Source of the DNA: an uncultured Anaerolineae bacterium
Lineage (GTDB): Bacteria; Chloroflexota; Anaerolineae; Anaerolineales; Villigracilaceae
Assembly: GCA_903838415.1 (NCBI GenBank)
Contig: CAILYI010000037.1
Span: 1-64,000, forward strand
DNA length: 64,000 bases
Reading direction: 5' to 3'
Notes under the pieces: generated by a model
Told to the model about the DNA's origin: nothing
Databases searched by the model: none
What the model saw: the letters and a program-made list of their open reading frames with translations, nothing else
In this document: positions 1 through 64,000 of the stretch, in pieces
Numbering within the stretch: position 1 is the stretch's first letter
Layout of the letters: every line of letters begins with the position of its first letter
Translations under genes and position numbers: made by a program

Positions 1-243
1 GAACGCACGGATCGCAAACGCGTTGGCGCTGTCAGAAAAGGCAAGCCGCGCACTGAAAAGTTCGAAATGCCTAATGAACCTCCTTCAGAGCCGGAACCGA
101 CTGTTTTCGAATTGGCTTGGCAGGCTGCACTCGACCGCGCAAAAGCAGAAAAAGCGGCCAAATCCAAAAAAGCCAAAGCCGGCGATCACCAACAGGATGA
201 TATTCTCGATCGCACTTTGAAAAATCGTCTTCCCACCGCCTGA
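1..243 (+). CDS. C-terminal end of an unidentified protein (5' truncated by the window)
   Basis: An open frame runs from base 1 to a TGA at 241-243, giving the last 80 residues of a gene that starts outside the window. The fragment is very rich in Lys, Arg, Glu and Ala. A proline/glutamate stretch is followed by a short helical, highly charged segment with alternating Ala and Lys, and the tail is hydrophilic. No catalytic motif is visible and I do not recognise the family. A rho-independent terminator follows closely, which supports this frame as the true gene end; the shorter plus-strand frame at 23-220 is a shadow of it. Confidence 0.6.
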   Translation, partial: ERTDRKRVGAVRKGKPRTEKFEMPNEPPSEPEPTVFELAWQAALDRAKAEKAAKSKKAKAGDHQQDDILDRTLKNRLPTA

Positions 244-258
244 GTTTCTATTCCAACC

Positions 259-290
259 AAAGCCTCGCCTGTTGGCGAGGCTTTTCTATT
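259..290 (+). terminator. Rho-independent terminator
   Basis: A 10-bp perfect stem (AAGCCTCGCC at 260-269 with GGCGAGGCTT at 274-283) with a TGTT loop is followed by a T-rich stretch. It ends the truncated first gene just upstream of the next promoter. Confidence 0.85.
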
Positions 291-292
291 TA

Positions 293-321
293 TTGACAAT
301 TGGACACATATTTGATATGAT
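293..321 (+). promoter_or_regulatory. Sigma-70 type promoter of the A-type Fe-S carrier gene
   Basis: A consensus TTGACA (293-298) is separated by exactly 17 bp from TATGAT (316-321). It is the best-matching promoter I found in the window. Transcription would start near 328, leaving a short leader with AAGGAG at 343-348 before the ATG at 356. Confidence 0.85.
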
Positions 322-355
322 CTATCCAATTTAGAAAACCTCAAGGAGAAAATCC

Positions 356-781
356 ATGCTGCAAGAAATCGAAACCACCAAACAAGAGAACATCGATACT
401 GTAAACATCTCCGCAGCAGCCGCTGAAGCTGTGCGCGGCATCCTGGCCGAACGCAAGCTCGAAGACTATTCTCTGCGCGTGTATGTTGCAGGGAGCGGTT
501 GCAGCGGCGTCAGTTTTGGGATGGCGCTTGAAAATAATATCCGCGAAAATGACCTTACCTTCCAGGCCCATGAAGTGCAGATCGTTGTGGACGATCAGTC
601 CATCAATTATCTGCGCGGCGCGACCATTGATTTCGTCAATGATCCTGCGCGCGGAGCAGGTTTCACAGTTGATAATCCGTCGAACGTTGCCGGATCCTGT
701 TCCTGCGGTTCCAAAAGCGCCAGCAACGAACAATCCGAGGGCTCAAGCTGCGCCTGTGGCGGCAGCTGCGGCTGCAACTAA
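356..781 (+). CDS. A-type iron-sulfur carrier (HesB/IscA/ErpA family) with Cys-rich tail
   Basis: The 141-residue protein is a HesB-fold scaffold that would deliver Fe-S clusters to apoproteins in the cytoplasm. The three family cysteines are present: C49 in a GSGCSG motif, and C115 and C117 in a CSCG motif. The usual family ends shortly after the CSCG motif, but this one continues about 25 residues through a Ser/Glu linker into a second cysteine group (C132, C134, C138, C140) set in Gly-rich sequence. The start is fixed by AAGGAG eight bases upstream of the ATG. The gene is monocistronic, with its own near-consensus promoter and a terminator. Family is secure; which carrier it is (IscA, ErpA or SufA type) is not. 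Confidence 0.88.
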   Translation: MLQEIETTKQENIDTVNISAAAAEAVRGILAERKLEDYSLRVYVAGSGCSGVSFGMALENNIRENDLTFQAHEVQIVVDDQSINYLRGATIDFVNDPARGAGFTVDNPSNVAGSCSCGSKSASNEQSEGSSCACGGSCGCN

Positions 782-797
782 TTTTTTGGGAATAATA

Positions 798-829
798 AAA
801 GAGACCGGGCAAAAGCCTGGTCTCTTTTT
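798..829 (+). terminator. Rho-independent terminator, likely bidirectional
   Basis: A GAGACCGGGC / GCCTGGTCTC hairpin (801-810 and 815-824, one G-T wobble) is flanked by an A run on the left and a T run on the right. It lies between the converging Fe-S carrier gene and the SH3-domain gene and could end both. Confidence 0.8.
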
Positions 830-845
830 CGTTAAACCTGTGATT

Positions 846-1460
846 TCAACGCCCACGCAAGAACGATATCAAAGACCCAAAGCCACCGACCAGAACCAGG
901 AGGCTGATTACCAATCCAAGCGGGATACCGCCAGTCCTTGGACCAGCATTTTCGTAAGTCGGGATTACGAGCGGCCCGGGTGGCGTAAAGGTCGGTAAAC
1001 GAGTAGCTGTCAATTGCGGGATGAAAGCCGCCGCGAGGGTCGGGTCAATCGTCGGCGTGGTAGCGGGCGTGGGGGTGGGAGGCGGCTCCACGATCGGAAG
1101 CCCGGAGTTAGCAGAAAGTCCAACCAGGGGCGCATAAACCCAGCCGACATTCCCGGGAACGCCGTCGTAATGAATCTGGATCCAATCGCCTCCGGGAGAG
1201 CGACCAAGCGCCGAGGCTGTTTCACCTGTCAGCAGTACACCAATCGGCGCATATAAAAAAGAACTCGGCCCGGAGCGAACATTGATCTGTTCCGGATAGG
1301 TTACTTTGATCGTAGGGCCGGTCGGCGTGCTGGTCACCGTGGGAACAGAACCGGTTGGCTGCTGGGCTGCAACTTTTTGGGCTGCGGGAACGTTAAATAT
1401 TAAAATAAGAAGCCCGATTAAGAAAATAATCCACAGAACTGGTTTAAACGAATAACGCAT
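846..1460 (-). CDS. Membrane-anchored protein with extracellular bacterial SH3 domain
   Basis: The protein has an N-terminal hydrophobic helix (about residues 7-27 from the chosen start) that acts as signal or anchor. A Thr/Pro-rich linker follows, then a bacterial SH3 domain with the typical NVRSGPSS entry and a GWVY segment near its end. A second long Thr/Pro linker leads to a C-terminal transmembrane helix just before a short basic tail. Such SH3b domains usually bind cell-wall or surface ligands, so a surface role is inferred. I chose the ATG at 1460, preceded by AGGTG; an ATG at 1481 and a TTG at 1490 in the same frame are alternatives. No enzyme domain is present. It is divergent from the zinc-ribbon gene. 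Confidence 0.7.
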   Translation of the reverse strand: MRYSFKPVLWIIFLIGLLILIFNVPAAQKVAAQQPTGSVPTVTSTPTGPTIKVTYPEQINVRSGPSSFLYAPIGVLLTGETASALGRSPGGDWIQIHYDGVPGNVGWVYAPLVGLSANSGLPIVEPPPTPTPATTPTIDPTLAAAFIPQLTATRLPTFTPPGPLVIPTYENAGPRTGGIPLGLVISLLVLVGGFGSLISFLRGR

Positions 1461-1474
1461 CGACACACCTATTC

Positions 1475-1503
1475 CTGTCATATTTAGCAAAGGTGATTAT
1501 AAT
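1475..1503 (+). promoter_or_regulatory. Promoter predicted to yield a leaderless mRNA
   Basis: CTGTCA (1475-1480, 4 of 6 matches) and a perfect TATAAT (1498-1503) are 17 bp apart. The ATG at 1511 follows after only 7 bases and has no Shine-Dalgarno sequence, so transcription would start at or next to the start codon. Confidence 0.65.
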
Positions 1504-1510
1504 CGAAACT

Positions 1511-2104
1511 ATGGAACAGCGAATCTTTCACGGAACTATGAGTCCCGCTGACATTGCCGAAGGTTTATTGGCGTATTTTAACCGCGGCAACTTGCGCACG
1601 CAGACTTTTGGCGATGACAACGAAATGCGCGTGCAAATCGCCACCCGCCCAGGCGCGAACAGCGGTGGCGAAACCGCCGTAACGGTGCAAATCCAAAAAG
1701 TGGATGACGGGGTAATGGTCTCCATTAGCGATCAGGCCTGGTTCGGCGTCGCAGCCAGTATGGGACAAACCGTCATTTCCACGCTAATGAATCCCTGGAA
1801 TCTGCTGGGACGGCTGGATGACATCGCACAGGATGTGGAAAATCTACAAATCCACGAAAAAATCTGGCAAGTTGCCGGCGCGACGGCAAAAGCAAATCAT
1901 GCCAGCACGCAGATTTCTGAACGTTTACAACGACTGGAGTGTCTGTTTTGCGGCACTGCCAACCCGGTCGGCGAAGGCAACTGCATTGCCTGCGGCGCGC
2001 CGCTGGGCAACATCCAGCCGCGCACCTGCCCGACTTGCGGCTTTGTGGTTCTCAGAAACGAACAAAACTGCCCAAGTTGCGGAAAAATAATTTCGCAGAC
2101 TTAA
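1511..2104 (+). CDS. Double zinc-ribbon protein, paralogue of the protein at 21868-22464
   Basis: The 198-residue cytoplasmic protein has an N-terminal alpha/beta domain (roughly residues 1-135) that I do not recognise. Two C-terminal zinc ribbons follow: a CxxC...CxxC pair (CLFC / CIAC) and a second (CPTC / CPSC) ending the chain. The same architecture, including the opening F-x-G-T motif and the sentence-like ribbon spacing, recurs in the protein at 21868-22464, so the two are paralogues. The in-frame GTG at 1493 is possible, but the TATAAT box overlapping that segment makes the ATG at 1511 the better start. Function is unknown; such ribbons usually mediate protein or nucleic-acid contacts. 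Confidence 0.75.
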   Translation: MEQRIFHGTMSPADIAEGLLAYFNRGNLRTQTFGDDNEMRVQIATRPGANSGGETAVTVQIQKVDDGVMVSISDQAWFGVAASMGQTVISTLMNPWNLLGRLDDIAQDVENLQIHEKIWQVAGATAKANHASTQISERLQRLECLFCGTANPVGEGNCIACGAPLGNIQPRTCPTCGFVVLRNEQNCPSCGKIISQT

Positions 2105-2146
2105 AAGTAAACCTTCGAAACCGAGTCGTTTCGAAGGTTTACTTTT
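2103..2146. terminator. Bidirectional terminator containing both stop codons
   Basis: A 19-bp perfect inverted repeat (2103-2121 with 2128-2146) with a 6-base loop has A and T runs at its two ends. The stop codons of the two converging genes (2102-2104 plus strand; 2145-2147 minus strand) lie within or at the edges of the stem. Confidence 0.9.
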
Positions 2147-3125
2147 AAGCAGGATAGATATCGGGGTTGACGTGGTTGGGAAGTTTTTCGCCATCCAACC
2201 CAGCCAACAGGTTTTCACAGGCCATTTCAGCCATGCGACGACGAGTCCCATGAGTTGCCGAACCGATATGCGGCACGATAAAGCTATTCGGCAAATCATA
2301 AAGAGGATGCTCGGGCGGCAGCGGCTCAGGGTCGGTGACATCCAGCGCCGCACCGGCAATCCAGCCTTCACGCAGCGCGCGGACAAGGGCATCATTAACG
2401 ATGATCGGCCCGCGCGCAGTATTGATCAGCGTGGCGGTAGGTTTCATTTTTTTCAAAGCTGTTTCATCGATCAGCCCGCGAGTTTTCGCATTAAGCGGGC
2501 AATGCAAGCTGACAAAATCGCTTTCACGAAGTAAATTGTCCAGAGAACGAAATTCCGCCGAATATTGGGCATCGACTTCAGGCAGATGTTTGGAATCTGT
2601 ATAAATGAGTTTCAGCCCAAACCCTTTGGCACGCTCAGCGACAGCCTTGCCAATTTTCCCCATGCCCACTATCCCCAGGGTTGCCCCGCGTAAATCCGCG
2701 CCTAACCAACCTGTCGGGCTCCAGGTGCGCCAAAAACCATCCTTGGCATCCATGGCGGCCTTGAACAATGTCCGCGCGGAAGATAGCAGCAAGGCCAAAG
2801 TCAAATCGGCCGTGGCGTCAGTGAGCACGCCTGGAGTGTTGCCAACCGGAATTTTCCGCAGGGTGCAGGCAGCGATGTCGATGTTGTCGAATCCGACCGC
2901 CATGTTGCTAACCACGCGCAAACGCGGCGCGGCCTCCAGCAAGGCACTATCCACTTTATCGGTAAGCAAGCACAAGATGCCCTCCGCTCCTCCGAGCTGC
3001 TCCAACAGATGCGGGGCAAAGCCCGGGGGCTCGGCTGGACCAACCAGCAGTCTGACTCGCCCTTGTAGCGTGGAAATCCATTCAGGCGGCAGGGGATGCG
3101 TAAGAATAACCAGGGGTAAGGCCAT
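2145..3125 (-). CDS. D-2-hydroxyacid dehydrogenase (glyoxylate/hydroxypyruvate reductase type)
   Basis: The 326-residue enzyme belongs to the NAD(P)-dependent D-isomer-specific 2-hydroxyacid dehydrogenases, which reduce 2-oxoacids such as glyoxylate or hydroxypyruvate to the D-hydroxyacid. The central Rossmann domain shows GIVGMGKIG (about residue 150). The catalytic Arg sits in NTARGP, the Glu in DPEPLPPEHPLY and the His in PHIGSAT. The VGFDNID segment before the dinucleotide domain is also typical of this group. Length is normal. The ATG at 3125 is chosen over an adjacent TTG because it has a clean AAGGAG. The exact substrate cannot be read from the sequence; GyaR/GhrB-like is the closest fit. 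Confidence 0.88.
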   Translation of the reverse strand: MALPLVILTHPLPPEWISTLQGRVRLLVGPAEPPGFAPHLLEQLGGAEGILCLLTDKVDSALLEAAPRLRVVSNMAVGFDNIDIAACTLRKIPVGNTPGVLTDATADLTLALLLSSARTLFKAAMDAKDGFWRTWSPTGWLGADLRGATLGIVGMGKIGKAVAERAKGFGLKLIYTDSKHLPEVDAQYSAEFRSLDNLLRESDFVSLHCPLNAKTRGLIDETALKKMKPTATLINTARGPIIVNDALVRALREGWIAGAALDVTDPEPLPPEHPLYDLPNSFIVPHIGSATHGTRRRMAEMACENLLAGLDGEKLPNHVNPDIYPA

Positions 3126-3229
3126 CAAAGTCTCCTTCGTTTCAAATCCGTATTTTGATGGTTGTATCAGTAGAGTGACTTTTTATCAAGTCTACGGGAA
3201 AAATTCAGGCGGATGATGGTTTCCCGGGA

Positions 3230-3258
3230 TTGCTATTTCTCGCACATAAACCTATAAT
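3230..3258 (+). promoter_or_regulatory. Promoter of the FHA-mtnP-SEDS operon
   Basis: TTGCTA (3230-3235, 4 of 6) lies 17 bp from a perfect TATAAT (3253-3258). It sits about 28 bp upstream of the first ATG of the FHA gene pair. Confidence 0.65.
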
Positions 3259-3286
3259 TATCTCAGTATCATGCGCAGGGATAAAA

Positions 3287-4099
3287 ATGAGTAACCAATT
3301 GAGTGACATCGAAAAACGAATTCAAGACCTGATCGAGGTACACTTGGTGAAGTATCTGCCAGTACCGAGCACTCAGGAACTTATCACGCAACAATTAGCG
3401 GAAATATTACGCGCCAATTTTCCGACTCAAAATCCGGAAGATGCGCCAAGGATAATTCCGGATCATTACTTGCTGGTCGTTCATCCTGCTAAAATGGCAC
3501 AATGGCAAAGTGACTCGCGCCTGATGGATGAACTCACTGAAGTCTTCAAGCTGGTGGCGGATGAATCTGGTATAAAATTTACCAACGCACCTTCCATTGA
3601 GCTTACAGCAGACCCTTCCATGCCCTTTGACGAAATCGACATCCGAGCCAGCAGCGAAGAAACCATCGCGGAGACCCAAAACTTGACCCAGAGCAGCAGT
3701 GATGAAATTCCCAAGCGGGCTGCGTTCTTAATTGTTGGTGGTACGAAAGTTTTCCCGCTTGATCAGGCCGTCACCAACATCGGGCGGCGCCTCGATAATC
3801 ACCTGGTGGTGGATGATCCGCGCGTCTCGCGCTATCATTCCCAGATACGGTATGTGCGGGGACGTTTTATTATCTTTGATCTGAATTCCACGGGCGGGAC
3901 TTTTATCAACGGCCAGCGCACAGCGCAATCCGTTCTCTACCCAGGCGATGTAGTTTCCCTGGCGGGGTTACCGATCGTATTCGGCCAGGATAACCCTCCG
4001 CCGACAATTCAGACCGGTGATACGGCACCCCTTTCGCCTGTATCCAGCGAGCGCAAGACGGTAAATCTGGCTAACGAATCAGACGACGACCCAACATGA
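3287..4099 (+). CDS. FhaA-like protein: DUF3662-type N-terminal domain plus FHA domain
   Basis: The 270-residue protein has an N-terminal domain (about 1-115) resembling the FhaA N-terminal region of Actinobacteria. An acidic, Ser/Thr-rich linker carrying several possible phosphosites follows. A C-terminal FHA domain (about 145-245) shows the core elements IGR, S-R-x-H and a S/N-T-G-G-T loop. FHA domains bind phosphothreonine peptides. In Actinobacteria the orthologue sits with fhaB, a phosphatase, rodA, pbpA and Ser/Thr kinases and regulates wall synthesis; here a second FHA gene and a SEDS/PBP fusion follow, but no kinase is present in the window. The ATG at 3287 has AGGG upstream. It overlaps the next gene by 4 bases. 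Confidence 0.85.
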   Translation: MSNQLSDIEKRIQDLIEVHLVKYLPVPSTQELITQQLAEILRANFPTQNPEDAPRIIPDHYLLVVHPAKMAQWQSDSRLMDELTEVFKLVADESGIKFTNAPSIELTADPSMPFDEIDIRASSEETIAETQNLTQSSSDEIPKRAAFLIVGGTKVFPLDQAVTNIGRRLDNHLVVDDPRVSRYHSQIRYVRGRFIIFDLNSTGGTFINGQRTAQSVLYPGDVVSLAGLPIVFGQDNPPPTIQTGDTAPLSPVSSERKTVNLANESDDDPT

Positions 4100-4548
4100 G
4101 CGGCTTTATATTGCTTGGCTTGAGAATCCTGTCAGCCATAGCACTGTACGCGTTTCTGGGATGGGCGCTTTATTTATTCTGGCGCTCGCTACGACAAGAT
4201 GCGCTGGCGCTAAGTGCGCGTCAGGTTTTGCCGCTGACTCTTCTCGTCAGTTCGCCGGATGAAGAAGACCGATTATTGCATTTCACGGAAAATGACGTGA
4301 TCATCGGGCGTGACTCCGAGTGTCAATGCATCCTGACTCACGCAACCGTCTCCGCGCGGCATGCCCGGCTGGCATTTCATCACAGCCAATGGTGGTCAGA
4401 TGACTTGCTATCAACCAATGGCACGAAATTAAACGATGAGCCGCTGCAAATGCCCACCGTGGTACTCAACGGGGATACAATAAAATGCGGTCAGGTGACA
4501 TTGACTATCATGTTTGACGCACAAATTCATTCCACTGCAGGAGAATAG
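4096..4548 (+). CDS. FhaB-like membrane-anchored FHA domain protein
   Basis: The 150-residue protein has one N-terminal transmembrane helix (about residues 5-28) and a cytoplasmic C-terminal FHA domain (about 65-140). The domain has the IIGRDSEC, SARHA and STNGT signature residues. The architecture matches FhaB of the actinobacterial wall-regulation cluster. The ATG overlaps the stop of the upstream FHA gene (ATGA), so the two are translationally coupled and probably made in fixed ratio. Together with the downstream SEDS/PBP fusion this suggests phospho-dependent regulation of wall synthesis at the membrane, which is inferred from context. Confidence 0.85.
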   Translation: MSGFILLGLRILSAIALYAFLGWALYLFWRSLRQDALALSARQVLPLTLLVSSPDEEDRLLHFTENDVIIGRDSECQCILTHATVSARHARLAFHHSQWWSDDLLSTNGTKLNDEPLQMPTVVLNGDTIKCGQVTLTIMFDAQIHSTAGE

Positions 4549-4550
4549 AC

Positions 4551-5417
4551 ATGACCCAAACACTCGCTGTTGCTGTTATTGGTGGCTCAGGCCTGTATGC
4601 CATGAAAGGGCTGACCGAGACCACTGAGCACATCGTTGATACACCCTTTGGTAAACCAAGTTCTCCCATCGTTACCGGCTTACTGGAAGGCCAGCGAGTT
4701 GCGTTTCTGGCGAGGCATGGCATCGGTCATTCCATCACCCCAACCGAGGTCAATTATCGGGCCAACATTTACGCGTTAAAAAAGCTGGGCGCAACGCGGA
4801 TTGTCAGCATCAGCGCCTGCGGCTCCTTGCGCGATGATTATGCTCCCGGCGATATCGTCATCCCAGACCAAATCTACGACAATACCAAGAGCCGCCGCCG
4901 CTCGTTTTTCGGGGAAGGAATGGTTGCACATGTCGGCGTGGCAGATCCGTTCTGTCCGGACTTAAGCCAACAAATGTTCGAGGCGGTCAAAGGAGCAGGA
5001 GCGGTCGTCCATAAAGGCGGAACGCTCATCACCATTGAAGGGCCACGCTTCTCCACCAAAGCCGAATCCAACGTATTCCGCTCCTGGGGCATGTCCATTA
5101 TCGGTATGACCGCCTCGCCCGAAGCGTTCCTGGCCCGCGAAGCAGAAATTTGCTACAGCACCATGGCGCATGTCACTGATTATGACGTCTGGCATATTTC
5201 CGCAGAACCGGTCACTGTCGATATGGTCATCCAAACCTTGATCAAAAACACCATCGCAGCCCAAGAATCGCTCCGGTTGCTGGTGAAAAGTTTAGGCGAC
5301 GCCACATCCTGCAATTGTGGGAATGCCCTTTCCGATGCGCTCATCACCAATCAAGCCGCTATCCCGGCCGAGACACGCGAAAAACTCGACTTGCTGGTTG
5401 GCAAATACCTGAAATGA
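4551..5417 (+). CDS. mtnP: S-methyl-5'-thioadenosine phosphorylase
   Basis: The 288-residue enzyme cleaves methylthioadenosine with phosphate to adenine and methylthioribose-1-phosphate in the methionine salvage and polyamine by-product pathway. Family signatures are the phosphate-binding GGSGLY at the N-terminus, the RHG motif, the central GP-R-F-S/T-K-E segment and the MTASPEAFLAREAEICY block. The Asp of TDYDVW fits a 6-aminopurine (adenine) preference rather than inosine. The ATG follows CAGGAG. It begins two bases after the FHA gene stop, so it belongs to the same operon although no functional tie to the wall genes is evident. MTA-inosine or general purine phosphorylase activity is a weaker alternative. 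Confidence 0.9.
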   Translation: MTQTLAVAVIGGSGLYAMKGLTETTEHIVDTPFGKPSSPIVTGLLEGQRVAFLARHGIGHSITPTEVNYRANIYALKKLGATRIVSISACGSLRDDYAPGDIVIPDQIYDNTKSRRRSFFGEGMVAHVGVADPFCPDLSQQMFEAVKGAGAVVHKGGTLITIEGPRFSTKAESNVFRSWGMSIIGMTASPEAFLAREAEICYSTMAHVTDYDVWHISAEPVTVDMVIQTLIKNTIAAQESLRLLVKSLGDATSCNCGNALSDALITNQAAIPAETREKLDLLVGKYLK

Positions 5418-5426
5418 TCCAATCAA

Positions 5427-5476
5427 AATACGCAGTACGTGCGTAAAAGATCAAAAATTACCGCGTACTGCGTATT
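5427..5476 (+). terminator. Inverted repeat between mtnP and the SEDS/PBP gene
   Basis: A 13-bp perfect inverted repeat (AATACGCAGTACG at 5427-5439 with its complement at 5464-5476) has a 24-base AT-rich loop. No T run follows, so it may be an attenuator or a processing hairpin rather than a full terminator. It ends 18 bases before the presumed start of the next gene. Confidence 0.45.
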
Positions 5477-5494
5477 CATAACACCATCAACCAT

Positions 5495-7933
5495 TTGTTT
5501 GCAACCTACCGTCCTCCGGCACAAATCCAAAGCCGCCTGCTCAAGCTGGCAGCGCTTTTTTTGTCCCTGTACGCGCTGATTCTGACGCTTTCTCCGGTCG
5601 CGCGCGCACGTTCCTGGGACGCAGATTTGCGCTGGTCACACTGGCTGGGCCTCGGCATTTGGGCGCTGGCAGTTTTTCTGGTGCATTGGCAAATTACGCT
5701 CCGCGCCCCAGACGCTGATCCATACCTGCTGCCAGCTGCTGCCCTGCTGGCAGGTTGGGGATTGTTGAGCATCTGGCGGCTGGATGTGGATTTCGGCCTG
5801 CGGCAGGCCATTTGGCTGGCTTTTTGCGTGGCGGTTTTCCTGGTTGGATTGAGATTGCCGGGCAATCTCGAAATTTTACGCCGTTATAAGTATATTTTCC
5901 TGACCTTCGGCTTATTCCTGACCGCCCTCACCCTGATCTTTGGTACCAATCCTGGCGGCAGCGGACCGCGCCTGTGGCTGGGATGCTGCGGCTTATACCT
6001 GCAACCGTCCGAACCGCTTAAGCTGCTGCTGGTAGTTTATCTCGCCGCCTACTTTGCCGATCGCATTCCCATCCGCACGCGACTGCTGCCCCTGCTCATC
6101 CCGACATTGTTCCTGACGGGACTTGCCCTGATCATTCTGATCATTCAACGTGACCTGGGAACTTCCAGCATTTTCATTTTCCTGTATGCCACAATGGTCT
6201 ACCTTGCAAGCGGAAAACGGCGCCTGCTGCTCGGGTCGTTGGGACTCCTGGTTCTCGCGGCCGTCGTCGGATATTTTTTCGTCGATATCATCCATGTCAG
6301 ACTGGCAGCCTGGGTTGATCCCTGGGCTGATCCATCCGGGCGTTCCTACCAGCTGATTCAATCGATTCTGGCCGTGGCAAACGGCGGATTATTCGGACGC
6401 GGCCTGGGCATGGGCGCGCCCGGTCTTGTCCCCGTGGCTCATTCAGACTTTATTTTCACCAGTATCGCCGAAGAAAGCGGGCTGGCTGGCACGCTGGCCC
6501 TTTTGGGTTTGCTGGCCGTGATCGTCATGCGCGGATTCATCATCGCCATTCGCGCTGCCAGTAATTTTCGCCGCTTATTGGCTGCAGGCATCACCATTTA
6601 TTTTGGCGCGCAGAGCATACTCATCATCGGCGGGAATCTGCGTCTTTTACCGCTGACCGGCGTCACATTACCTTTCGTTTCCTATGGCGGCTCATCGCTG
6701 CTGACAGCGTTCATCGGCCTGTTGATTCTCATCCAAATCAGCAACGAGGTTGACGAAGAAGCGGCCGCCCTGCCCACTCCGCAGCCTTTTCTGAACATGG
6801 CTGGATTGGTTTGGATCGGGCTGCTGGCTTGCGCTCTGACCAACGGCTGGTGGGCCACCATCCGCGCTGATGATTTGCTCATCCGCACTGACAATCCGCG
6901 CCGCGCCATTGCTGATCGCTTTGTGCCTCGCGGCGGGATTCTCGACCGTCAGAACCGCGCCATCACCATCACCAGCGGCGCGCCGGGCACATATTCACGG
7001 CAATACCTGGTTCCGCAACTCTCATCCATTACCGGATACACACATCCCATTTACGGGCAGGCGGGACTTGAAGCCTCGCTGGATCCTTATCTGCGCGGAT
7101 TACAGGGCAATCCCAATCTACTCATCTGGTGGGAGCATATTCTTTACGGCCAGCCACCTGCTGGATTGAACGTGCGGCTGAATATCGATATCGACATCCA
7201 GAAAAAGGCTGATTACTTATTGGGGACGCATTCCGGCGCGCTGGTGCTGATCAACGCGCAAACGGGAGAAACCCTGGCGATGGCATCTCACCCAACTTTT
7301 GATGCCAATTTGATGGATACCATCGGCGAAACCTTGCCCAACGCCCCCAACGGCCCACTGTTTAATCGTGCCACACAGGGACTCTACCCTGTCAGTCCCG
7401 CCATCAAGCCGCTGATGGATGCCACTTATGGGGCTGCCGCGCCGCCCAAAGATGAACTCGTCAACTTTTATCAACGACTGGGTTTTTACAACACCCCCGA
7501 ACTGCGCCTGCCCGCCGCCGCTGCCGCCAAACCAGGGACTCTGGATAATCTGAGCATCAGCCCTGTACAAATGGTCTCAGCCATTGCCGCGCTCAGCAAT
7601 CAGGGACTTTGTCCCGGCGTTCAAATCGCCAGCGCCGTGGAAACGCCGACCGAAGGTTGGGTAATCCTGCCAGCGCCGGAAAATCCCATCCAATGCCTGC
7701 CCGCTGACGACGCAAAACGGGTAACGGAATCACTTCAGAGCAGCGACAAGCTGTTTTGGGAGTATACCGGCAGCGGCTTTGACAAATCCCAGCCGGTTAC
7801 CTGGTATCTGGCCGGGACGTTGGAGAACTGGTCGGGCACGCCGCTGGCAGTCGTTGTCATCCTTGAAGAAAGCGCGCCTATCACCGCTGCGGAGATCGGC
7901 CACGGAGTATTACAACAGGCCATCAAACCATAA
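5495..7933 (+). CDS. SEDS (FtsW/RodA) glycosyltransferase fused to a degenerate penicillin-binding transpeptidase domain
   Basis: This 812-residue protein joins two normally separate partners of peptidoglycan synthesis. Residues 1 to about 435 form a multi-pass SEDS polymerase with the conserved HSDFIF segment holding the catalytic Asp (D318) and a late GGSSLLTAF block. A further membrane helix (about 440-458) leads into an extracytoplasmic PbpA-like domain with the entry motif P-R-G-x-I-L-D-R. The transpeptidase motifs look altered: where SxxK is expected the chain reads V-S634-P-A-I-K638, with serine one residue off. The KTG position is most simply read as Y757-T-G-S, without the lysine. 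The start is uncertain; TTG at 5495 is the first usable codon and has no clear ribosome site. It follows the FHA pair and mtnP. Confidence 0.85.
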   Translation: MFATYRPPAQIQSRLLKLAALFLSLYALILTLSPVARARSWDADLRWSHWLGLGIWALAVFLVHWQITLRAPDADPYLLPAAALLAGWGLLSIWRLDVDFGLRQAIWLAFCVAVFLVGLRLPGNLEILRRYKYIFLTFGLFLTALTLIFGTNPGGSGPRLWLGCCGLYLQPSEPLKLLLVVYLAAYFADRIPIRTRLLPLLIPTLFLTGLALIILIIQRDLGTSSIFIFLYATMVYLASGKRRLLLGSLGLLVLAAVVGYFFVDIIHVRLAAWVDPWADPSGRSYQLIQSILAVANGGLFGRGLGMGAPGLVPVAHSDFIFTSIAEESGLAGTLALLGLLAVIVMRGFIIAIRAASNFRRLLAAGITIYFGAQSILIIGGNLRLLPLTGVTLPFVSYGGSSLLTAFIGLLILIQISNEVDEEAAALPTPQPFLNMAGLVWIGLLACALTNGWWATIRADDLLIRTDNPRRAIADRFVPRGGILDRQNRAITITSGAPGTYSRQYLVPQLSSITGYTHPIYGQAGLEASLDPYLRGLQGNPNLLIWWEHILYGQPPAGLNVRLNIDIDIQKKADYLLGTHSGALVLINAQTGETLAMASHPTFDANLMDTIGETLPNAPNGPLFNRATQGLYPVSPAIKPLMDATYGAAAPPKDELVNFYQRLGFYNTPELRLPAAAAAKPGTLDNLSISPVQMVSAIAALSNQGLCPGVQIASAVETPTEGWVILPAPENPIQCLPADDAKRVTESLQSSDKLFWEYTGSGFDKSQPVTWYLAGTLENWSGTPLAVVVILEESAPITAAEIGHGVLQQAIKP

Positions 7934-7936
7934 GAA

Positions 7937-7971
7937 TCAAAAAGCCAGACAATGAATGCCTGGCTTTTTGA
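7937..7971. terminator. Bidirectional terminator
   Basis: A TCAAAAAGCCAG / CTGGCTTTTTGA perfect inverted repeat (7937-7948 and 7960-7971) lies between the converging SEDS/PBP and ferredoxin genes, with A and T runs on both sides. Confidence 0.9.
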
Positions 7972-7982
7972 TGAAAAGCGAA

Positions 7983-8378
7983 CTACTTGGCGTTGTAGCC
8001 GGGACCTTTTTTGTAATAATCGTAATTGGCTTGAACGTCAGCGGATAAATCGACGGTTTCGCCCTTGGTGAGTTTCTTGGCCGTTTCAAGGACGACTGCA
8101 TCGCCATGATGATTGGTGCCTTCATAGTGGCCGGACAAACCCACGCTGCTGATGAACTCACCGCCCTTGGCAGTATACGCCGAGGGGACTTCGTCTTCAG
8201 GGAAAATGGCCGCATACGGGCATTCTGGCACACAGGCGCCGCAATCGATGCAGGTATCTGGATCGATATAAAACAGTGGCCATTGTTCCTGCGGCTTTCC
8301 GGGGGTGATGCACTCCACCGGGCAGACCTCAACACACCCGCTATCGCGCAAGCACAAGCTGGTAATAATATGAGTCAT
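7983..8378 (-). CDS. Seven- or eight-iron ferredoxin
   Basis: The 131-residue cytoplasmic electron carrier has two cysteine groups in the first 55 residues. The first is C9, C15, C19 and C24 with longer spacing than a classic CxxCxxC; the second is a standard CxxCxxCxxxCP group (C43, C46, C49, C53). This pattern fits ferredoxins carrying one [3Fe-4S] or modified [4Fe-4S] cluster and one [4Fe-4S] cluster. The last 70 residues form a hydrophilic extension without further motif. The ATG is preceded by AAGGAGG. It stands alone, so its redox partner cannot be named. Confidence 0.87.
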   Translation of the reverse strand: MTHIITSLCLRDSGCVEVCPVECITPGKPQEQWPLFYIDPDTCIDCGACVPECPYAAIFPEDEVPSAYTAKGGEFISSVGLSGHYEGTNHHGDAVVLETAKKLTKGETVDLSADVQANYDYYKKGPGYNAK

Positions 8379-8414
8379 AACGCTTCCTCCTTGATAAGAT
8401 GAACTTACTTATTC

Positions 8415-8443
8415 ATTATAGCGATGTTTTTATACTCATGCAA
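8415..8443 (-). promoter_or_regulatory. Candidate promoter of the ferredoxin gene
   Basis: On the minus strand, TTGCAT (8438-8443) and a perfect TATAAT (8415-8420) are separated by 17 bp, 37 bases upstream of the ferredoxin ATG. The -35 match is only partial. Confidence 0.5.
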
Positions 8444-8540
8444 TTATCTACTCAATTGGATGTGTGGTGATTTTTCCATCATCCCGGCACGGAAGCTAAA
8501 TATAGTATCGATTGACATTCATCGCACAAGGAGATTCCCA

Positions 8541-9020
8541 ATGATTTCCCAGACATCTATCCCCCAGCCCAATTCCAAAATGTGTTTCATCTGCGGATTG
8601 GAAAATCCGGTTGGGCTAAAGCTCCGAATCTATCAGACCGAACCCGGCGTAATTGAGACGAGCTATACCGCCCCGGAACATTTCCAGGGCTACCCGGGCG
8701 TCTTGCACGGTGGAATTGTCGCCACCATTCTAGACGAAATCAGCGGGCGCGCGCAAATGGGAGACCCGTCAGCCCCACGATTTATGTTCACCGCCAAACT
8801 GGAAGTGCGTTATCGCAAGAACGTCCCCACCGGCAAACCGCTAAAAATCATCGGCAAAGCCGGCAAATCCAAGGGAAAATCGGCGGAAGGCTGGGCTGGG
8901 ATTTACAACGAAGAAGGCACATTGCTCGCCGAGGCAAACACTTTGCTGATTAATGTCCCGCAGGAATTACTCGACACAACCAATTTGGATCAACTGGGCT
9001 GGAAGGTTTATCCGGAATAA
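8541..9020 (+). CDS. Hotdog-fold thioesterase (PaaI/4HBT type)
   Basis: The 159-residue protein starts with the C-F-I-C-G-L-x-N-P-x-G-L segment often found in this thioesterase subgroup. It continues with the hotdog core, including LHGGIVATILDE, the site where the catalytic acidic residue lies on the central helix, and a FTAKLEVRYRKNVP strand pair. Such enzymes hydrolyse acyl-CoA thioesters in the cytoplasm. The ATG at 8541 has AAGGAG eight bases upstream; an open frame extends to 8424 but lacks a ribosome site. Substrate is unknown. It is monocistronic, ending in a terminator shared with the converging ArsR gene. Confidence 0.85.
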   Translation: MISQTSIPQPNSKMCFICGLENPVGLKLRIYQTEPGVIETSYTAPEHFQGYPGVLHGGIVATILDEISGRAQMGDPSAPRFMFTAKLEVRYRKNVPTGKPLKIIGKAGKSKGKSAEGWAGIYNEEGTLLAEANTLLINVPQELLDTTNLDQLGWKVYPE

Positions 9021-9023
9021 CAA

Positions 9024-9054
9024 AAACTCCCGAAATTGCCGATTTCGGGAGTTT
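9024..9054. terminator. Bidirectional terminator
   Basis: A 13-bp perfect stem (AAACTCCCGAAAT at 9024-9036, complement at 9042-9054) has A runs on the left and T-rich sequence on the right, placed between converging genes. Confidence 0.88.
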
Positions 9055-9059
9055 CAATT

Positions 9060-9398
9060 TTAATCCTGGCTGATGGCTTGCACCAACGCCGCGCGCCGCG
9101 CCAGCGCATCACGCATGACTGCGCGCAACAAGTCCAACGCCCGAATCAGGCGTTCATCCGCGAGACTGTAGACAATGACTGTCCCGCGTCGTTCAGTATT
9201 GACCATGCCGCGCTCACGAAGAATTTTAAGATGACGGGAGATCATGGGCTGAGAAATATTCAGCAAATTGCATAACTCCGTGACGTTGACCGGGCCGGTG
9301 GCAAGTTCATACAAAATCAGGATCCGGGTTGGATCCGCCAGGCCGCCGCAAATTTCCGCATGGAGTTGAGTTACTTCAGATTCTAAGTTGGTAAACAT
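9060..9398 (-). CDS. ArsR/SmtB family transcriptional regulator
   Basis: The 112-residue protein is a winged helix-turn-helix repressor. The sequence shows ADPTRILILYEL, the recognition helix region N-I-S-Q-P-M-I-S-R-H-L-K-I-L, and a wing with RRGTVIVYSL. Only one cysteine remains in the alpha-3 ELC position (ELCNLL instead of ELCVCD), and another sits near residue 17, so classic two- or three-thiol metal sensing is doubtful. The ATG at 9398 has GAGGA upstream; frames reaching 9473 lack one. The next gene on its own strand is converging, so the regulated target may be itself or the divergent molybdenum-hydroxylase gene. Confidence 0.85.
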   Translation of the reverse strand: MFTNLESEVTQLHAEICGGLADPTRILILYELATGPVNVTELCNLLNISQPMISRHLKILRERGMVNTERRGTVIVYSLADERLIRALDLLRAVMRDALARRAALVQAISQD

Positions 9399-9410
9399 GT
9401 CAGTCCTCTT

Positions 9411-9424
9411 ATATACCCATATAT
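9411..9424. promoter_or_regulatory. Possible ArsR operator
   Basis: An AT-rich interrupted palindrome (ATATA-CCCA-TATAT) lies 13 bases upstream of the ArsR start codon, where an autorepressor would bind. This rests on symmetry and position only. Confidence 0.35.
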
Positions 9425-9574
9425 TAGATAAGAATAACCTTATTTCCATGCGTGAAACAGTGGAAATTGTCATAAAACCATAGGGAAATATGTAACCACC
9501 TGACCATTTTATGGCGAGAGCCCCGCATGAATTCCCAAAGCCTCACGCCAACAAGCACAGCAAACGACTCTCAT

Positions 9575-9589
9575 CCTGTATAATACAGG
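9575..9589. promoter_or_regulatory. Palindrome overlapping a TATAAT box upstream of the Mo-hydroxylase FAD subunit
   Basis: CCTGTAT-A-ATACAGG is a 7+1+7 palindrome. It encloses a perfect TATAAT (9579-9584) 40 bases upstream of the ATG at 9624. The overlap of a symmetric site with a -10 box is the geometry of a repressor operator; the binding protein is unknown, and no good -35 box is visible. Confidence 0.5.
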
Positions 9590-9623
9590 TTGTCAGACAC
9601 ATTTAATCTACCATGGAGCTACC

Positions 9624-10373
9624 ATGATCACAAATTACTTTCGTCCTGAAACCATCAAAGAAGCACTTGAGTTACTCTCCCAACCCGATACGCGCCCGCT
9701 GGGCGGCGGCACCTGGCTAAACCAACCACATGACGAAAAATTCGTCGTTGTGGATTTGCAGGCGCTTGGTTTGAACAAAATCCACAAAGCTGGCAACAAC
9801 CTCGATATTGACGCCTGCGTCACACTTCAGCAGTTACTCGAATCACCTGAATGCCCCGTTGCCTTGAAACAAGCCATCCGGCTTGATTCTTCCCTGAACA
9901 TTCGCAGCACTGCAACAGTGGCGGGCTCATTGGTCAGCGGTGACGGACGCTCGACGTTTGCAACTGCCATGCTGGCGCTGGATGCAAAAATAACCACCAC
10001 CACTGACCAGTCAACAGAAACCAGCGGAATTGGAGAATTCCTGCCGCTGCGCCCAACTGGGCTGATCACCAAAATCAGCATTCCACTCAACTTCAAAACC
10101 GCGTTTGAGATGGTCGCCCGCACCCCCGCAGACAAACCGATCGTGTGCGCCGCGCTGGCCCAATGGACAAGCGGACGTACCCGCCTGGCACTCGGCGGCT
10201 ACGGCAAAGCTCCCACCCTCGCCATGGACGGCACTGAATCTGACGGCATCGACTCCGCCGCCCAAAACGCCTTCCACGAAGCCAGTGACGAATGGGCTTC
10301 GGCAGAATACCGCATGGATGTGGCAATCACGCTGTCGAAACGGTGTTTGGAAGCAGTCAGCAGCAATCAGTAA
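9624..10373 (+). CDS. FAD-binding subunit of a molybdenum hydroxylase (CoxM/XdhB/YgfM-like)
   Basis: The 249-residue protein resembles the FAD subunit of xanthine-dehydrogenase-type enzymes, which pass electrons from the Fe-S clusters to an acceptor. The N-terminal PCMH-type segment has a R-P-L-G-G-G-T-W-L-N FAD-pyrophosphate loop (about 25-34). A second motif, S-T-A-T-V-A-G-S-L (about 96-104), is the family's usual N-x-A-T-I/V-G-G-N/S equivalent. The C-terminal CO-dehydrogenase flavoprotein domain is short. It resembles E. coli YgfM, the neighbour of XdhD, which fits the XdhD-like large subunit encoded 4 kb downstream. GGAG lies a few bases upstream of the ATG. Confidence 0.82.
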   Translation: MITNYFRPETIKEALELLSQPDTRPLGGGTWLNQPHDEKFVVVDLQALGLNKIHKAGNNLDIDACVTLQQLLESPECPVALKQAIRLDSSLNIRSTATVAGSLVSGDGRSTFATAMLALDAKITTTTDQSTETSGIGEFLPLRPTGLITKISIPLNFKTAFEMVARTPADKPIVCAALAQWTSGRTRLALGGYGKAPTLAMDGTESDGIDSAAQNAFHEASDEWASAEYRMDVAITLSKRCLEAVSSNQ

Positions 10374-10455
10374 AAGCCGCCGCATGAAGGAAATCAAACC
10401 AATTACCCAGATTCCACTTTACCAATAAACCAATTTTCCAGCTTCCGGAGTCTCA

Positions 10456-17432
<6,977 letters not shown>

Positions 17433-17474
17433 GCGCACGCACATCCTTTTCAGCGACATGACGGAGAAATAATT

Positions 17475-18824
17475 ATGGCCGACCGTATTTACGTCACCGG
17501 GCACATCAACCCAGATACTGATTCCATCGCCGCGGCCATGGGCTATGCCTGGCTGTTACGCGCGCGAGACGGTGCTGATTCGATGGCCTCGCGCGCCGGA
17601 GCACTCAACCCGCAGACGGCCTGGGTGCTCAAACGGTTGGGATTGGAAGCGCCACTCCTGATGACTGACGCCTCGCCCCGCTTCGAATCGGTCATGCGTC
17701 AGCTGGATACGGTGCTGCCGGATGCGCCATTAAGCGAGGCCTGGGCTCTCGCCAGCCGCACCGGCGGACTCGCGCCGGTCGTCTATGAAGATGGAAAGCC
17801 TTTTGGCATGATTAACGGCTTGAGCCTGTTCGGATTTTTCCGCCAGGTGATTGGCCCGCGTCTTGATTTGAGCGAACAGCGCATCGTGGATATTATGGCC
17901 GCCCCGTGCAAGGAAGTGGCCGATATCGATGTACCTAAATTTCCGGCCAATGGACATATCCGCGATGCGCTCAATCGCATTTTGCGTGAAGAACACAACG
18001 ACTTTTTCGTGGTAGATGAAAGCGGGCATTACCTGGGCGTCTGCCACCAGCGCGGCGCACTCAATCCGCCGCGGCTGAAAATCATCCTGGTGGATCACAA
18101 CGAACCGCGCCAGGCCATCGCCGCGCTGGAAGAAGCCAATCTGCTCGAAATTCTCGATCACCACCGGCTGGGAAATCCGCACACCCACCAACCCATCAAA
18201 TTTACTGTTGACACTGTCGGCTCGACCAGCACATTGGTTTCAGAACTGACCGCTGACGCCGGGCTTTCGATGCCCCCCGCGCTGGCAGGAATCCTGCTGG
18301 CCGGTCTGCTGGCTGATACGCTGATTTTGACTTCCCCAACCGCCACACCGCGCGATAAACTGGCCGCTGAACGACTTTCGCGCTGGGCCTTTGTGGGCAG
18401 CGGCCCGCTGAAAGGCGAGACTATCCAATCCTACGGAACAGCCGTCCTGGCAGCGGGCGCCGGGCTGGCCAACAAAGACTCCAACGATATTGTCAGCACC
18501 GATATCAAGCCCTACGAAGCTGGTGGATTTAAATTCGCGGTTGCCCAGGCCGAAGTGACGGACTTGCTGCAAATCGGCGAGCATTTGGTCCGTTTACAGG
18601 ATGCGCTCAACGATCTAAAAGACAAGCGCGGATTGGATTTCACCGTTTTGCTGATCACCGACGTCGTCCGCGGCTCGAGCCGCCTGCTCATTTCGAATCC
18701 GGCTCCACCCATCCTGGACGAACTGCCCTATCCGCCCCTGGCGGACGGCACGCGCGACGCTCCGGGCGTAGTTTCCCGCAAAAAGCAGCTTCTCCCGGCC
18801 GTGTTGGGACTACTGGAAAAATAA
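17475..18824 (+). CDS. Family II (DHH) inorganic pyrophosphatase with inserted CBS pair
   Basis: The 449-residue protein belongs to the Mn/Co-dependent family II pyrophosphatases. It shows the GHINPDTDSIAAA metal motif at residues 8-20, VDHNEP and EILDHHRLGN further on, and a DHHA2 domain with the SRK-like VVSRKKQ end. Between the first and later DHH motifs lies an insert of about 130 residues containing two CBS-type units, so activity is probably regulated by adenine nucleotides, as known for CBS-pyrophosphatases. A DRTGG domain seen in some relatives is absent. It would remove pyrophosphate from biosynthesis in the cytoplasm. GGAG precedes the ATG. It follows the molybdenum hydroxylase with a 42-base gap. 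Confidence 0.9.
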   Translation: MADRIYVTGHINPDTDSIAAAMGYAWLLRARDGADSMASRAGALNPQTAWVLKRLGLEAPLLMTDASPRFESVMRQLDTVLPDAPLSEAWALASRTGGLAPVVYEDGKPFGMINGLSLFGFFRQVIGPRLDLSEQRIVDIMAAPCKEVADIDVPKFPANGHIRDALNRILREEHNDFFVVDESGHYLGVCHQRGALNPPRLKIILVDHNEPRQAIAALEEANLLEILDHHRLGNPHTHQPIKFTVDTVGSTSTLVSELTADAGLSMPPALAGILLAGLLADTLILTSPTATPRDKLAAERLSRWAFVGSGPLKGETIQSYGTAVLAAGAGLANKDSNDIVSTDIKPYEAGGFKFAVAQAEVTDLLQIGEHLVRLQDALNDLKDKRGLDFTVLLITDVVRGSSRLLISNPAPPILDELPYPPLADGTRDAPGVVSRKKQLLPAVLGLLEK

Positions 18825-18889
18825 TTTGCCCATCTCCAACGAATTTATGGACGAATTTCGCGCCAAAACCAGCATGGATTTCCCCACTC

Positions 18890-20854
18890 ATGCCCAATAA
18901 TTCCCCGCGTTATCCGGAGGAACGCCGCCTCGCCACGGTGCTGTTTGCCGATGTGCAGGGTTTCACTTCCTTCGCCGAACAACTGGATTTCGAAACCGTC
19001 AGCGACCTGCTCAAGGGCATCTGGAAACAGCTGGACGCCGCCATCGAAGCACATAACGGTTATATCGACAAGCATCTTGGCGATGGCATCATGGCCATCT
19101 GGGGCGCGCCCTTTGCCGGGGAAAACGACGCGGAACAGGCGGTCGCGGCCGGGCTTGATCTGGTCAAAGCGCTGAACAAACTTTGCGCCCAATCCAGAAT
19201 TCCGGGCGCCGTGAATTTAAAATTGCGCGTGGGCATCAACACCGGGCAGGTCTTTGCGGGATATATCGGTTCGCGCAACGAATACACCGTGCTTGGCGAT
19301 ACGGTCAACTTGGCCAACCGACTGGAACAAATGGCCGAAGCGGGCACCGTCGTCATCAGCGAGAATACTCTCCGCTTGGTGCACTCCAATTTTCGGGTAA
19401 GAAGAATCGAACCAGTCCGCGTCAAAGGCAAAACGGAACTGATCCAGCCCTTTGTCGTGGAGGAGCGCTTATCCTCCTCCAGCCGCATCCACGAGAAAAA
19501 TACCAGCCGGTTGCGCATCAACATGGTGGGGCGTGCCAACGATCTCAAAAAACTAAAACTTCTATACGAGAGCACCTTTAAAGACCACAAGCCGCAGATG
19601 GCGCTCATTTCTGGAGATGTGGGAATTGGAAAAACGCGCCTGCTGGTAGAGTTCGGAAACCTGCTGGAGGGCAGCGGCGAAAAGGTCACCATCATCTCCA
19701 CCCGCGGCCTGTCACATGCCACGAAAGTCCCATTCTATCTATGGAGAATCTTGCTGCGAAACTGCTTCGAGGTAACTGACCGGGAGCCAACCCAGGCCGC
19801 CACCGATAAATTGACCGACGGCATTCTCAGCCTGTGGGAAAACGATCCGCCCGAATCAAAGCTGGAAGCGGAACAGCTGCTCGGCGAAGTGCTGGGCCCA
19901 AGCGGGCACAACCACATCCTGACCGAGGAAGAACTCAAACGTGTGCTTTTCCTGACCCGCGAACTGATGCGCCGCTACAGCCTGGATAAGCGCCTGGTAT
20001 TGTTTATAGACGACCTGCAATGGGCTGACCGGGAAAGTTTGCAGCTGCTGGCAAACCTGCTGAGCGCCGAAGAAGCGCCTTTTCGAACCCTGGTGGTTGG
20101 AGCGACGCGCCCCGAGCTTTTGAAAACCCAAAGCCACTGGCATAACCTGGCGCAGGTCATCACCCTGAATCCGCTCGAAATGACGCCGGATACCATCCGG
20201 CTGGCCTACCCGGAGCTGCGCTACCAACCGGACGAATTACTCAACGAAATCGCTTTACACGCTGAAGGGAATCCTTATTTTCTGAAAGCGATCGTCAAAA
20301 ACCTGATCAAAGGCGGCCTGTTGGAGATGAATACCAGGCCAGCCGAGCTCCAGGATCAGCTGCTGGCGCAAATGCCCGAGTCGCTGCGCGCCACCTTGCA
20401 GGCGCGCATGGACAGTCTCTCCCGCGAAGCGCGCACGGTGGCGCTGCTGGCGTCCGTGGTGGGGCGCGTTTTCTGGGTGGGTGCGGTCCTGGCAGAAGCA
20501 CGCTCAACACCGATTGCCGGATCCACCCCCATGATCAATATCCCCGAAGCCGTGATCGATCGTTTCATCCAGGATGGTTTGCGCCAACTTGTCCACGCGG
20601 AACTGGCCTTCCCGCGCAGCGGATCGAAATTTTCGGACGATCAGGAATACATTTTCAAGAACTCCTACCTGCGGGATGTCGCCTACAGCCTGCTGCCAAA
20701 CCGCAACCGCGCTCAATATCACAAAGCCGTGGCCGAGTGGATGGGCCAGAGCGCGGAACCGGCTTTTCAATCCATGGCGCGCGAGCACGAGCGGAATGCG
20801 GCTGCCGCGGCCAAAGTTACCACGGGCGGCTTACCGCCCATCCTAGGTGAATAA
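18890..20854 (+). CDS. Class III adenylate-type cyclase fused to AAA/STAND ATPase
   Basis: Residues 12-190 form a class III nucleotide cyclase domain with both metal-binding aspartates (D21 in FADVQGF and D65 in LGDG), a Lys (K61) at the adenine-specifying position, and the later LGDTVNLANRLE block. Residues about 205-600 form an AAA-type ATPase with Walker A GDVGIGKT and Walker B VLFIDDLQWAD. Many relatives carry long C-terminal TPR arrays; this one stops at 654 residues, so it is a short form. It could make cAMP under control of a nucleotide-driven switch, acting in the cytoplasm. The start has no clear ribosome site. Its stop codon shares one base with the xdhC start. Confidence 0.87.
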   Translation: MPNNSPRYPEERRLATVLFADVQGFTSFAEQLDFETVSDLLKGIWKQLDAAIEAHNGYIDKHLGDGIMAIWGAPFAGENDAEQAVAAGLDLVKALNKLCAQSRIPGAVNLKLRVGINTGQVFAGYIGSRNEYTVLGDTVNLANRLEQMAEAGTVVISENTLRLVHSNFRVRRIEPVRVKGKTELIQPFVVEERLSSSSRIHEKNTSRLRINMVGRANDLKKLKLLYESTFKDHKPQMALISGDVGIGKTRLLVEFGNLLEGSGEKVTIISTRGLSHATKVPFYLWRILLRNCFEVTDREPTQAATDKLTDGILSLWENDPPESKLEAEQLLGEVLGPSGHNHILTEEELKRVLFLTRELMRRYSLDKRLVLFIDDLQWADRESLQLLANLLSAEEAPFRTLVVGATRPELLKTQSHWHNLAQVITLNPLEMTPDTIRLAYPELRYQPDELLNEIALHAEGNPYFLKAIVKNLIKGGLLEMNTRPAELQDQLLAQMPESLRATLQARMDSLSREARTVALLASVVGRVFWVGAVLAEARSTPIAGSTPMINIPEAVIDRFIQDGLRQLVHAELAFPRSGSKFSDDQEYIFKNSYLRDVAYSLLPNRNRAQYHKAVAEWMGQSAEPAFQSMAREHERNAAAAAKVTTGGLPPILGE

Positions 20855-21648
20855 TGACAATCAACATCTTTCGCTTAATTACGGAACTTCAAGAACGTGG
20901 CGATAGCGCCGCATTGTGCACAATTATCTCGTCGCAAGGCTCCACGCCCCGGCACGTGGGCAGCAAAATGCTGGTTTACGAAAACGGAGAATTTGCGGGC
21001 ACAGTCGGCGGCGGGGAGCTTGAGCATCGCGTCATGGACGAGGCCTGGATTGCGCTCAGCGATGGCAAATCGCGCGTAATTTCTTACAGCATGAACGACC
21101 CCGCGCGCGGCGATCCCGGCGTGTGCGGCGGACAGGTGGAGGTCTTTGTGGAACCAATTTTACCGCCCGCCAAAATCGTCGTGATCGGTGGAGGCCACGT
21201 TGGAAAAGCCGTGGCGCACCTGGCCAAATGGCTTGGTTTCAGGGTGGCCGTTTCGGATGATCGCGCCGAATTCTGCACGCCCGAAATGAATCCGGATGCA
21301 GATGAGTTCTACCCGATTCTGATGGCGGAACTGCCTAAAGCCCTGAACATCAACCGGCAGACTTATCTCATCCTGACGACGCGCGGCGTCACGGTTGACG
21401 TGCCGGGGCTGCCCGCCTTGCTTGAAACGCGCGCCGCTTATATCGGCATCATCGGCTCGCGCAAGCGCTGGCTGACCACCATTAACGGACTCAAAGAAAA
21501 CGGCGTGGACGAAGCGAAAATCGCCCGCATCCACTCCCCAATCGGACTGGAACTGCAGGCCGAGACTCCCGAGGAAATCGCCGTCAGCATCCTGGCAGAA
21601 ATCATAATGCTCAGAAATGGCGGGGATGGGAAACAGATGAAAAAATAG
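20854..21648 (+). CDS. xdhC: XdhC/CoxI family molybdenum cofactor maturation factor
   Basis: The 264-residue protein has the XdhC N-terminal domain with the T-I-I-S-S-Q-G-S-T-P-R-H-V-G-S-K-M block and a GTVGGGELE motif. A Rossmann-type C-terminal domain has VVIGGGHVGKAV at about residue 108 and the D-D-R/S-x-E-F followed later by IGSRKRW. XdhC proteins bind the molybdenum cofactor and promote its sulfuration before insertion into xanthine-dehydrogenase-type enzymes. It is therefore the likely maturation factor of the hydroxylase encoded upstream. It starts on the last base of the cyclase stop (TAATG), a strong sign of coupled translation. Confidence 0.9.
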   Translation: MTINIFRLITELQERGDSAALCTIISSQGSTPRHVGSKMLVYENGEFAGTVGGGELEHRVMDEAWIALSDGKSRVISYSMNDPARGDPGVCGGQVEVFVEPILPPAKIVVIGGGHVGKAVAHLAKWLGFRVAVSDDRAEFCTPEMNPDADEFYPILMAELPKALNINRQTYLILTTRGVTVDVPGLPALLETRAAYIGIIGSRKRWLTTINGLKENGVDEAKIARIHSPIGLELQAETPEEIAVSILAEIIMLRNGGDGKQMKK

Positions 21649-21659
21649 TTATTCAATCT

Positions 21660-21696
21660 GGAACACGCCACACAATTGTTACCTGTGGCGTGTTCC
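21660..21696 (+). terminator. Hairpin after xdhC
   Basis: A 13-bp perfect inverted repeat (GGAACACGCCACA at 21660-21672, complement at 21684-21696) with an 11-base loop follows the xdhC stop by 11 bases. No T run follows, so it may act as a weak terminator or an mRNA-stabilising end. Confidence 0.6.
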
Positions 21697-21720
21697 GCTA
21701 TATCAACAAAAGGATGCAGC

Positions 21721-21864
21721 ATGTTCGAAAACGATCGTCGGATTTGGACACAGGAAAGATTTTCAACCTTCAAACAATTGATGGATGAGAGGCGTTACCG
21801 CACGTACAGGCATTTGTACGAAACGCTCCAATTCCAAGATTTGGCTGCGCTAATGCAAGGGTAA
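21721..21864 (+). CDS. Small protein of 47 residues, unknown
   Basis: The ATG at 21721 has AAAGGATG a suitable distance upstream. The frame ends 3 bases before the zinc-ribbon gene, so the two are probably cotranscribed. The product is hydrophilic, dense in Arg, Tyr and Phe, and predicted to be mostly helical, with repeated aromatic/arginine pairs in its middle. It has no cysteine, signal peptide or membrane segment. I do not recognise it. An upstream in-frame ATG at 21676 overlaps the preceding hairpin and is less likely. Confidence 0.5.
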   Translation: MFENDRRIWTQERFSTFKQLMDERRYRTYRHLYETLQFQDLAALMQG

Positions 21865-21867
21865 CAA

Positions 21868-22464
21868 ATGGCCCTGCAACCCACGCAGCAACGCATGTTC
21901 AACGGCACCATCACTGCCACCGCGCTCGCCGATCAACTCGCGGCGCGCTTCAGCGACCGTCAGCACCACAGCCACATCCAGAATAACGGCGCAACCTCGC
22001 TGGTGCAGCTTGGCTCCAAGCATGGCACGCCGGTCACCGTCCACATCACCGATACCAGCGGCGGCGTGCTAGTCACCATGAGTCGCGACCGCAACTGGCA
22101 GGATAAGGCCGGGGACGCCAGCGAACTGATCGAGCGCGCCGCCTCCAATCCGCTGTCCCTGCTGGCGCTGATTCCCGACGTGCTCGGCGAGATGAGCCAG
22201 GAAAATATCGCCCCGCAAATTTGGGATGCCATCAATGACATTTGTGCGCTGACCCGTTCCCTGGCCGGTGAAAAGGACGTCCCGCAAAACCCCAAAGTGT
22301 GTGACTTTTGCGGGACGGCCAACGACCCGGCGCTTGAATCCTGCGCCGCCTGCGGGGCGGCCCTGCCCAACCTTTTGCCCCGCACCTGCCCCAAATGCGG
22401 ACGGGGCCACACCTCCGAGGCCTTGTTCTGCCAGGCCTGCGGCACGCGCCTGGTCAGCGGGTAA
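21868..22464 (+). CDS. Double zinc-ribbon protein, paralogue of the protein at 1511-2104
   Basis: The 198-residue protein has the same length and layout as the one at 1511-2104. A domain of about 140 residues opens with a Q-x-M-F-N-G-T-I motif, followed by two zinc ribbons at the C-terminus: CDFC / CAAC and CPKC / CQAC. Sequence between the cysteines is also similar (G-T-A-N-D/P and R-T-C-P-x-C-G). The function of the N-terminal domain is unknown to me. A hydrophobic patch at about residues 84-100 is too short and broken to be a clear membrane helix. Placement beside an SPFH protein matters because many YdjI-type SPFH proteins carry zinc ribbons in the same chain. Confidence 0.75.
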   Translation: MALQPTQQRMFNGTITATALADQLAARFSDRQHHSHIQNNGATSLVQLGSKHGTPVTVHITDTSGGVLVTMSRDRNWQDKAGDASELIERAASNPLSLLALIPDVLGEMSQENIAPQIWDAINDICALTRSLAGEKDVPQNPKVCDFCGTANDPALESCAACGAALPNLLPRTCPKCGRGHTSEALFCQACGTRLVSG

Positions 22465-22495
22465 CAACTTTTCAGGACACTCGTCGTATATCTGC

Positions 22496-22524
22496 TTGAA
22501 TGTAAACTGAGCATCGACTATAAT
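22496..22524 (+). promoter_or_regulatory. Promoter of the SPFH gene
   Basis: TTGAAT (22496-22501, 4 of 6) and a perfect TATAAT (22519-22524) are 17 bp apart. The SPFH gene therefore has its own promoter and can be expressed apart from the zinc-ribbon gene. Confidence 0.7.
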
Positions 22525-22560
22525 AAATTCGTCAACTTAATCGGTCTAAAGGAGAGAAGC

Positions 22561-23622
22561 ATGGCCAGAATCTTTGATGTCATTGAATATCGCAATGAAA
22601 TGGTGGATGAAATTGTTCATCGTTTTCCTGATGACACCGGCATCGGTGACTATCGTATCGGTTCACAATTAATCGTCCGCGATGGCCAGTCGGCTGTGTT
22701 CTTCCGTAACGGACAGGCGCTGGACACGTTTGGGCCGGGCATGCACACGCTGGTCACCGCCAACGTGCCAAAACTGATTGATTTTATCGGGAAAGCGTTC
22801 AACGACCGCACGCCCTTCCCGGCTGAAGTGTATTTCGTCTCGCTGAAGGAATTTGCCAATAAAAAATGGGGCACGCCGCAGCCGATCATCGTCCGCAACC
22901 CGGGCATGGGTTTGGGCGTGGCGCTCCTGCAAGGCTTCGGCACGTATTCCTACCAGGTCAGCGACCCGCAGTTGTTTGTGACCAATATCGTCGGCAAGCA
23001 GGCCATTTTCCGCACGACTGAAATTGAAGAACGTGTGCGCACCGTGCTGCTCTCCAAGCTACAGGATCTGCTCGGTGAAACCGGCGCGAAAAAGAGCGTG
23101 CTCGAACTGATCGGCCTGACGGAAGAACTCGGCGCCGGTGTGCGCGCCAAAGCCCAGGATGATTTCGCCGCGCTCGGCCTGACGCTCAAGACCTTCTACA
23201 TCGGCAACCTGAAGCCATCCGATAAATCCGCCCAGGAACTGCGCGACATGGGCATGCTGGATATGAACGTCTACACCCAGCTGCAGGCCGCGGACGCGAT
23301 GCGCGATGCCGCCAACAATCAAAGCGGCGGCGCCGGGCTGACGGCCGGTATCGGCGCGGGCATGGGCATCGGCAACCTGATGGGCCAGGCGCTGCAGGGC
23401 GGCATGCAGCAGCCCCAGCAGCAACAGCAGCAGGCTCCGGCGGCAGGCGCCGCTGCGGCGGGCATCCCCGAAGTCATGACCCCCTCTGAAGCCGCGGGCA
23501 TCCTGCGTGTTTCAGAAGAAGACGTGATCGCGGCCATCACAGCGGGCGACTTGAAAGCCAAGAAGCTCGGCAATGCCTACCGCATCAGCAAGTCAGCGCT
23601 GGATGAGTTCCTGAAAAGCTAA
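22561..23622 (+). CDS. SPFH domain protein (YdjI/virion-core-like) with C-terminal helix-turn-helix
   Basis: Residues about 25-240 form an SPFH domain of the YdjI type, with no transmembrane anchor. A Gly/Ala-rich stretch with the G-x-G-A-G-M-G-I-G-N-L-M-G-Q-A pattern follows, then a polyglutamine and Ala/Gly linker (about 282-300). The last 55 residues match an excisionase-type helix-turn-helix (M-T-P-S-E-A-A-G-I-L-R-V-S, ending with a YRISKSALDEFL strand-helix). Most relatives have a zinc ribbon at this place. Such SPFH proteins form oligomeric scaffolds; the C-terminal domain would bind DNA or a partner protein. AAAGGAGAG precedes the ATG. Its own promoter and terminator define a single-gene unit. 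Confidence 0.82.
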   Translation: MARIFDVIEYRNEMVDEIVHRFPDDTGIGDYRIGSQLIVRDGQSAVFFRNGQALDTFGPGMHTLVTANVPKLIDFIGKAFNDRTPFPAEVYFVSLKEFANKKWGTPQPIIVRNPGMGLGVALLQGFGTYSYQVSDPQLFVTNIVGKQAIFRTTEIEERVRTVLLSKLQDLLGETGAKKSVLELIGLTEELGAGVRAKAQDDFAALGLTLKTFYIGNLKPSDKSAQELRDMGMLDMNVYTQLQAADAMRDAANNQSGGAGLTAGIGAGMGIGNLMGQALQGGMQQPQQQQQQAPAAGAAAAGIPEVMTPSEAAGILRVSEEDVIAAITAGDLKAKKLGNAYRISKSALDEFLKS

Positions 23623-23653
23623 TTTCGCGCCGCATCACAAACGTACCGATCAA

Positions 23654-23690
23654 AAAGACGCCTTCCAAAAACTGGAAGGCGTCTTTTTTT
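23654..23690 (+). terminator. Strong rho-independent terminator
   Basis: A 14-bp perfect stem (AAAGACGCCTTCCA at 23654-23667, complement at 23673-23686) has a 5-base loop and an eight-T run. Confidence 0.93.
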
Positions 23691-23713
23691 TGTGGGGGTT
23701 CTGCCGGGAACGA

Positions 23714-23850
23714 CCGGTTTACAGGTGGGGGAAGGCTTCCCCCAGGTCAGAGCGAGCAGTTTACACGTCGGAGCGAGTAGTTTACAGTTCGGGGAAGCCT
23801 TCCCCCAGGTCAAAGTCGCCTCCCCCGCCAGGGGAGAGCGGCGGGGGAGG
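23714..23850. repeat. Palindromic G/C-tract repeat block in non-coding DNA
   Basis: The block contains three related units. Two G-tract palindromes mirror each other: TGGGGGAAG-G-CTTCCCCCA (23726-23744) and GGGGAAG-C-CTTCCCC (23791-23805), each followed by CAGGTCA. Between and before them lies a repeated GTTTACA word (23717, 23759 and 23780), twice preceded by GCGAGYA. A third inverted repeat, CCTCCCCCGCC with its complement, spans 23819-23850. No plausible gene covers it; frames on both strands only echo the repeats. It is not a recognised insertion sequence, and a REP/MITE-like element is possible. Confidence 0.7.
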
Positions 23851-23890
23851 GCTGAGCAAACCTTTTTTGTTGATCTGCGGCGCGCAGGCT

Positions 23891-24220
23891 TTAGCCGCGC
23901 ATTTTGAAAAACTGGGTCATCTTCATCGCCAGATTCAAGTCACCCGCCAGCTTGAGTTTCCCGGCCATGAAGGCCTGCATCGGGTCAAGTTGGCCGGTAA
24001 AGAGCTTGACGTAATCTTCTGAATCGGCGGAAAGAGTCATTTTGGGGCTGGGATGTTCGCCTTTTTCAACTTTTACCGCGCCATCTTTGATCTCTGCATA
24101 CCAATCGCCCGGTTCGGCACCTGAGAACTTGAATTGCAGCACAACATCGAGCCCCTGCGCCTTTTCCGGCACAAAAGCGGACGGCATTTTCGACATCAGA
24201 TCAGTAATCGTGAGTGGCAT
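23891..24220 (-). CDS. SCP2 sterol-binding domain protein
   Basis: The 109-residue protein is a stand-alone SCP2 domain, a small fold with a hydrophobic tunnel that binds lipids or acyl-CoAs. The pattern of a central D-G-A-V-K-V-E-K-G strand turn, P-D/K-M-T-L-S-x-x-x-E-D-Y and a C-terminal amphipathic helix with G-K-L-K-L-x-G-D-L fits the family. It is the last gene of the fatty-acid oxidation operon, 24 bases after the thiolase, so a role as carrier of acyl substrates is inferred. TAGGAG precedes the ATG. Confidence 0.85.
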   Translation of the reverse strand: MPLTITDLMSKMPSAFVPEKAQGLDVVLQFKFSGAEPGDWYAEIKDGAVKVEKGEHPSPKMTLSADSEDYVKLFTGQLDPMQAFMAGKLKLAGDLNLAMKMTQFFKMRG

Positions 24221-24244
24221 AAATTTCTCCTATCAGTTGGAAGA

Positions 24245-25429
24245 TTATTGAAGATTTTCAAAGATCGAGGCCGCGCCCATCCCGCCGCCAATGCACATGG
24301 AAACCATGCCATATTTCGACTTGCGGCGCACCATTTCATAGATCAACTGCGTGGTCAGCTTGGCGCCCGTGCAGCCGAGCGGATGTCCGAGCGCAATCGC
24401 GCCGCCGTTGACATTGACTTTTTCCGGATTCAGGCCAAGCCCGCGCATCACGGCCAACGATTGCACCGCAAAAGCCTCGTTGAGCTCAATCAGATCGATG
24501 TCCTCCAGCTTCAGCCCGGCAATTTTCAGCGCTTTGGGGATGGCCGCTATCGGGCCGATTCCCATCAAATCAGCGGGGACGCCGCCTGTGGCGAACGCGA
24601 TAAAGCGTGCCAGCGGCTTCAGCCCGAGCTTTTCAGCCTTTTCAGCGGACATGATGACCACCCCGGCCGCGCCGTCCGAAGTCTGGGACGAGTTCCCGGC
24701 TGTGACGGAGCCGCCTTCTTTGAAGGCCGGTTTCAGCTTGGCGAGCGCTTCCAAAGTGGTATCCGCGCGTGGGCCTTCATCCCGTTTAACCGTGAATTTC
24801 CTCGTCACGGCGGCGCCATCCACAAATTCAACCGCTTCGACATCAATCGGCACGATTTCAGGGTCAAACAAACCAGAAGTCACCGCGGCGTTCGCCTTTT
24901 GGTGAGAAGCCACGGAGAAAGCATCCTGATCTTCGCGGCTGACGTTATATTTTGCGGCAACATTTTCGGCGGTCAAGCCCATGCTGGTATACGAGGCCGG
25001 ATCCTCGGCGGCGAAATAAGCATTCGGGGCGAACTTGTTACCCGTCATCGGCACCAGGCTCATCGACTCGGCGCCGCCAGCGATGGCGACTTCCATTTGC
25101 CCGGTCATGATGGCGTAAGCCGCATGCGCAATCGACTGCGAACCGGACGAACAATACCGATTAATCGTCTCGCCGCTGACGGTGAACGGCAGCCCGGCGC
25201 GCAGCGCCACGGTGCGCGCCATGTTCAGGCCTTGCTCGCCCTCGGGGAAGGCGCAGCCCAAAATAACATCTTCCACTTCGACAGGGTTGAGACCTGGCGC
25301 GCGTTTGAGCAGTTCTCGAATGACCTCCGCCGCCAGTTCATCCGGGCGGACAGTTGCCAGGCCGCCACGTTTTGACTTTCCAACAGCCGTGCGAGCGGCT
25401 GACACAATCACAGCATCACGAATATTCAT
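24245..25429 (-). CDS. Acetyl-CoA acyltransferase (thiolase, FadA type)
   Basis: The 394-residue thiolase carries out the last step of beta-oxidation, cleaving 3-ketoacyl-CoA with CoA. The nucleophilic Cys lies in the N-R-Y-C-S-S-G block (about residue 91). The catalytic His is in GHPLGCTGA, and the C-terminal Cys is in [10 protein letters not shown]. Length is typical. It follows the multifunctional dehydrogenase/hydratase gene by 9 bases and has AGGAGG before its ATG. The pairing with a FadB/FadN-type protein argues for degradation rather than acetoacetyl-CoA synthesis. It probably forms a complex or works in series with that protein in the cytoplasm. Confidence 0.93.
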
Positions 25430-25438
25430 GCCTACCTC

Positions 25439-27820
25439 CTAGTTGCGCAACGGCTTACCAGTTTGCAAAAGATTCCACATGCGCTGCTGGGTTTTTTCAT
25501 TTCCGCACAGGCTCAGGAACGCCTCGCGCTCCAAATCGAGAATGTACTGCTCGCTCACCCAGGTCGGACGGCTCAATTCACCACCGGTCATGACATATGC
25601 CAGCTTTCCGGCAATGACCTTCTCATACTCGGTGATGTACTTGCCTTCTGCCATCATGTGAATTCCCACGCGCAGCGCCGCCAGGGCATCACGTCCGGCC
25701 GCATAAATCGGTTCCGGCGCGGGCGCAGAATAGCCCGTCGCGGCCATGTGCAGCACTTCCTTTTTGGCTTCGGTCAGTAAATGCTCCCGATGCATCACGA
25801 TGCGATCTGTGCGGGTCAGGAACCCGGCCTGACGGCCTTCTTCCGCGCTGGTGCCCACTTTGGCCAGCCCAATCTGCTCAAAAACGCGCTGCAGATACGG
25901 CAGCGCATCCGCATTTTGGGTACGCAGCGGCGGGTTGATGATGCGACGCATCAGTTCCTTCGTTCCGCCACCGGCCGGGATGACGCCCGCGCCCATTTCC
26001 ACCAGGCCTACATACAGTTCAGCGTGCGCGACAACGCGCGAAGCGTGCATGGTCACTTCCGCGCCGCCGCCCAGCGCCAGCCCGGCTGGCGCCACCACCA
26101 CCGGTTTGGGGCAGTAGCGCATCCGCATATTCAGCCCTTGCAGCTTGCGGATGGCTTCGTCCAGCGTATCCCACATGCCTTGCTGCGCGCCCACCACCAC
26201 CATGAACAGGTTCGCGCCCGCGCTGAAATGTTCGCCTTCGTTGCCAATCACAAGGCCGTCAAAATCCTTTTCAACGCGCTCAAGCGCCTCGATCGTGATA
26301 TTGAAAATATCATCGTCGAGGGCGTTCATCTTGGTGTGGAATTCAACGCCCGCCACGCCGTCGCCCATATCATAGAGCGTTGCGCCCGCATTCTGGCTGA
26401 TGACTTTCTGATCTTTCAGCAGCACCATGCCGCGCGGCCGGGTGATGGGGACATATTCCCGTTTCGGGACATTGTACACGCCCACTTTTTGATTGCCGTC
26501 ATATTGATAAAACGACTCAACCCCGGCCTTGAGCATTTCGTCCACCCAGGGAGCGGGAGCAAACCCTTCAGCCTTCATCAAATCAACCATCTCGCGGACA
26601 CCGAGCATGTCCCAGATTTCGAACGGCCCGGCCTCGTGACCAAAACCCCAGCGGATGGCGTCATCAACCGGTTTGCCGGTATCCGCCACTTCCGGGATTA
26701 TCGCGGAAGCGTACTGAAAACCTTGCAGCGTGAGCGCCTTCACCAGCTGCGCACCGCGATCGGTCTCTTTGAGGAGCGCTTTCATGCGCTCGCCCAACGA
26801 CTCGATTTCGCGCACTTTTCCAACCGACTCAAAGCGAATTTTCTGCGGGGCTTCATGTTCCAGCGTTTGCAAATTCAACGACCAGAACTCTTTGCCCTTT
26901 TCAGTTTTGACTTCCTTGTAGAAACCCTGCTTGGTTTTGTTGCCCAACCAGCCTTTTTCAACCATGGTTTTGATCAGGCCGTTGACCTTTTCATCCTGGA
27001 GATACGGCATGGCATAAGTATCATGCGGAATGCCCGCCGCCAGGTTTTTCCCGACATGCTCCCAAACGTCGATGCCCACCAGGTCAATCAGGCGGAAAGT
27101 TGCCGTCTTGGGATGGCCCATCGTCGGCCCGGTGACAGCGTCCACTTCGTCGACAGTGTAGCCATTTTCGAGGATATAGTTCAGGCCAAATGCGCCGGTG
27201 CCAAACGCAATGCGGTTGCCGATGAAGTTGGGCGTATCCTTGCATTGCACAATCCCTTTTCCGAGGCGATATTCGCCAAAATGGGAGATAAAATCAACCA
27301 CTTCGGGCAGCGTGTCGTCGGTGCGGATAATTTCCAGCAGTTTGAGATAACGCGGCGGGTTGAAAAAGTGCGTGCCGAGAAAGTGTTTCTTAAAGTCATC
27401 AGAACGATCCTGCGCTATCTCTTTGAGCGGAATCCCGGAAGTGTTACTGGAAACGATCGCCCCGGCCTTGCGGACGGCGTCAATGCGCGCCATCAGATCT
27501 TGCTTGACCTTCAGACTCTCAACGATCACTTCGATGACCCAATCGGCCCCGGCGATGACGCCAAAATCGTCTTCAAGATTACCCGTCTTCACCAGCGAAT
27601 ATTGGTCGGACGAGAAGAAGGATGCGGGGCGGGATTTCTTGGCCCGCTCCAGGCCTTCGTTGACGATTTTATTGCGCGCCTCCGGTTTCCCAACCGGCGC
27701 ATCTTTTGGGACAATATCGAGCAGCGTGACAGACACGCCCGTATTGGCCAGGTGCGCCGCAATCGCTGCGCCCATTGTCCCGGCGCCAATGACTACTGCC
27801 TGATGAATTTGATACTTCAT
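25439..27820 (-). CDS. 3-hydroxyacyl-CoA dehydrogenase / enoyl-CoA hydratase fusion (FadN/FadB type)
   Basis: The 793-residue protein has the dehydrogenase half first and the hydratase half last, the order of FadN rather than of E. coli FadB. The NAD site GAGTMGAAIA is at residues 13-22, the catalytic His is in GTHFFNPP, and the hydroxyacyl-CoA dehydrogenase C-domains follow. The crotonase-type domain (about 490-720) has the oxyanion and base residues in ALGGGAEVTMHA and VEMGAGVIPAGGG, including both catalytic glutamates. It converts enoyl-CoA to 3-ketoacyl-CoA in two steps. AAGGAGGA precedes the ATG. It sits between a membrane transporter and the thiolase in the operon. Confidence 0.93.
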   Translation of the reverse strand: MKYQIHQAVVIGAGTMGAAIAAHLANTGVSVTLLDIVPKDAPVGKPEARNKIVNEGLERAKKSRPASFFSSDQYSLVKTGNLEDDFGVIAGADWVIEVIVESLKVKQDLMARIDAVRKAGAIVSSNTSGIPLKEIAQDRSDDFKKHFLGTHFFNPPRYLKLLEIIRTDDTLPEVVDFISHFGEYRLGKGIVQCKDTPNFIGNRIAFGTGAFGLNYILENGYTVDEVDAVTGPTMGHPKTATFRLIDLVGIDVWEHVGKNLAAGIPHDTYAMPYLQDEKVNGLIKTMVEKGWLGNKTKQGFYKEVKTEKGKEFWSLNLQTLEHEAPQKIRFESVGKVREIESLGERMKALLKETDRGAQLVKALTLQGFQYASAIIPEVADTGKPVDDAIRWGFGHEAGPFEIWDMLGVREMVDLMKAEGFAPAPWVDEMLKAGVESFYQYDGNQKVGVYNVPKREYVPITRPRGMVLLKDQKVISQNAGATLYDMGDGVAGVEFHTKMNALDDDIFNITIEALERVEKDFDGLVIGNEGEHFSAGANLFMVVVGAQQGMWDTLDEAIRKLQGLNMRMRYCPKPVVVAPAGLALGGGAEVTMHASRVVAHAELYVGLVEMGAGVIPAGGGTKELMRRIINPPLRTQNADALPYLQRVFEQIGLAKVGTSAEEGRQAGFLTRTDRIVMHREHLLTEAKKEVLHMAATGYSAPAPEPIYAAGRDALAALRVGIHMMAEGKYITEYEKVIAGKLAYVMTGGELSRPTWVSEQYILDLEREAFLSLCGNEKTQQRMWNLLQTGKPLRN

Positions 27821-27843
27821 GTTTCCTCCTTGGATAAGGCAAG

Positions 27844-29466
27844 CTACAAAACTTTACTCAATACTTCCACCAACACTTGCGCCAACAAAATTTTGAAAAT
27901 CAGGGCCGCCGGGTAAACACTCGCGTATGAAACTGTCGGCAAGTCCGTCTCAGCCTGTGATTGCGCCGCGCCCAACCCCGGCGGATTGGTCATACACGCG
28001 CACAGCGCACCCAACGTCGAAAGCGTGGTCATGCGATAGCCCGGGATCATCAACACCAGGCTTACCACGACCGTCACCGCAGAAATTACCAGGCCTGCCG
28101 CCACCAGGCTCCAGCCGCGCTGCTGAACAACCTGCACCAGCTGCGCGCCTGCATTAGTCCCGGCACCCGCCAAAAAAAGCATCAAGCCCAATTCGCGGGT
28201 GATGTTGCGCGCCGCGGGCGGCACCCACAGGCGGAAATTTCCCACCCGGCCGAAGTGCCCGATCACCAAACCCACCAGGAACACGCCTCCCGCGTTCCCA
28301 AGCCGCAAATCCAGGCCGCTGGAAAGTGGGATGGTGATATTTCCAAGCACCACGCCCAGCACCAGTCCCACCAGGAAGGTGACCATTTGAGTCTCATCCG
28401 CGCGGGCGGGTTTCCCCGCCACGATGCGGACAAACTCATCCACCGCGGCGGACTCACCCACCACCCGGATGCTGTCTCCGATTTCGAGCGTTGCCGTTCC
28501 GGTGGGCGTAATCTCCAAACCCTGGCGGCGGATACGGGTGATGACAATCGTATAACGTTCCCAGATTTTAAGGTTCATCAGCTTTTTGCTGATCAGCGAC
28601 GGCTCGCTGACATAGACATCCACGCTCTTGACATCGGTATTGACGTCCATCCTGGCTTCGGTTGGGTCGCCCAACAAAACAGACATCTTGGCGACTTCCG
28701 CTTCCTGCCCGACGACCATGACGATATCCCAGAGCTGGAGCCGCGTCTCGGGCGTGGCCGCAAAAACCTGTTCGCCGCGCCGCACACGCGAGAGATTGAC
28801 CGTGCTCAAGCGATGCAGATCGATCTCCCGAACCAGGCGTCCATCCACGTTGGGGTTGGTAATGCGATACTGTCGCGCAACAATCCCGGGCATTTCCTTA
28901 GATTGTTCCTCGCGCCAGCGGGCTTCCTCGGCTTTCAAGTCACGTTTCAGCAGTTTTGGCAGCAGTTGAACCAGCACCACCACCCCAACCATGCTGAACG
29001 GATAGGCGATGCCATATCCAACCGAAACGGAAGCGCTGTTCCCAACCGCCAGCCGGTTGACGCTGTCAATCGCGGCGGCAAGAGCCGGGGTGCAGGTCAA
29101 CGCGCCAGTGAACAAGCCGGTCGCCAAATCAAAGGGAAGTTTCCAAACCCAAGCCACCAGCACCGTCACCAATCCGCCCACCAGGACCGTGACGAAGGCA
29201 ACGACGATGAAGCGAATACCCTGGCTGCGAAAGGTACGGAAAAAGCGCATTCCGGCCTGCAAGCCGACCGCATAGACAAATAAAAGCAGCCCAAGGTCCA
29301 TGATGACCTTCGGGACGCTCAACCCAAAATGCCCAAACACCAGCGCCACAAACAAAACACCCGCCGTACCGAGCGAAATCCGCTTGATCGACAGTGTTCC
29401 CAGCCACGACCCTAACGCCAAAATAAGAAACAACACCAGCATTTGTTCTGCAAATAATGCGGACAT
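27844..29466 (-). CDS. AspT/YbjL/YidE-family transporter with central RCK_C domains
   Basis: The 540-residue membrane protein has two homologous blocks of about five to six helices (about 1-175 and 370-540). Between them is a cytoplasmic region of about 190 residues holding two RCK_C (TrkA-C) domains. This is the layout of the aspartate:alanine exchanger family. Each membrane block has a glycine-rich motif (for example GYGIAYPFSMVG and the C-terminal A-S-V-Y-P-A-A). The substrate is not known; position inside a fatty-acid oxidation operon suggests an organic acid or similar. CAGAGGTG precedes the ATG. It lies 129 bases from the acyl-CoA dehydrogenase gene with a hairpin in the gap. Confidence 0.85.
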   Translation of the reverse strand: MSALFAEQMLVLFLILALGSWLGTLSIKRISLGTAGVLFVALVFGHFGLSVPKVIMDLGLLLFVYAVGLQAGMRFFRTFRSQGIRFIVVAFVTVLVGGLVTVLVAWVWKLPFDLATGLFTGALTCTPALAAAIDSVNRLAVGNSASVSVGYGIAYPFSMVGVVVLVQLLPKLLKRDLKAEEARWREEQSKEMPGIVARQYRITNPNVDGRLVREIDLHRLSTVNLSRVRRGEQVFAATPETRLQLWDIVMVVGQEAEVAKMSVLLGDPTEARMDVNTDVKSVDVYVSEPSLISKKLMNLKIWERYTIVITRIRRQGLEITPTGTATLEIGDSIRVVGESAAVDEFVRIVAGKPARADETQMVTFLVGLVLGVVLGNITIPLSSGLDLRLGNAGGVFLVGLVIGHFGRVGNFRLWVPPAARNITRELGLMLFLAGAGTNAGAQLVQVVQQRGWSLVAAGLVISAVTVVVSLVLMIPGYRMTTLSTLGALCACMTNPPGLGAAQSQAETDLPTVSYASVYPAALIFKILLAQVLVEVLSKVL

Positions 29467-29549
29467 AGTTCACCTCTGGGTTGAGGGTAACACAAGCCGG
29501 GATGTTTTATAAGTAAAATTTGCCACAAATTGGTAAGGTTCAAAAGTCA

Positions 29550-29592
29550 ATTTCGGGCAGATGGCTGACGCGCTGACCCACCTGCCCGAAAT
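29550..29592 (-). terminator. Hairpin inside the fatty-acid oxidation operon
   Basis: An 11-bp perfect inverted repeat (ATTTCGGGCAG at 29550-29560, complement at 29582-29592) with a 21-base loop lies right after the acyl-CoA dehydrogenase stop. No T run follows on the minus strand, so it may reduce expression of the downstream genes instead of ending the transcript. Confidence 0.5.
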
Positions 29593-29595
29593 CGA

Positions 29596-30864
29596 TTAGC
29601 GCAACTCTGCACCAGAGTAACCCAGCACCTGGCGCGCCACAACCAGGCGGTTGATCTGTCCGGTACCTTCGTAAATATCCGTAATCTTGGCATCGCGGAA
29701 CCATTTTTCGAGCAGGAATTCCCGGCTGTAACCCAGCGGGCCCATGATCTCGACCGCCTTTTGCGTCACCTTGGTGACGATGTCGCCAGATTTGACCTTG
29801 CTCATCGACGACTCGAGCGCGTTCGGCTGCTTGTTATCGGCCATCCAGACGGCTTTCAGCACCATCAACCAGGCGGATTTGACCATGATCTCCATATCAA
29901 TGACATCGCGTTCAATCGAGGTCATTTTCTGGCGCGGCAGGCCGTAGCGGATGGTGACGCCCTGTTCAGCCAACATTTTCTTGACTTCCTCCAGCGCGGC
30001 GCGCGCCACACCGACACCAGTCGCCGCCACCAGCGGACGGGTGGCATCGAAGGTCGCCATTGCGCCCTTGAAACCGGTGGTCGTCTTTTCCACAGTCGGG
30101 CTGCCGAGGATATTCTCAAACGGCACGCGCGCACCATCCAACGAAATGGAAGCGGTGTCACTGACGCGAATGCCCATTTTGTACTCGAGTTTGGTCACCT
30201 TGACGCCCGGCGTGCCCGCTTCGATGACAAATGAGCGCATGCCGGAGCGCCCGGCAGTTGGATCAATGGAGGCCCACACTACGATAAATCCCTTGCCAAA
30301 TTCCGGATGCGCGTTGAAGGATTTCTCTCCAGCCGTCACAAAAATCTTTTCGCCGGTGATGACCCATTCGCGGGTTTTCTCATCCAAAACAGCGCGCGTA
30401 CGAATCGCGGAAGTATCCGACCCGGCCTGCGACTCGGTCATACACATGGCAGCAAAAGTCGGTTTATCGCCAGTAAAACGGGCCAAGAATTTTTCGCGCT
30501 GCTCGGGCGAACCAGCCGCCTGAACTGCCGCCGCGCCCAATCCGCCGCCCGGGGTAATCAAGTACATACCGACATCGCCCCACGACAGCATTTCCAGCTG
30601 ATTGGCGAGCACCTGGTAAGCAATTGACGGTCGCTTGGGCTTGTTGGGATCCTCGACCTTTTTCTCTTCACTGGGAGCCAGAGACCCAGCAGAAGCGCCC
30701 ATAGCGCGCATGGCGGTGTTCATGAACTCAACGTAGCCATACGGAATGGCATGCTCATTTTCATCCATCTCGCGCGAGACGGGGCGCATCATGTTATCCG
30801 CCACGGTTTGGAGCAGGAAGCGCGCCTGTTCCACGGGCTTGGGGGTTTCAAATTCGATGGTCAT
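29596..30864 (-). CDS. Acyl-CoA dehydrogenase, catalytic member of a pair
   Basis: The 422-residue FAD enzyme would perform the first oxidation of beta-oxidation. It has the family signature A-A-M-C-M-T-E-S-Q-A-G-S-D-T near residue 135 and the W-V-I-T-G-E-K-I-F segment. The C-terminal IYEGT motif contains the catalytic glutamate of medium- and short-chain enzymes. The adjacent upstream gene encodes a second, shorter acyl-CoA dehydrogenase lacking that glutamate, 9 bases away. Adjacent unequal pairs in Actinobacteria are known to form mixed tetramers, so this protein may supply the active site. AGGAGGA precedes the ATG. Confidence 0.9.
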   Translation of the reverse strand: MTIEFETPKPVEQARFLLQTVADNMMRPVSREMDENEHAIPYGYVEFMNTAMRAMGASAGSLAPSEEKKVEDPNKPKRPSIAYQVLANQLEMLSWGDVGMYLITPGGGLGAAAVQAAGSPEQREKFLARFTGDKPTFAAMCMTESQAGSDTSAIRTRAVLDEKTREWVITGEKIFVTAGEKSFNAHPEFGKGFIVVWASIDPTAGRSGMRSFVIEAGTPGVKVTKLEYKMGIRVSDTASISLDGARVPFENILGSPTVEKTTTGFKGAMATFDATRPLVAATGVGVARAALEEVKKMLAEQGVTIRYGLPRQKMTSIERDVIDMEIMVKSAWLMVLKAVWMADNKQPNALESSMSKVKSGDIVTKVTQKAVEIMGPLGYSREFLLEKWFRDAKITDIYEGTGQINRLVVARQVLGYSGAELR

Positions 30865-30873
30865 CTCGTCCTC

Positions 30874-31956
30874 CTACACAATCGCTAAACCGGTGAAAGT
30901 GGCAAAACCTCGTCCATTGCGCATCCACATTTCGACAGGATGGTCGCGGATATAGCCATGCCCACCCAAAATCTGCACGGCCCGGTCGGTCACCATCATC
31001 GCCATATCCACGGCAGAGGTCGCGGCGAGATAAGCTTCACTGGCGGCGTCTTCTTTCCTAGCATCGAGCTTCCAGGCTGCTTCCCAGGTCAACAAACGGG
31101 TCGCTTCAATTTCCATCGCCATCTCGGCCAACATAAAGGCGATCGCTTGTTTTTGGGCAATTTTCACCCCAAAGGCGTCACGTTCCTTGGCATAATCGCG
31201 CGCATATTCAAGCGCAGCTTTTGAAACACCCACCGCCAGGGCGGCATTGGTCACGCGCATCGCGGCCAGAACCGGCGTAAAGTCACCGGCCAATAAATTG
31301 GATTTGGAGACTCGCACACCCTTCAAGCTGACCTGGTACAACGGGAGCGCGTTCAGGCTCATCAGTTTTATCCGCTCAGAAACGGACAACCCGTCAGCGC
31401 TTGTCTGGACGATGAAGCCTTTGGTTACGCCGTCGAGGGACGCATAAACCACCAGCGCCTCCGCCTCAGCCGCAAACGGGACATAGGTTTTGACTCCATC
31501 CAGAACATAGTCCTCGCCGTCAGCTTTGGCGACCGTCCTGAGTTCATTCGGATCGAAATCGAAGTTAGGTTCGATCAACGCGGCCGTGTAAGGGTGCCAA
31601 TCCGCCTCGATGACCGGGGGAATAAATTCCGTTTTCTGCTCTTCGCTCCCGGCCAGCAGAATTGGCAAAACGAACAAGCCGGGCGACATCACCGCCAGCG
31701 CGCCTGAAAGATCACCCCAGGCCAATTCTTCGGCAGCGAGAACACCAGTGACGGCCGAGCGCTCTCCAAAACCGCCATAAGCCTCGGGCGTGGAAGCCTG
31801 CAAGACGCCCAGTTCCCAACCTTTTCCGATCAATTTCTGAGGGAGTTTTTTCTCTTCCTCAGCATCGTGAGCCGCCGGGCGCAGGTCGCTTTTGGAGTAA
31901 CGCGCCACGGCGTCGATCAACATCTTTTGTTCATCTGTTGGGGTAAATCCGTACAT
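30874..31956 (-). CDS. Acyl-CoA dehydrogenase-like protein lacking the catalytic glutamate
   Basis: This 360-residue protein has the three-domain acyl-CoA dehydrogenase fold, with the N-terminal helical domain, the middle beta-domain (T-A-A-L-I-E-P-N-F) and a C-terminal helical domain with Q-I-L-G-G-H-G-Y-I. It ends abruptly after the segment that should read I-F/Y-E-G-T: here it is F-T355-G-L-A-I-V. The catalytic Glu is thus a Thr and the final helix is missing. The loss argues for a structural or substrate-binding partner of the neighbouring dehydrogenase rather than an independent enzyme; low activity with a different base is possible. AAGGAGG precedes the ATG. Confidence 0.87.
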   Translation of the reverse strand: MYGFTPTDEQKMLIDAVARYSKSDLRPAAHDAEEEKKLPQKLIGKGWELGVLQASTPEAYGGFGERSAVTGVLAAEELAWGDLSGALAVMSPGLFVLPILLAGSEEQKTEFIPPVIEADWHPYTAALIEPNFDFDPNELRTVAKADGEDYVLDGVKTYVPFAAEAEALVVYASLDGVTKGFIVQTSADGLSVSERIKLMSLNALPLYQVSLKGVRVSKSNLLAGDFTPVLAAMRVTNAALAVGVSKAALEYARDYAKERDAFGVKIAQKQAIAFMLAEMAMEIEATRLLTWEAAWKLDARKEDAASEAYLAATSAVDMAMMVTDRAVQILGGHGYIRDHPVEMWMRNGRGFATFTGLAIV

Positions 31957-31973
31957 AATCTGCCTCCTCCTTG

Positions 31974-32534
31974 TTACTTGCCAAGACCGTTCAAAAACAT
32001 GGTTGCAAAATGATCAGCAATTTCATCGATCGACATTTTTCCGTCTTTTCGATACCAGGTGATGGTCCAGTTCATGACTCCCATCAAACCGCGCGTCGTC
32101 ATCGGGATGTCAGAACATTCAAAAACGCCTGAAGCCACGCCTTCACGAATCAAATCCCGCCACATATTCTCAAACCGGTCGCGGCTTGGATAATGGCGGG
32201 ATTGGTAGTCAGGATCGAGCGAACGATGCTCCATAATCAACACGGAAACCAGATCGCCCTGCTCGCTCAGAGTTTTCAGATATGAACGCATCGCCAGGCG
32301 CAGCTTGACATCGGCGGGCACATTCTGTTCCATGACCTGGGCCATACGCTCCGCGACCATCTCCAACGCTCGATCAAGGAGTTCAAGCAAAATATCCTGC
32401 TTGCTCGAAAAATGATGATAGAGACTGGCTTTCTGAAGTTGAACAGCCTCGGCAATATCAGCCATTGAGGCCCCGTGAAAGCCTTTCTGACGAATTACTT
32501 GCGCAGCGGATTCTAAAATGGCTTCTCTGCTCAT
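31974..32534 (-). CDS. TetR family regulator of the fatty-acid oxidation operon
   Basis: The 186-residue repressor has an N-terminal helix-turn-helix (about residues 5-45, with G-F-H-G-A-S-M-A-D-I-A and Y-H-H-F-S-S-K-Q-D-I-L). A ligand-binding domain follows, including a W-Y-R-K-D-G-K-M stretch of the TetR_C33/YfiR-like type. It is the first gene of the seven-gene minus-strand unit, 17 bases before the first dehydrogenase gene, so it is autoregulated with the whole operon. A palindromic operator overlaps its transcription start. The effector is probably an acyl-CoA, by analogy with FadR-type TetR regulators in Bacillus and Thermus. AGGGAG precedes the ATG. Confidence 0.88.
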   Translation of the reverse strand: MSREAILESAAQVIRQKGFHGASMADIAEAVQLQKASLYHHFSSKQDILLELLDRALEMVAERMAQVMEQNVPADVKLRLAMRSYLKTLSEQGDLVSVLIMEHRSLDPDYQSRHYPSRDRFENMWRDLIREGVASGVFECSDIPMTTRGLMGVMNWTITWYRKDGKMSIDEIADHFATMFLNGLGK

Positions 32535-32542
32535 AAAATCTC

Positions 32543-32562
32543 CCTACCGAACGGTCGGTAGG
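32543..32562. promoter_or_regulatory. TetR operator
   Basis: CCTACCGA-ACGG-TCGGTAGG has 8-bp perfect half-sites. It lies between the -10 box and the start codon of the TetR gene, covering the expected transcription start near 32559. The ACCGA/TCGGT core resembles sites of acyl-CoA-responsive TetR repressors. Confidence 0.8.
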
Positions 32563-32565
32563 ATA

Positions 32566-32594
32566 ATAATAGCAGAGAGCCGAATGAGAGTCAA
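32566..32594 (-). promoter_or_regulatory. Promoter of the fatty-acid oxidation operon
   Basis: On the minus strand, TTGACT (32589-32594, 5 of 6) and TATTAT (32566-32571, 5 of 6) are separated by 17 bp. The operator lies immediately downstream. Confidence 0.82.
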
Positions 32595-32639
32595 GAGGTG
32601 AAATTTGCCCGGCGGCGTATTCCTTAATTCGCTTTATGC

Positions 32640-32645
32640 TATAAT
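32640..32645 (+). promoter_or_regulatory. -10 box of a predicted leaderless transcript
   Basis: A perfect TATAAT is followed after 6 bases by the ATG at 32652, with no Shine-Dalgarno sequence. No good -35 box is visible at 17 bp. Confidence 0.55.
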
Positions 32646-32651
32646 GAAAAT

Positions 32652-33095
32652 ATGCCAGAGACCTCCCAGACACCCATCCAACTCCCCACTTCGCAGGATG
32701 TGGATAAGGAAACTGCACGCCGCAATCGGCAGTTGACTCTCGCCATCACGCTTGCGTCCATCGTTTTTATTGCGCTGACAGTCCTTGCAATTTACGGTCT
32801 GACACGCAATGCCGACACCACTCAAAACATCCGCGATATCTTTATCATCTTTATGGCGCTTGAATCGCTGATCATTGGCGCCGCCCTGGTGGTACTCATC
32901 ATCCAGATCGCCAGCTTGATTAATCTGCTCAACAATGAGATTAAGCCCATCCTCGATGCGACTAACGAAACCATCGCAACGCTGCGCGGCACAACCGAAT
33001 TTCTGAGTGAAAATATGGTTGAACCTGTTTTGAAACTGAATAGCTATCTTGCCGGTCTGCAGAAAATGCTTGAGCTGATCGGCCTGAAGAAGTAA
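32652..33095 (+). CDS. Small membrane protein with two transmembrane helices
   Basis: The 147-residue protein has a Thr/Pro/Gln-rich N-terminus, two membrane helices (about 28-50 and 63-88) and a C-terminal cytoplasmic helix region of about 55 residues. That region, with the E-I-K-P-I-L-D-A-T-N-E-T pattern, resembles DUF948-type proteins. It is followed 46 bases later by a YtxH-like gene; DUF948 and YtxH proteins are often neighbours, and in Bacillus both are stress-associated. Function is not known. It diverges from the TetR gene, so its expression could be affected by occupancy of the shared intergenic region. Confidence 0.7.
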   Translation: MPETSQTPIQLPTSQDVDKETARRNRQLTLAITLASIVFIALTVLAIYGLTRNADTTQNIRDIFIIFMALESLIIGAALVVLIIQIASLINLLNNEIKPILDATNETIATLRGTTEFLSENMVEPVLKLNSYLAGLQKMLELIGLKK

Positions 33096-33141
33096 TAATT
33101 TCTATATTGAGCTAAGCCAACAAACGAAAGGAGAGTTTCCC

Positions 33142-33513
33142 ATGTCTGACCGTGATGAATTCGGCGCTTTTCTCGTAGGTTTTATTGTAGGTGGTTTGGC
33201 CGGGGCTGTCACAGCCCTGCTGCTGGCCCCTCAATCCGGCGAAGAAACCCGCGCCGTAATCAAAGAACGTTCCATCGAATTACGTGACAAAGCCTCCGCC
33301 GAGGCTGAAGATGCCTGGAAACGCGCAGAATCTGCCGCTCTCGAAGCCCGCGATAAAGCCGAAGAGTTGACCAAGCAGGCGCTCGCCCAGAGTGAAGAAA
33401 TCACCCTGAAAGCTCGCGAACGCGGTAAAGAATTGGTCGAAACGACCAAGGAAACCGTTAAAAAAGCGACACGCCGCGGCAAGCTGACCGAAATCGAAGC
33501 TCCAGCCGAATAA
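33142..33513 (+). CDS. YtxH-like general-stress membrane protein
   Basis: The 123-residue protein has one N-terminal glycine-rich membrane helix (about 8-29) ending in the L-L-L-A-P-Q-S-G-E-E-T-R motif that defines YtxH. A highly charged helical tail follows, rich in Ala, Glu and Lys and with heptad-like repeats (coiled coil, about 35-110). Members are small envelope proteins induced by stress in Bacillus; their molecular role is unclear. AAAGGAGAG precedes the ATG. A terminator follows. Confidence 0.85.
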   Translation: MSDRDEFGAFLVGFIVGGLAGAVTALLLAPQSGEETRAVIKERSIELRDKASAEAEDAWKRAESAALEARDKAEELTKQALAQSEEITLKARERGKELVETTKETVKKATRRGKLTEIEAPAE

Positions 33514-33530
33514 CAAAAAAATGAACTGAC

Positions 33531-33574
33531 ACAAGGGTTTGACTGAAGTTTCGGCCAAACCCTTGTTTTGTTTT
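33531..33574 (+). terminator. Rho-independent terminator
   Basis: An 11-bp perfect stem (ACAAGGGTTTG at 33531-33541, complement at 33556-33566) is followed by TTTGTTTT. It ends only a few bases before the next start codon, so the methyltransferase gene would depend on read-through. Confidence 0.85.
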
Positions 33575-33577
33575 CCC

Positions 33578-34216
33578 ATGCGCAAACTGCTACGGTTATT
33601 ATTCCACCACTTTTATCACCGCTTTGCCTGGACGTATGATTTTGTCGCGGCATTTGTTTCTGTTGGACGCTGGAAAGATTGGATCCTGACCGCCCTGCCC
33701 CACATCCGTGGAACGCGAATCCTGGAAATTGGTTTTGGACCGGGACATTTGCAAGTGGAACTGAACCGGCAAGGTTTTCAGGCTTTGGGATTGGATGAAA
33801 GCCGGGAAATGGCCAGTCGCGCCCGAAAAAATCTGTTTCGCAATGGGTTCCCAAGCGCGTTAACGCGTGGATACGCCCAATCTCTTCCTTTTGCAGCCAA
33901 CTCAATCGATAGCGTGGTAGCCACTTTCCCAAGTGAATACATCATAGAGAGACGGACTTTGGCAGAAATCCACAGAATTCTCAAGCCCGGCGGACGGCTG
34001 ATCATTGTCCCAACCGCCTGGATTGGAGGCCGTTCGCTGGCTGACTTCGCGGCGAGGTGGCTTTTCCGTATTTCCGGTCAGGCCGCAGCGCTGACAGATA
34101 ACCTGACGAGCAGAATCGACTCCATTTTTTCCGAGTCAGGTTTCCTGGTAGAGATGTTCCGCGCGGAAGTCCGCCAGAGTACAGTATTACTCGTCATCGC
34201 GGAGAAGATAGCCTAA
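33578..34216 (+). CDS. Class I SAM-dependent methyltransferase
   Basis: The 212-residue protein has the class I methyltransferase fold: motif I is I-L-E-I-G-F-G-P-G-H-L (about residues 48-58), the acidic residue after strand 2 lies in G-L-D-E-S, and motif IV/post-I is around SVVATFPSEYI. The segment L-K-P-G-G-R-L-I-I-V-P is typical of UbiE/Methyltransf_11-type enzymes. The substrate cannot be told. The N-terminal 30 residues are hydrophobic and aromatic, perhaps a membrane-associated helix. The ATG at 33578 lacks a ribosome site and lies right behind a terminator; an upstream TTG at 33539 is less likely because it falls inside that hairpin. Confidence 0.78.
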   Translation: MRKLLRLLFHHFYHRFAWTYDFVAAFVSVGRWKDWILTALPHIRGTRILEIGFGPGHLQVELNRQGFQALGLDESREMASRARKNLFRNGFPSALTRGYAQSLPFAANSIDSVVATFPSEYIIERRTLAEIHRILKPGGRLIIVPTAWIGGRSLADFAARWLFRISGQAAALTDNLTSRIDSIFSESGFLVEMFRAEVRQSTVLLVIAEKIA

Positions 34217-34246
34217 TTTCAAATCAACCTTTCTCATCCTCTATGT

Positions 34247-34252
34247 TAGAAT
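34247..34252 (+). promoter_or_regulatory. -10 box of a predicted leaderless transcript
   Basis: TAGAAT is followed after 6 bases by the ATG at 34259, with no Shine-Dalgarno sequence. It would drive the phosphatase-channel-P-loop trio. Confidence 0.55.
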
Positions 34253-34258
34253 CAAATT

Positions 34259-34978
34259 ATGGAAATCCAGATAGCGGTTGCAAAGATCAATAAATATGCC
34301 GTTTCTGAAAGCGGCGACACACTGGAAATCGTGGAACGCCCCGGCGGTGGTCTTTCGGTGGTCCTGGCAGATGGACAGTCTTCGGGGCGAGGCGCAAAAG
34401 CCGTTTCAATGATGGTCGTGCGCCGGGTGATTGGCCTGCTGGCCGAAGGCGTGCGAGATGGCGCAGCAGCGCGGGCAGCTTCGGATTATTTATATTCCGA
34501 ACGCAATGGAAAAGTTTCGAGCACATTAAATGTCGTCTCGGTGGATTTGGCGAGCGAAACGGTGGTTCTGGCGCGCAACAATGAAGCGCCGATGTTCATT
34601 GCCCGCGGTGAAAGCATCGAATGTATTGACGAAACCAGTACATCGATTGGTACGGCGCGAAATATCAAGCCGCTGATTACCGAATTTCCGATCCAGCGTG
34701 GACTGACGATTGTGGTTTATACCGACGGGTTGGTGCATGCCGGGGAACGGCGCGGCACTCCGATGGATGTGGGAATTACCTTGCGAGGCCTGCTGGAGGA
34801 CAATAATCCATCGCCGCAAATAGTGGCGGATGCGCTCCTGGCGCAAGCCATGCACCTGGACGACAATCGACCGGCGGATGATATCAGCGTGGTGGTTTTG
34901 CGAGTGATGCCGCGGAATGGCGATGACGTGCGCCGTATGACAGTGCGCGTGCCCATTAACGTCAAGAATGGTTACTAA
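34259..34978 (+). CDS. SpoIIE-type PP2C-like phosphatase, catalytic domain only
   Basis: The 239-residue protein consists of a PPM/SpoIIE phosphatase domain without sensor domain. Metal-binding acidic residues appear in V-V-L-A-D-G-Q-S-S-G, in VVYTDGLVHAGERRG and in R-P-A-D-D-I-S-V-V-V-L. Relatives of this size dephosphorylate Ser/Thr residues of anti-sigma antagonists or other partner-switch proteins. No anti-sigma gene is nearby; instead the gene overlaps an RCK channel-like gene by 11 bases, suggesting coupled function in ion or envelope stress. This link is inferred from gene order only. Confidence 0.85.
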   Translation: MEIQIAVAKINKYAVSESGDTLEIVERPGGGLSVVLADGQSSGRGAKAVSMMVVRRVIGLLAEGVRDGAAARAASDYLYSERNGKVSSTLNVVSVDLASETVVLARNNEAPMFIARGESIECIDETSTSIGTARNIKPLITEFPIQRGLTIVVYTDGLVHAGERRGTPMDVGITLRGLLEDNNPSPQIVADALLAQAMHLDDNRPADDISVVVLRVMPRNGDDVRRMTVRVPINVKNGY

Positions 34979-36026
34979 GCGCAAACGTCATTTCTCAGAT
35001 TTTATTCCCCGCAACTGGAGAGCCACCGGACGCGATCTTTTTTTGTTATTAAGCGAATTCCGCAGTCCGGTTCTGTTGTTTTCTTTGGCAATTTTGGGGT
35101 TTGGAACATTTTATTATTTTGCCGCGGCTGAATTTAAGGAGCCGGTTGGAAGTTGGGTGGAGTCCGTTTACTTGATGCTGACTCTCACGTTCTTGCAGCC
35201 CAGCGGGGACTTTCCAACACATCCATTGTTACAGTTCTTTTTCTTCTTTATGCCCGTGATTGGCGTGGGAACATTGGCCCAGGGATTGGCGGATTTTGGG
35301 ATTTTAATTTTCAACCGGCGCGCACGCGGTAAGGAGTGGGAAATGGCAGTTGCTTCAACTTTTAATAATCACACCATTCTGGTCGGCCTGGGACATTTAG
35401 GTTTTCGCGTGGTCAGTAAACTTTTTGAAATGGGTGAAAGCGTCGTTGCCATTGAGCTCAATCCCAGCGCAAATTTATTCACATCCGCGCAGAAAATGGG
35501 GATCCCGGTCATTCAAGATGATGCCACCCATCTGTCAGCGTTGGATGGGGCTGGAGTTTCAAGGGCGAAAACCATCATCCTGTGCATGCAAAACGACTCG
35601 GTCAATTTGCAGGTCGCGCTCAAAGCCCGCAGCATTAATCCGGATATTCAGGTTGTCATTCGCATTTTTGACGAAGATTTTGCGCGCTCGCTTCACGATC
35701 AATTTGGATTTACCGCGCTGAGCGCCACCGAAATGGCCGCACCCGTTTTTGCCGCCGCGGCAGCCGGAGTGGATGTGACCAACCCGATCTCCGTGGAAGG
35801 CAAGCAATTAAGTCTGGCTCGTCTGACAATTCAAAAAGGCTCCACTCTGGCGGGCAGAACCGTGGGATTTGTGGAAGATAATTACCATTTGAATATTGTT
35901 TTCGTACGCTTTGACCACCGGTCTGAAATGCATCCCACCGACAGCCGCATCCTGGCCATTGGAGACATAATCGCAGTCTTGGGGGGGCCTGAACAACTCA
36001 GCCACTTACTCCACGACAATGAATAA
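34968..36026 (+). CDS. RCK (TrkA-N/TrkA-C) two-helix channel-like protein with non-canonical pore
   Basis: The 352-residue protein has the layout of MthK-type potassium channels: a membrane helix (about 34-52), a pore-loop region (about 62-84), a second helix (about 86-112), a TrkA-N Rossmann domain and a TrkA-C domain. The Rossmann domain (about 133-250) has ILVGLGHLGFRV and the acidic residue in V-V-A-I-E-L; TrkA-C lies at about 262-350. The pore loop does not contain TxGYGD: residues 74-81 read T-F-L-Q-P-S-G-D. Ion selectivity is therefore unknown, and potassium channel activity should not be assumed. Its start overlaps the phosphatase gene, and its end overlaps the next gene by 8 bases. 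Confidence 0.82.
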   Translation: MVTKRKRHFSDFIPRNWRATGRDLFLLLSEFRSPVLLFSLAILGFGTFYYFAAAEFKEPVGSWVESVYLMLTLTFLQPSGDFPTHPLLQFFFFFMPVIGVGTLAQGLADFGILIFNRRARGKEWEMAVASTFNNHTILVGLGHLGFRVVSKLFEMGESVVAIELNPSANLFTSAQKMGIPVIQDDATHLSALDGAGVSRAKTIILCMQNDSVNLQVALKARSINPDIQVVIRIFDEDFARSLHDQFGFTALSATEMAAPVFAAAAAGVDVTNPISVEGKQLSLARLTIQKGSTLAGRTVGFVEDNYHLNIVFVRFDHRSEMHPTDSRILAIGDIIAVLGGPEQLSHLLHDNE

Positions 36027-36420
36027 CACATCCGAAAAGCCTCCCAGTCAAAACCAATCCGTCATCGGCATTGTTGGTGTATGCGCAGCAGGGAAATCCA
36101 CGCTGATTAAGGGGCTGAAGGAGCACGGAATCCATCCCCGGCATATTGCGCAGGAACATTCCTACGTCAAGGATATGTGGAAAAGAATAACAAACCCGGA
36201 TGTGTTGATCTTTTTAGACGCATCTTTCCTTGTAACGCGCGATCGCCGTCAAATTGACTGGACCGAAGCCGATTGGGCGGAGCAGCAGCGACGGCTCATC
36301 CACGCCCGAGAACATGCCGATTTTTACATCAACACCGATGATCTGACCGTTGAACAAGTGCTGGAAAGAGTAATCGATTTCATCAAACAAGGCAGTGACG
36401 GCGAGCACGCACCTGAGTAA
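36019..36420 (+). CDS. Small P-loop NTPase/kinase-like protein
   Basis: The 133-residue protein has a Walker A motif G-V-C-A-A-G-K-S-T (about residues 20-28) near its N-terminus. An N-P-D-V-L-I-F-L-D-A-S segment may serve as Walker B, and a basic Arg/Gln-rich helical region follows (about 72-95). Size and layout recall small nucleoside or shikimate kinase-like folds, but no substrate motif is evident. It overlaps the channel gene by 8 bases and ends the trio. It could be a nucleotide-dependent partner of the phosphatase or the channel; this is speculation. Confidence 0.7.
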   Translation: MNNTSEKPPSQNQSVIGIVGVCAAGKSTLIKGLKEHGIHPRHIAQEHSYVKDMWKRITNPDVLIFLDASFLVTRDRRQIDWTEADWAEQQRRLIHAREHADFYINTDDLTVEQVLERVIDFIKQGSDGEHAPE

Positions 36421-36537
36421 TTAAACGATTTGTCCGCGGGGCAACTTGCCCCATGAAACCCTACAAAATAGCGGTATAATCGTTCCTTGCCATCTAGCCA
36501 GCCATTGGGTGGTATTTTTATGAATGGAGAACGATAC

Positions 36538-37899
36538 ATGAATCGTCGCCCCTACACAACACTGATCGTTGTGCTCCTGTTGATCGCTTTCGCATTATGG
36601 ATCAATTTGAGCAAAACCATCACCATCACCAATCCGTTTAACTCGCAATCCCTGTTTACCCGCAACGTGGAGACCCGCTTGGGCCTTGACTTGCGCGGTG
36701 GTCTGCAGGCACTTTTGGAAGTTCCAGAAGGTGTGACAGTCACAGCGTCAGACCTGGAAACCGCCAAAACCATCCTTGAAAGCCGCGTAAATGCACTGGG
36801 CGTGAGCGAAGTCAACATGCAAGTCGCTCCCCCCCGCCGCATCGTGGCCGAATTCCCCGGAATTAACAACCCGGAAGAAGTGGTCGCATCTGTCAAACAG
36901 ACCGGCTTGCTGGAATTTGTTGATTTTGGCGCTTCCCCCCTGGCAGACGGAACGGTCATCAAGACCGACTCTGGCAATGCAGGGAGTGCCACTCCGGCAA
37001 CCGATACCACCACAGCACCGGCGGATCGCGTCTACCACACGGTAATGACCGGAACTGCCCTGCAAACTGTCAACGTACAGCCAGGTCAGACCGGCGGCTA
37101 TGAGATTGCGTTTTCGTTAACATCTGACAGTTCCAAGGTTTTCAGCGACTACACACGCGATAATGTCAACAAATTCCTGGCCATTGTGCTCGACAAGAAA
37201 GTTATTTCGGCGCCGCGCATCAACAGCCAAATCAGCGACGGTTCTGGCATAATCACTGGCAGCTACACCCAGGAAAGCGCCAACAGCTTCGCTGTGCAGT
37301 TGCGCTACGGCTCCCTGCCCGTTCCGGTTCAGGTAGCCGAAAGCCGCACCGTCGGCCCGACACTCGGCGCAGAATCTGTGCGCAAGAGCGTGCTGGCTGG
37401 CGCCATCGGCTTGGGCGTTGTCATCCTGTTCATGCTGCTGTACTATCGCCTGCCCGGCTTCGTTGCTGACCTGGCGCTGGTTACTTACGCGCTGCTCTCG
37501 CTGGCCCTGTTCAAATTGATCCCCGTTGTGCTGACTCTTCCAGGCATCGCCGGTTTCATATTGAGTATAGGTATGGCAGTGGATGCAAACATCTTGATTT
37601 TTGAGCGTTTGAAGGAAGAATTGCGTTCGGGCAAAACCTTGCGCCAGGCAATCGACCTTGGATGGCAGCGGGCATGGCCATCAATCCGCGACTCAAACTC
37701 ATCGACGTTGATTACCTGTGCCATCTTGTACATTTTTGGCAATACGTTTGGCGCCAGTATGGTCAAGGGCTTCTCCGTGACACTGGCCCTGGGTGTAATC
37801 GTCAGCTTGTTTACGGCGATCATCGTGACCCGCACCTACCTGCATACGTTGATGGACAATATTAAAACTGTCGATCACCCACGCTGGTTTGGGCTGTAG
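36538..37899 (+). CDS. secD: Protein translocase subunit SecD
   Basis: The 453-residue membrane protein has an N-terminal helix (about 9-27) and a large periplasm-facing domain. The domain has GLDLRGGLQALLEV near residue 50 and a V-N-A-L-G-V-S-E-V repeat-type motif. Five C-terminal helices (about 280-445) include V-D-A-N-I-L-I-F-E-R and the R-D-S-N-S-S-T-L-I block. It uses proton motive force with SecF to complete protein export. The ATG at 36538 has TGGAG upstream; ATGs at 36520 and 36487 are less likely. A TATAAT box lies at 36475-36480. The length is short but normal for Gram-positive-like SecD. secF follows 9 bases later. Confidence 0.93.
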   Translation: MNRRPYTTLIVVLLLIAFALWINLSKTITITNPFNSQSLFTRNVETRLGLDLRGGLQALLEVPEGVTVTASDLETAKTILESRVNALGVSEVNMQVAPPRRIVAEFPGINNPEEVVASVKQTGLLEFVDFGASPLADGTVIKTDSGNAGSATPATDTTTAPADRVYHTVMTGTALQTVNVQPGQTGGYEIAFSLTSDSSKVFSDYTRDNVNKFLAIVLDKKVISAPRINSQISDGSGIITGSYTQESANSFAVQLRYGSLPVPVQVAESRTVGPTLGAESVRKSVLAGAIGLGVVILFMLLYYRLPGFVADLALVTYALLSLALFKLIPVVLTLPGIAGFILSIGMAVDANILIFERLKEELRSGKTLRQAIDLGWQRAWPSIRDSNSSTLITCAILYIFGNTFGASMVKGFSVTLALGVIVSLFTAIIVTRTYLHTLMDNIKTVDHPRWFGL

Positions 37900-37908
37900 G
37901 AGGCAAGC

Positions 37909-38871
37909 ATGAATATTATTAAGAACCGTTACCTGTACTTTGCCATTTCACTGCTGGTCATCATCCCAGGCTTGATTTTCATGGGAATTCACTGGTCTCA
38001 GAATCCAGCCGAAGGCCCCCTGCCCCTCGGGATTGACTTTACCGGCGGCGCTCTGCTTGAAGCACAATTTGCATCGGGCGTTCAACCCTCAATCGAGGAT
38101 GTAAAAGCCATCTACAACGATTTCGCCACCGCTGAAATGCAAATCGGTGACCCGGTTGTACAACCACTTGGAACTGATGCCGTTTCGATCCGCTCCAAAG
38201 CCATGGACGATGCGACCAAGGGTTTGATCATTGCCGAGATGGAAAAGCGTTTTAGCACCAAGGTAACCCTGCTGAACTTCACCTCCGTCAGCCCCTCGGT
38301 TGGCGCGGAAGTGGCGCGGGCTGCCGCTGGCGCAGTTGGCATGGCTGCCCTGGCCATTCTGGCGTACATCTGGTTCGCATTCCGCAGCATTCAGCATGCC
38401 TTCCGCTATGGCACAGCCGCAGTGGTTGCGATGCTGCACGATGTGCTGGTTGTAGTTGGCGTGGAAGCTATTTTGGGTGTTACGCTCGGCTGGCAAGCAG
38501 ATTCGTTATTTTTGACAGCCCTGTTGACAGTCATCGGCTTCTCAGTGCACGATACGATCGTTGTGTTTGACCGCATTCGCGAGAATCTGGGCATCTACCG
38601 CCGCGTGGATTTCGAATCACTTGTCAACCACTCGGTGGTTCAGACGCTTGACCGCTCCATCAACACGCAGTTGACCGTTATGTTCACGCTGTTTGCACTG
38701 GCGCTGTTCGGCGGCGAAAGCATCCGTCACTTTGTGATCATCCTGTTGGTCGGTGTGTTCAGCGGAACGTATTCGTCAATTTTCAACGCTTCGCCGATCC
38801 TGGTTGTGTGGGAAAACCGCGAGTGGAATACCTGGTTCAAACGCGGCAATAAGACCGAAGCGGCTGCCTAA
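37909..38871 (+). CDS. secF: Protein translocase subunit SecF
   Basis: The 320-residue protein has one N-terminal helix, a small external domain with L-G-I-D-F-T-G-G-A-L-L-E (about residues 42-53), and five C-terminal helices. These carry the S-V-H-D-T-I-V-V-F-D-R-I-R-E-N motif typical of SecF, followed by N-x-S-V-V-Q-T-L-D-R-S-I-N-T. AGGAGG precedes the ATG. It acts with SecD in the cytoplasmic membrane. A terminator follows. Confidence 0.95.
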   Translation: MNIIKNRYLYFAISLLVIIPGLIFMGIHWSQNPAEGPLPLGIDFTGGALLEAQFASGVQPSIEDVKAIYNDFATAEMQIGDPVVQPLGTDAVSIRSKAMDDATKGLIIAEMEKRFSTKVTLLNFTSVSPSVGAEVARAAAGAVGMAALAILAYIWFAFRSIQHAFRYGTAAVVAMLHDVLVVVGVEAILGVTLGWQADSLFLTALLTVIGFSVHDTIVVFDRIRENLGIYRRVDFESLVNHSVVQTLDRSINTQLTVMFTLFALALFGGESIRHFVIILLVGVFSGTYSSIFNASPILVVWENREWNTWFKRGNKTEAAA

Positions 38872-38894
38872 GCCTGTATACGGTATCTAGTTCA

Positions 38895-38932
38895 AAAAAG
38901 AGAGAGCGCCACTGATGGCGCGCTCTCTTTTT
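38895..38932 (+). terminator. Rho-independent terminator of secDF
   Basis: A 16-bp stem with one mismatch (38895-38910 with 38917-38932) has A and T runs at its ends. Confidence 0.88.
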
Positions 38933-39019
38933 CATACGGAATTACAGCGAGGCGTACGGGAAATTGGCTGGATAAGTGGAGTTTCCGTCAGCGTGGAAAG
39001 ATCCAATCGCCTTAAAACG

Positions 39020-39043
39020 AAACCGCCCAATGTTGGGCGGTTT
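39020..39043 (-). terminator. Terminator of the tRNA-Gln transcript
   Basis: An 11-bp perfect stem (AACCGCCCAA core) with a two-base centre lies directly after the tRNA 3' end on the minus strand, followed by TCGTTTT. Confidence 0.75.
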
Positions 39044-39046
39044 GTT

Positions 39047-39120
39047 TGGCTGGGGGCAATGGATTCGAACCACTACTGGATGCTCCAGAGGCATCAGTCC
39101 TGCCATTAGACGAGCCCCCA
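39047..39120 (-). tRNA. tRNA-Gln (CTG anticodon), CCA encoded
   Basis: On the minus strand the sequence folds into a full cloverleaf. The acceptor stem is T-GGGGGC paired with GCCCCCA, and the D-stem is GTCT/GGAC. The anticodon stem GATGC/GCATC has loop CTCTGGA, so the anticodon is CTG. The T-arm is AGTGG/CCATT with loop TTCGAAT. The discriminator is G and CCA is encoded. It lies 463 bases from the start of glnS on the opposite strand. The 38872-39175 interval otherwise holds only the terminators listed here. Confidence 0.93.
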
Positions 39121-39175
39121 AAAAGTCGAGCGGGCAGTATTCTATCATGCCGCTTGAAAACAAGCAAGTGAAAAA

Positions 39176-39499
39176 TTAACTTTCTTTGGAAGTCGCCCGG
39201 GCCGCGCGACGGGCGTTATCTTCGATATCCATCAGGATCAGCAGGATTTTGGCGGTCACCTGCAGCACAACCCACAAGACAGCTCCTTGCAAGATGCGTG
39301 AAAGCGTTATAAAGACGAAAAACCAATCCATGGGATATCCGCCAATTAGCGCGCCGTAAACGCTCTGAAAAGCGTTATAGGCCGATTCAAGGGCATATGT
39401 AATCAACACGCCCCACGCAATAATGCGCGCCCACAGTTCGAGATGTAAAACGGCATCACGATCGAAATAAGTTCCCAGAAAACCGGTGTTCTGTTTCAT
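39176..39499 (-). CDS. Small membrane protein, unknown
   Basis: The 107-residue protein has two predicted membrane helices (about 25-48 and 58-88) and a charged C-terminal tail of Arg/Ala-rich character. The N-terminal segment L-G-T-Y-F-D-R-D-A-V-L-H-L-E is amphipathic. The family is not recognised. AGGAG precedes the ATG. It may be cotranscribed with the downstream tRNA-Gln (55-base gap), and it is divergent from glnS. Confidence 0.65.
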   Translation of the reverse strand: MKQNTGFLGTYFDRDAVLHLELWARIIAWGVLITYALESAYNAFQSVYGALIGGYPMDWFFVFITLSRILQGAVLWVVLQVTAKILLILMDIEDNARRAARATSKES

Positions 39500-39582
39500 T
39501 GAAGGTTTCTCCTACTGGCTATTTCTGTTTGTTATAATACGCTAAGATTATCTGTGAAATTATACGCGAAAAGGATTAAGCA

Positions 39583-41292
39583 ATGGAACCCACCGAAACG
39601 ACCCGCCTGCCCCACTTTATTCACGAGGCAGTGACCGAGGATTTGAAAAATGGCCGCTTCGATTATGTCCGCACCCGCCTGCCACCTGAACCGAATGGAT
39701 ATCTGCACATCGGTCATGTCAAGGCTTTTTTGATTGACTATTTTGTCGCCAAGGAATTCGGCGGGGAACTCTTCCTGCGCTTTGACGATACCAACCCTTC
39801 GAAGGAAGAAACTGAGTTTGTCGACGCAATCGAGGATGACGCCCGCTGGCTCGGTATCGAATGGGCGAAGGTCACTTTTGCGTCAGATTATTTCGACCGT
39901 CTTTACGGCTGGGCAATTCTCCTGATTAAAAAAGGCCTGGCTTACGTTGATGACCAAACACAGGAAGAAATGAGCGTAGGCCGGGGAACTCTGCCCAAAG
40001 GAACAAAGTGGAATCAGACCGAATCAGCCTTGAAGCCGGGAGTCGAGTCGCCGTTTCGCAACCGCTCAGTGGAAGAAAACCTTGACCTGTTGGAGCGGAT
40101 GAAAAACGGGGAATTTCCCGAGGGAAGCCGCGTTTTGCGCGCCAAAATCGATATGGCGCATTCCAACCTGATTATGCGCGATCCGGTTATGTATCGCATT
40201 ATGCGCGCCCATCACCATCGCACCGGCGATAAGTGGTGCATTTATCCAATGTACGATTGGTCGCATGGACAAAATGACTCGATGGAAGGTGTCACCCATT
40301 CGTTATGCTCCAACGAATACATTATCCATCGTCCGCTTTATGAGTGGTTCCTGGAGCAATTGGGAGAATTCCCCACCCGTCAGATCGAATTCTCGCGTCT
40401 CAATCTGACTTATGCTATGATGAGCAAACGCAAGGTGCGGAAACTGGTCGAAATGGGCTATGTCCACGGCTGGGACGATCCGCGCTTGACGACTTTGCGC
40501 GGGCTGCGTCGACGCGGCGTAACGCCCGAAGCCATCATCAACTTTGTGACCGGCACTGGCGAAACGAACAATGACAGCTGGGTCGAAATGGCCCAGTTTG
40601 AAGCCATTATTCGAGATGACCTGAATAAGCGCGCCCTGCGCCGCATGGCAGTTTTGAATCCGCTGAAGGTGGTCATTGATAATTATCCGGATGATCTGGT
40701 TGAAGAAATGGATGCGGTCAACAACCCTGAAGACGCTTCCGCCGGAACACGCAAAGTGCTTTTCTCAAAGGTGCTCTACATCGAGCAGGATGACTTCCGC
40801 GAAGTGCCGCCACCCAAGTATTTCCGGCTGTATCCTGGCAATGAAATTCGTCTGCGTTACGGGTATTTTGTGAAATGTGTCAGCGTGGTCAAAGACGAGC
40901 AAGGCAATGTGACCGAAGTCCACTGCACGTACGATCCAACCACGCGCGGCGGAGACTCACCGGACGGGCGTAAAGTCAAGTCGACCATTCATTGGGTTTC
41001 GGCGCGTCATGCAGTTCGAGCTGAAGTGCGGCTTTACAATCAGTTGTTCACGGTCGAAAACCCGGATGTTGGCGATGATCTCGAAAGTATCATCAATCCC
41101 AAATCGCTGGAAGTGCTGGAAAATTGTTTTGTTGAGCCATCGTTGGTGGATGCTGCTTTCGGCGAGAAAATTCAATTCGAGCGCACAGGCTATTTCTGCG
41201 TCGACCCAGATTCGGCTCCGGACAAGCTGGTTTTCAACCGGACCGTGTCTCTCAAAGACGCGTGGGCGAAAATCGAACAAAAACAGAGATAA
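39583..41292 (+). CDS. glnS: Glutaminyl-tRNA synthetase
   Basis: The 569-residue class I synthetase has the [15 protein letters not shown] signature at about residues 35-49 (HIGH) and a MMSKRK equivalent of KMSKS at about residue 280. The GlnRS-specific D-D-T-N-P motif follows the HIGH block, and the two C-terminal anticodon-binding beta-barrels are present. It charges tRNA-Gln directly in the cytoplasm, so this organism need not rely on the GatCAB amidotransferase route for Gln-tRNA. A TATAAT box lies at 39533-39538, and AAAGGATTAAGCA precedes the ATG. Both stop codons of glnS and the converging gltX lie in the shared terminator. Confidence 0.96.
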
Positions 41293-41332
41293 AACAAAAC
41301 CGGAGGCCGCAACGGCCTCCGGTTTTGTTTTA
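41290..41332. terminator. Bidirectional terminator shared by glnS and gltX
   Basis: A 20-bp perfect inverted repeat (41290-41309 with 41313-41332) has a three-base loop. It includes the stop codon of each converging gene at its outer ends. Confidence 0.95.
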
Positions 41333-42817
41333 CTGCATGGCTTCCAGCAATTCAATGGCGTGGCGCAGGCGTTCCAAAACTTTCTCCTTGCCAACGATCT
41401 CCATACTTTCAAACAACGGCGGACTGACCATCTGTCCGGTCACCGCCACGCGCAAAATCCCAAAAACCTGATTCGGGCTGAGCGCGAGCTCCTCAATCAG
41501 CTGGCGCATGGGCGGCTCAACCAACGCGTGGGAAAGCTCCGGCAAAGCGTCCAGCAGCTGATAGGTCTTGCGAGCCACCTCCACAGATTGAGCGGCGGTC
41601 AAATTTTTGGCGACAAGTTCCACCGGGTTGGGTTGGACGGTATCCTTGAAGAACCAGGCCGCGAAGGATAAGCTATCGTCCAGCGTCACGAGCCGCTCAC
41701 GGATGAGTGGGATAATCCGCAGGAGTTTGGAGTCATCCACCTGCAAACCAGCGTTGACAAAATAAGGCTTGATCCGGGCTGCAAGATCGTCAGCAGCCAG
41801 ACGCCGGATATGTTCACCGTTAAAATAGTCCAGCTTGGCAAAATTGATGGCCGCGGGCGACGGAGTCAGCCGGTTAATATCAAAAATCTCGACCATTCTC
41901 TCGAGCGTGAGCACATCTTCTGTTTCGCCAGCGCCCCAACCCATCAGCCCAACCCAATTCAGCACGCCTTCGGGAGTAAATCCCAGTTCGTGCATGTCTT
42001 TGACAAAAATGGAGTAGCCGTCTTTCATAGCTTCGGCGCTCTCACGTTTGCTCATCTTGCCTTTGCCGCTCGGCTTGAGAAAAACTGACAGGTGCACCCA
42101 AACCGGTTCATCCCAGCCAAAAGCGCGGATGATGTTGACATGCAGCGGGAAAGTTCCCAGCCACTCAGAGCCGCGAAAAACGTGGGTAATCTTCATCAGG
42201 TGGTCATCCACCATGGCGGCGAGATGGTAGGTTGGCCAGCCATCCGACTTCATCAGCACGGAATCATCCAATTGCCTGTTCTCGACCGTAATATCGCCAC
42301 GCAGCAGGTCGTGGGCCGTTGTAGAGCCATCTGCAGGCATTTTGAAACGAATGACGTATTTCTCGCCGCTGGCAATACGTTTGGCGGCTTCCTCGGGCGC
42401 GAGGTTGCGACAAGTCCCATCATAATGCGTGGGGACTTTGCGCTTCTGCTGATCCTGGCGAACACTATCCAGCCGCTCGGACGTGCAAAAACACGGAAAA
42501 GCCTTGTCCAGATCCACTAGCTTTTGTGCGTATTCCTGATAGATTTCGTGCCGGTCGGTCTGTCGGTAAGGGCCAGCCGGACCGCCGATATCCGGGCCTT
42601 CGTCATAATTTATTCCCAGCCAGCGCAAACCATCGATTAATTCCTGTTCTGCGCCGGGCACAAAACGTTTTTGATCGGTATCTTCAATGCGAAGAATAAA
42701 CTGCCCGCCAGTCTTTTTGGCCAGCAAGTAGTTGTAAAGAGCTGTGCGGGCACTGCCTAAATGCATGTGCCCGGTGGGAGATGGGGCAAAACGAACTCGA
42801 ACGGGTGAAACTGTCAC
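41330..42817 (-). CDS. gltX: Glutamyl-tRNA synthetase
   Basis: The 495-residue class I synthetase has the R-F-A-P-S-P-T-G-H-M-H-L-G-S signature at about residues 9-22 and the KMSKRESAE motif at about residue 250. The E-D-T-D catalytic block and a C-terminal helical anticodon-binding domain are also present. It charges tRNA-Glu. The start is GTG at 42817, supported by TGGAGG upstream. It is the last gene of the long minus-strand cell-shape and division unit, 15 bases after rodA. Confidence 0.95.
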   Translation of the reverse strand: MTVSPVRVRFAPSPTGHMHLGSARTALYNYLLAKKTGGQFILRIEDTDQKRFVPGAEQELIDGLRWLGINYDEGPDIGGPAGPYRQTDRHEIYQEYAQKLVDLDKAFPCFCTSERLDSVRQDQQKRKVPTHYDGTCRNLAPEEAAKRIASGEKYVIRFKMPADGSTTAHDLLRGDITVENRQLDDSVLMKSDGWPTYHLAAMVDDHLMKITHVFRGSEWLGTFPLHVNIIRAFGWDEPVWVHLSVFLKPSGKGKMSKRESAEAMKDGYSIFVKDMHELGFTPEGVLNWVGLMGWGAGETEDVLTLERMVEIFDINRLTPSPAAINFAKLDYFNGEHIRRLAADDLAARIKPYFVNAGLQVDDSKLLRIIPLIRERLVTLDDSLSFAAWFFKDTVQPNPVELVAKNLTAAQSVEVARKTYQLLDALPELSHALVEPPMRQLIEELALSPNQVFGILRVAVTGQMVSPPLFESMEIVGKEKVLERLRHAIELLEAMQ

Positions 42818-42832
42818 TCAAACCTCCAGGTT

Positions 42833-43957
42833 TTATAATTCCAGCGCCTTGTGGCGCATAATTACGCTTTCGACCAACCCGACGGCGATCAGATTCGCCA
42901 CCAGTGAACTTCCGCCATAACTGACAAATGGCAGAGTCAAACCGGTCGCGGGCATTAAATTGAGATTGACACCGATGTTGACAATCGACTGAAAAGCAAT
43001 CAGCGTAGCGACACCATAAGAAATCAACGCGCCGTAAGCATCACGCGAAATCCGCGCCGCCCACAGGCAACGCCAGACGATAAACATCACCAATCCAATA
43101 ATCAAAACAGCGCCGACAAATCCCAGCTCGTGGGCAGTGGTGGAAAAAATGAAATCGGACCAGCGCACTTTCAGGAAACGTAACTGAACCTGGGTGCCGT
43201 GTCCGTAGCCCTGCCCGAACCAGCCGCCGGAACCGATCGAGATCAAAGCCTGCTGAATATTGTAAATTTCACCATAACGGGCATTTGGGTCAGGCGAGAC
43301 AAAGTTCAGCACTCGGCGCAGTTGATAATCTTGCACGACACCTGCTTGCACCAGGATTGGAAAGGAAACTCCGATGGCGGCAATTCCCGATAGGGCATAC
43401 CCCAGCAAGTGCAAAACTGGAATTCCGGACATCCACAATAAAACGAACCACAACACAATCAGCACGATGGATGTGCTCAAGTTCGGCTGCAACAGCACCC
43501 AAATAGTAATACCCATTGCCATCAGAAGGCTGCGGATGGTCCATTTGGGCTGATTCATCTCGTGGAGATGTCGAACAAAGAAATGTGACATGGAGAGAAT
43601 TAAAACCAGCTTGGCAAATTCAGACGGCTGAATAAAAACCAACGTTGTGCGGAACCAACGCGCGGAGCCAAACAGGGCAGCGCCGATCACGTTCAATGCC
43701 AGAAGGACAATGATAATGCCAATATACAAGGTAGTGCTGAGGGAAGACCACAACCGATAGTCAATCCCCGCAGTGATCAGGAATAGAACAAATCCAATCA
43801 GGGCAAAAATAATTTGACGATTGACGAGTGGAGTGGTTACAGTTAATTCATAATTCCCGGCTAACGCCGAGCGGATCATCGTGATACCAATAATGACCAG
43901 AATTGTCACCGCCCCCAAAAGCCAGAAATCGAAATGTCGCCAGAAACCTCCACGCAT
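42833..43957 (-). CDS. rodA: Rod-shape SEDS peptidoglycan polymerase RodA
   Basis: The 374-residue integral membrane protein has about ten helices and the SEDS motifs L-K-V-R-W-S-D-F-I-F (catalytic Asp) and F-V-S-Y-G-G-S-S-L near the end. It polymerises glycan strands from lipid II and normally partners with a class B PBP; mrdA, in the same unit, supplies an intact one. It lies 46 bases after minE. A second SEDS protein in this window (5495-7933) is fused to an altered PBP domain, so RodA here is most likely the elongation enzyme. Confidence 0.94.
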   Translation of the reverse strand: MRGGFWRHFDFWLLGAVTILVIIGITMIRSALAGNYELTVTTPLVNRQIIFALIGFVLFLITAGIDYRLWSSLSTTLYIGIIIVLLALNVIGAALFGSARWFRTTLVFIQPSEFAKLVLILSMSHFFVRHLHEMNQPKWTIRSLLMAMGITIWVLLQPNLSTSIVLIVLWFVLLWMSGIPVLHLLGYALSGIAAIGVSFPILVQAGVVQDYQLRRVLNFVSPDPNARYGEIYNIQQALISIGSGGWFGQGYGHGTQVQLRFLKVRWSDFIFSTTAHELGFVGAVLIIGLVMFIVWRCLWAARISRDAYGALISYGVATLIAFQSIVNIGVNLNLMPATGLTLPFVSYGGSSLVANLIAVGLVESVIMRHKALEL

Positions 43958-44003
43958 GTTTATGTTCCACGCGGCGCGTCAATCAGCAGCCGCAAAGACA
44001 ATC

Positions 44004-44264
44004 CTAACCCGACCGACGTCGCGCAGCCACACGCAAGGGAATATCCGCCACCAGGCGCTGAGCGCGGCCTTCGTGCTCCACCTCAATGCGCACACCGGAT
44101 GGATCGATTTCAATATATTTTGAGATGGCCGCAATCAAATCGTCTTTTAAGGATTCCAACATAACGGGCGTCAAATCCATCCGGTCGTGGATCAGAACCA
44201 GTTGAAGCCGTTCCTTGGCGCTGGATGCGCTCTTTTTCCCTGAGAGACGTTCAAAGAAGTTCAT
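44004..44264 (-). CDS. minE: Cell division topological specificity factor MinE
   Basis: The 86-residue protein begins with M-N-F-F-E-R-L, the membrane-targeting helix of MinE. It continues with A-K-E-R-L-Q-L-V-L-I-H-D-R, the MinD-contact segment, and ends in the dimerisation domain with I-S-K-Y-I-E-I-D. It stimulates MinD ATPase and, with MinC, moves the division inhibitor away from mid-cell. The start lies one base after the minD stop. Presence of MinE indicates an oscillating or dynamic Min system rather than a DivIVA-type one. Confidence 0.93.
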   Translation of the reverse strand: MNFFERLSGKKSASSAKERLQLVLIHDRMDLTPVMLESLKDDLIAAISKYIEIDPSGVRIEVEHEGRAQRLVADIPLRVAARRRSG

Positions 44265-44265
44265 C

Positions 44266-45060
44266 TTACTTCCTCCCTGTCAGCTTGCTGAGACGATCCC
44301 ACAGACCATGAGATTCAAGGTCCATGAAAGGAACTTCTTCTCCGTTTAAGCGGCGGGCGATATTTCGAAAAGCCTGCCCGGCCTTGGTCTTTCCTTCCAA
44401 CGACAAGGGCGTACCTTTGTTTGAAGCGACAATGATATTTTCATCTTCAGGGACAATTCCAATCACGTCAACACGCAAGAGGTCGTAGACATCATCGACC
44501 GAAAGCATATCTCCGCGCCGGACCATGTTGGGATTGAGACGGTTAATAATTAACGACGGCGAGGCTTTTTCCTCCGCTTCGAGCAAGCCCATCACACGAT
44601 CAGCGTCACGTACGGCTGACATTTCCGGATTGGTCACGATCAGCACTTTGTCAGCGGCGGCAATTGAATTTCGGAAGCCTCGTTCAATTCCAGCGGGCGA
44701 ATCGATCAGAATCCAATCCAGGTCGGGGCGAAGCTCATCGCACAGGCGCACCATATCGCTTGGCGAAACCGCGTTTTTGTCACGAGTTTGCGCCGCCGGG
44801 ATGAGAAACAGTTCAGGGAGACGCTTATCACGAATCATGGCCTGGCGGACGCGACAACGCCCTTCGATAATATCCACAACGTCATAGACGATGCGGTTTT
44901 CCAATCCCATGACAACGTCGAGATTGCGCAAACCGATATCGCCGTCGATACAGACAACTTTTTGTCCTTCCGAAGCGAGAGCTACGGCAATGTTAGCAAC
45001 GGTGGTGGTTTTGCCCACTCCACCTTTGCCAGATGTAACAGTGATCACTTTTGCGGTCAT
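44266..45060 (-). CDS. minD: Septum-site determining ATPase MinD
   Basis: The 264-residue protein has the deviant Walker A motif T-S-G-K-G-G-V-G-K-T-T (about residues 9-19), the D-G-D-I-G-L-R-N-L-D block and I-D-S-P-A-G-I-E as Walker B. The C-terminal amphipathic membrane-binding helix (L-W-D-R-L-S-K-L-T-G-R-K) is intact. It recruits MinC to the membrane and is released by MinE. GGGAG precedes the ATG. It lies between minC and minE with gaps of 12 and 1 bases. Confidence 0.96.
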   Translation of the reverse strand: MTAKVITVTSGKGGVGKTTTVANIAVALASEGQKVVCIDGDIGLRNLDVVMGLENRIVYDVVDIIEGRCRVRQAMIRDKRLPELFLIPAAQTRDKNAVSPSDMVRLCDELRPDLDWILIDSPAGIERGFRNSIAAADKVLIVTNPEMSAVRDADRVMGLLEAEEKASPSLIINRLNPNMVRRGDMLSVDDVYDLLRVDVIGIVPEDENIIVASNKGTPLSLEGKTKAGQAFRNIARRLNGEEVPFMDLESHGLWDRLSKLTGRK

Positions 45061-45072
45061 TGTCTACTCCCA

Positions 45073-45744
45073 CTAACTTGAGATCCATGTTTCGGCCTGT
45101 AACTGGCCGTTTTTGATGCGCACAATTTCGGGCTGGGGTTTGCTGCGACGCTCCGGTGCAGTTGCGATTTCGCTTGCGACGCGAAGTTGCGTGGGGGATA
45201 AATCGAGCGCGCAAACCACCGCATCGCGATTCCCCTGCGCACCAGCATGCACTACACCACGCAGGCGTCCCCAGATAATTACACTTCCACCAGCGATGAC
45301 CTCGGCGCCAGGGTTTACATCCCCAAAAACGACGATATGCCCGGCAAATTCGATACGGGTACCCGAGCGAAGGGTCTTGTTGATCCATAATGCGGTCTCG
45401 TCATCGATTCCCTTGGCGGCTTGCATTTCCTGCGGGCGCGTTTTATGGATGCGAGTGGCCAGCCCAAGGATTTGCGCGGTGTTTTCCGTTGTTGGAGAAT
45501 TGCTCAAAACAGCCCAAAGCATGATTCCCCGCTCAGAAAGCTGGTCACGCAATGGAGTGAGTTCAGCAGATTTAAGCACCTGATTGCCTACATCAAGCGC
45601 CAGACGCGCACCTTGAAAAAAGGAGGGCTGCTCTTCGATTCGTTCGAGCAAAGCGCGCTGAATGACAGGCCAGCTGGCGTCACCCAACGAAACCAATAGC
45701 CCATCACGAATACCTTTGATCTGAATAAGAGAGGAATCTTTCAT
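45073..45744 (-). CDS. minC: Septum-site inhibitor MinC
   Basis: The 223-residue protein has an N-terminal FtsZ-inhibiting domain (about 1-95) and a C-terminal beta-helix domain (about 115-215). The latter has the alternating V-V-F-G-D-V-N-P-G-A-E-V, G-G-S-V-I-I-W-G-R-L-R-G and V-V-H-A-G-A pattern that defines MinC. It blocks FtsZ assembly when held at the membrane by MinD. I chose the ATG at 45744; a TTG at 45759 is an alternative but falls at the expected transcription start of an internal promoter. It follows mrdA closely. Confidence 0.93.
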   Translation of the reverse strand: MKDSSLIQIKGIRDGLLVSLGDASWPVIQRALLERIEEQPSFFQGARLALDVGNQVLKSAELTPLRDQLSERGIMLWAVLSNSPTTENTAQILGLATRIHKTRPQEMQAAKGIDDETALWINKTLRSGTRIEFAGHIVVFGDVNPGAEVIAGGSVIIWGRLRGVVHAGAQGNRDAVVCALDLSPTQLRVASEIATAPERRSKPQPEIVRIKNGQLQAETWISS

Positions 45745-45760
45745 AGTTTTTTGAAGCAAA

Positions 45761-45766
45761 ATTATA
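45761..45766 (-). promoter_or_regulatory. Internal -10 box ahead of minC
   Basis: A perfect TATAAT on the minus strand lies between the mrdA stop and the minC ATG, 16 bases upstream of that ATG. It could let the min genes be expressed apart from mre/mrd. Confidence 0.45.
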
Positions 45767-45774
45767 GCACACCC

Positions 45775-48105
45775 TTACGGAGCAGTACCCTGCTGGGCTG
45801 AATCAATCGCTTTTAGCTCGAAATAAGCCTCAAGCACTTTGCGAACAATCGGGGCAGCCACGCTCGCACCTTCACCACCATTGTAGCAAAAAGCAACTAC
45901 GACAATTTCCGGATCTTCATAGGGACCATAGACCACTGTCCATGAATGCGTGGGCCAGGAACCAAACTGACAGCGATTTTGTGCCTGCGCGACGTTGTCG
46001 CAATATTCCGCGGTACCCGTCTTGCCAGCGACCGGAATCTCAAAAGGAGTTGTAAATTCCTGGGTTCGACCGGTGAAAACGGCGTTGAGCGTGCCTGTCG
46101 GGTCAGAGGTTACCGCCAGTCGCATCCCTTCCTGGATTTTTTGAACCACATCGGGCCTGACAGTCTTTTTCCGACCGGTCGCAGTGCAATAGGCGCCGTC
46201 ACATTGAAAATCATTGATGACCGGATCAGTTGTAATATCCCATTGATTGTAACCAACAAAAGGTGAAATCTGCCAGGCACCTTGATGGAATATAGCCAGG
46301 CCCTGATCATCACTGCCACACCAGCCCGAAACCGGTTCATCCAGATCATTCTTACCCTGACAAACTGTATACAAAACCTGATTCGATATCCCAAAACCGG
46401 TATCACACCATCCGGTGCTAACTAGTCCAGCTTTGTCTTGTGCGCTGCATTGATGATATAGATTGCCATCAATATCACGCCAGATGAAGAGTGGCTTGCC
46501 ATTATTGTCGGTAATCTCACGGACCAGCGTAGGCTGGACGTGTTTGCCGTCATTCGCAATGGTCGCAGCCGATAACAGCACCTGCAGCGGGGTGGACAAC
46601 ACGTATCCTTGTCCCACGCTGGCGATGTAAGTATCGCCGGTGGACCAGTTTTCGCCACGATTGATGCGCTTCCACTGCGGAGACGGGATGAGTCCCTTTG
46701 CTTCACCCAACAATTCGATGTTGGATTTCTGGTCATACCCGAGCGCACGAGCATATTCCCGCAAGCGTTCAATCCCCAGGCCTTGCTTGATCTCATTTTT
46801 ATAACCGCCACCCAGCTTGTAAAAACAAACATTGCTGGAATAAGCGATGCAGTGTAAAAAATCGATGGTGCCGAAACCGGCTTCGTTCCAATCAACGAAG
46901 GGACGTTCACGCCCCGGATCATTTGGCGAAAACGATTCAGTCAAAACCAGCTGACCGGGAGCATCAATAATCTGGTCCAGGGTGACGACACCCTCATTCA
47001 ATGCGCCTGTAGCTGTGGATAGCTTGAAAACTGATCCCGGCGGAAACTGGTCAGAGACGGCATGATTCAACAATGGCTTGGCAGGATCCTGCGCCAACTG
47101 GTTATAGTAATAGGCTGGGATAAAGCGCGCCATGCGGTTATTTTCATAGGTCGGGAAAGATACCATCGCCAATACTTCCCCGGTTTTGGGATTCATGGCG
47201 ATCACTGCGCCCGTGGTGATACGAATGCGGCCAAAATATGAATTCCAGAAATTGATTTCACCCGTCAGTGCGGCATCAGCCGCTTTTTGCAGGCGGGTAT
47301 CGATGGTGGTAATTAAATTGGCCCCCGAAACGGGAGGCAGCGGAGGCTCCAGGTTGCGAAGTTCCTGCCCGGCGACATCCACTTCAATCACTCGTTTGCC
47401 CGGTTTCCCGGCCAGGTCATCTTGAAAATAGGCTTCCACGCCTGAATATCCCACCTTGTCGCGGTTGGGAAGAAAACCCTGGCTGCGATAAAGTTCCTCG
47501 TCACGAGCGGGGATGGGACCAAGAAATCCGATCACGTCGGCGGTCAGGTAACCGGTTGGGTAATCACGGACAGGTTCAATTTCCACGCTGACACCCGGCC
47601 AATCCATGGTTTTCTCGCGCACGATACGCGCGGTTTCTTCCGAAATATTGCACTGAATTTTGACCGGACTATAAGGCGCGATGGTATCCTGCAGCTCAAC
47701 CAATTGCGCAATACCAGGTCCAGGCACACAGGCCGAAACCAGCTTGGCGTCATCCAGGGTGCCGCTATTGACCGGGACGCCAATCAAAGTAGACAGCTCC
47801 CGATAAACTTCCTGAATGTCCGCCGGATCATTGGGCAAATTCGCCGGGGTAATGACCACATTGTAAGACGGAACATTTCGGGCCAGAATGGTTCCATTCC
47901 GATCGTAAATAATGCCGCGCAAGGGTGGAACACTGATGGTACGCGTCCGATTTTCATCCGCTTGCGCCAGGCGAGTCTCGTATTGTAGAACCTGTAAATT
48001 GAATAGCTGGGCGACCAAAACAGAAAATCCCAACGCCAGCACCGCATAAAACACGAATACCCGCCAGGATTCAATATTCACACGAGGAACTGAAGGTGAA
48101 GTCAT
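45775..48105 (-). CDS. mrdA: Penicillin-binding protein 2 (class B transpeptidase, MrdA)
   Basis: The 776-residue protein has one N-terminal membrane helix (about 16-38) and a pedestal domain beginning around P-L-R-G-I-I-Y-D-R. The intact transpeptidase domain has the S-V-F-K motif (P-P-G-S-V-F-K), an S-S-N motif and the K-T-G-T motif in V-A-G-K-T-G-T-A-E. An insertion of about 150 residues with paired cysteines lies between the last two motifs, which is longer than in E. coli PBP2. It cross-links peptidoglycan with RodA during elongation. The ATG at 48105 has GGAGG upstream and overlaps the mreD stop (ATGA). Confidence 0.94.
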   Translation of the reverse strand: MTSPSVPRVNIESWRVFVFYAVLALGFSVLVAQLFNLQVLQYETRLAQADENRTRTISVPPLRGIIYDRNGTILARNVPSYNVVITPANLPNDPADIQEVYRELSTLIGVPVNSGTLDDAKLVSACVPGPGIAQLVELQDTIAPYSPVKIQCNISEETARIVREKTMDWPGVSVEIEPVRDYPTGYLTADVIGFLGPIPARDEELYRSQGFLPNRDKVGYSGVEAYFQDDLAGKPGKRVIEVDVAGQELRNLEPPLPPVSGANLITTIDTRLQKAADAALTGEINFWNSYFGRIRITTGAVIAMNPKTGEVLAMVSFPTYENNRMARFIPAYYYNQLAQDPAKPLLNHAVSDQFPPGSVFKLSTATGALNEGVVTLDQIIDAPGQLVLTESFSPNDPGRERPFVDWNEAGFGTIDFLHCIAYSSNVCFYKLGGGYKNEIKQGLGIERLREYARALGYDQKSNIELLGEAKGLIPSPQWKRINRGENWSTGDTYIASVGQGYVLSTPLQVLLSAATIANDGKHVQPTLVREITDNNGKPLFIWRDIDGNLYHQCSAQDKAGLVSTGWCDTGFGISNQVLYTVCQGKNDLDEPVSGWCGSDDQGLAIFHQGAWQISPFVGYNQWDITTDPVINDFQCDGAYCTATGRKKTVRPDVVQKIQEGMRLAVTSDPTGTLNAVFTGRTQEFTTPFEIPVAGKTGTAEYCDNVAQAQNRCQFGSWPTHSWTVVYGPYEDPEIVVVAFCYNGGEGASVAAPIVRKVLEAYFELKAIDSAQQGTAP

Positions 48106-48602
48106 ACCATTTCCTCCACTGGGTAAACCCACAAAGCAAGGTCACGAATAAAGGAATACACCGGAAGCGCCAGGAAGAGGTTTACAAATACGCTCGGCAA
48201 AGTGATTAAAGCCAATGCGTCACTAAATGGGATAGGCGTACCGCGAAACACGAGCGCCAGGTATGTAATCAGGTGTAAAAGCAGGGTGGAAAAAAAGGTC
48301 ACTGTAAAAAGCGCCAGAATCGGAGTCTGCCAAATCTGACGTAGAACATTGCGGGCCAAAGCCACCGCCAATAAATAAGCTGTTAGCAAGACCAACGGCT
48401 GCAAACCTGAGACAAAGGCCGCCATCAAACCAGCCAATGCCGCCCAATGCCAGGATGACTGAACCTGCTGTTGGAGCGCCCAGGTAATCAGAATCAACAA
48501 AACCAGATCTGCCGCGCCAGAAAGCAAGGTAATGCGACTGACCACGGCTGTCTGCAGCATGAATGCCAGCGCCAATAACGGAATTGCCACCAGATTTTTC
48601 AT
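48102..48602 (-). CDS. mreD: Rod shape-determining protein MreD
   Basis: The 166-residue membrane protein has about five helices and the size expected of MreD, with no enzymatic motif. Its identity rests mainly on position between mreC and mrdA and on the hydrophobic profile. The ATG at 48602 sits one base before the mreC stop; frames starting further upstream at 48740 run through mreC and lack support. It belongs to the elongasome at the cytoplasmic membrane. Confidence 0.87.
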   Translation of the reverse strand: MKNLVAIPLLALAFMLQTAVVSRITLLSGAADLVLLILITWALQQQVQSSWHWAALAGLMAAFVSGLQPLVLLTAYLLAVALARNVLRQIWQTPILALFTVTFFSTLLLHLITYLALVFRGTPIPFSDALALITLPSVFVNLFLALPVYSFIRDLALWVYPVEEMV

Positions 48603-48603
48603 A

Positions 48604-49443
48604 TCAAGGAACGGGGATGAGGGGGGTAATATCCACAGGACGAAAGTCGGTGATGATGAGGACGATTTTAAGCTTGGTGAAATCCACCACCGGCTGGATA
48701 ATGGCCTGCTGAAACAAGTCGGCGTCTCGCTTGCGGACATTCAACACCTGCCCGACGATTAAATCTGCCGGGTAGCCGCCGCCCAGTCCGGACGTAAGCA
48801 CCAATTCACCTGGTTCGAGAGTGACATCTTGCGGAACAAGATCGAGGACCAAGTCGCCGGAAACGTTACCGGTCAAAATCGCTTCCTTTTTGGCTTTTTC
48901 AAGGCGAATATTCACCGCCGAAGATAAATCCGTTATCAATTGAATTCGCGCTGCGCTGTTGATGACTGCATCCACCCGCCCAACAAGACCCTGGTCAGTC
49001 ACAACCGGCATGCCACGTCGCAACCCGTCGTTTGAACCTTTGTCGACGATGACATAACGCAAGAACGGACTTGGATCGCGCCCGATAACGGAGGCCGCTG
49101 TGTATGAGTTTTCCGGATTGGAACGTGAGAAATTGACCAGCGCCGCAAGTGCATCTGCCTGCGATAGGCTGTTTTGCAAAGTTACCACTTGCGCCTGCAA
49201 ACGGGATACTTCCGCTTCAAGTTCCGCGTTTTGCTGACGTAAGGCAACCACATCGCGTGGCACGGTAAAAAAGTCCTGAATAACCACAAAACGCGTGGAT
49301 ATCCAGGACTGCGCAGAAACAATCAGCGTATTGAAATTGCTGGAGATAAAACCAAAGGAGCCACTCAGCGCCAGTGCCAAAACTCCGGCTATCACCAAAA
49401 ATAAAATGGTTGTCTGGACCGAACGGGAAAATAAATCTTTCAT
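48604..49443 (-). CDS. mreC: Rod shape-determining protein MreC
   Basis: The 279-residue protein has an N-terminal membrane helix (about 9-30), a coiled-coil segment (about 65-95) with L-R-Q-Q-N-A-E-L-E-A-E-V pattern, and an external beta-domain. The domain shows the V-I-G-R-D-P-S-P-F and V-V-T-D-Q-G-L-V-G-R-V motifs of MreC. It links cytoplasmic MreB to periplasmic PBP2. It lies 47 bases after mreB and one base before mreD. Confidence 0.93.
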   Translation of the reverse strand: MKDLFSRSVQTTILFLVIAGVLALALSGSFGFISSNFNTLIVSAQSWISTRFVVIQDFFTVPRDVVALRQQNAELEAEVSRLQAQVVTLQNSLSQADALAALVNFSRSNPENSYTAASVIGRDPSPFLRYVIVDKGSNDGLRRGMPVVTDQGLVGRVDAVINSAARIQLITDLSSAVNIRLEKAKKEAILTGNVSGDLVLDLVPQDVTLEPGELVLTSGLGGGYPADLIVGQVLNVRKRDADLFQQAIIQPVVDFTKLKIVLIITDFRPVDITPLIPVP

Positions 49444-49490
49444 ATTTTAAATGTTCATCAAAGAGAAGGCCAGATATTGGCCTCCACATT

Positions 49491-50561
49491 TCAAGCGCTG
49501 TGACGCGTTGAACCGCGCTCCAAGCCCACCAGGTAATGGCGCATCCCTTCAAAGTCACTCAAGACAACGCCCGTACCGCGCGCAACACAAGTCAGGGGAT
49601 CCTCAGCCTGCCAGACGCGCAAATTGAGCTCATCAGCCAATCGATCAGCCAAACCTTGCAGCAAAGCCCCGCCACCCGCCAGGCAAATGCCAGTATCCAT
49701 TAAATCAGCAATAACTTCAGGGGGAACTTCATCGAGCGCATCACGGATGGTATCGACGATAACCTGAACCGAGCCAGAAAGAGCATCGCGCACTTCCACC
49801 GATGAAACTTCAATGGACTCGGGCAGGCCGTTCACAAGATTACGACCGCGAACTTCCATGGTTTTTTCTTGTGGCAGCGGATAGGCTGAACCGATTTTCA
49901 TCTTGACTTGTTCGGCGACGCCTTCACCAATCAACAGGTTATATTTCCCGCGGATATATTGGACAACATCCTGGTCCATTTCATCGCCCGCCACACGCAG
50001 CGACCGAGCGACAACCACACCACCCATCGACATCACGGCGACTTCAGTTGTTCCACCGCCGATATCCACCACCATCGAACCAATCACTTCGTTGACCGGT
50101 AAGCCAGCGCCCAGCGCGGCGGCGATTGGCTCTTCGATCAGGAAAGCCTCGCGCGCACCAGCTGACATGGCGGCATCATAAACAGCGCGTTTCTCAACTT
50201 CAGTAACGCCCGCAGGAATACCGATCACTACTCGCGGTCGGGGCAGCGGCACCACACTCTGCTCATGCACCTGACCAATAAAATAAGTCAACATCACCTG
50301 GGTGACGTCAAATTCGGAAATAACGCCATCACGCACCGGGCGAACAGCAATCACATTTCCCGTGGTGCGTCCCATCATTTCTTTGGCTTTTTGTCCCACC
50401 GCCAATGGTGTGCGCGTACGTTTCTCGATGGTCACCCAGGATGGCTCGTTGATAACGATGCCTCTGTTCTTGACATAGACCAATGTATTGGCTGTTCCCA
50501 AGTCAATGCCGATGTCCAATGAAAACAGGCCTAGTAGCCAGTTGATGGGATTAAATGCCAA
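49491..50561 (-). CDS. mreB: Rod shape-determining actin homologue MreB
   Basis: The 356-residue protein has the actin-fold phosphate loops D-I-G-I-D-L-G-T-A-N-T and V-D-I-G-G-G-T-T-E, the V-V-I-G-I-P-A-G connect segment and A-G-G-G-A-L-L-Q-G near the end. The short N-terminal I-N-W-L-L-G-L-F-S stretch is an amphipathic membrane-binding helix. The start is probably TTG at 50561, which has GAGGAG at proper spacing; an upstream frame to 50585 has no ribosome site. It organises wall elongation in the cytoplasm beneath the membrane. It is the first gene of the minus-strand unit that runs to gltX. Confidence 0.95.
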   Translation of the reverse strand: MAFNPINWLLGLFSLDIGIDLGTANTLVYVKNRGIVINEPSWVTIEKRTRTPLAVGQKAKEMMGRTTGNVIAVRPVRDGVISEFDVTQVMLTYFIGQVHEQSVVPLPRPRVVIGIPAGVTEVEKRAVYDAAMSAGAREAFLIEEPIAAALGAGLPVNEVIGSMVVDIGGGTTEVAVMSMGGVVVARSLRVAGDEMDQDVVQYIRGKYNLLIGEGVAEQVKMKIGSAYPLPQEKTMEVRGRNLVNGLPESIEVSSVEVRDALSGSVQVIVDTIRDALDEVPPEVIADLMDTGICLAGGGALLQGLADRLADELNLRVWQAEDPLTCVARGTGVVLSDFEGMRHYLVGLERGSTRHSA

Positions 50562-50608
50562 GGTGTGCTCCTCAATTAAATACAATAATTTCTAAAAATT
50601 ATATAAAT

Positions 50609-50617
50609 ATTATACCA
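50609..50617 (-). promoter_or_regulatory. Extended -10 promoter of the mreB unit
   Basis: On the minus strand TG-G-TATAAT (TGnTATAAT) lies about 50 bases upstream of the mreB start. The following leader is very AT-rich. No good -35 box is present, which fits an extended -10 promoter. Confidence 0.6.
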
Positions 50618-50747
50618 TGTGCAAAAGTGAAGCCTTTATCGATTATAAATATTCAGTGGCGTTCATGGAATTTAGCTGCTCAACCGCAACGAAGTGAGTA
50701 AAATTGGGTTTAGATTCTCACTAACTCAAATCCGCCGGGAGGAAACC

Positions 50748-51602
50748 ATGCCTAAAGTCGCCATCGTTACCGATAGCACCGCTTACATTCCTAAAGATTA
50801 TATCGAGCAATACAAGATTATCGTAGTTCCGCAAATACTTATTTGGAAAGATCAGATTTATGAAGACGGCGTAAGCATTCAGCCGGATGAATTTTACCAG
50901 CGCTTGGCAACTGCCAAAACAATGCCGACTACTTCCCAGGTATCCATCGTCAATATGCAAAAGACCTTTTCAGCATTGGTGGAACAGGATTACGATGTTC
51001 TTGGAATCTTTATTTCTGCCAAGCTTTCCGGTACCATTCAATCTGCGCTACAAGGGCGAGAAGCACTTGCCAAAGGCAAGGAAAAGGTCGAAATTGTGGA
51101 CAGCAACGCAACCGCCATGGCGATGGGTTTCCAGGTTCTGGCGACTGCCAGAGCTGCCACAGAAGGCGCCTCGCTGGCTGAATGCAAAGCGCTGGCAGAT
51201 CAAGTCCGTGATCATACCGGGGTTTATTTCGTGGTTGATACGCTGGAATTTCTTCACCGGGGCGGTCGTATTGGTGGCGCACAGCGCTTGTTAGGAAACG
51301 CCCTCAACCTTAAGCCGATCCTGGCCTTGCAGGATGGAAAAGTGGAAGCCATGGAACGCATCCGCACAAAAGGCAAAGCGGTGGAACGCTTGATTGAAAT
51401 CGTCGCTGAACAAACAGCGGGGAAACCGCTTGTCCGCCTGGCATCCTTGCATGCAAATGCGGCTGCTGAGGGCAAGGATGTCTTGGAGCGTGCAACCAAA
51501 TTGATTAAACCGGTCGAATCAATTTTCACCAGTGTCAGCCCGGTCGTGGGCACACATGCCGGGCCAGGGACGGTCGGTCTGGCTTACATGACCGATTTCT
51601 AA
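50748..51602 (+). CDS. DegV family fatty-acid-binding protein (first of a tandem pair)
   Basis: The 284-residue protein has the DegV pattern: I-V-T-D-S-T-A-Y near the N-terminus, T-S-Q-V-S at about residue 63, S-x-K-L-S-G-T-x-Q-S, and a C-terminal P-V-V-G-T-H-A-G-P-G-T-V-G. DegV/FakB proteins hold a fatty acid for phosphorylation by FakA kinase; no fakA is in this window. The ATG at 50748 has GGAGGA upstream; an upstream start at 50694 has no support. The next gene is its close paralogue. Confidence 0.92.
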   Translation: MPKVAIVTDSTAYIPKDYIEQYKIIVVPQILIWKDQIYEDGVSIQPDEFYQRLATAKTMPTTSQVSIVNMQKTFSALVEQDYDVLGIFISAKLSGTIQSALQGREALAKGKEKVEIVDSNATAMAMGFQVLATARAATEGASLAECKALADQVRDHTGVYFVVDTLEFLHRGGRIGGAQRLLGNALNLKPILALQDGKVEAMERIRTKGKAVERLIEIVAEQTAGKPLVRLASLHANAAAEGKDVLERATKLIKPVESIFTSVSPVVGTHAGPGTVGLAYMTDF

Positions 51603-51610
51603 AATGTTCC

Positions 51611-51651
51611 AATCAAAAAGAGCGTTCCGGCCTGGAACGCTCTTTTTGATT
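51611..51651 (+). terminator. Rho-independent terminator between the DegV genes
   Basis: An 18-bp perfect inverted repeat (51611-51628 with 51634-51651) has a five-base loop and A and T runs, so the two degV genes are separate units. Confidence 0.92.
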
Positions 51652-51697
51652 GATTATTGCTTTATAATGCGCCATCTTGTTTTATCAAAGGAATACG

Positions 51698-52549
51698 ATG
51701 AAAAAGGTTGCGATTTTAACAGACAGTACGGCTTATCTTCCCCAGAATTTCGTCGACCAGCATGAGATTTCCAGCGTGCCGCTAGTGGTGATTTGGGAAC
51801 AGGAAACTTTTGAAGATAACGTTACAATTACCCCAACTGAGTTTTATTCACGTCTCAAGACAGCGAAAATTATGCCCAGCACTTCCCAGCCATCAGTTGG
51901 GAAAATGCAATCAGTCATGACTTCGCTGCTCACCCAGGGATATGACGTTATGGGGATATTCATCTCATCCAAGCTTTCGGGCACAGTTCAATCCGCAATG
52001 CAGGCGCGCGATTTGCTGCCAAAAGGAAGCCAGGTGGAAATATTCGACAGCGAAAGCACCACGATCGCGATGGGATTTCAAGTGCTCGCCGCTGCCCGCG
52101 CCGCGGCGGATGGCGCCTCGCTCAGTGAATGCCGCGCCGTCGCCGAAAAGGCGCGTCAGCAGAGCGGCGTCTATTTTATGGTGGATACGTTAGAATTTTT
52201 GTATCGTGGCGGACGAATTGGTGGAGCGCAGCGGTTTTTGGGAACCGCGCTCAACCTGAAGCCGATTTTATTCATGCACCAGGGAAAGATCGAAGCCCTG
52301 GAACGAGTTCGGACAAAAGGCAAGGCGCTCGACAGGCTGATCGAACTGGTGGCAGAAAAATGTGACGGCGGGACTCCCGTCCGGCTCGCTAGCGCTCATG
52401 CCAATTCTCCGGTCGAAGCACAGGCTCTATTAGATAAAGCCGGGGAGCTGCTCTCCCCGATCGAGTCAATCACATGCGAGCTGAGTCCGGTGGTTGGAAC
52501 GCACGTCGGGCCTGGAACTTTGGCTCTCGCCTACATGACCGGGATGTAA
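51698..52549 (+). CDS. DegV family fatty-acid-binding protein (second of a tandem pair)
   Basis: The 283-residue protein aligns with its upstream neighbour end to end without large gaps (for example both have T-D-S-T-A-Y, the F-I-S-x-K-L-S-G-T motif and Y/F-M/V-V-D-T-L-E-F-L). The two clearly arose by tandem duplication. Differences cluster in residues lining the expected lipid pocket and in the N-terminal third, so a different acyl preference is possible. It has its own TATAAT box (51663-51668) and AAAGGAA before the ATG. Confidence 0.92.
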   Translation: MKKVAILTDSTAYLPQNFVDQHEISSVPLVVIWEQETFEDNVTITPTEFYSRLKTAKIMPSTSQPSVGKMQSVMTSLLTQGYDVMGIFISSKLSGTVQSAMQARDLLPKGSQVEIFDSESTTIAMGFQVLAAARAAADGASLSECRAVAEKARQQSGVYFMVDTLEFLYRGGRIGGAQRFLGTALNLKPILFMHQGKIEALERVRTKGKALDRLIELVAEKCDGGTPVRLASAHANSPVEAQALLDKAGELLSPIESITCELSPVVGTHVGPGTLALAYMTGM

Positions 52550-52564
52550 AGAAGCTGACAGAGG

Positions 52565-52587
52565 CGACTCGCCTTTCGTGCGAGTCG
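52565..52587 (+). terminator. Weak hairpin after the second DegV gene
   Basis: An 8-bp perfect stem (CGACTCGC / GCGAGTCG) with a 7-base loop is followed by A-rich sequence without a T run. It may stop or stabilise the degV transcript. Confidence 0.5.
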
Positions 52588-52613
52588 AAAGATAAGGGGA
52601 ATCCGTCAAACCA

Positions 52614-52678
52614 ACATGGCGGATAAAGGCCTGAAACCCGGTAAAATTTTCCGGGCAGAATCAGTCTATCCGCCATGT
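52614..52678. repeat. Nested inverted repeat upstream of udk
   Basis: A 12-bp perfect outer repeat (ACATGGCGGATA at 52614-52625, complement at 52667-52678) encloses an inner CCGG-type hairpin (CCCGG at 52637-52641 and CCGGG at 52651-52655) around AAAATTTT. The structure ends 15 bases before the udk -10 box. No T run follows. Role unknown. Confidence 0.75.
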
Positions 52679-52693
52679 CATCCGCCGATACGT

Positions 52694-52699
52694 TATAAT
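52694..52699 (+). promoter_or_regulatory. -10 box of the predicted leaderless udk transcript
   Basis: TATAAT is followed after 6 bases by the ATG at 52706, with no Shine-Dalgarno sequence. Confidence 0.6.
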
Positions 52700-52705
52700 G
52701 CGGAC

Positions 52706-53332
52706 ATGACCACCACGCACATTCCGCTTATCATTGGCATCGCCGGAGGTTCCGGTTCCGGCAAAACCACCGTGGCGCAGGAAATTTTAAACCGGGTTGG
52801 CCCGGAGAAAATTGCTTACCTGCCACACGATGCGTATTACAAAGACCTGAGCGGTCTGCCACCCGTCCAAAAGGCGGAAGTAAATTTCGATCATCCGAAT
52901 TCGCTCGAAACTGAGCTTTTGGCTCAACATGTGAAACAACTCAGAGACGGATTTCCGGTCGAACTGCCCGTGTACGATTTTTCCACGCACAGCCGGACAG
53001 AAAGAACGATCCCGATTACGCCACATCGTGTGATCGTGGTGGAAGGGATTTTGATTTTTGCCGAACCGGAATTGCGCCCACTGTTTGACATCAAGATTTT
53101 CGTGGACACAGATTCGGACTTACGCTTTATTCGCCGTTTGCAAAGGGATATTTCTGAGCGCGGTCGAACACCTGAATCGGTGGTGAAGCAATATCTCAAA
53201 ACGGTGCGCCCTATGCACCTTGAGTTTGTTGAACCGTCGAAACGGTATGCGGATGTGATTATTCCCGAAGGTGGTTTTAACGCTGCTGCGCTGGATATGG
53301 TGGTGGCGCGTATTGAAGCAATGCTGAGATAA
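52706..53332 (+). CDS. udk: Uridine kinase
   Basis: The 208-residue enzyme phosphorylates uridine or cytidine in pyrimidine salvage. It has the P-loop G-I-A-G-G-S-G-S-G-K-T-T (about residues 10-21), the L-P-H-D-A-Y-Y-K-D substrate segment, F-D-H-P-N-S and Y-D-F-S-T-H-S-R-T, and the V-V-E-G-I-L-I-F Walker B equivalent. An in-frame ATG at 52616 would add 30 residues encoded by the inverted repeat; the TATAAT box six bases before 52706 supports the shorter form. Cyclophilin follows 33 bases later. Confidence 0.93.
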   Translation: MTTTHIPLIIGIAGGSGSGKTTVAQEILNRVGPEKIAYLPHDAYYKDLSGLPPVQKAEVNFDHPNSLETELLAQHVKQLRDGFPVELPVYDFSTHSRTERTIPITPHRVIVVEGILIFAEPELRPLFDIKIFVDTDSDLRFIRRLQRDISERGRTPESVVKQYLKTVRPMHLEFVEPSKRYADVIIPEGGFNAAALDMVVARIEAMLR

Positions 53333-53365
53333 ATTCGTAAATTAAATTTCGAAAGGATAATTTAT

Positions 53366-53881
53366 ATGGCTCCCAAGCAATGGTCCACCCCACCCGAAAT
53401 GGTAATTGACCCAAAGAAGAAATATGTCGCCACGATCTCAACCGATAAAGGCGATATGGTTATTGAGTTATTCGCAGACAAAACCCCAAAAACGGTGAAT
53501 AATTTTGTCTTTTTATCGCGCGAAGGCTATTATGATGAAACAATTTTCCATCGTGTGATTAACGATTTCATGGCTCAGGGCGGCGACCCGACCGGTTCCG
53601 GTCGCGGCGGCCCTGGTTATCGCTTTGCGGATGAATTCCACCCATCTCTCAGACACAACAAACCTGGCATACTTTCGATGGCCAACGCCGGACCGGGCAC
53701 AAATGGTTCCCAGTTTTTCATCACCCATGTACCCACGCCTCATCTGGATGGCAAACATGCGGTTTTTGGACAAATTACCGGCGGTATGGATGTGCTGATG
53801 GCAATCCCGGCGCGCGACCCGATGCGCCCCGAATATCCTGGCGTGAAAATCAATTCAATTACCATCACTGAAAGCGAATAA
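53366..53881 (+). CDS. Cyclophilin-type peptidyl-prolyl cis-trans isomerase
   Basis: The 171-residue cyclophilin has the catalytic-site blocks [15 protein letters not shown] and the later G-S-Q-F-F-I-T-H segment, followed by L-D-G-K-H-A-V-F-G. No signal peptide or lipobox is present, so it acts in the cytoplasm on proline bonds during folding. AAAGGATAA precedes the ATG. It sits between udk and a VTT membrane protein, probably in one transcript. Confidence 0.94.
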
Positions 53882-53887
53882 GCTTGC

Positions 53888-54436
53888 ATGTCAACTGAGC
53901 GCCGCACAACATTTTTTCGGGTACTCAGTTTGCTGGCGGTGATCGCCATCAGTGTTTGGATTTTCAGCATCCGCGACAAGGCCAGTGAGTTGGCGGCCTT
54001 CGGTTATCCAGGGATTTTCGTTATCTCCATATTAGCAAATGCCACCGTCCTGCTCCCGGCTCCGGGAGTGGCGGTGGTTTTTGCTATGGGTGGGATTTTC
54101 AACCCTTTGATTGTGGGAGTCGTCGCCGGAGTAGGCAGTGGAATTGGTGAACTCTCGGGCTATCTGGCCGGATATAGTGGTCAGGCAGTGATTGAACGCG
54201 GCAATATTTATAATAAAATTCATCCGTACATCGAAAAGTATGGCTCCGCGACGATATTCATCCTGGCGGCCATTCCAAATCCTTTTTTTGATTTGGGCGG
54301 AATTGCCGCGGGGGTATTAAAAATGCCCGTGGGTAAGTTTTTGATCTGGTGTATTTTGGGAAAGATCATCAAAATGCTGATTTTTGCTTATGCCGGGGCG
54401 TATTCTATCGAGTGGCTGTTCCAATTTTTGCGCTGA
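53888..54436 (+). CDS. VTT/SNARE-associated (DedA-like) membrane protein
   Basis: The 182-residue protein has an N-terminal membrane helix (about 11-28), a VTT domain with the G-V-G-S-G-I-G-E-L-S-G-Y-L-A-G segment, and re-entrant hydrophobic stretches. The A-I-P-N-P-F-F-D-L-G-G-I-A-A-G block matches the R-x(or N)-P-x-x-D-x-x-G region of DedA/YdjX proteins, which act as lipid scramblases or transporters. The canonical Arg of that block is replaced (A-I-P-N-P). It starts 6 bases after the cyclophilin stop. Confidence 0.83.
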   Translation: MSTERRTTFFRVLSLLAVIAISVWIFSIRDKASELAAFGYPGIFVISILANATVLLPAPGVAVVFAMGGIFNPLIVGVVAGVGSGIGELSGYLAGYSGQAVIERGNIYNKIHPYIEKYGSATIFILAAIPNPFFDLGGIAAGVLKMPVGKFLIWCILGKIIKMLIFAYAGAYSIEWLFQFLR

Positions 54437-54617
54437 CAATTCCGTTTGAGCAGTATTATCAAGTTGTGAGGCACGCCTTCAAGCTTGGGGAAATTTTTCA
54501 CGACCAGATGAAACAATTGGTTGAGTAATAGTCGACAATCATGCTTTATTAAATGTACTTAGTCTCAAAATGGCGATATAATTTATTTACTGATTTTTCA
54601 AGTTCAAGGAGGCTACT

Positions 54618-55256
54618 ATGCTCGTCGGCGAACGAATGTCGAAACCCGTAATCACAATTCCCCCCGATATGCCCATCACGGATGCTCTCAATTTAATGAA
54701 AAAAGAGCATATTCGGCGCGCGCCAGTCACAAAGAACAGCAAACTGGTTGGAATTGTGTCAGACAAAGACCTGCTCAATGCTTCACCTTCACCGGTGACA
54801 ACATTAAGCATCTGGGAAATGAACTACCTGCTTAGCAAAGTAACCGTTTCAGAAGTCATGACCAGTAATGTCATGACGGTCGCCGAAGACACCCCGATCG
54901 AGCAAGCCGCCCGCATCATGGCCGACAATAAAATTGGCGGTCTGCCTGTTTTACGTGATGGGCACGTTGTTGGCATCATCACCGAAACTGACCTGTTTAA
55001 GGTTTTCCTTGAATTGCTGGGCGCCCGTGAAGCCGGTGTACGCGTGACTGCGCTCATCGATGATCAACCCGGCCAACTTGCCCATATCACCGAAGCCATC
55101 AGCGAGAAAAAAGGCAACTTTATTTCTTTCGGCCAATTTACCGGCGAGAACCCCACCAATAAAATTGTCACCTTCAAAATCAAGGGGTTGACTCAGGAAG
55201 AAGTCAAGGCGGCCATCAGCCCGGTCGTCAAAGAAATACTGGACATCCGCTCGTAA
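54618..55256 (+). CDS. CBS-pair protein with C-terminal ACT domain
   Basis: The 212-residue protein has two CBS domains (about 1-60 and 75-135; M-S-K-P-V-I-T-I and M-T-S-N-V-M-T-V entries) and a C-terminal ACT domain (about 142-205). CBS pairs sense adenine nucleotides and ACT domains bind amino acids, so this is probably a stand-alone regulatory protein of the AcuB type. CAAGGAGG precedes the ATG. A TATAAT box lies at 54577-54582. The 54437-54617 gap upstream otherwise shows no gene I can support. Confidence 0.88.
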   Translation: MLVGERMSKPVITIPPDMPITDALNLMKKEHIRRAPVTKNSKLVGIVSDKDLLNASPSPVTTLSIWEMNYLLSKVTVSEVMTSNVMTVAEDTPIEQAARIMADNKIGGLPVLRDGHVVGIITETDLFKVFLELLGAREAGVRVTALIDDQPGQLAHITEAISEKKGNFISFGQFTGENPTNKIVTFKIKGLTQEEVKAAISPVVKEILDIRS

Positions 55257-55260
55257 AAGG

Positions 55261-55288
55261 AAAACCGGCCTCTCACGAGGCCGGTTTT
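55261..55288. terminator. Bidirectional terminator
   Basis: A 12-bp perfect stem (AAAACCGGCCTC at 55261-55272, complement at 55277-55288) has a TCAC loop and a following T run, between the converging CBS and rluB genes. Confidence 0.92.
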
Positions 55289-55293
55289 TTTAT

Positions 55294-56265
55294 TTATCTT
55301 GGTTTCCTGATGGAAGGCTTGCGTCCGGCTTCGGGCCGTTCGCGGCGCACAGCAGGTTTATCCATCCCTGAAGGTGGGCGTGTGCGCCCTTTGGGACGAT
55401 CCGTTTCATTAGGTGGACGCGTGCGTCGGGTAGGTTTTCCCGGGGTTGTGGGCGGAGGGGTGCGTCCCGGGATTTTTCTTTCCGCTTTTGGGCGGGTATT
55501 CAGAGGGGGTTTTTTCCTGGTCATATCCGGGAAGGCAGGCAAACCAGGGCGATCCTCTTTCAGCGCCACAATTTCTTGAGGGGTCAGATAACGCCATTCG
55601 CCCGGTTTCAAATTTCCTAAAAGCAGATTCCCAATCCGCACGCGGACAATCCGCACGACCGGCAGCGCCAGGATGGCGCCAATCTCACGAATCTGGCGTT
55701 TGCGGCCTTCGCGCATGACGATACGCAACCAGGCGCCCTTCCCTGCCAGCGAATCGATGCGCACTTCGGCGCGTTGGGTTTTGTAACCATCTTCCAGCAC
55801 CACGCCGCGCTGCCAGGTTGCCAATTGTTCAGTATCAGGTTGGCGCGCGAGTAACACGCGATATTCCTTTGAGTGGCCATGCGATGGGTGCGTCAGTTTC
55901 TGCGCCAGTTCGCCATCATTGGTCATCAAAACCAGGCCTTCGCTCTCAAAATCCAGGCGACCGACCGGGTACAAGCGCTCACTGACCGGAATCAGATCTC
56001 GCACAGTTTGGCGGGAATCACCCTGCTCTGCATCGACGGTCGAAAGCACATAGCGCGGCTTATGCAAAGCAATATACACTTTTTGCTCTGCCGGTTTAAT
56101 GGCGCGTCCATCTACTGAAATTTTATCCGTCACCGGGTCAGCCTTCTGACCAATGACGGCAACTGTGCCATTGACGCGCACGCGCCCGGCAATAATATAT
56201 TCTTCACAATCGCGCCGGGAACCAAGCCCGGCCTGAGCCATAATCTTCTGTAAGCGTTCTTCCAT
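55294..56265 (-). CDS. rluB: 23S rRNA pseudouridine synthase (RluB/RsuA family) with long basic tail
   Basis: The 323-residue protein has an N-terminal S4 RNA-binding domain (about 1-58), then the RsuA-type catalytic domain with the Asp in V-G-R-L-D-F-E-S-E-G-L and the later K-G-A-W-L-R-I-V-M-R-E-G-R-K-R-Q-I-R block. It converts uridine to pseudouridine in rRNA; RluB is the best fit. From about residue 245 the chain is a low-complexity tail rich in Arg, Lys, Pro and Thr, with repeated T-R-P-P and R-x-x-P units. The ATG at 56265 lies 7 bases after a TATAAT box. Confidence 0.9.
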   Translation of the reverse strand: MEERLQKIMAQAGLGSRRDCEEYIIAGRVRVNGTVAVIGQKADPVTDKISVDGRAIKPAEQKVYIALHKPRYVLSTVDAEQGDSRQTVRDLIPVSERLYPVGRLDFESEGLVLMTNDGELAQKLTHPSHGHSKEYRVLLARQPDTEQLATWQRGVVLEDGYKTQRAEVRIDSLAGKGAWLRIVMREGRKRQIREIGAILALPVVRIVRVRIGNLLLGNLKPGEWRYLTPQEIVALKEDRPGLPAFPDMTRKKPPLNTRPKAERKIPGRTPPPTTPGKPTRRTRPPNETDRPKGRTRPPSGMDKPAVRRERPEAGRKPSIRKPR

Positions 56266-56272
56266 GCCATCC

Positions 56273-56278
56273 ATTATA
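56273..56278 (-). promoter_or_regulatory. -10 box of the predicted leaderless rluB transcript
   Basis: TATAAT on the minus strand is followed after 7 bases by the ATG at 56265. An alternative ATG lies within that spacer and would be upstream of the expected start point. Confidence 0.55.
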
Positions 56279-56400
56279 ACCGACACCTTACGGAGATGTT
56301 GGCAAACGAGTGCATGTCAAAACAGATGCAACGCCTCGCACATTCGCGCGAGCGCGGCGATGTGGTACGATAGGGCGATTTCACTTTAACCGAGGCAAAA

Positions 56401-57219
56401 TTGATAAAATTGATTGCCATCGATCTCGATGGAACACTCTATAATTCTGATCACCAACTGACCCAGCCCGGCCGCGAGGCCGTTTGGAAAGCAAAAGACG
56501 CCGGACTACAACCCGTCATCGTGACCGGTCGCGGACGGCGAGGCGCAGAAAACGCACTTAACCTGCTTGAAATGGATTTGCCGTACATTTGCTCGGCTGG
56601 CGCGTTGTTGCGTTCCGGTTTGGATGGAGAAACCATCCACGCCTGGACTTTTCACCATCACGACGAGCTAATGCCCCTGATAACGTTCACCCGTCATAAC
56701 GGCACCGGCTTGATCGCCGAAAGCCCGGAAGGTACCGCCTACTGGTTTGGACCGGATGCGATGAGCACAGTCTTTGATCCGCTCACGCTGAAGGAAAGCG
56801 TCCGCTCTTTTGATCCAGAAAAAGACTTCGACCGGCCTCTGCTCAAGTTTACAGTCGCAGCCGAAACCAAACTACTGGCAAAAGCGGAAGAAGTCATCCA
56901 GGCTGAATGTCCGTCGCTGCACTACGTTTATTCAGGCGTGCAATATATCGATTTGACCGTCGATGGCGCCAACAAAGGCAGCGCACTGCATGAGCTGGCG
57001 CTCAGGCTAAACCTGCAACCCGATGAAATTGCCGCCATCGGTGATCAATCGATTGACATGCAAATGCTCGAATATGCCGGTCTGCCTATCGCCATGGCAA
57101 ACGCAGTGCCGACCTTGAAAGCGGTCGCAAAATGGATTGCCCCTTCCAACGATGATAATGGCGTGGGCTGGGCAATCGATGAAATCATCAAGCAAAATAT
57201 GCTTGAATCCAGCCTGTAA
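56401..57219 (+). CDS. Cof-type HAD hydrolase (sugar phosphatase-like)
   Basis: The 272-residue enzyme has HAD motif I in D-L-D-G-T-L-Y-N, motif II around V-T-G-R-G, the Lys of motif III in the cap-following segment, and motif IV in [10 protein letters not shown]. The cap is of type C2B, so it is a Cof-family phosphatase acting on sugar phosphates or similar. The start is TTG at 56401 with GAGG upstream. It leads a three-gene unit with an esterase and an MFS transporter. The substrate is unknown. Confidence 0.88.
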
Positions 57220-57253
57220 CTCAAACCAATCCAACTTCAGGAAAGGGAATCCC

Positions 57254-58222
57254 ATGCTTTTTGACCTTCCACTCGAACAACTCAAAACTTACAAACCAGA
57301 ACGTCCTGAACCGGCAGATTTTGACTCTTTTTGGGCCAGGACACTGTCCGAGGCGCGCCAATTTCCGCTGGCAGCGCGCTTTGAACCTGTCGAAACGGGA
57401 TTAAAGCTCGTCAAAACATTTGACGTGACCTATAACGGATTCGGCGGGCAGCCCATCAAAGGCTGGTTCATCATCCCCAAAGGCGCAAAAGGACCGTTAC
57501 CGTGCGTGGTTGAATTCATCGGCTACGGCGGCGGGCGCGGATTGGCCCACGAGTGGCTCAGTTGGGCCAATGCCGGGTACGCCCATTTCGTGATGGATAC
57601 GCGCGGCCAGGGTTCCACCTGGCGCGTCGGCGACACGCCCGATCCCGAGTTGGAAGGCGGCAATCCGCAAATCCCCGGATTTATGACGCGCGGCGTGCTC
57701 AAGCCCGAAACATACTATTATCGCCGCGTATTCACAGACGCGGTGCGAGCCGTGGAAGCAGCCCGTTCTCACGAATTGGTGGATAAGAATCGGGTGGCGG
57801 TGACAGGTGGCAGCCAGGGCGGCGGAATCAGCCTGGCGACGGCGGGTCTCGTCCCCGATGTGGCGCTCGCCATGCCCGATGTCCCTTTTTTGTGCCATTA
57901 CCGCCGCGCCGTGGAACTGATCGATACTGAACCTTATAACGAAATTACGCGGTATTGCAAAAATCATCGCGATCAAATCGAGACAGTTTTCAACACCCTG
58001 TCATATTTCGACGGGATGAATTTTGCCGTGCGCGCCAAAGCCGAGGCGCTTTTTTCAGTGGGACTGATGGACACAATTTGTCCGCCATCGACGGTTTTTG
58101 CCGCATTCAACCATTACAACGCAAAAAAAGACATCCGCATCTGGCAATTCAACAATCACGAAGGCGGCGAGGGCTATCAGGGACTCGAAAGACTTAAATT
58201 TGCCAACGAAAGACTGGCATGA
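57254..58222 (+). CDS. Acetyl-xylan esterase / cephalosporin-C deacetylase family hydrolase
   Basis: The 322-residue alpha/beta hydrolase belongs to the AXE1/Cah family (carbohydrate esterase 7 type). The nucleophile Ser is in G-G-S-Q-G-G-G (about residue 184). The acidic residue lies in [11 protein letters not shown] and the His in N-N-H-E-G-G near the end. The D-T-R-G-Q-G-S segment is typical of the family. Without a signal peptide it acts inside the cell, probably deacetylating imported oligosaccharides. The ATG has GGAAAGGGAA upstream. It overlaps the MFS gene by 4 bases. Confidence 0.9.
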
Positions 58223-59391
58223 CAACATCAACCAGGAATACCATTTGGCTGCTTACGGCGGGCGCGTTTTTTGCCTTTTTTGTTTTCGGATTCAGCGATA
58301 ATCTCAAAGGGCCGGTACTACCGGCTCTTTTGCAGGATTTGCAGATCAATTACGCCCTCGGCGGGACAATTTTGCTCGGTGTTTACGTCGGCTTCATGGG
58401 CGCCACACTCTCAACCGGCTTTTTGGCGGATGTCATCGGACAAAAAGCTGTCCTGATTCTGGCGGGAATCTGCCTGGCAGTTGGCGTGACCGGAATCAGC
58501 AGTTTTCGAACTCCCGTCCTGTTGACAATTTTCATGGCAGTGCTCGGCTTTGGATTGGGCTCACTCGAATTGGGCTGCAATGCGCTCATTGTCAAATTAC
58601 ACCCGTCCGACAAAGGCCGCTATCTCAACCTGATGGCAGTCATGCACGGCATGGGCTCGATGGTCGCGCCGCTTTATGCTGGCTGGCTGCTGGCGATCAA
58701 TATTTCCTGGCGCGCAGTCTATCGCTGGGACTTGATTTTGATCGGCCTGCTCAGCGCTTATTTTGCGCTGGTACGCTTCCCCAAAGCAGATTCCGCCAAA
58801 AGCGAAAAAATCGACTTCAAGCATCTCGGCAAAACCGCCTTTACACGCGAAATGCTGTTGTTTTACGCCTCGATCACGATGTATGTTTCTCTTGAACTGG
58901 GCATGGCTTCCTGGATTGTTGAATTCCTGCAAAAAGTTCGCGGTCAAAGCGTGACGCAAAGCACACAGGCTCTCAGTTTATATTTTGGGCTGATGATGTT
59001 TGGCCGTTTTGTCGGAAGCTTCTTCGTCGAACGGCTCGGATATCTCAAATCGATTGTTGTGATGGCGTTAGGCGCAAGCGCCTGTGTGGCTCTCGGATTG
59101 TTCGGCCCGGCACAGTTTTCAATCTTGCTGCCCGTCAGCGGCTTTTTTCTCTCGATCATTTTCCCCACCATCACTGCCGCCGCATCAGACGCTCACAAAG
59201 CAAATGTGAATACCATTTTGGGGCTGCTCTTCACCTTTGCCGGGCTGGGCGGCATCCTGGGACCCTGGCTGGTGGGTATCGTCAGCGATCTGGGCGGTAT
59301 TCAAATCGGCCTCGGCATGAATATCGTCTTTGGGTTGCTAACAGCAATCGCGGCTTTTACATTGATGCGATTAAGCCCCAAAAAGGCCTGA
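58219..59391 (+). CDS. MFS transporter, sugar permease-like
   Basis: The 390-residue protein has twelve predicted membrane helices. The first has the G-F-S-D-N-L-K-G-P motif, a F-L-A-D-V-I-G-Q-K loop (the MFS loop 2-3 signature) follows, and a G-S-L-E-L-G-C-N-A helix resembles the FucP/glucose-permease branch. Overlap with the esterase gene (ATGA) suggests import of an acetylated sugar that the esterase then deacetylates. The substrate is inferred only from this context. Confidence 0.85.
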
Positions 59392-59428
59392 TAATCCGCG
59401 CATCGCCCTACATCAATTTAGGAAATTT

Positions 59429-60865
59429 ATGATGACTTCCCGTATCAGCACTCTTGCAGAACACAACGCGCAACGACAAAAACATTGGGATGAAATTGCC
59501 CGGACTGAATCCGCTGAAACGTTTTTCAACCGCGAATACCATCGCCGTTTAAGAGAAATCTACCGACTACTCGTCTCCCCAGAACTTGCCGTGCTTGAAA
59601 TTGGCTGCGGACGTGGCGATTTGCTGGCTTCCGTTGCCCCATTCAAGGGCGTAGGCGTCGATTTTTCAGCGGAAATGCTCTCGCAGGCACGCCATCGCCA
59701 TCCCAATTTGACCTTCATCCAGGCGGACGCGCACAACCTGCAGCTTGACAGACAGTTTGACGTCATCATCCTGTCAGACCTGATCAACGATGCCTGGGAT
59801 GTGCAGGATTTGCTGGAACAAGTCCGCCCGCTGTGCACTGCCGATACGCGGATCATTCTCAACTTCCACAGCCGGGTCTACCAGCCAGCGCTCGGACTGG
59901 CCGGAGCGCTGAGGCTGGCAAAACGCCTACTCCCACAAAACTGGCTGACTCCCGAAGATACCGAAAATCTGCTGCGGCTGGCAGGTTTTGAAGTCATCCG
60001 CCGCCAGAAAGAAATCCTTTTCACGCTGCCCATTCCACTGGTGCGCGACCTGTTCAACAAAATCCTGGTCAAAGTCTGGCCGTTCAGCCCCTTCGCATGG
60101 ACGAATATTTTCATCGCCCGGCTGCAACCTGTCGAAACGGGAGAAAAACCATCGGTCAGTGTCATCATCCCCGCCCGTAATGAAGCTGGGAATATCGAGG
60201 CCGCCTTCCAGCGTCTCCCCAAAATGGGCAGACACACCGAAATCATCTTTGTGGAGGGCCATTCCAAAGACAACACGTACGCCGCCATCGAACAAGCCAT
60301 CCAAAATCACCCCGAATGGGATGCGAAGCTGTTTCGCCAGCCCGGAAAAGGCAAGGCGGATGCAGTACGCGTGGGTTTCGACCAGGCCACTGGCGATATT
60401 TTGATGATCCTGGATGCCGATTTGACGGTTCGCCCGGAAGAATTGCCACGCTTTTACGCGGCGCTGAGCAGCGGAAAAGGCGAATTCATCAATGGCGTGC
60501 GCCTGATTTACCCCATGCAGGAACAGGCTATGCGTTTTTTGAACCTTTTGGGGAATAAGTTTTTCAGCATGGCTTTTTCGTGGCTGCTCGGACAATCCAT
60601 TAAGGATACGTTGTGCGGCACAAAAGTTCTGCGCAAACGGCACTACGAGCGGATTGTGGCAAACCGCGCCTATTTTGGCGAGTTCGACCCTTTTGGCGAT
60701 TATGACTTGATTTTCGGCGCCGCCAAACAAAATTTAAAAATTGTCGACCTGCCGATCCGCTACCAGGACCGCACCTACGGCACAACCAATATTGACCGCT
60801 GGCGGCACGGCCTGCTGCTGTTCCGTATGGTGGCAATCGCCGCCTTCCGCTTGAAATTTATCTAA
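59429..60865 (+). CDS. Fusion of SAM-dependent methyltransferase and GT2 glycosyltransferase
   Basis: Residues about 20-215 form a class I methyltransferase with motif I V-L-E-I-G-C-G-R-G-D-L and a D-A-H-N-L segment. From about 240 to 478 runs a GT2 domain of the dolichol-phosphate-mannose-synthase type. It has S-V-I-I-P-A-R-N-E-A-G-N-I at the start, M-I-L-D-A-D-L-T-V as the metal-binding DxD, and the R-R-x(Q)W-equivalent region before a hydrophobic end with Y-G-T-T-N-I. The fusion suggests that methylation and glycosyl transfer act on the same lipid-linked substrate. Two ATGs are adjacent (59429, 59432). wecB follows 18 bases later. Confidence 0.87.
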   Translation: MMTSRISTLAEHNAQRQKHWDEIARTESAETFFNREYHRRLREIYRLLVSPELAVLEIGCGRGDLLASVAPFKGVGVDFSAEMLSQARHRHPNLTFIQADAHNLQLDRQFDVIILSDLINDAWDVQDLLEQVRPLCTADTRIILNFHSRVYQPALGLAGALRLAKRLLPQNWLTPEDTENLLRLAGFEVIRRQKEILFTLPIPLVRDLFNKILVKVWPFSPFAWTNIFIARLQPVETGEKPSVSVIIPARNEAGNIEAAFQRLPKMGRHTEIIFVEGHSKDNTYAAIEQAIQNHPEWDAKLFRQPGKGKADAVRVGFDQATGDILMILDADLTVRPEELPRFYAALSSGKGEFINGVRLIYPMQEQAMRFLNLLGNKFFSMAFSWLLGQSIKDTLCGTKVLRKRHYERIVANRAYFGEFDPFGDYDLIFGAAKQNLKIVDLPIRYQDRTYGTTNIDRWRHGLLLFRMVAIAAFRLKFI

Positions 60866-60883
60866 TCCACGCCCGGAACATCT

Positions 60884-62020
60884 ATGAGCAAATCCCTGAG
60901 AGTTCTCTCCGTTATCGGCACTCGGCCGGAGGCTGTCAAAATGGCGCCGGTCGTGCAGCGACTCGCCCAAACACTTGGAATCGAGTCGTTGGTGTGCGCC
61001 ACCGCCCAGCACCGGGAAATGCTCGACCAGGTCTTGAATGTATTTGGGATTGTTCCAACTGTCGATCTTGACTTGATGCGGCCGGATCAATCCCTGGCGC
61101 AAATCACCGCATCCATCTTTACAAATCTCGACCCGGTCATCAAAGATCTGAAACCCGATTGGCTTTTGGCCCAGGGCGATACCACCACCGTCATGGCTGC
61201 GGCATTACTGGCGTATTACAACCATGTCAAGTTCGGTCATGTTGAGGCCGGGCTGCGCACGGGTGATAAATATCAGCCCTTTCCCGAGGAAATTAATCGT
61301 AGGGTGGCAGGCGTGGCGGCTGACCTGCACTTTGCGCCGACGGAATGGTCAAAACAAAATTTACTCAAAGAAAACGTCCCGGCCGGGCAGATCATCGTCA
61401 CCGGCAACCCGGTCATCGACGCGCTCAAACAGGTCGCTAAGAAACCCGTCCCAGCCGAGATTACCCGTTTGCTTGAGATGATCGGCAGCAAAAGACTGAT
61501 TCTGGTCACCGCCCATCGCCGCGAGAATTTTGGCAAGCCGCTCGAAAATATCTGCGCTGCGCTCAAAAGCCTGGCGGAAACTGACGGGGATCAAATTCAC
61601 ATCGTCTATCCGGTGCATCTCAATCCCAATATCAAAAACGTTGTCCACGCGCGTCTCGAAGCGTTATCAGCGCACATCACCCTGCTGCCGCCGCTGGATT
61701 ACCTGCCGATGGTGCATTTGATGAAACGCGCGAGCATTGTCCTGACCGATTCGGGCGGAATTCAGGAAGAAGCCCCGGGATTTGGCGTGCCGGTTCTGGT
61801 GATGCGCGCCACAACCGAACGCCCGGAAGGCGTCACCGCTGGTACGGTCAAGCTTGTCGGGACAGAAACCGCCGATATAGTGGAAATCACTCGCAGCTTG
61901 CTGGAAAATCCATCCGAATACGAAAAAATGGCCCGGGCGGCGAATCCTTATGGCGACGGACACGCGTCAGAAAAAATCGTCCAAGCACTGCTCGACTATC
62001 AAAATGGAGCTGATTATTAA
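60884..62020 (+). CDS. wecB: UDP-N-acetylglucosamine 2-epimerase (non-hydrolysing)
   Basis: The 378-residue enzyme interconverts UDP-GlcNAc and UDP-ManNAc for surface glycans. It has the G-T-R-P-E-A-V-K entry, G-D-T-T-T at about residue 105, H-V-E-A-G-L-R-T-G-D, H-R-R-E-N in the middle and D-S-G-G-I-Q-E-E near the end, all family signatures. It stands after the methyltransferase/glycosyltransferase fusion, so the pair may make a ManNAc-containing glycolipid. CCGGAA precedes the ATG. Confidence 0.95.
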   Translation: MSKSLRVLSVIGTRPEAVKMAPVVQRLAQTLGIESLVCATAQHREMLDQVLNVFGIVPTVDLDLMRPDQSLAQITASIFTNLDPVIKDLKPDWLLAQGDTTTVMAAALLAYYNHVKFGHVEAGLRTGDKYQPFPEEINRRVAGVAADLHFAPTEWSKQNLLKENVPAGQIIVTGNPVIDALKQVAKKPVPAEITRLLEMIGSKRLILVTAHRRENFGKPLENICAALKSLAETDGDQIHIVYPVHLNPNIKNVVHARLEALSAHITLLPPLDYLPMVHLMKRASIVLTDSGGIQEEAPGFGVPVLVMRATTERPEGVTAGTVKLVGTETADIVEITRSLLENPSEYEKMARAANPYGDGHASEKIVQALLDYQNGADY

Positions 62021-62048
62021 CCCTTCGCGCAGAAGGATAGACGATAGA

Positions 62049-62136
62049 TGTCAGACGATATCATATTTCGAAAGTGATTATTGTCACAATTTTATATCGG
62101 GGCAATTAATGTTACAGTATTACTGTTGTCAGACAA
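62049..62136. promoter_or_regulatory. Candidate GntR operator region (two GTCAGAC sites)
   Basis: TGTCAGACG occurs at 62049-62057, and a symmetric TTGTCAGACAA (4+3+4) lies at 62126-62136, 37 bases upstream of the regulator's ATG. Position and symmetry suit autoregulation. The rest of the 62021-62172 gap is AT-rich without a gene. Confidence 0.5.
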
Positions 62137-62172
62137 TCATCCCAAAAGTACGCTAGTTGGCAGATACAACCT

Positions 62173-62934
62173 ATGGTTCGAAAAAATGTTCCTCTTGCCT
62201 TGCAAGTAATGAACGATATTATTACCGGAATTGAATCCGGCGATTTGGTTCGAGATAATGGACAATTGCCGTCTGAAGATGAGCTGAGCAAACGCTTTGA
62301 GGTCAGTCGTTCCACGGTTCGCGAGGCGCTCTCAAAACTGGAACAACGCGGAACGGTCACCCGTCAGCATGGGATTGGAACATTTGTCACCAGCAAACCC
62401 ATGATCATTGATACCGGGCTGGAACAATTGGAGAGCTTGGATACGCTGGCGCGCCGGATGGGCCTGGAAACCCAGGTTGGAGAGTCTCAGATTGTTGAGC
62501 GCGCAGCCTCCCTGCAAGAGGCGGAACAATTACAAATACCAGCCGCAACGCCTGTCCTTGCAGTAAACCGGTTGATTATGGCGGGCGGACAACCGGTCGC
62601 CTACCTTGTCGATGTAATTCCGACCACCTTTTTGCGAGCACAAGATTTGGAAAAAGTCTTTACCGGCTCAATTCTCGATATTTTCATAAAACAAGCCGCG
62701 CCCGCCCTCAGTCATGCGCTAACGGATATCACCGTTGAAAAAGTTGACGGGCCGATTGCAGACAAACTTAATCTCCACAATACAGATGTGTTGCTCAAAT
62801 TAGAATCCTTGCTATTTTCGCGTGATGGTAAAAGAATCGATTATTCATTCAGCTATTTTATTCCCGGTTATTTCCGTTTCCACGTAGTCAGACGCGTCAA
62901 TCCTGGCGAAATTTTTTCTCCACAAGAAACCTGA
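62173..62934 (+). CDS. GntR family regulator (HutC/UTRA type)
   Basis: The 253-residue regulator has an N-terminal winged helix-turn-helix (about 12-75) with L-P-S-E-D-E-L-S-K-R-F-E-V-S-R-S-T-V-R-E-A-L. A UTRA ligand-binding domain (about 95-240) of HutC type follows. It starts the unit that contains a BmpA-associated ABC permease 66 bases later, so its effector is probably a nucleoside or sugar transported by that system. GntR regulators of this type are usually repressors released by the ligand. Confidence 0.88.
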   Translation: MVRKNVPLALQVMNDIITGIESGDLVRDNGQLPSEDELSKRFEVSRSTVREALSKLEQRGTVTRQHGIGTFVTSKPMIIDTGLEQLESLDTLARRMGLETQVGESQIVERAASLQEAEQLQIPAATPVLAVNRLIMAGGQPVAYLVDVIPTTFLRAQDLEKVFTGSILDIFIKQAAPALSHALTDITVEKVDGPIADKLNLHNTDVLLKLESLLFSRDGKRIDYSFSYFIPGYFRFHVVRRVNPGEIFSPQET

Positions 62935-63000
62935 GCAGTGGCTTGCTCAGTTAACAGTTAGGTAACTATCTTGTGATATTACGTCACCCGGAGAACATAT

Positions 63001-64000
63001 ATGCAACCTGAGATAGGTACTGCGGACTCAATACAAAAACGCAAACCTGCGTTTGACTGGAATGACATCCTTTTTCGGGCGGCATTGCCAGTTTTGGCAA
63101 TGCTGGCCGCACTGCTCATCGGTGCAGTCGTCTTACTTCTTCTCAAGGTAAATCCGTTCGAAGCCTATGCGGCCATAGTCACAGGCGTTTTTGGGAGCAT
63201 GTCCGGCTTTACACAGTCACTCGTCAAAGCCACGCCGCTGCTGTTTGTGGGGTTGGGCATCTGCATCGCCTTTCGCGCCAGCGTCATCAACATTGGTGCT
63301 GAGGGACAGATTATCCTGGGAGCTTTGGGCGCAACCGCATGGTCGCTGGCTTTTCGCACCTGGCCCGCCTGGCTTTTGATACCATCCACATTGATCGTCA
63401 GTTTCCTGAGCGGCGCGGTTTGGGGATTTATCCCGGGCGTGCTCAAAGCCCGTTTTCGCGTCAACGAAATTTTGAGCACGGTGATGATGAATGCCATCGC
63501 CTTGCAACTGATGAACTTACTGGTTCGTGGCCCGCTGATCGATCAGGCTGGGGTTGCCGCAGGCACCTACCTGGCGCAGTCAGAACGCTTACCAGAAGCG
63601 GCCTGGTTGCCTCGCTTGATTCCACAAACTTTGTTAAACACCGGAGCCATATTGGCCGTAGTGCTGGCTTTTGTAGTTTATCTGTTTTTATGGCGCACCA
63701 CCATCGGATTCCGAATTCGGGCCGTCGGCTTGAATCCGGATGCTTCGCGTTATGCAGGCGTCAACGTGGCGGTTTATCAGGCTCTCTCGCTGACTTTGGC
63801 GGGTGGTTTTGCCGGGCTGGCGGGAGCGGTTGAAGTAATGGGAGTCCATCATCGGCTGCTGGAGGGAATTACCAGCGGATATGGTTTTTCCGGTATCGTT
63901 GCAGCGTTATTTGGCGGACTCCACCCCCTGGGATTAATCCCGGCTGCCTGGCTGTTCGGCAGCCTGTTAGTTGGCGCCGATAAAATGCAAAGAGCGGTGC
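63001..64000 (+). CDS. ABC transporter permease, nucleoside/simple sugar type (3' truncated by window)
   Basis: An open frame starting with ATG at 63001 (CGGAG upstream) runs to the window end, giving 333 residues. The sequence has eight or more membrane helices. The F-R-A-S-V-I-N-I-G-A-E-G-Q-I-I segment is characteristic of the BmpA-dependent nucleoside permeases YufP/NupP and related simple-sugar permeases. The late G-F-A-G-L-A-G-A-V-E block supports this. An ATPase, a second permease and a BmpA lipoprotein are expected just beyond the window. The GntR regulator upstream probably controls it. Confidence 0.9.
   Translation, partial: MQPEIGTADSIQKRKPAFDWNDILFRAALPVLAMLAALLIGAVVLLLLKVNPFEAYAAIVTGVFGSMSGFTQSLVKATPLLFVGLGICIAFRASVINIGAEGQIILGALGATAWSLAFRTWPAWLLIPSTLIVSFLSGAVWGFIPGVLKARFRVNEILSTVMMNAIALQLMNLLVRGPLIDQAGVAAGTYLAQSERLPEAAWLPRLIPQTLLNTGAILAVVLAFVVYLFLWRTTIGFRIRAVGLNPDASRYAGVNVAVYQALSLTLAGGFAGLAGAVEVMGVHHRLLEGITSGYGFSGIVAALFGGLHPLGLIPAAWLFGSLLVGADKMQRAV

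Follow-up and report, generated by a model that had tools for sequence, protein, structure and literature searches.

We report that one open reading frame in the 64,000-nucleotide stretch of DNA analysed here (the window) encodes a SEDS polymerase in one chain with a homologue of PbpA-type class B PBPs (bPBPs) which, by its sequence, is not a working D,D-transpeptidase. We consider it probable, at roughly 70%, that this chain is a third SEDS peptidoglycan polymerase, reckoned besides the mre-linked RodA and the dcw-linked FtsW, whose cognate PbpA-type bPBP has become a pseudo-transpeptidase that is fused in cis and activates the SEDS part, with cross-links made by other enzymes. The evidence suggests that the dead PBP domain has been retained as a structural activator after ceasing to be an enzyme.

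Architecture and genomic setting

The frame at 5495-7933 on the forward strand begins with a TTG codon and continues for 812 residues with no internal stop, in the frame and at the coordinates of the initial annotation. The claim made there that SEDS and PBP share one chain is borne out by three Pfam matches within the 812 residues: the SEDS domain (PF01098) at residues 100-418 (E 2.7e-73), the PbpA dimerisation domain (PF21922) at residues 479-560 with 27.1 bits against a cut-off of 27, a margin of 0.1 bit, and a transpeptidase match (PF00905) that is split in two, with its best piece at residues 581-641 (E 1.1e-11). No match to PF00912 (GT51) was found in the fusion up to E 1, and the chain is thus not of the class A type. 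The premise that SEDS and class B PBPs are normally separate proteins does not always hold, as PMC10449877 states that natural single-ORF fusions such as this one exist, citing the Rhodococcus RHA1 genome. The features of the locus are:

3230-4099, forward strand: FhaA-like gene with a C-terminal FHA domain (PF00498, E 4e-17; PF12401 FhaA_N, E 0.0016, under its cut-off)
4096-4548, forward strand: FhaB-like gene, N-terminal hydrophobic stretch and FHA domain (PF00498, E 1e-14)
4551-5417, forward strand: S-methyl-5'-thioadenosine phosphorylase gene (mtap), within the cluster (TIGR01694, 301.9 bits, cut-off 274.85)
5495-7933, forward strand: SEDS polymerase and transpeptidase-dead PbpA-type class B PBP in one 812-residue chain
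5714-6760, forward strand: SEDS part matching solved FtsW, residues 74-422 (8bh1_A, Z 36.6, 327 residues, rmsd 2.3)
6446-6448, forward strand: codon for the SEDS aspartate, D318 (126 of 127 SEDS rows have D, the remaining one a gap)
6782-6862, forward strand: helix 430-456, candidate PBP membrane anchor (AlphaFold secondary structure)
6929-7174, forward strand: PbpA-type pedestal (dimerisation) domain, residues 479-560 (PF21922)
7235-7930, forward strand: degenerate transpeptidase domain, residues 581-812 (PF00905 fragments; model strands at 581-599 and 754-790)
7385-7408, forward strand: SxxK site reading YPVSPAIK, with Pro635 (7397-7399) in the Ser position (alignment)
7763-7771, forward strand: KTG site (residues 757-759), reading YTG (alignment)
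7936-7972, forward strand: hairpin after the stop codon, 16-nt arms, 94% complementary, 5-nt loop, putatively a terminator

An AlphaFold model built from 34 related fusions is near full-length (mean pLDDT 90.2, pTM 0.83) and agrees with both the SEDS and the PBP folds, with 12 long helices up to residue 416, another at 430-456, and then the pedestal and a mixed alpha/beta domain. Comparison with Foldseek and VIA-align superposes residues 74-422 on Pseudomonas aeruginosa FtsW (8bh1_A, Z 36.6 over 327 residues), and the best structural neighbour is Mycobacterium tuberculosis PbpA (3upn_A), which matches residues 471-811 with Z 38.6 over 336 residues (rmsd 2.8). The helix anchor, the PF21922 pedestal and the transpeptidase fold together identify the second half as a PbpA-type class B PBP. 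The pedestal that had been proposed is therefore present at residues 479-560, but its description as a built-in structural pedestal understates what is retained, since the whole PBP fold persists over 471-811 and the N-terminal part of the transpeptidase is as constrained as in intact proteins.

In the SEDS half, D318 is kept within HSDFIF, as had been noted, together with adjoining conserved residues, and across 127 SEDS rows the Asp is present in 126, the Glu of QPSE in 119 and the Arg of the ECL4 region in 125, all other rows being gaps. The window's genome has three SEDS genes, and it has its own RodA/MrdA and FtsW/FtsI pairs besides the fusion; near-complete genomes with the fusion likewise have three (4 of 4; G005, G112, G503 and G354), and those without it have two (2 of 2; G176 and G208). 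The separate intact pair that the annotation placed in the window is there, with RodA at 42833-43957 and MrdA/PBP2 at 45775-48132 (PPGSVFK, SSN and KTGT), adjoining mreB, mreC, a weak mreD match, minC and minD, so that the mre-linked pair is the one at 42833-48132 and not the fusion. SxxK and KTG are retained by the other bPBPs of the genome (MrdA on the window's contig, an FtsI-like protein on C146 and a MecA_N-type protein on C137), and within this genome the loss of motifs is therefore specific to the fusion.

The C137 protein (locus L005, 1399-3633, reverse strand; 744 residues, MecA_N and PBP_dimer domains, SxxK and KTG intact) is a candidate for cross-linking in trans, and the genome also has five YkuD matches. 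A class A PBP-like protein of 836 residues is encoded on C279 (locus L009, 403-2913, forward strand; PF00912 E 9e-26, PF00905 E 5e-5). Compared with solved PBP1A, it has ALMDPGF for the GT51 motif STEDERF and Arg for the Glu of KxxE, as well as GTLLT for SxxK and no KTG, and both of its domains look dead. ORFs of similar length with a likewise weak PF00905 match occur in G005 and G112.

A regulatory or division-related role was put forward as a possibility in the initial annotation; the neighbours of the fusion are FHA-domain genes and not fts genes. Searches with the window's FHA proteins (phmmer) place FHA genes upstream in at least 23 of 40 loci, and also next to separate rodA and pbpA genes on contigs from a Rubrobacter (one) and Clostridia (two). 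The actinobacterial operon fhaA-fhaB-pstP-rodA-pbpA-pknA-pknB is similar to this cluster. A link to a PASTA kinase was considered and rejected: no PASTA match was found in the window's genome, and of its 15 Pkinase matches none lies on the window's contig, so that control through the FHA proteins is a guess from the neighbourhood. Between mtap and the fusion gene there is a perfect 13-nt inverted repeat (AATACGCAGTACG at 5427-5439 and CGTACTGCGTATT at 5464-5476, with a 24-nt spacer), which may bind a regulator or represent a small repeat element.

Active site, distribution and selective constraint

Alignment of the C-terminal half with solved PBPs and intact PbpA proteins, taken together with the model, matches the PBP fold and leaves the catalytic motifs without a counterpart. 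YPVSPAIK (631-638) aligns to YPPGSTFK, such that the Ser position is occupied by Pro635 and the Lys position by Lys638; the SxN-bearing segment is deleted, and the KTG position reads YTG (757-759). In place of the SxxK, SxN and KTG of a PbpA-type enzyme the chain thus has P..K, a deletion and YTG. The altered motifs of the initial annotation are thereby confirmed, and at no point in the sequence and profile alignment do a Ser and a Lys come together in active-site register.

The query has a match somewhere in 269 of the 301 genomes sampled from the phylum, mainly through other SEDS genes; a further search was made in 249 genomes of the class. Loci were taken from the strongest matches listed and constitute a sample, not a census. 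We scored 121 PBP rows, and four were dropped: L120 (PBP cut by a contig end), L146 (337 residues, doubtful), L118 (partly broken, one motif kept) and L155 (cut by a contig end, two motifs kept). Eleven SEDS rows with no PBP match at the locus stand outside the count unless a PBP was found on another contig. The 117 remaining loci include 114 from Chloroflexota and three from elsewhere (L015-L017). All three transpeptidase motifs are absent in 82 and present in 35, with no intermediates among the 117.

Mapping of the fusion within this sample gives 59 fused chains, of which 58 are transpeptidase-dead and one (L077) is intact, and 57 unfused rodA-pbpA pairs, of which 23 are dead and 34 intact; one further dead protein (L136), whose frame runs off its contig, is assigned to neither class. 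Transpeptidase death is therefore not peculiar to the fusion, as it is shared by 23 of the 57 unfused pairs and on the trees appears to predate most fusion events. A near full-length homologue with 51-58% identity is found in all 17 other genomes of the window's family that were sampled, two of them single-contig (G005 and G112), which argues against both chance and an assembly accident, and all 18 sampled members of the family are fused and dead.

Over the 82 dead proteins, the columns of the catalytic Ser and Lys hold neither residue in 68, Ser only in 13, Lys only in one, which is the window protein, and both in none; SxN and KTG are both gone in all 82. A relocated catalytic dyad was sought among Ser, Lys, Tyr and His columns and rejected: S598 is the only Ser column occupied in a majority of the proteins and lies outside the active-site motifs, no further Lys column reaches a majority, and the remaining candidates were Tyr631, which is structural, and another Tyr that is shared in part. 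Strongly conserved non-catalytic residues left in the domain, among 34 aligned fusions, are R625, G629, Y631, P690, W770 and E791. One dead fusion (L071, in G168) has the site PPGSTLFP, in which the Ser is retained and the Lys lost, and is a possible intermediate of decay.

Selective constraint was compared between dead and intact pairs of proteins at equal SEDS identity, using 76 dead and 31 intact rows, from which the pairs drawn are not independent. Within the 0.45-0.50 bin of SEDS identity (945 dead and 154 intact pairs), identity is 0.38 in dead and 0.39 in intact pairs for the pedestal, 0.50 and 0.49 for the N-terminal part of the transpeptidase, and 0.24 against 0.40 for the active-site and C-terminal part, on which the other bins agree. 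Among close dead pairs, dN/dS is 0.03-0.16 for SEDS (12 pairs) and 0.10-0.33 for the last part of the transpeptidase (11 measurable of 12), compared with 0.03-0.13 for that part in four close intact pairs, some of the dS values being above 1. The higher values in the dead proteins indicate relaxed selection in the last part of the domain. Judged from these substitution patterns, the pedestal and transpeptidase core are shown to be under continued purifying selection, and the dead PBP half as a whole is still selected, less strictly at the former catalytic region.

Probable order of loss and fusion

On the SEDS tree (127 rows) activity requires two changes and the fused state seven, and on a 115-row tree built from SEDS, pedestal and transpeptidase N-part columns the numbers are two and six. 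In the latter, 79 dead rows form one clade (SH-aLRT 90, or 99 if the intact L119 is included) with three main branches: one of 9 rows, 5 of them unfused, one of 19, with 16 unfused, and one of 51, with 2 unfused. Since two of the three branches consist mostly of unfused pairs, PbpA probably lost its activity first and was fused later, several times, although change counts alone do not separate fusion from fission. The simplest reading is one ancient loss in an unfused PbpA followed by repeated fusion. L075 lies outside the 79-row clade and may be a second, independent loss. A strictly single loss fares worse: forcing all dead rows together lowers the log-likelihood by 34.9 units (AU p 0.029; 83 dead and 36 intact rows), in a test that is weak in that the group was named after the tree had been seen and that counted L120 and L146, later dropped, as dead.

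Fusion as the cause of death was also rejected, given the 23 dead unfused pairs and the one intact fusion. An independent-pairs test of fusion against death found 5 pairs on starred branches and had no power. In some unfused pairs, such as L044, the two genes are adjacent and in the same frame with a single stop codon between them, so that fusion through loss of a stop codon would be easy. The one fusion with all three motifs intact (L077, 5656-8556, reverse strand, in G141) has as its sister L053, in which the genes are separate and overlap. Within a single genus, L119 has an intact separate PbpA, and L118 a PbpA of 380 residues that keeps KTG and has lost SxxK and SxN (G305 and G361 for L118 and L119), perhaps through a recent break or an assembly error.

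Proposed role of the dead domain and known systems

We propose that the SEDS part would remain in complex with the helix, pedestal and transpeptidase core of the PBP, that this bound PBP half would keep SEDS in its active state or switch it on, in the manner of active bPBPs acting on RodA and FtsW, and that other enzymes would cross-link the new strands. The polymerase activity of the chain, its activation in cis, the cross-linking in trans and control by FHA neighbours are alike inferred. Published precedents are consistent with such a role. According to PMC8078798, bPBP pedestals contact SEDS extracellular loop 4 and activate the partner, and the transpeptidase activity of FtsI homologues is dispensable; PMC8078798, PMC12713402 and PMC10257715 describe several bPBPs that are required although their transpeptidase activity is not, and catalytically dead SpoVD is stated in PMC12713402 to function still through SpoVE. 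PMC10449877 describes an engineered Escherichia coli RodA-PBP2 fusion that polymerises lipid II, and stimulation of RodA by the PBP2 helix alone. If the helix is enough, the conserved transpeptidase core must be explained in some other way. Also against an activator are the intact fusion L077, which indicates that fusion does not need death, the 13 dead proteins in which Ser still occupies its column, and the relaxed selection on the last part of the dead domain.

Among the alternatives, we think it unlikely that the transpeptidase-like cleft has been reused as a sensor of stem peptides, muropeptides or proteins that switches the polymerase. Such a role would account for a core fold (471-811) kept without catalysis and for the six conserved non-catalytic residues, and the adjoining FHA genes suggest a regulated synthase, but the old active-site surroundings are the fastest-changing part, contrary to what one conserved ligand would lead us to expect. 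Slightly less probable still is that the PBP half is a functionless, decaying remnant, tolerated because another PBP cross-links, with the polymerase working independently of it. Faster divergence of the active-site and C-terminal part (0.24 against 0.40) and the shortening of the last part in members of the window's family and of f4 (ORFs of 757-818 residues, for example L078, L079 and L108-L111) fit this, yet the full frame is kept in 18 of 18 sampled family genomes, conservation of the pedestal and of the N-terminal transpeptidase part matches that of intact proteins, all measurable close pairs give dN/dS values far under 1, and invariant residues occur throughout the domain in the 34 aligned fusions.

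We give little credence to the view that the protein, its active site rebuilt, continues to act as a D,D-transpeptidase or to bind penicillin: S634 lies one residue before the expected Ser position, Lys638 is kept in the window protein and 13 dead proteins have Ser in the column, but the complete lack of Ser and Lys together, the universal loss of SxN and KTG and the failure to find an alternative conserved Ser/Lys pair among the 82 all oppose it. That the fusion and losses are artefacts of assembly or gene calling in metagenome-derived contigs is scarcely believable. The window's assembly does consist of 311 contigs with 8.63% contamination, and L118 looks partly broken beside its intact congener L119, but the same fused dead form is present in the single-contig genomes G005, G112 and G503, and the dead form is common to a supported clade of 79 rows.

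Returning to the activator reading, a broader form of it, which we hold tentatively and at somewhat under even odds, is that a large Chloroflexota clade has a third, beta-lactam-insensitive synthase, composed of SEDS and a permanently bound dead PBP activator beside FHA regulators, whose glycan is cross-linked only in trans or left uncross-linked, and whose partner lost its activity once or twice in the distant past and later became fused several times. The evidence for activation of SEDS by class B PBPs apart from cross-linking comes from mutants engineered in a handful of model organisms; a naturally dead bPBP across a large clade, with pedestal and core constrained, would indicate that evolution separates the two and, if true, would be natural proof that the activating role of a bPBP can outlive its chemistry. 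The fused chain, with its activator covalently attached and predicted to have no transpeptidase activity, would be a ready-made construct for enzymology and structure. The reading also predicts a polymerase beyond the reach of beta-lactams through its own partner, and raises the question of which enzyme cross-links the product. No report of a natural, ancient, clade-wide dead bPBP partner of SEDS was found among the open-licence papers searched.

The closest known system is the actinobacterial RodA-PbpA pair (M. tuberculosis PbpA, PDB 3upn and 3un7), which shares the PF21922 pedestal, the best structural match (Z 38.6) and upstream FHA genes, but is made of two proteins with an acylatable transpeptidase, whereas here there is one chain without the catalytic residues, on a contig with no Pkinase match and in a genome with no PASTA match. 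E. coli RodA-PBP2 and FtsW-FtsI have the same SEDS fold, catalytic Asp, single PBP helix, pedestal and transpeptidase fold, but are separate chains with an active transpeptidase and with Rod or divisome partners. Natural SEDS-PBP fusions (Rhodococcus RHA1, Atopobium parvulum PDB 4r1g and others) are likewise one polypeptide, SEDS followed by PBP; from the chain numbering 522-949 we infer that the A. parvulum protein is a fusion with an active transpeptidase, and unlike the dead domain of the window it keeps PGSsFK and was solved with penicillins. The laboratory-dead Bacillus subtilis PBP2B, Staphylococcus aureus PBP1 and Clostridioides difficile SpoVD S311A, as described in PMC8078798 and PMC12713402, resemble the fusion in that a SEDS partner can work without bPBP catalysis; those proteins are engineered point mutants, whereas here the loss is natural, complete and common to a large clade.
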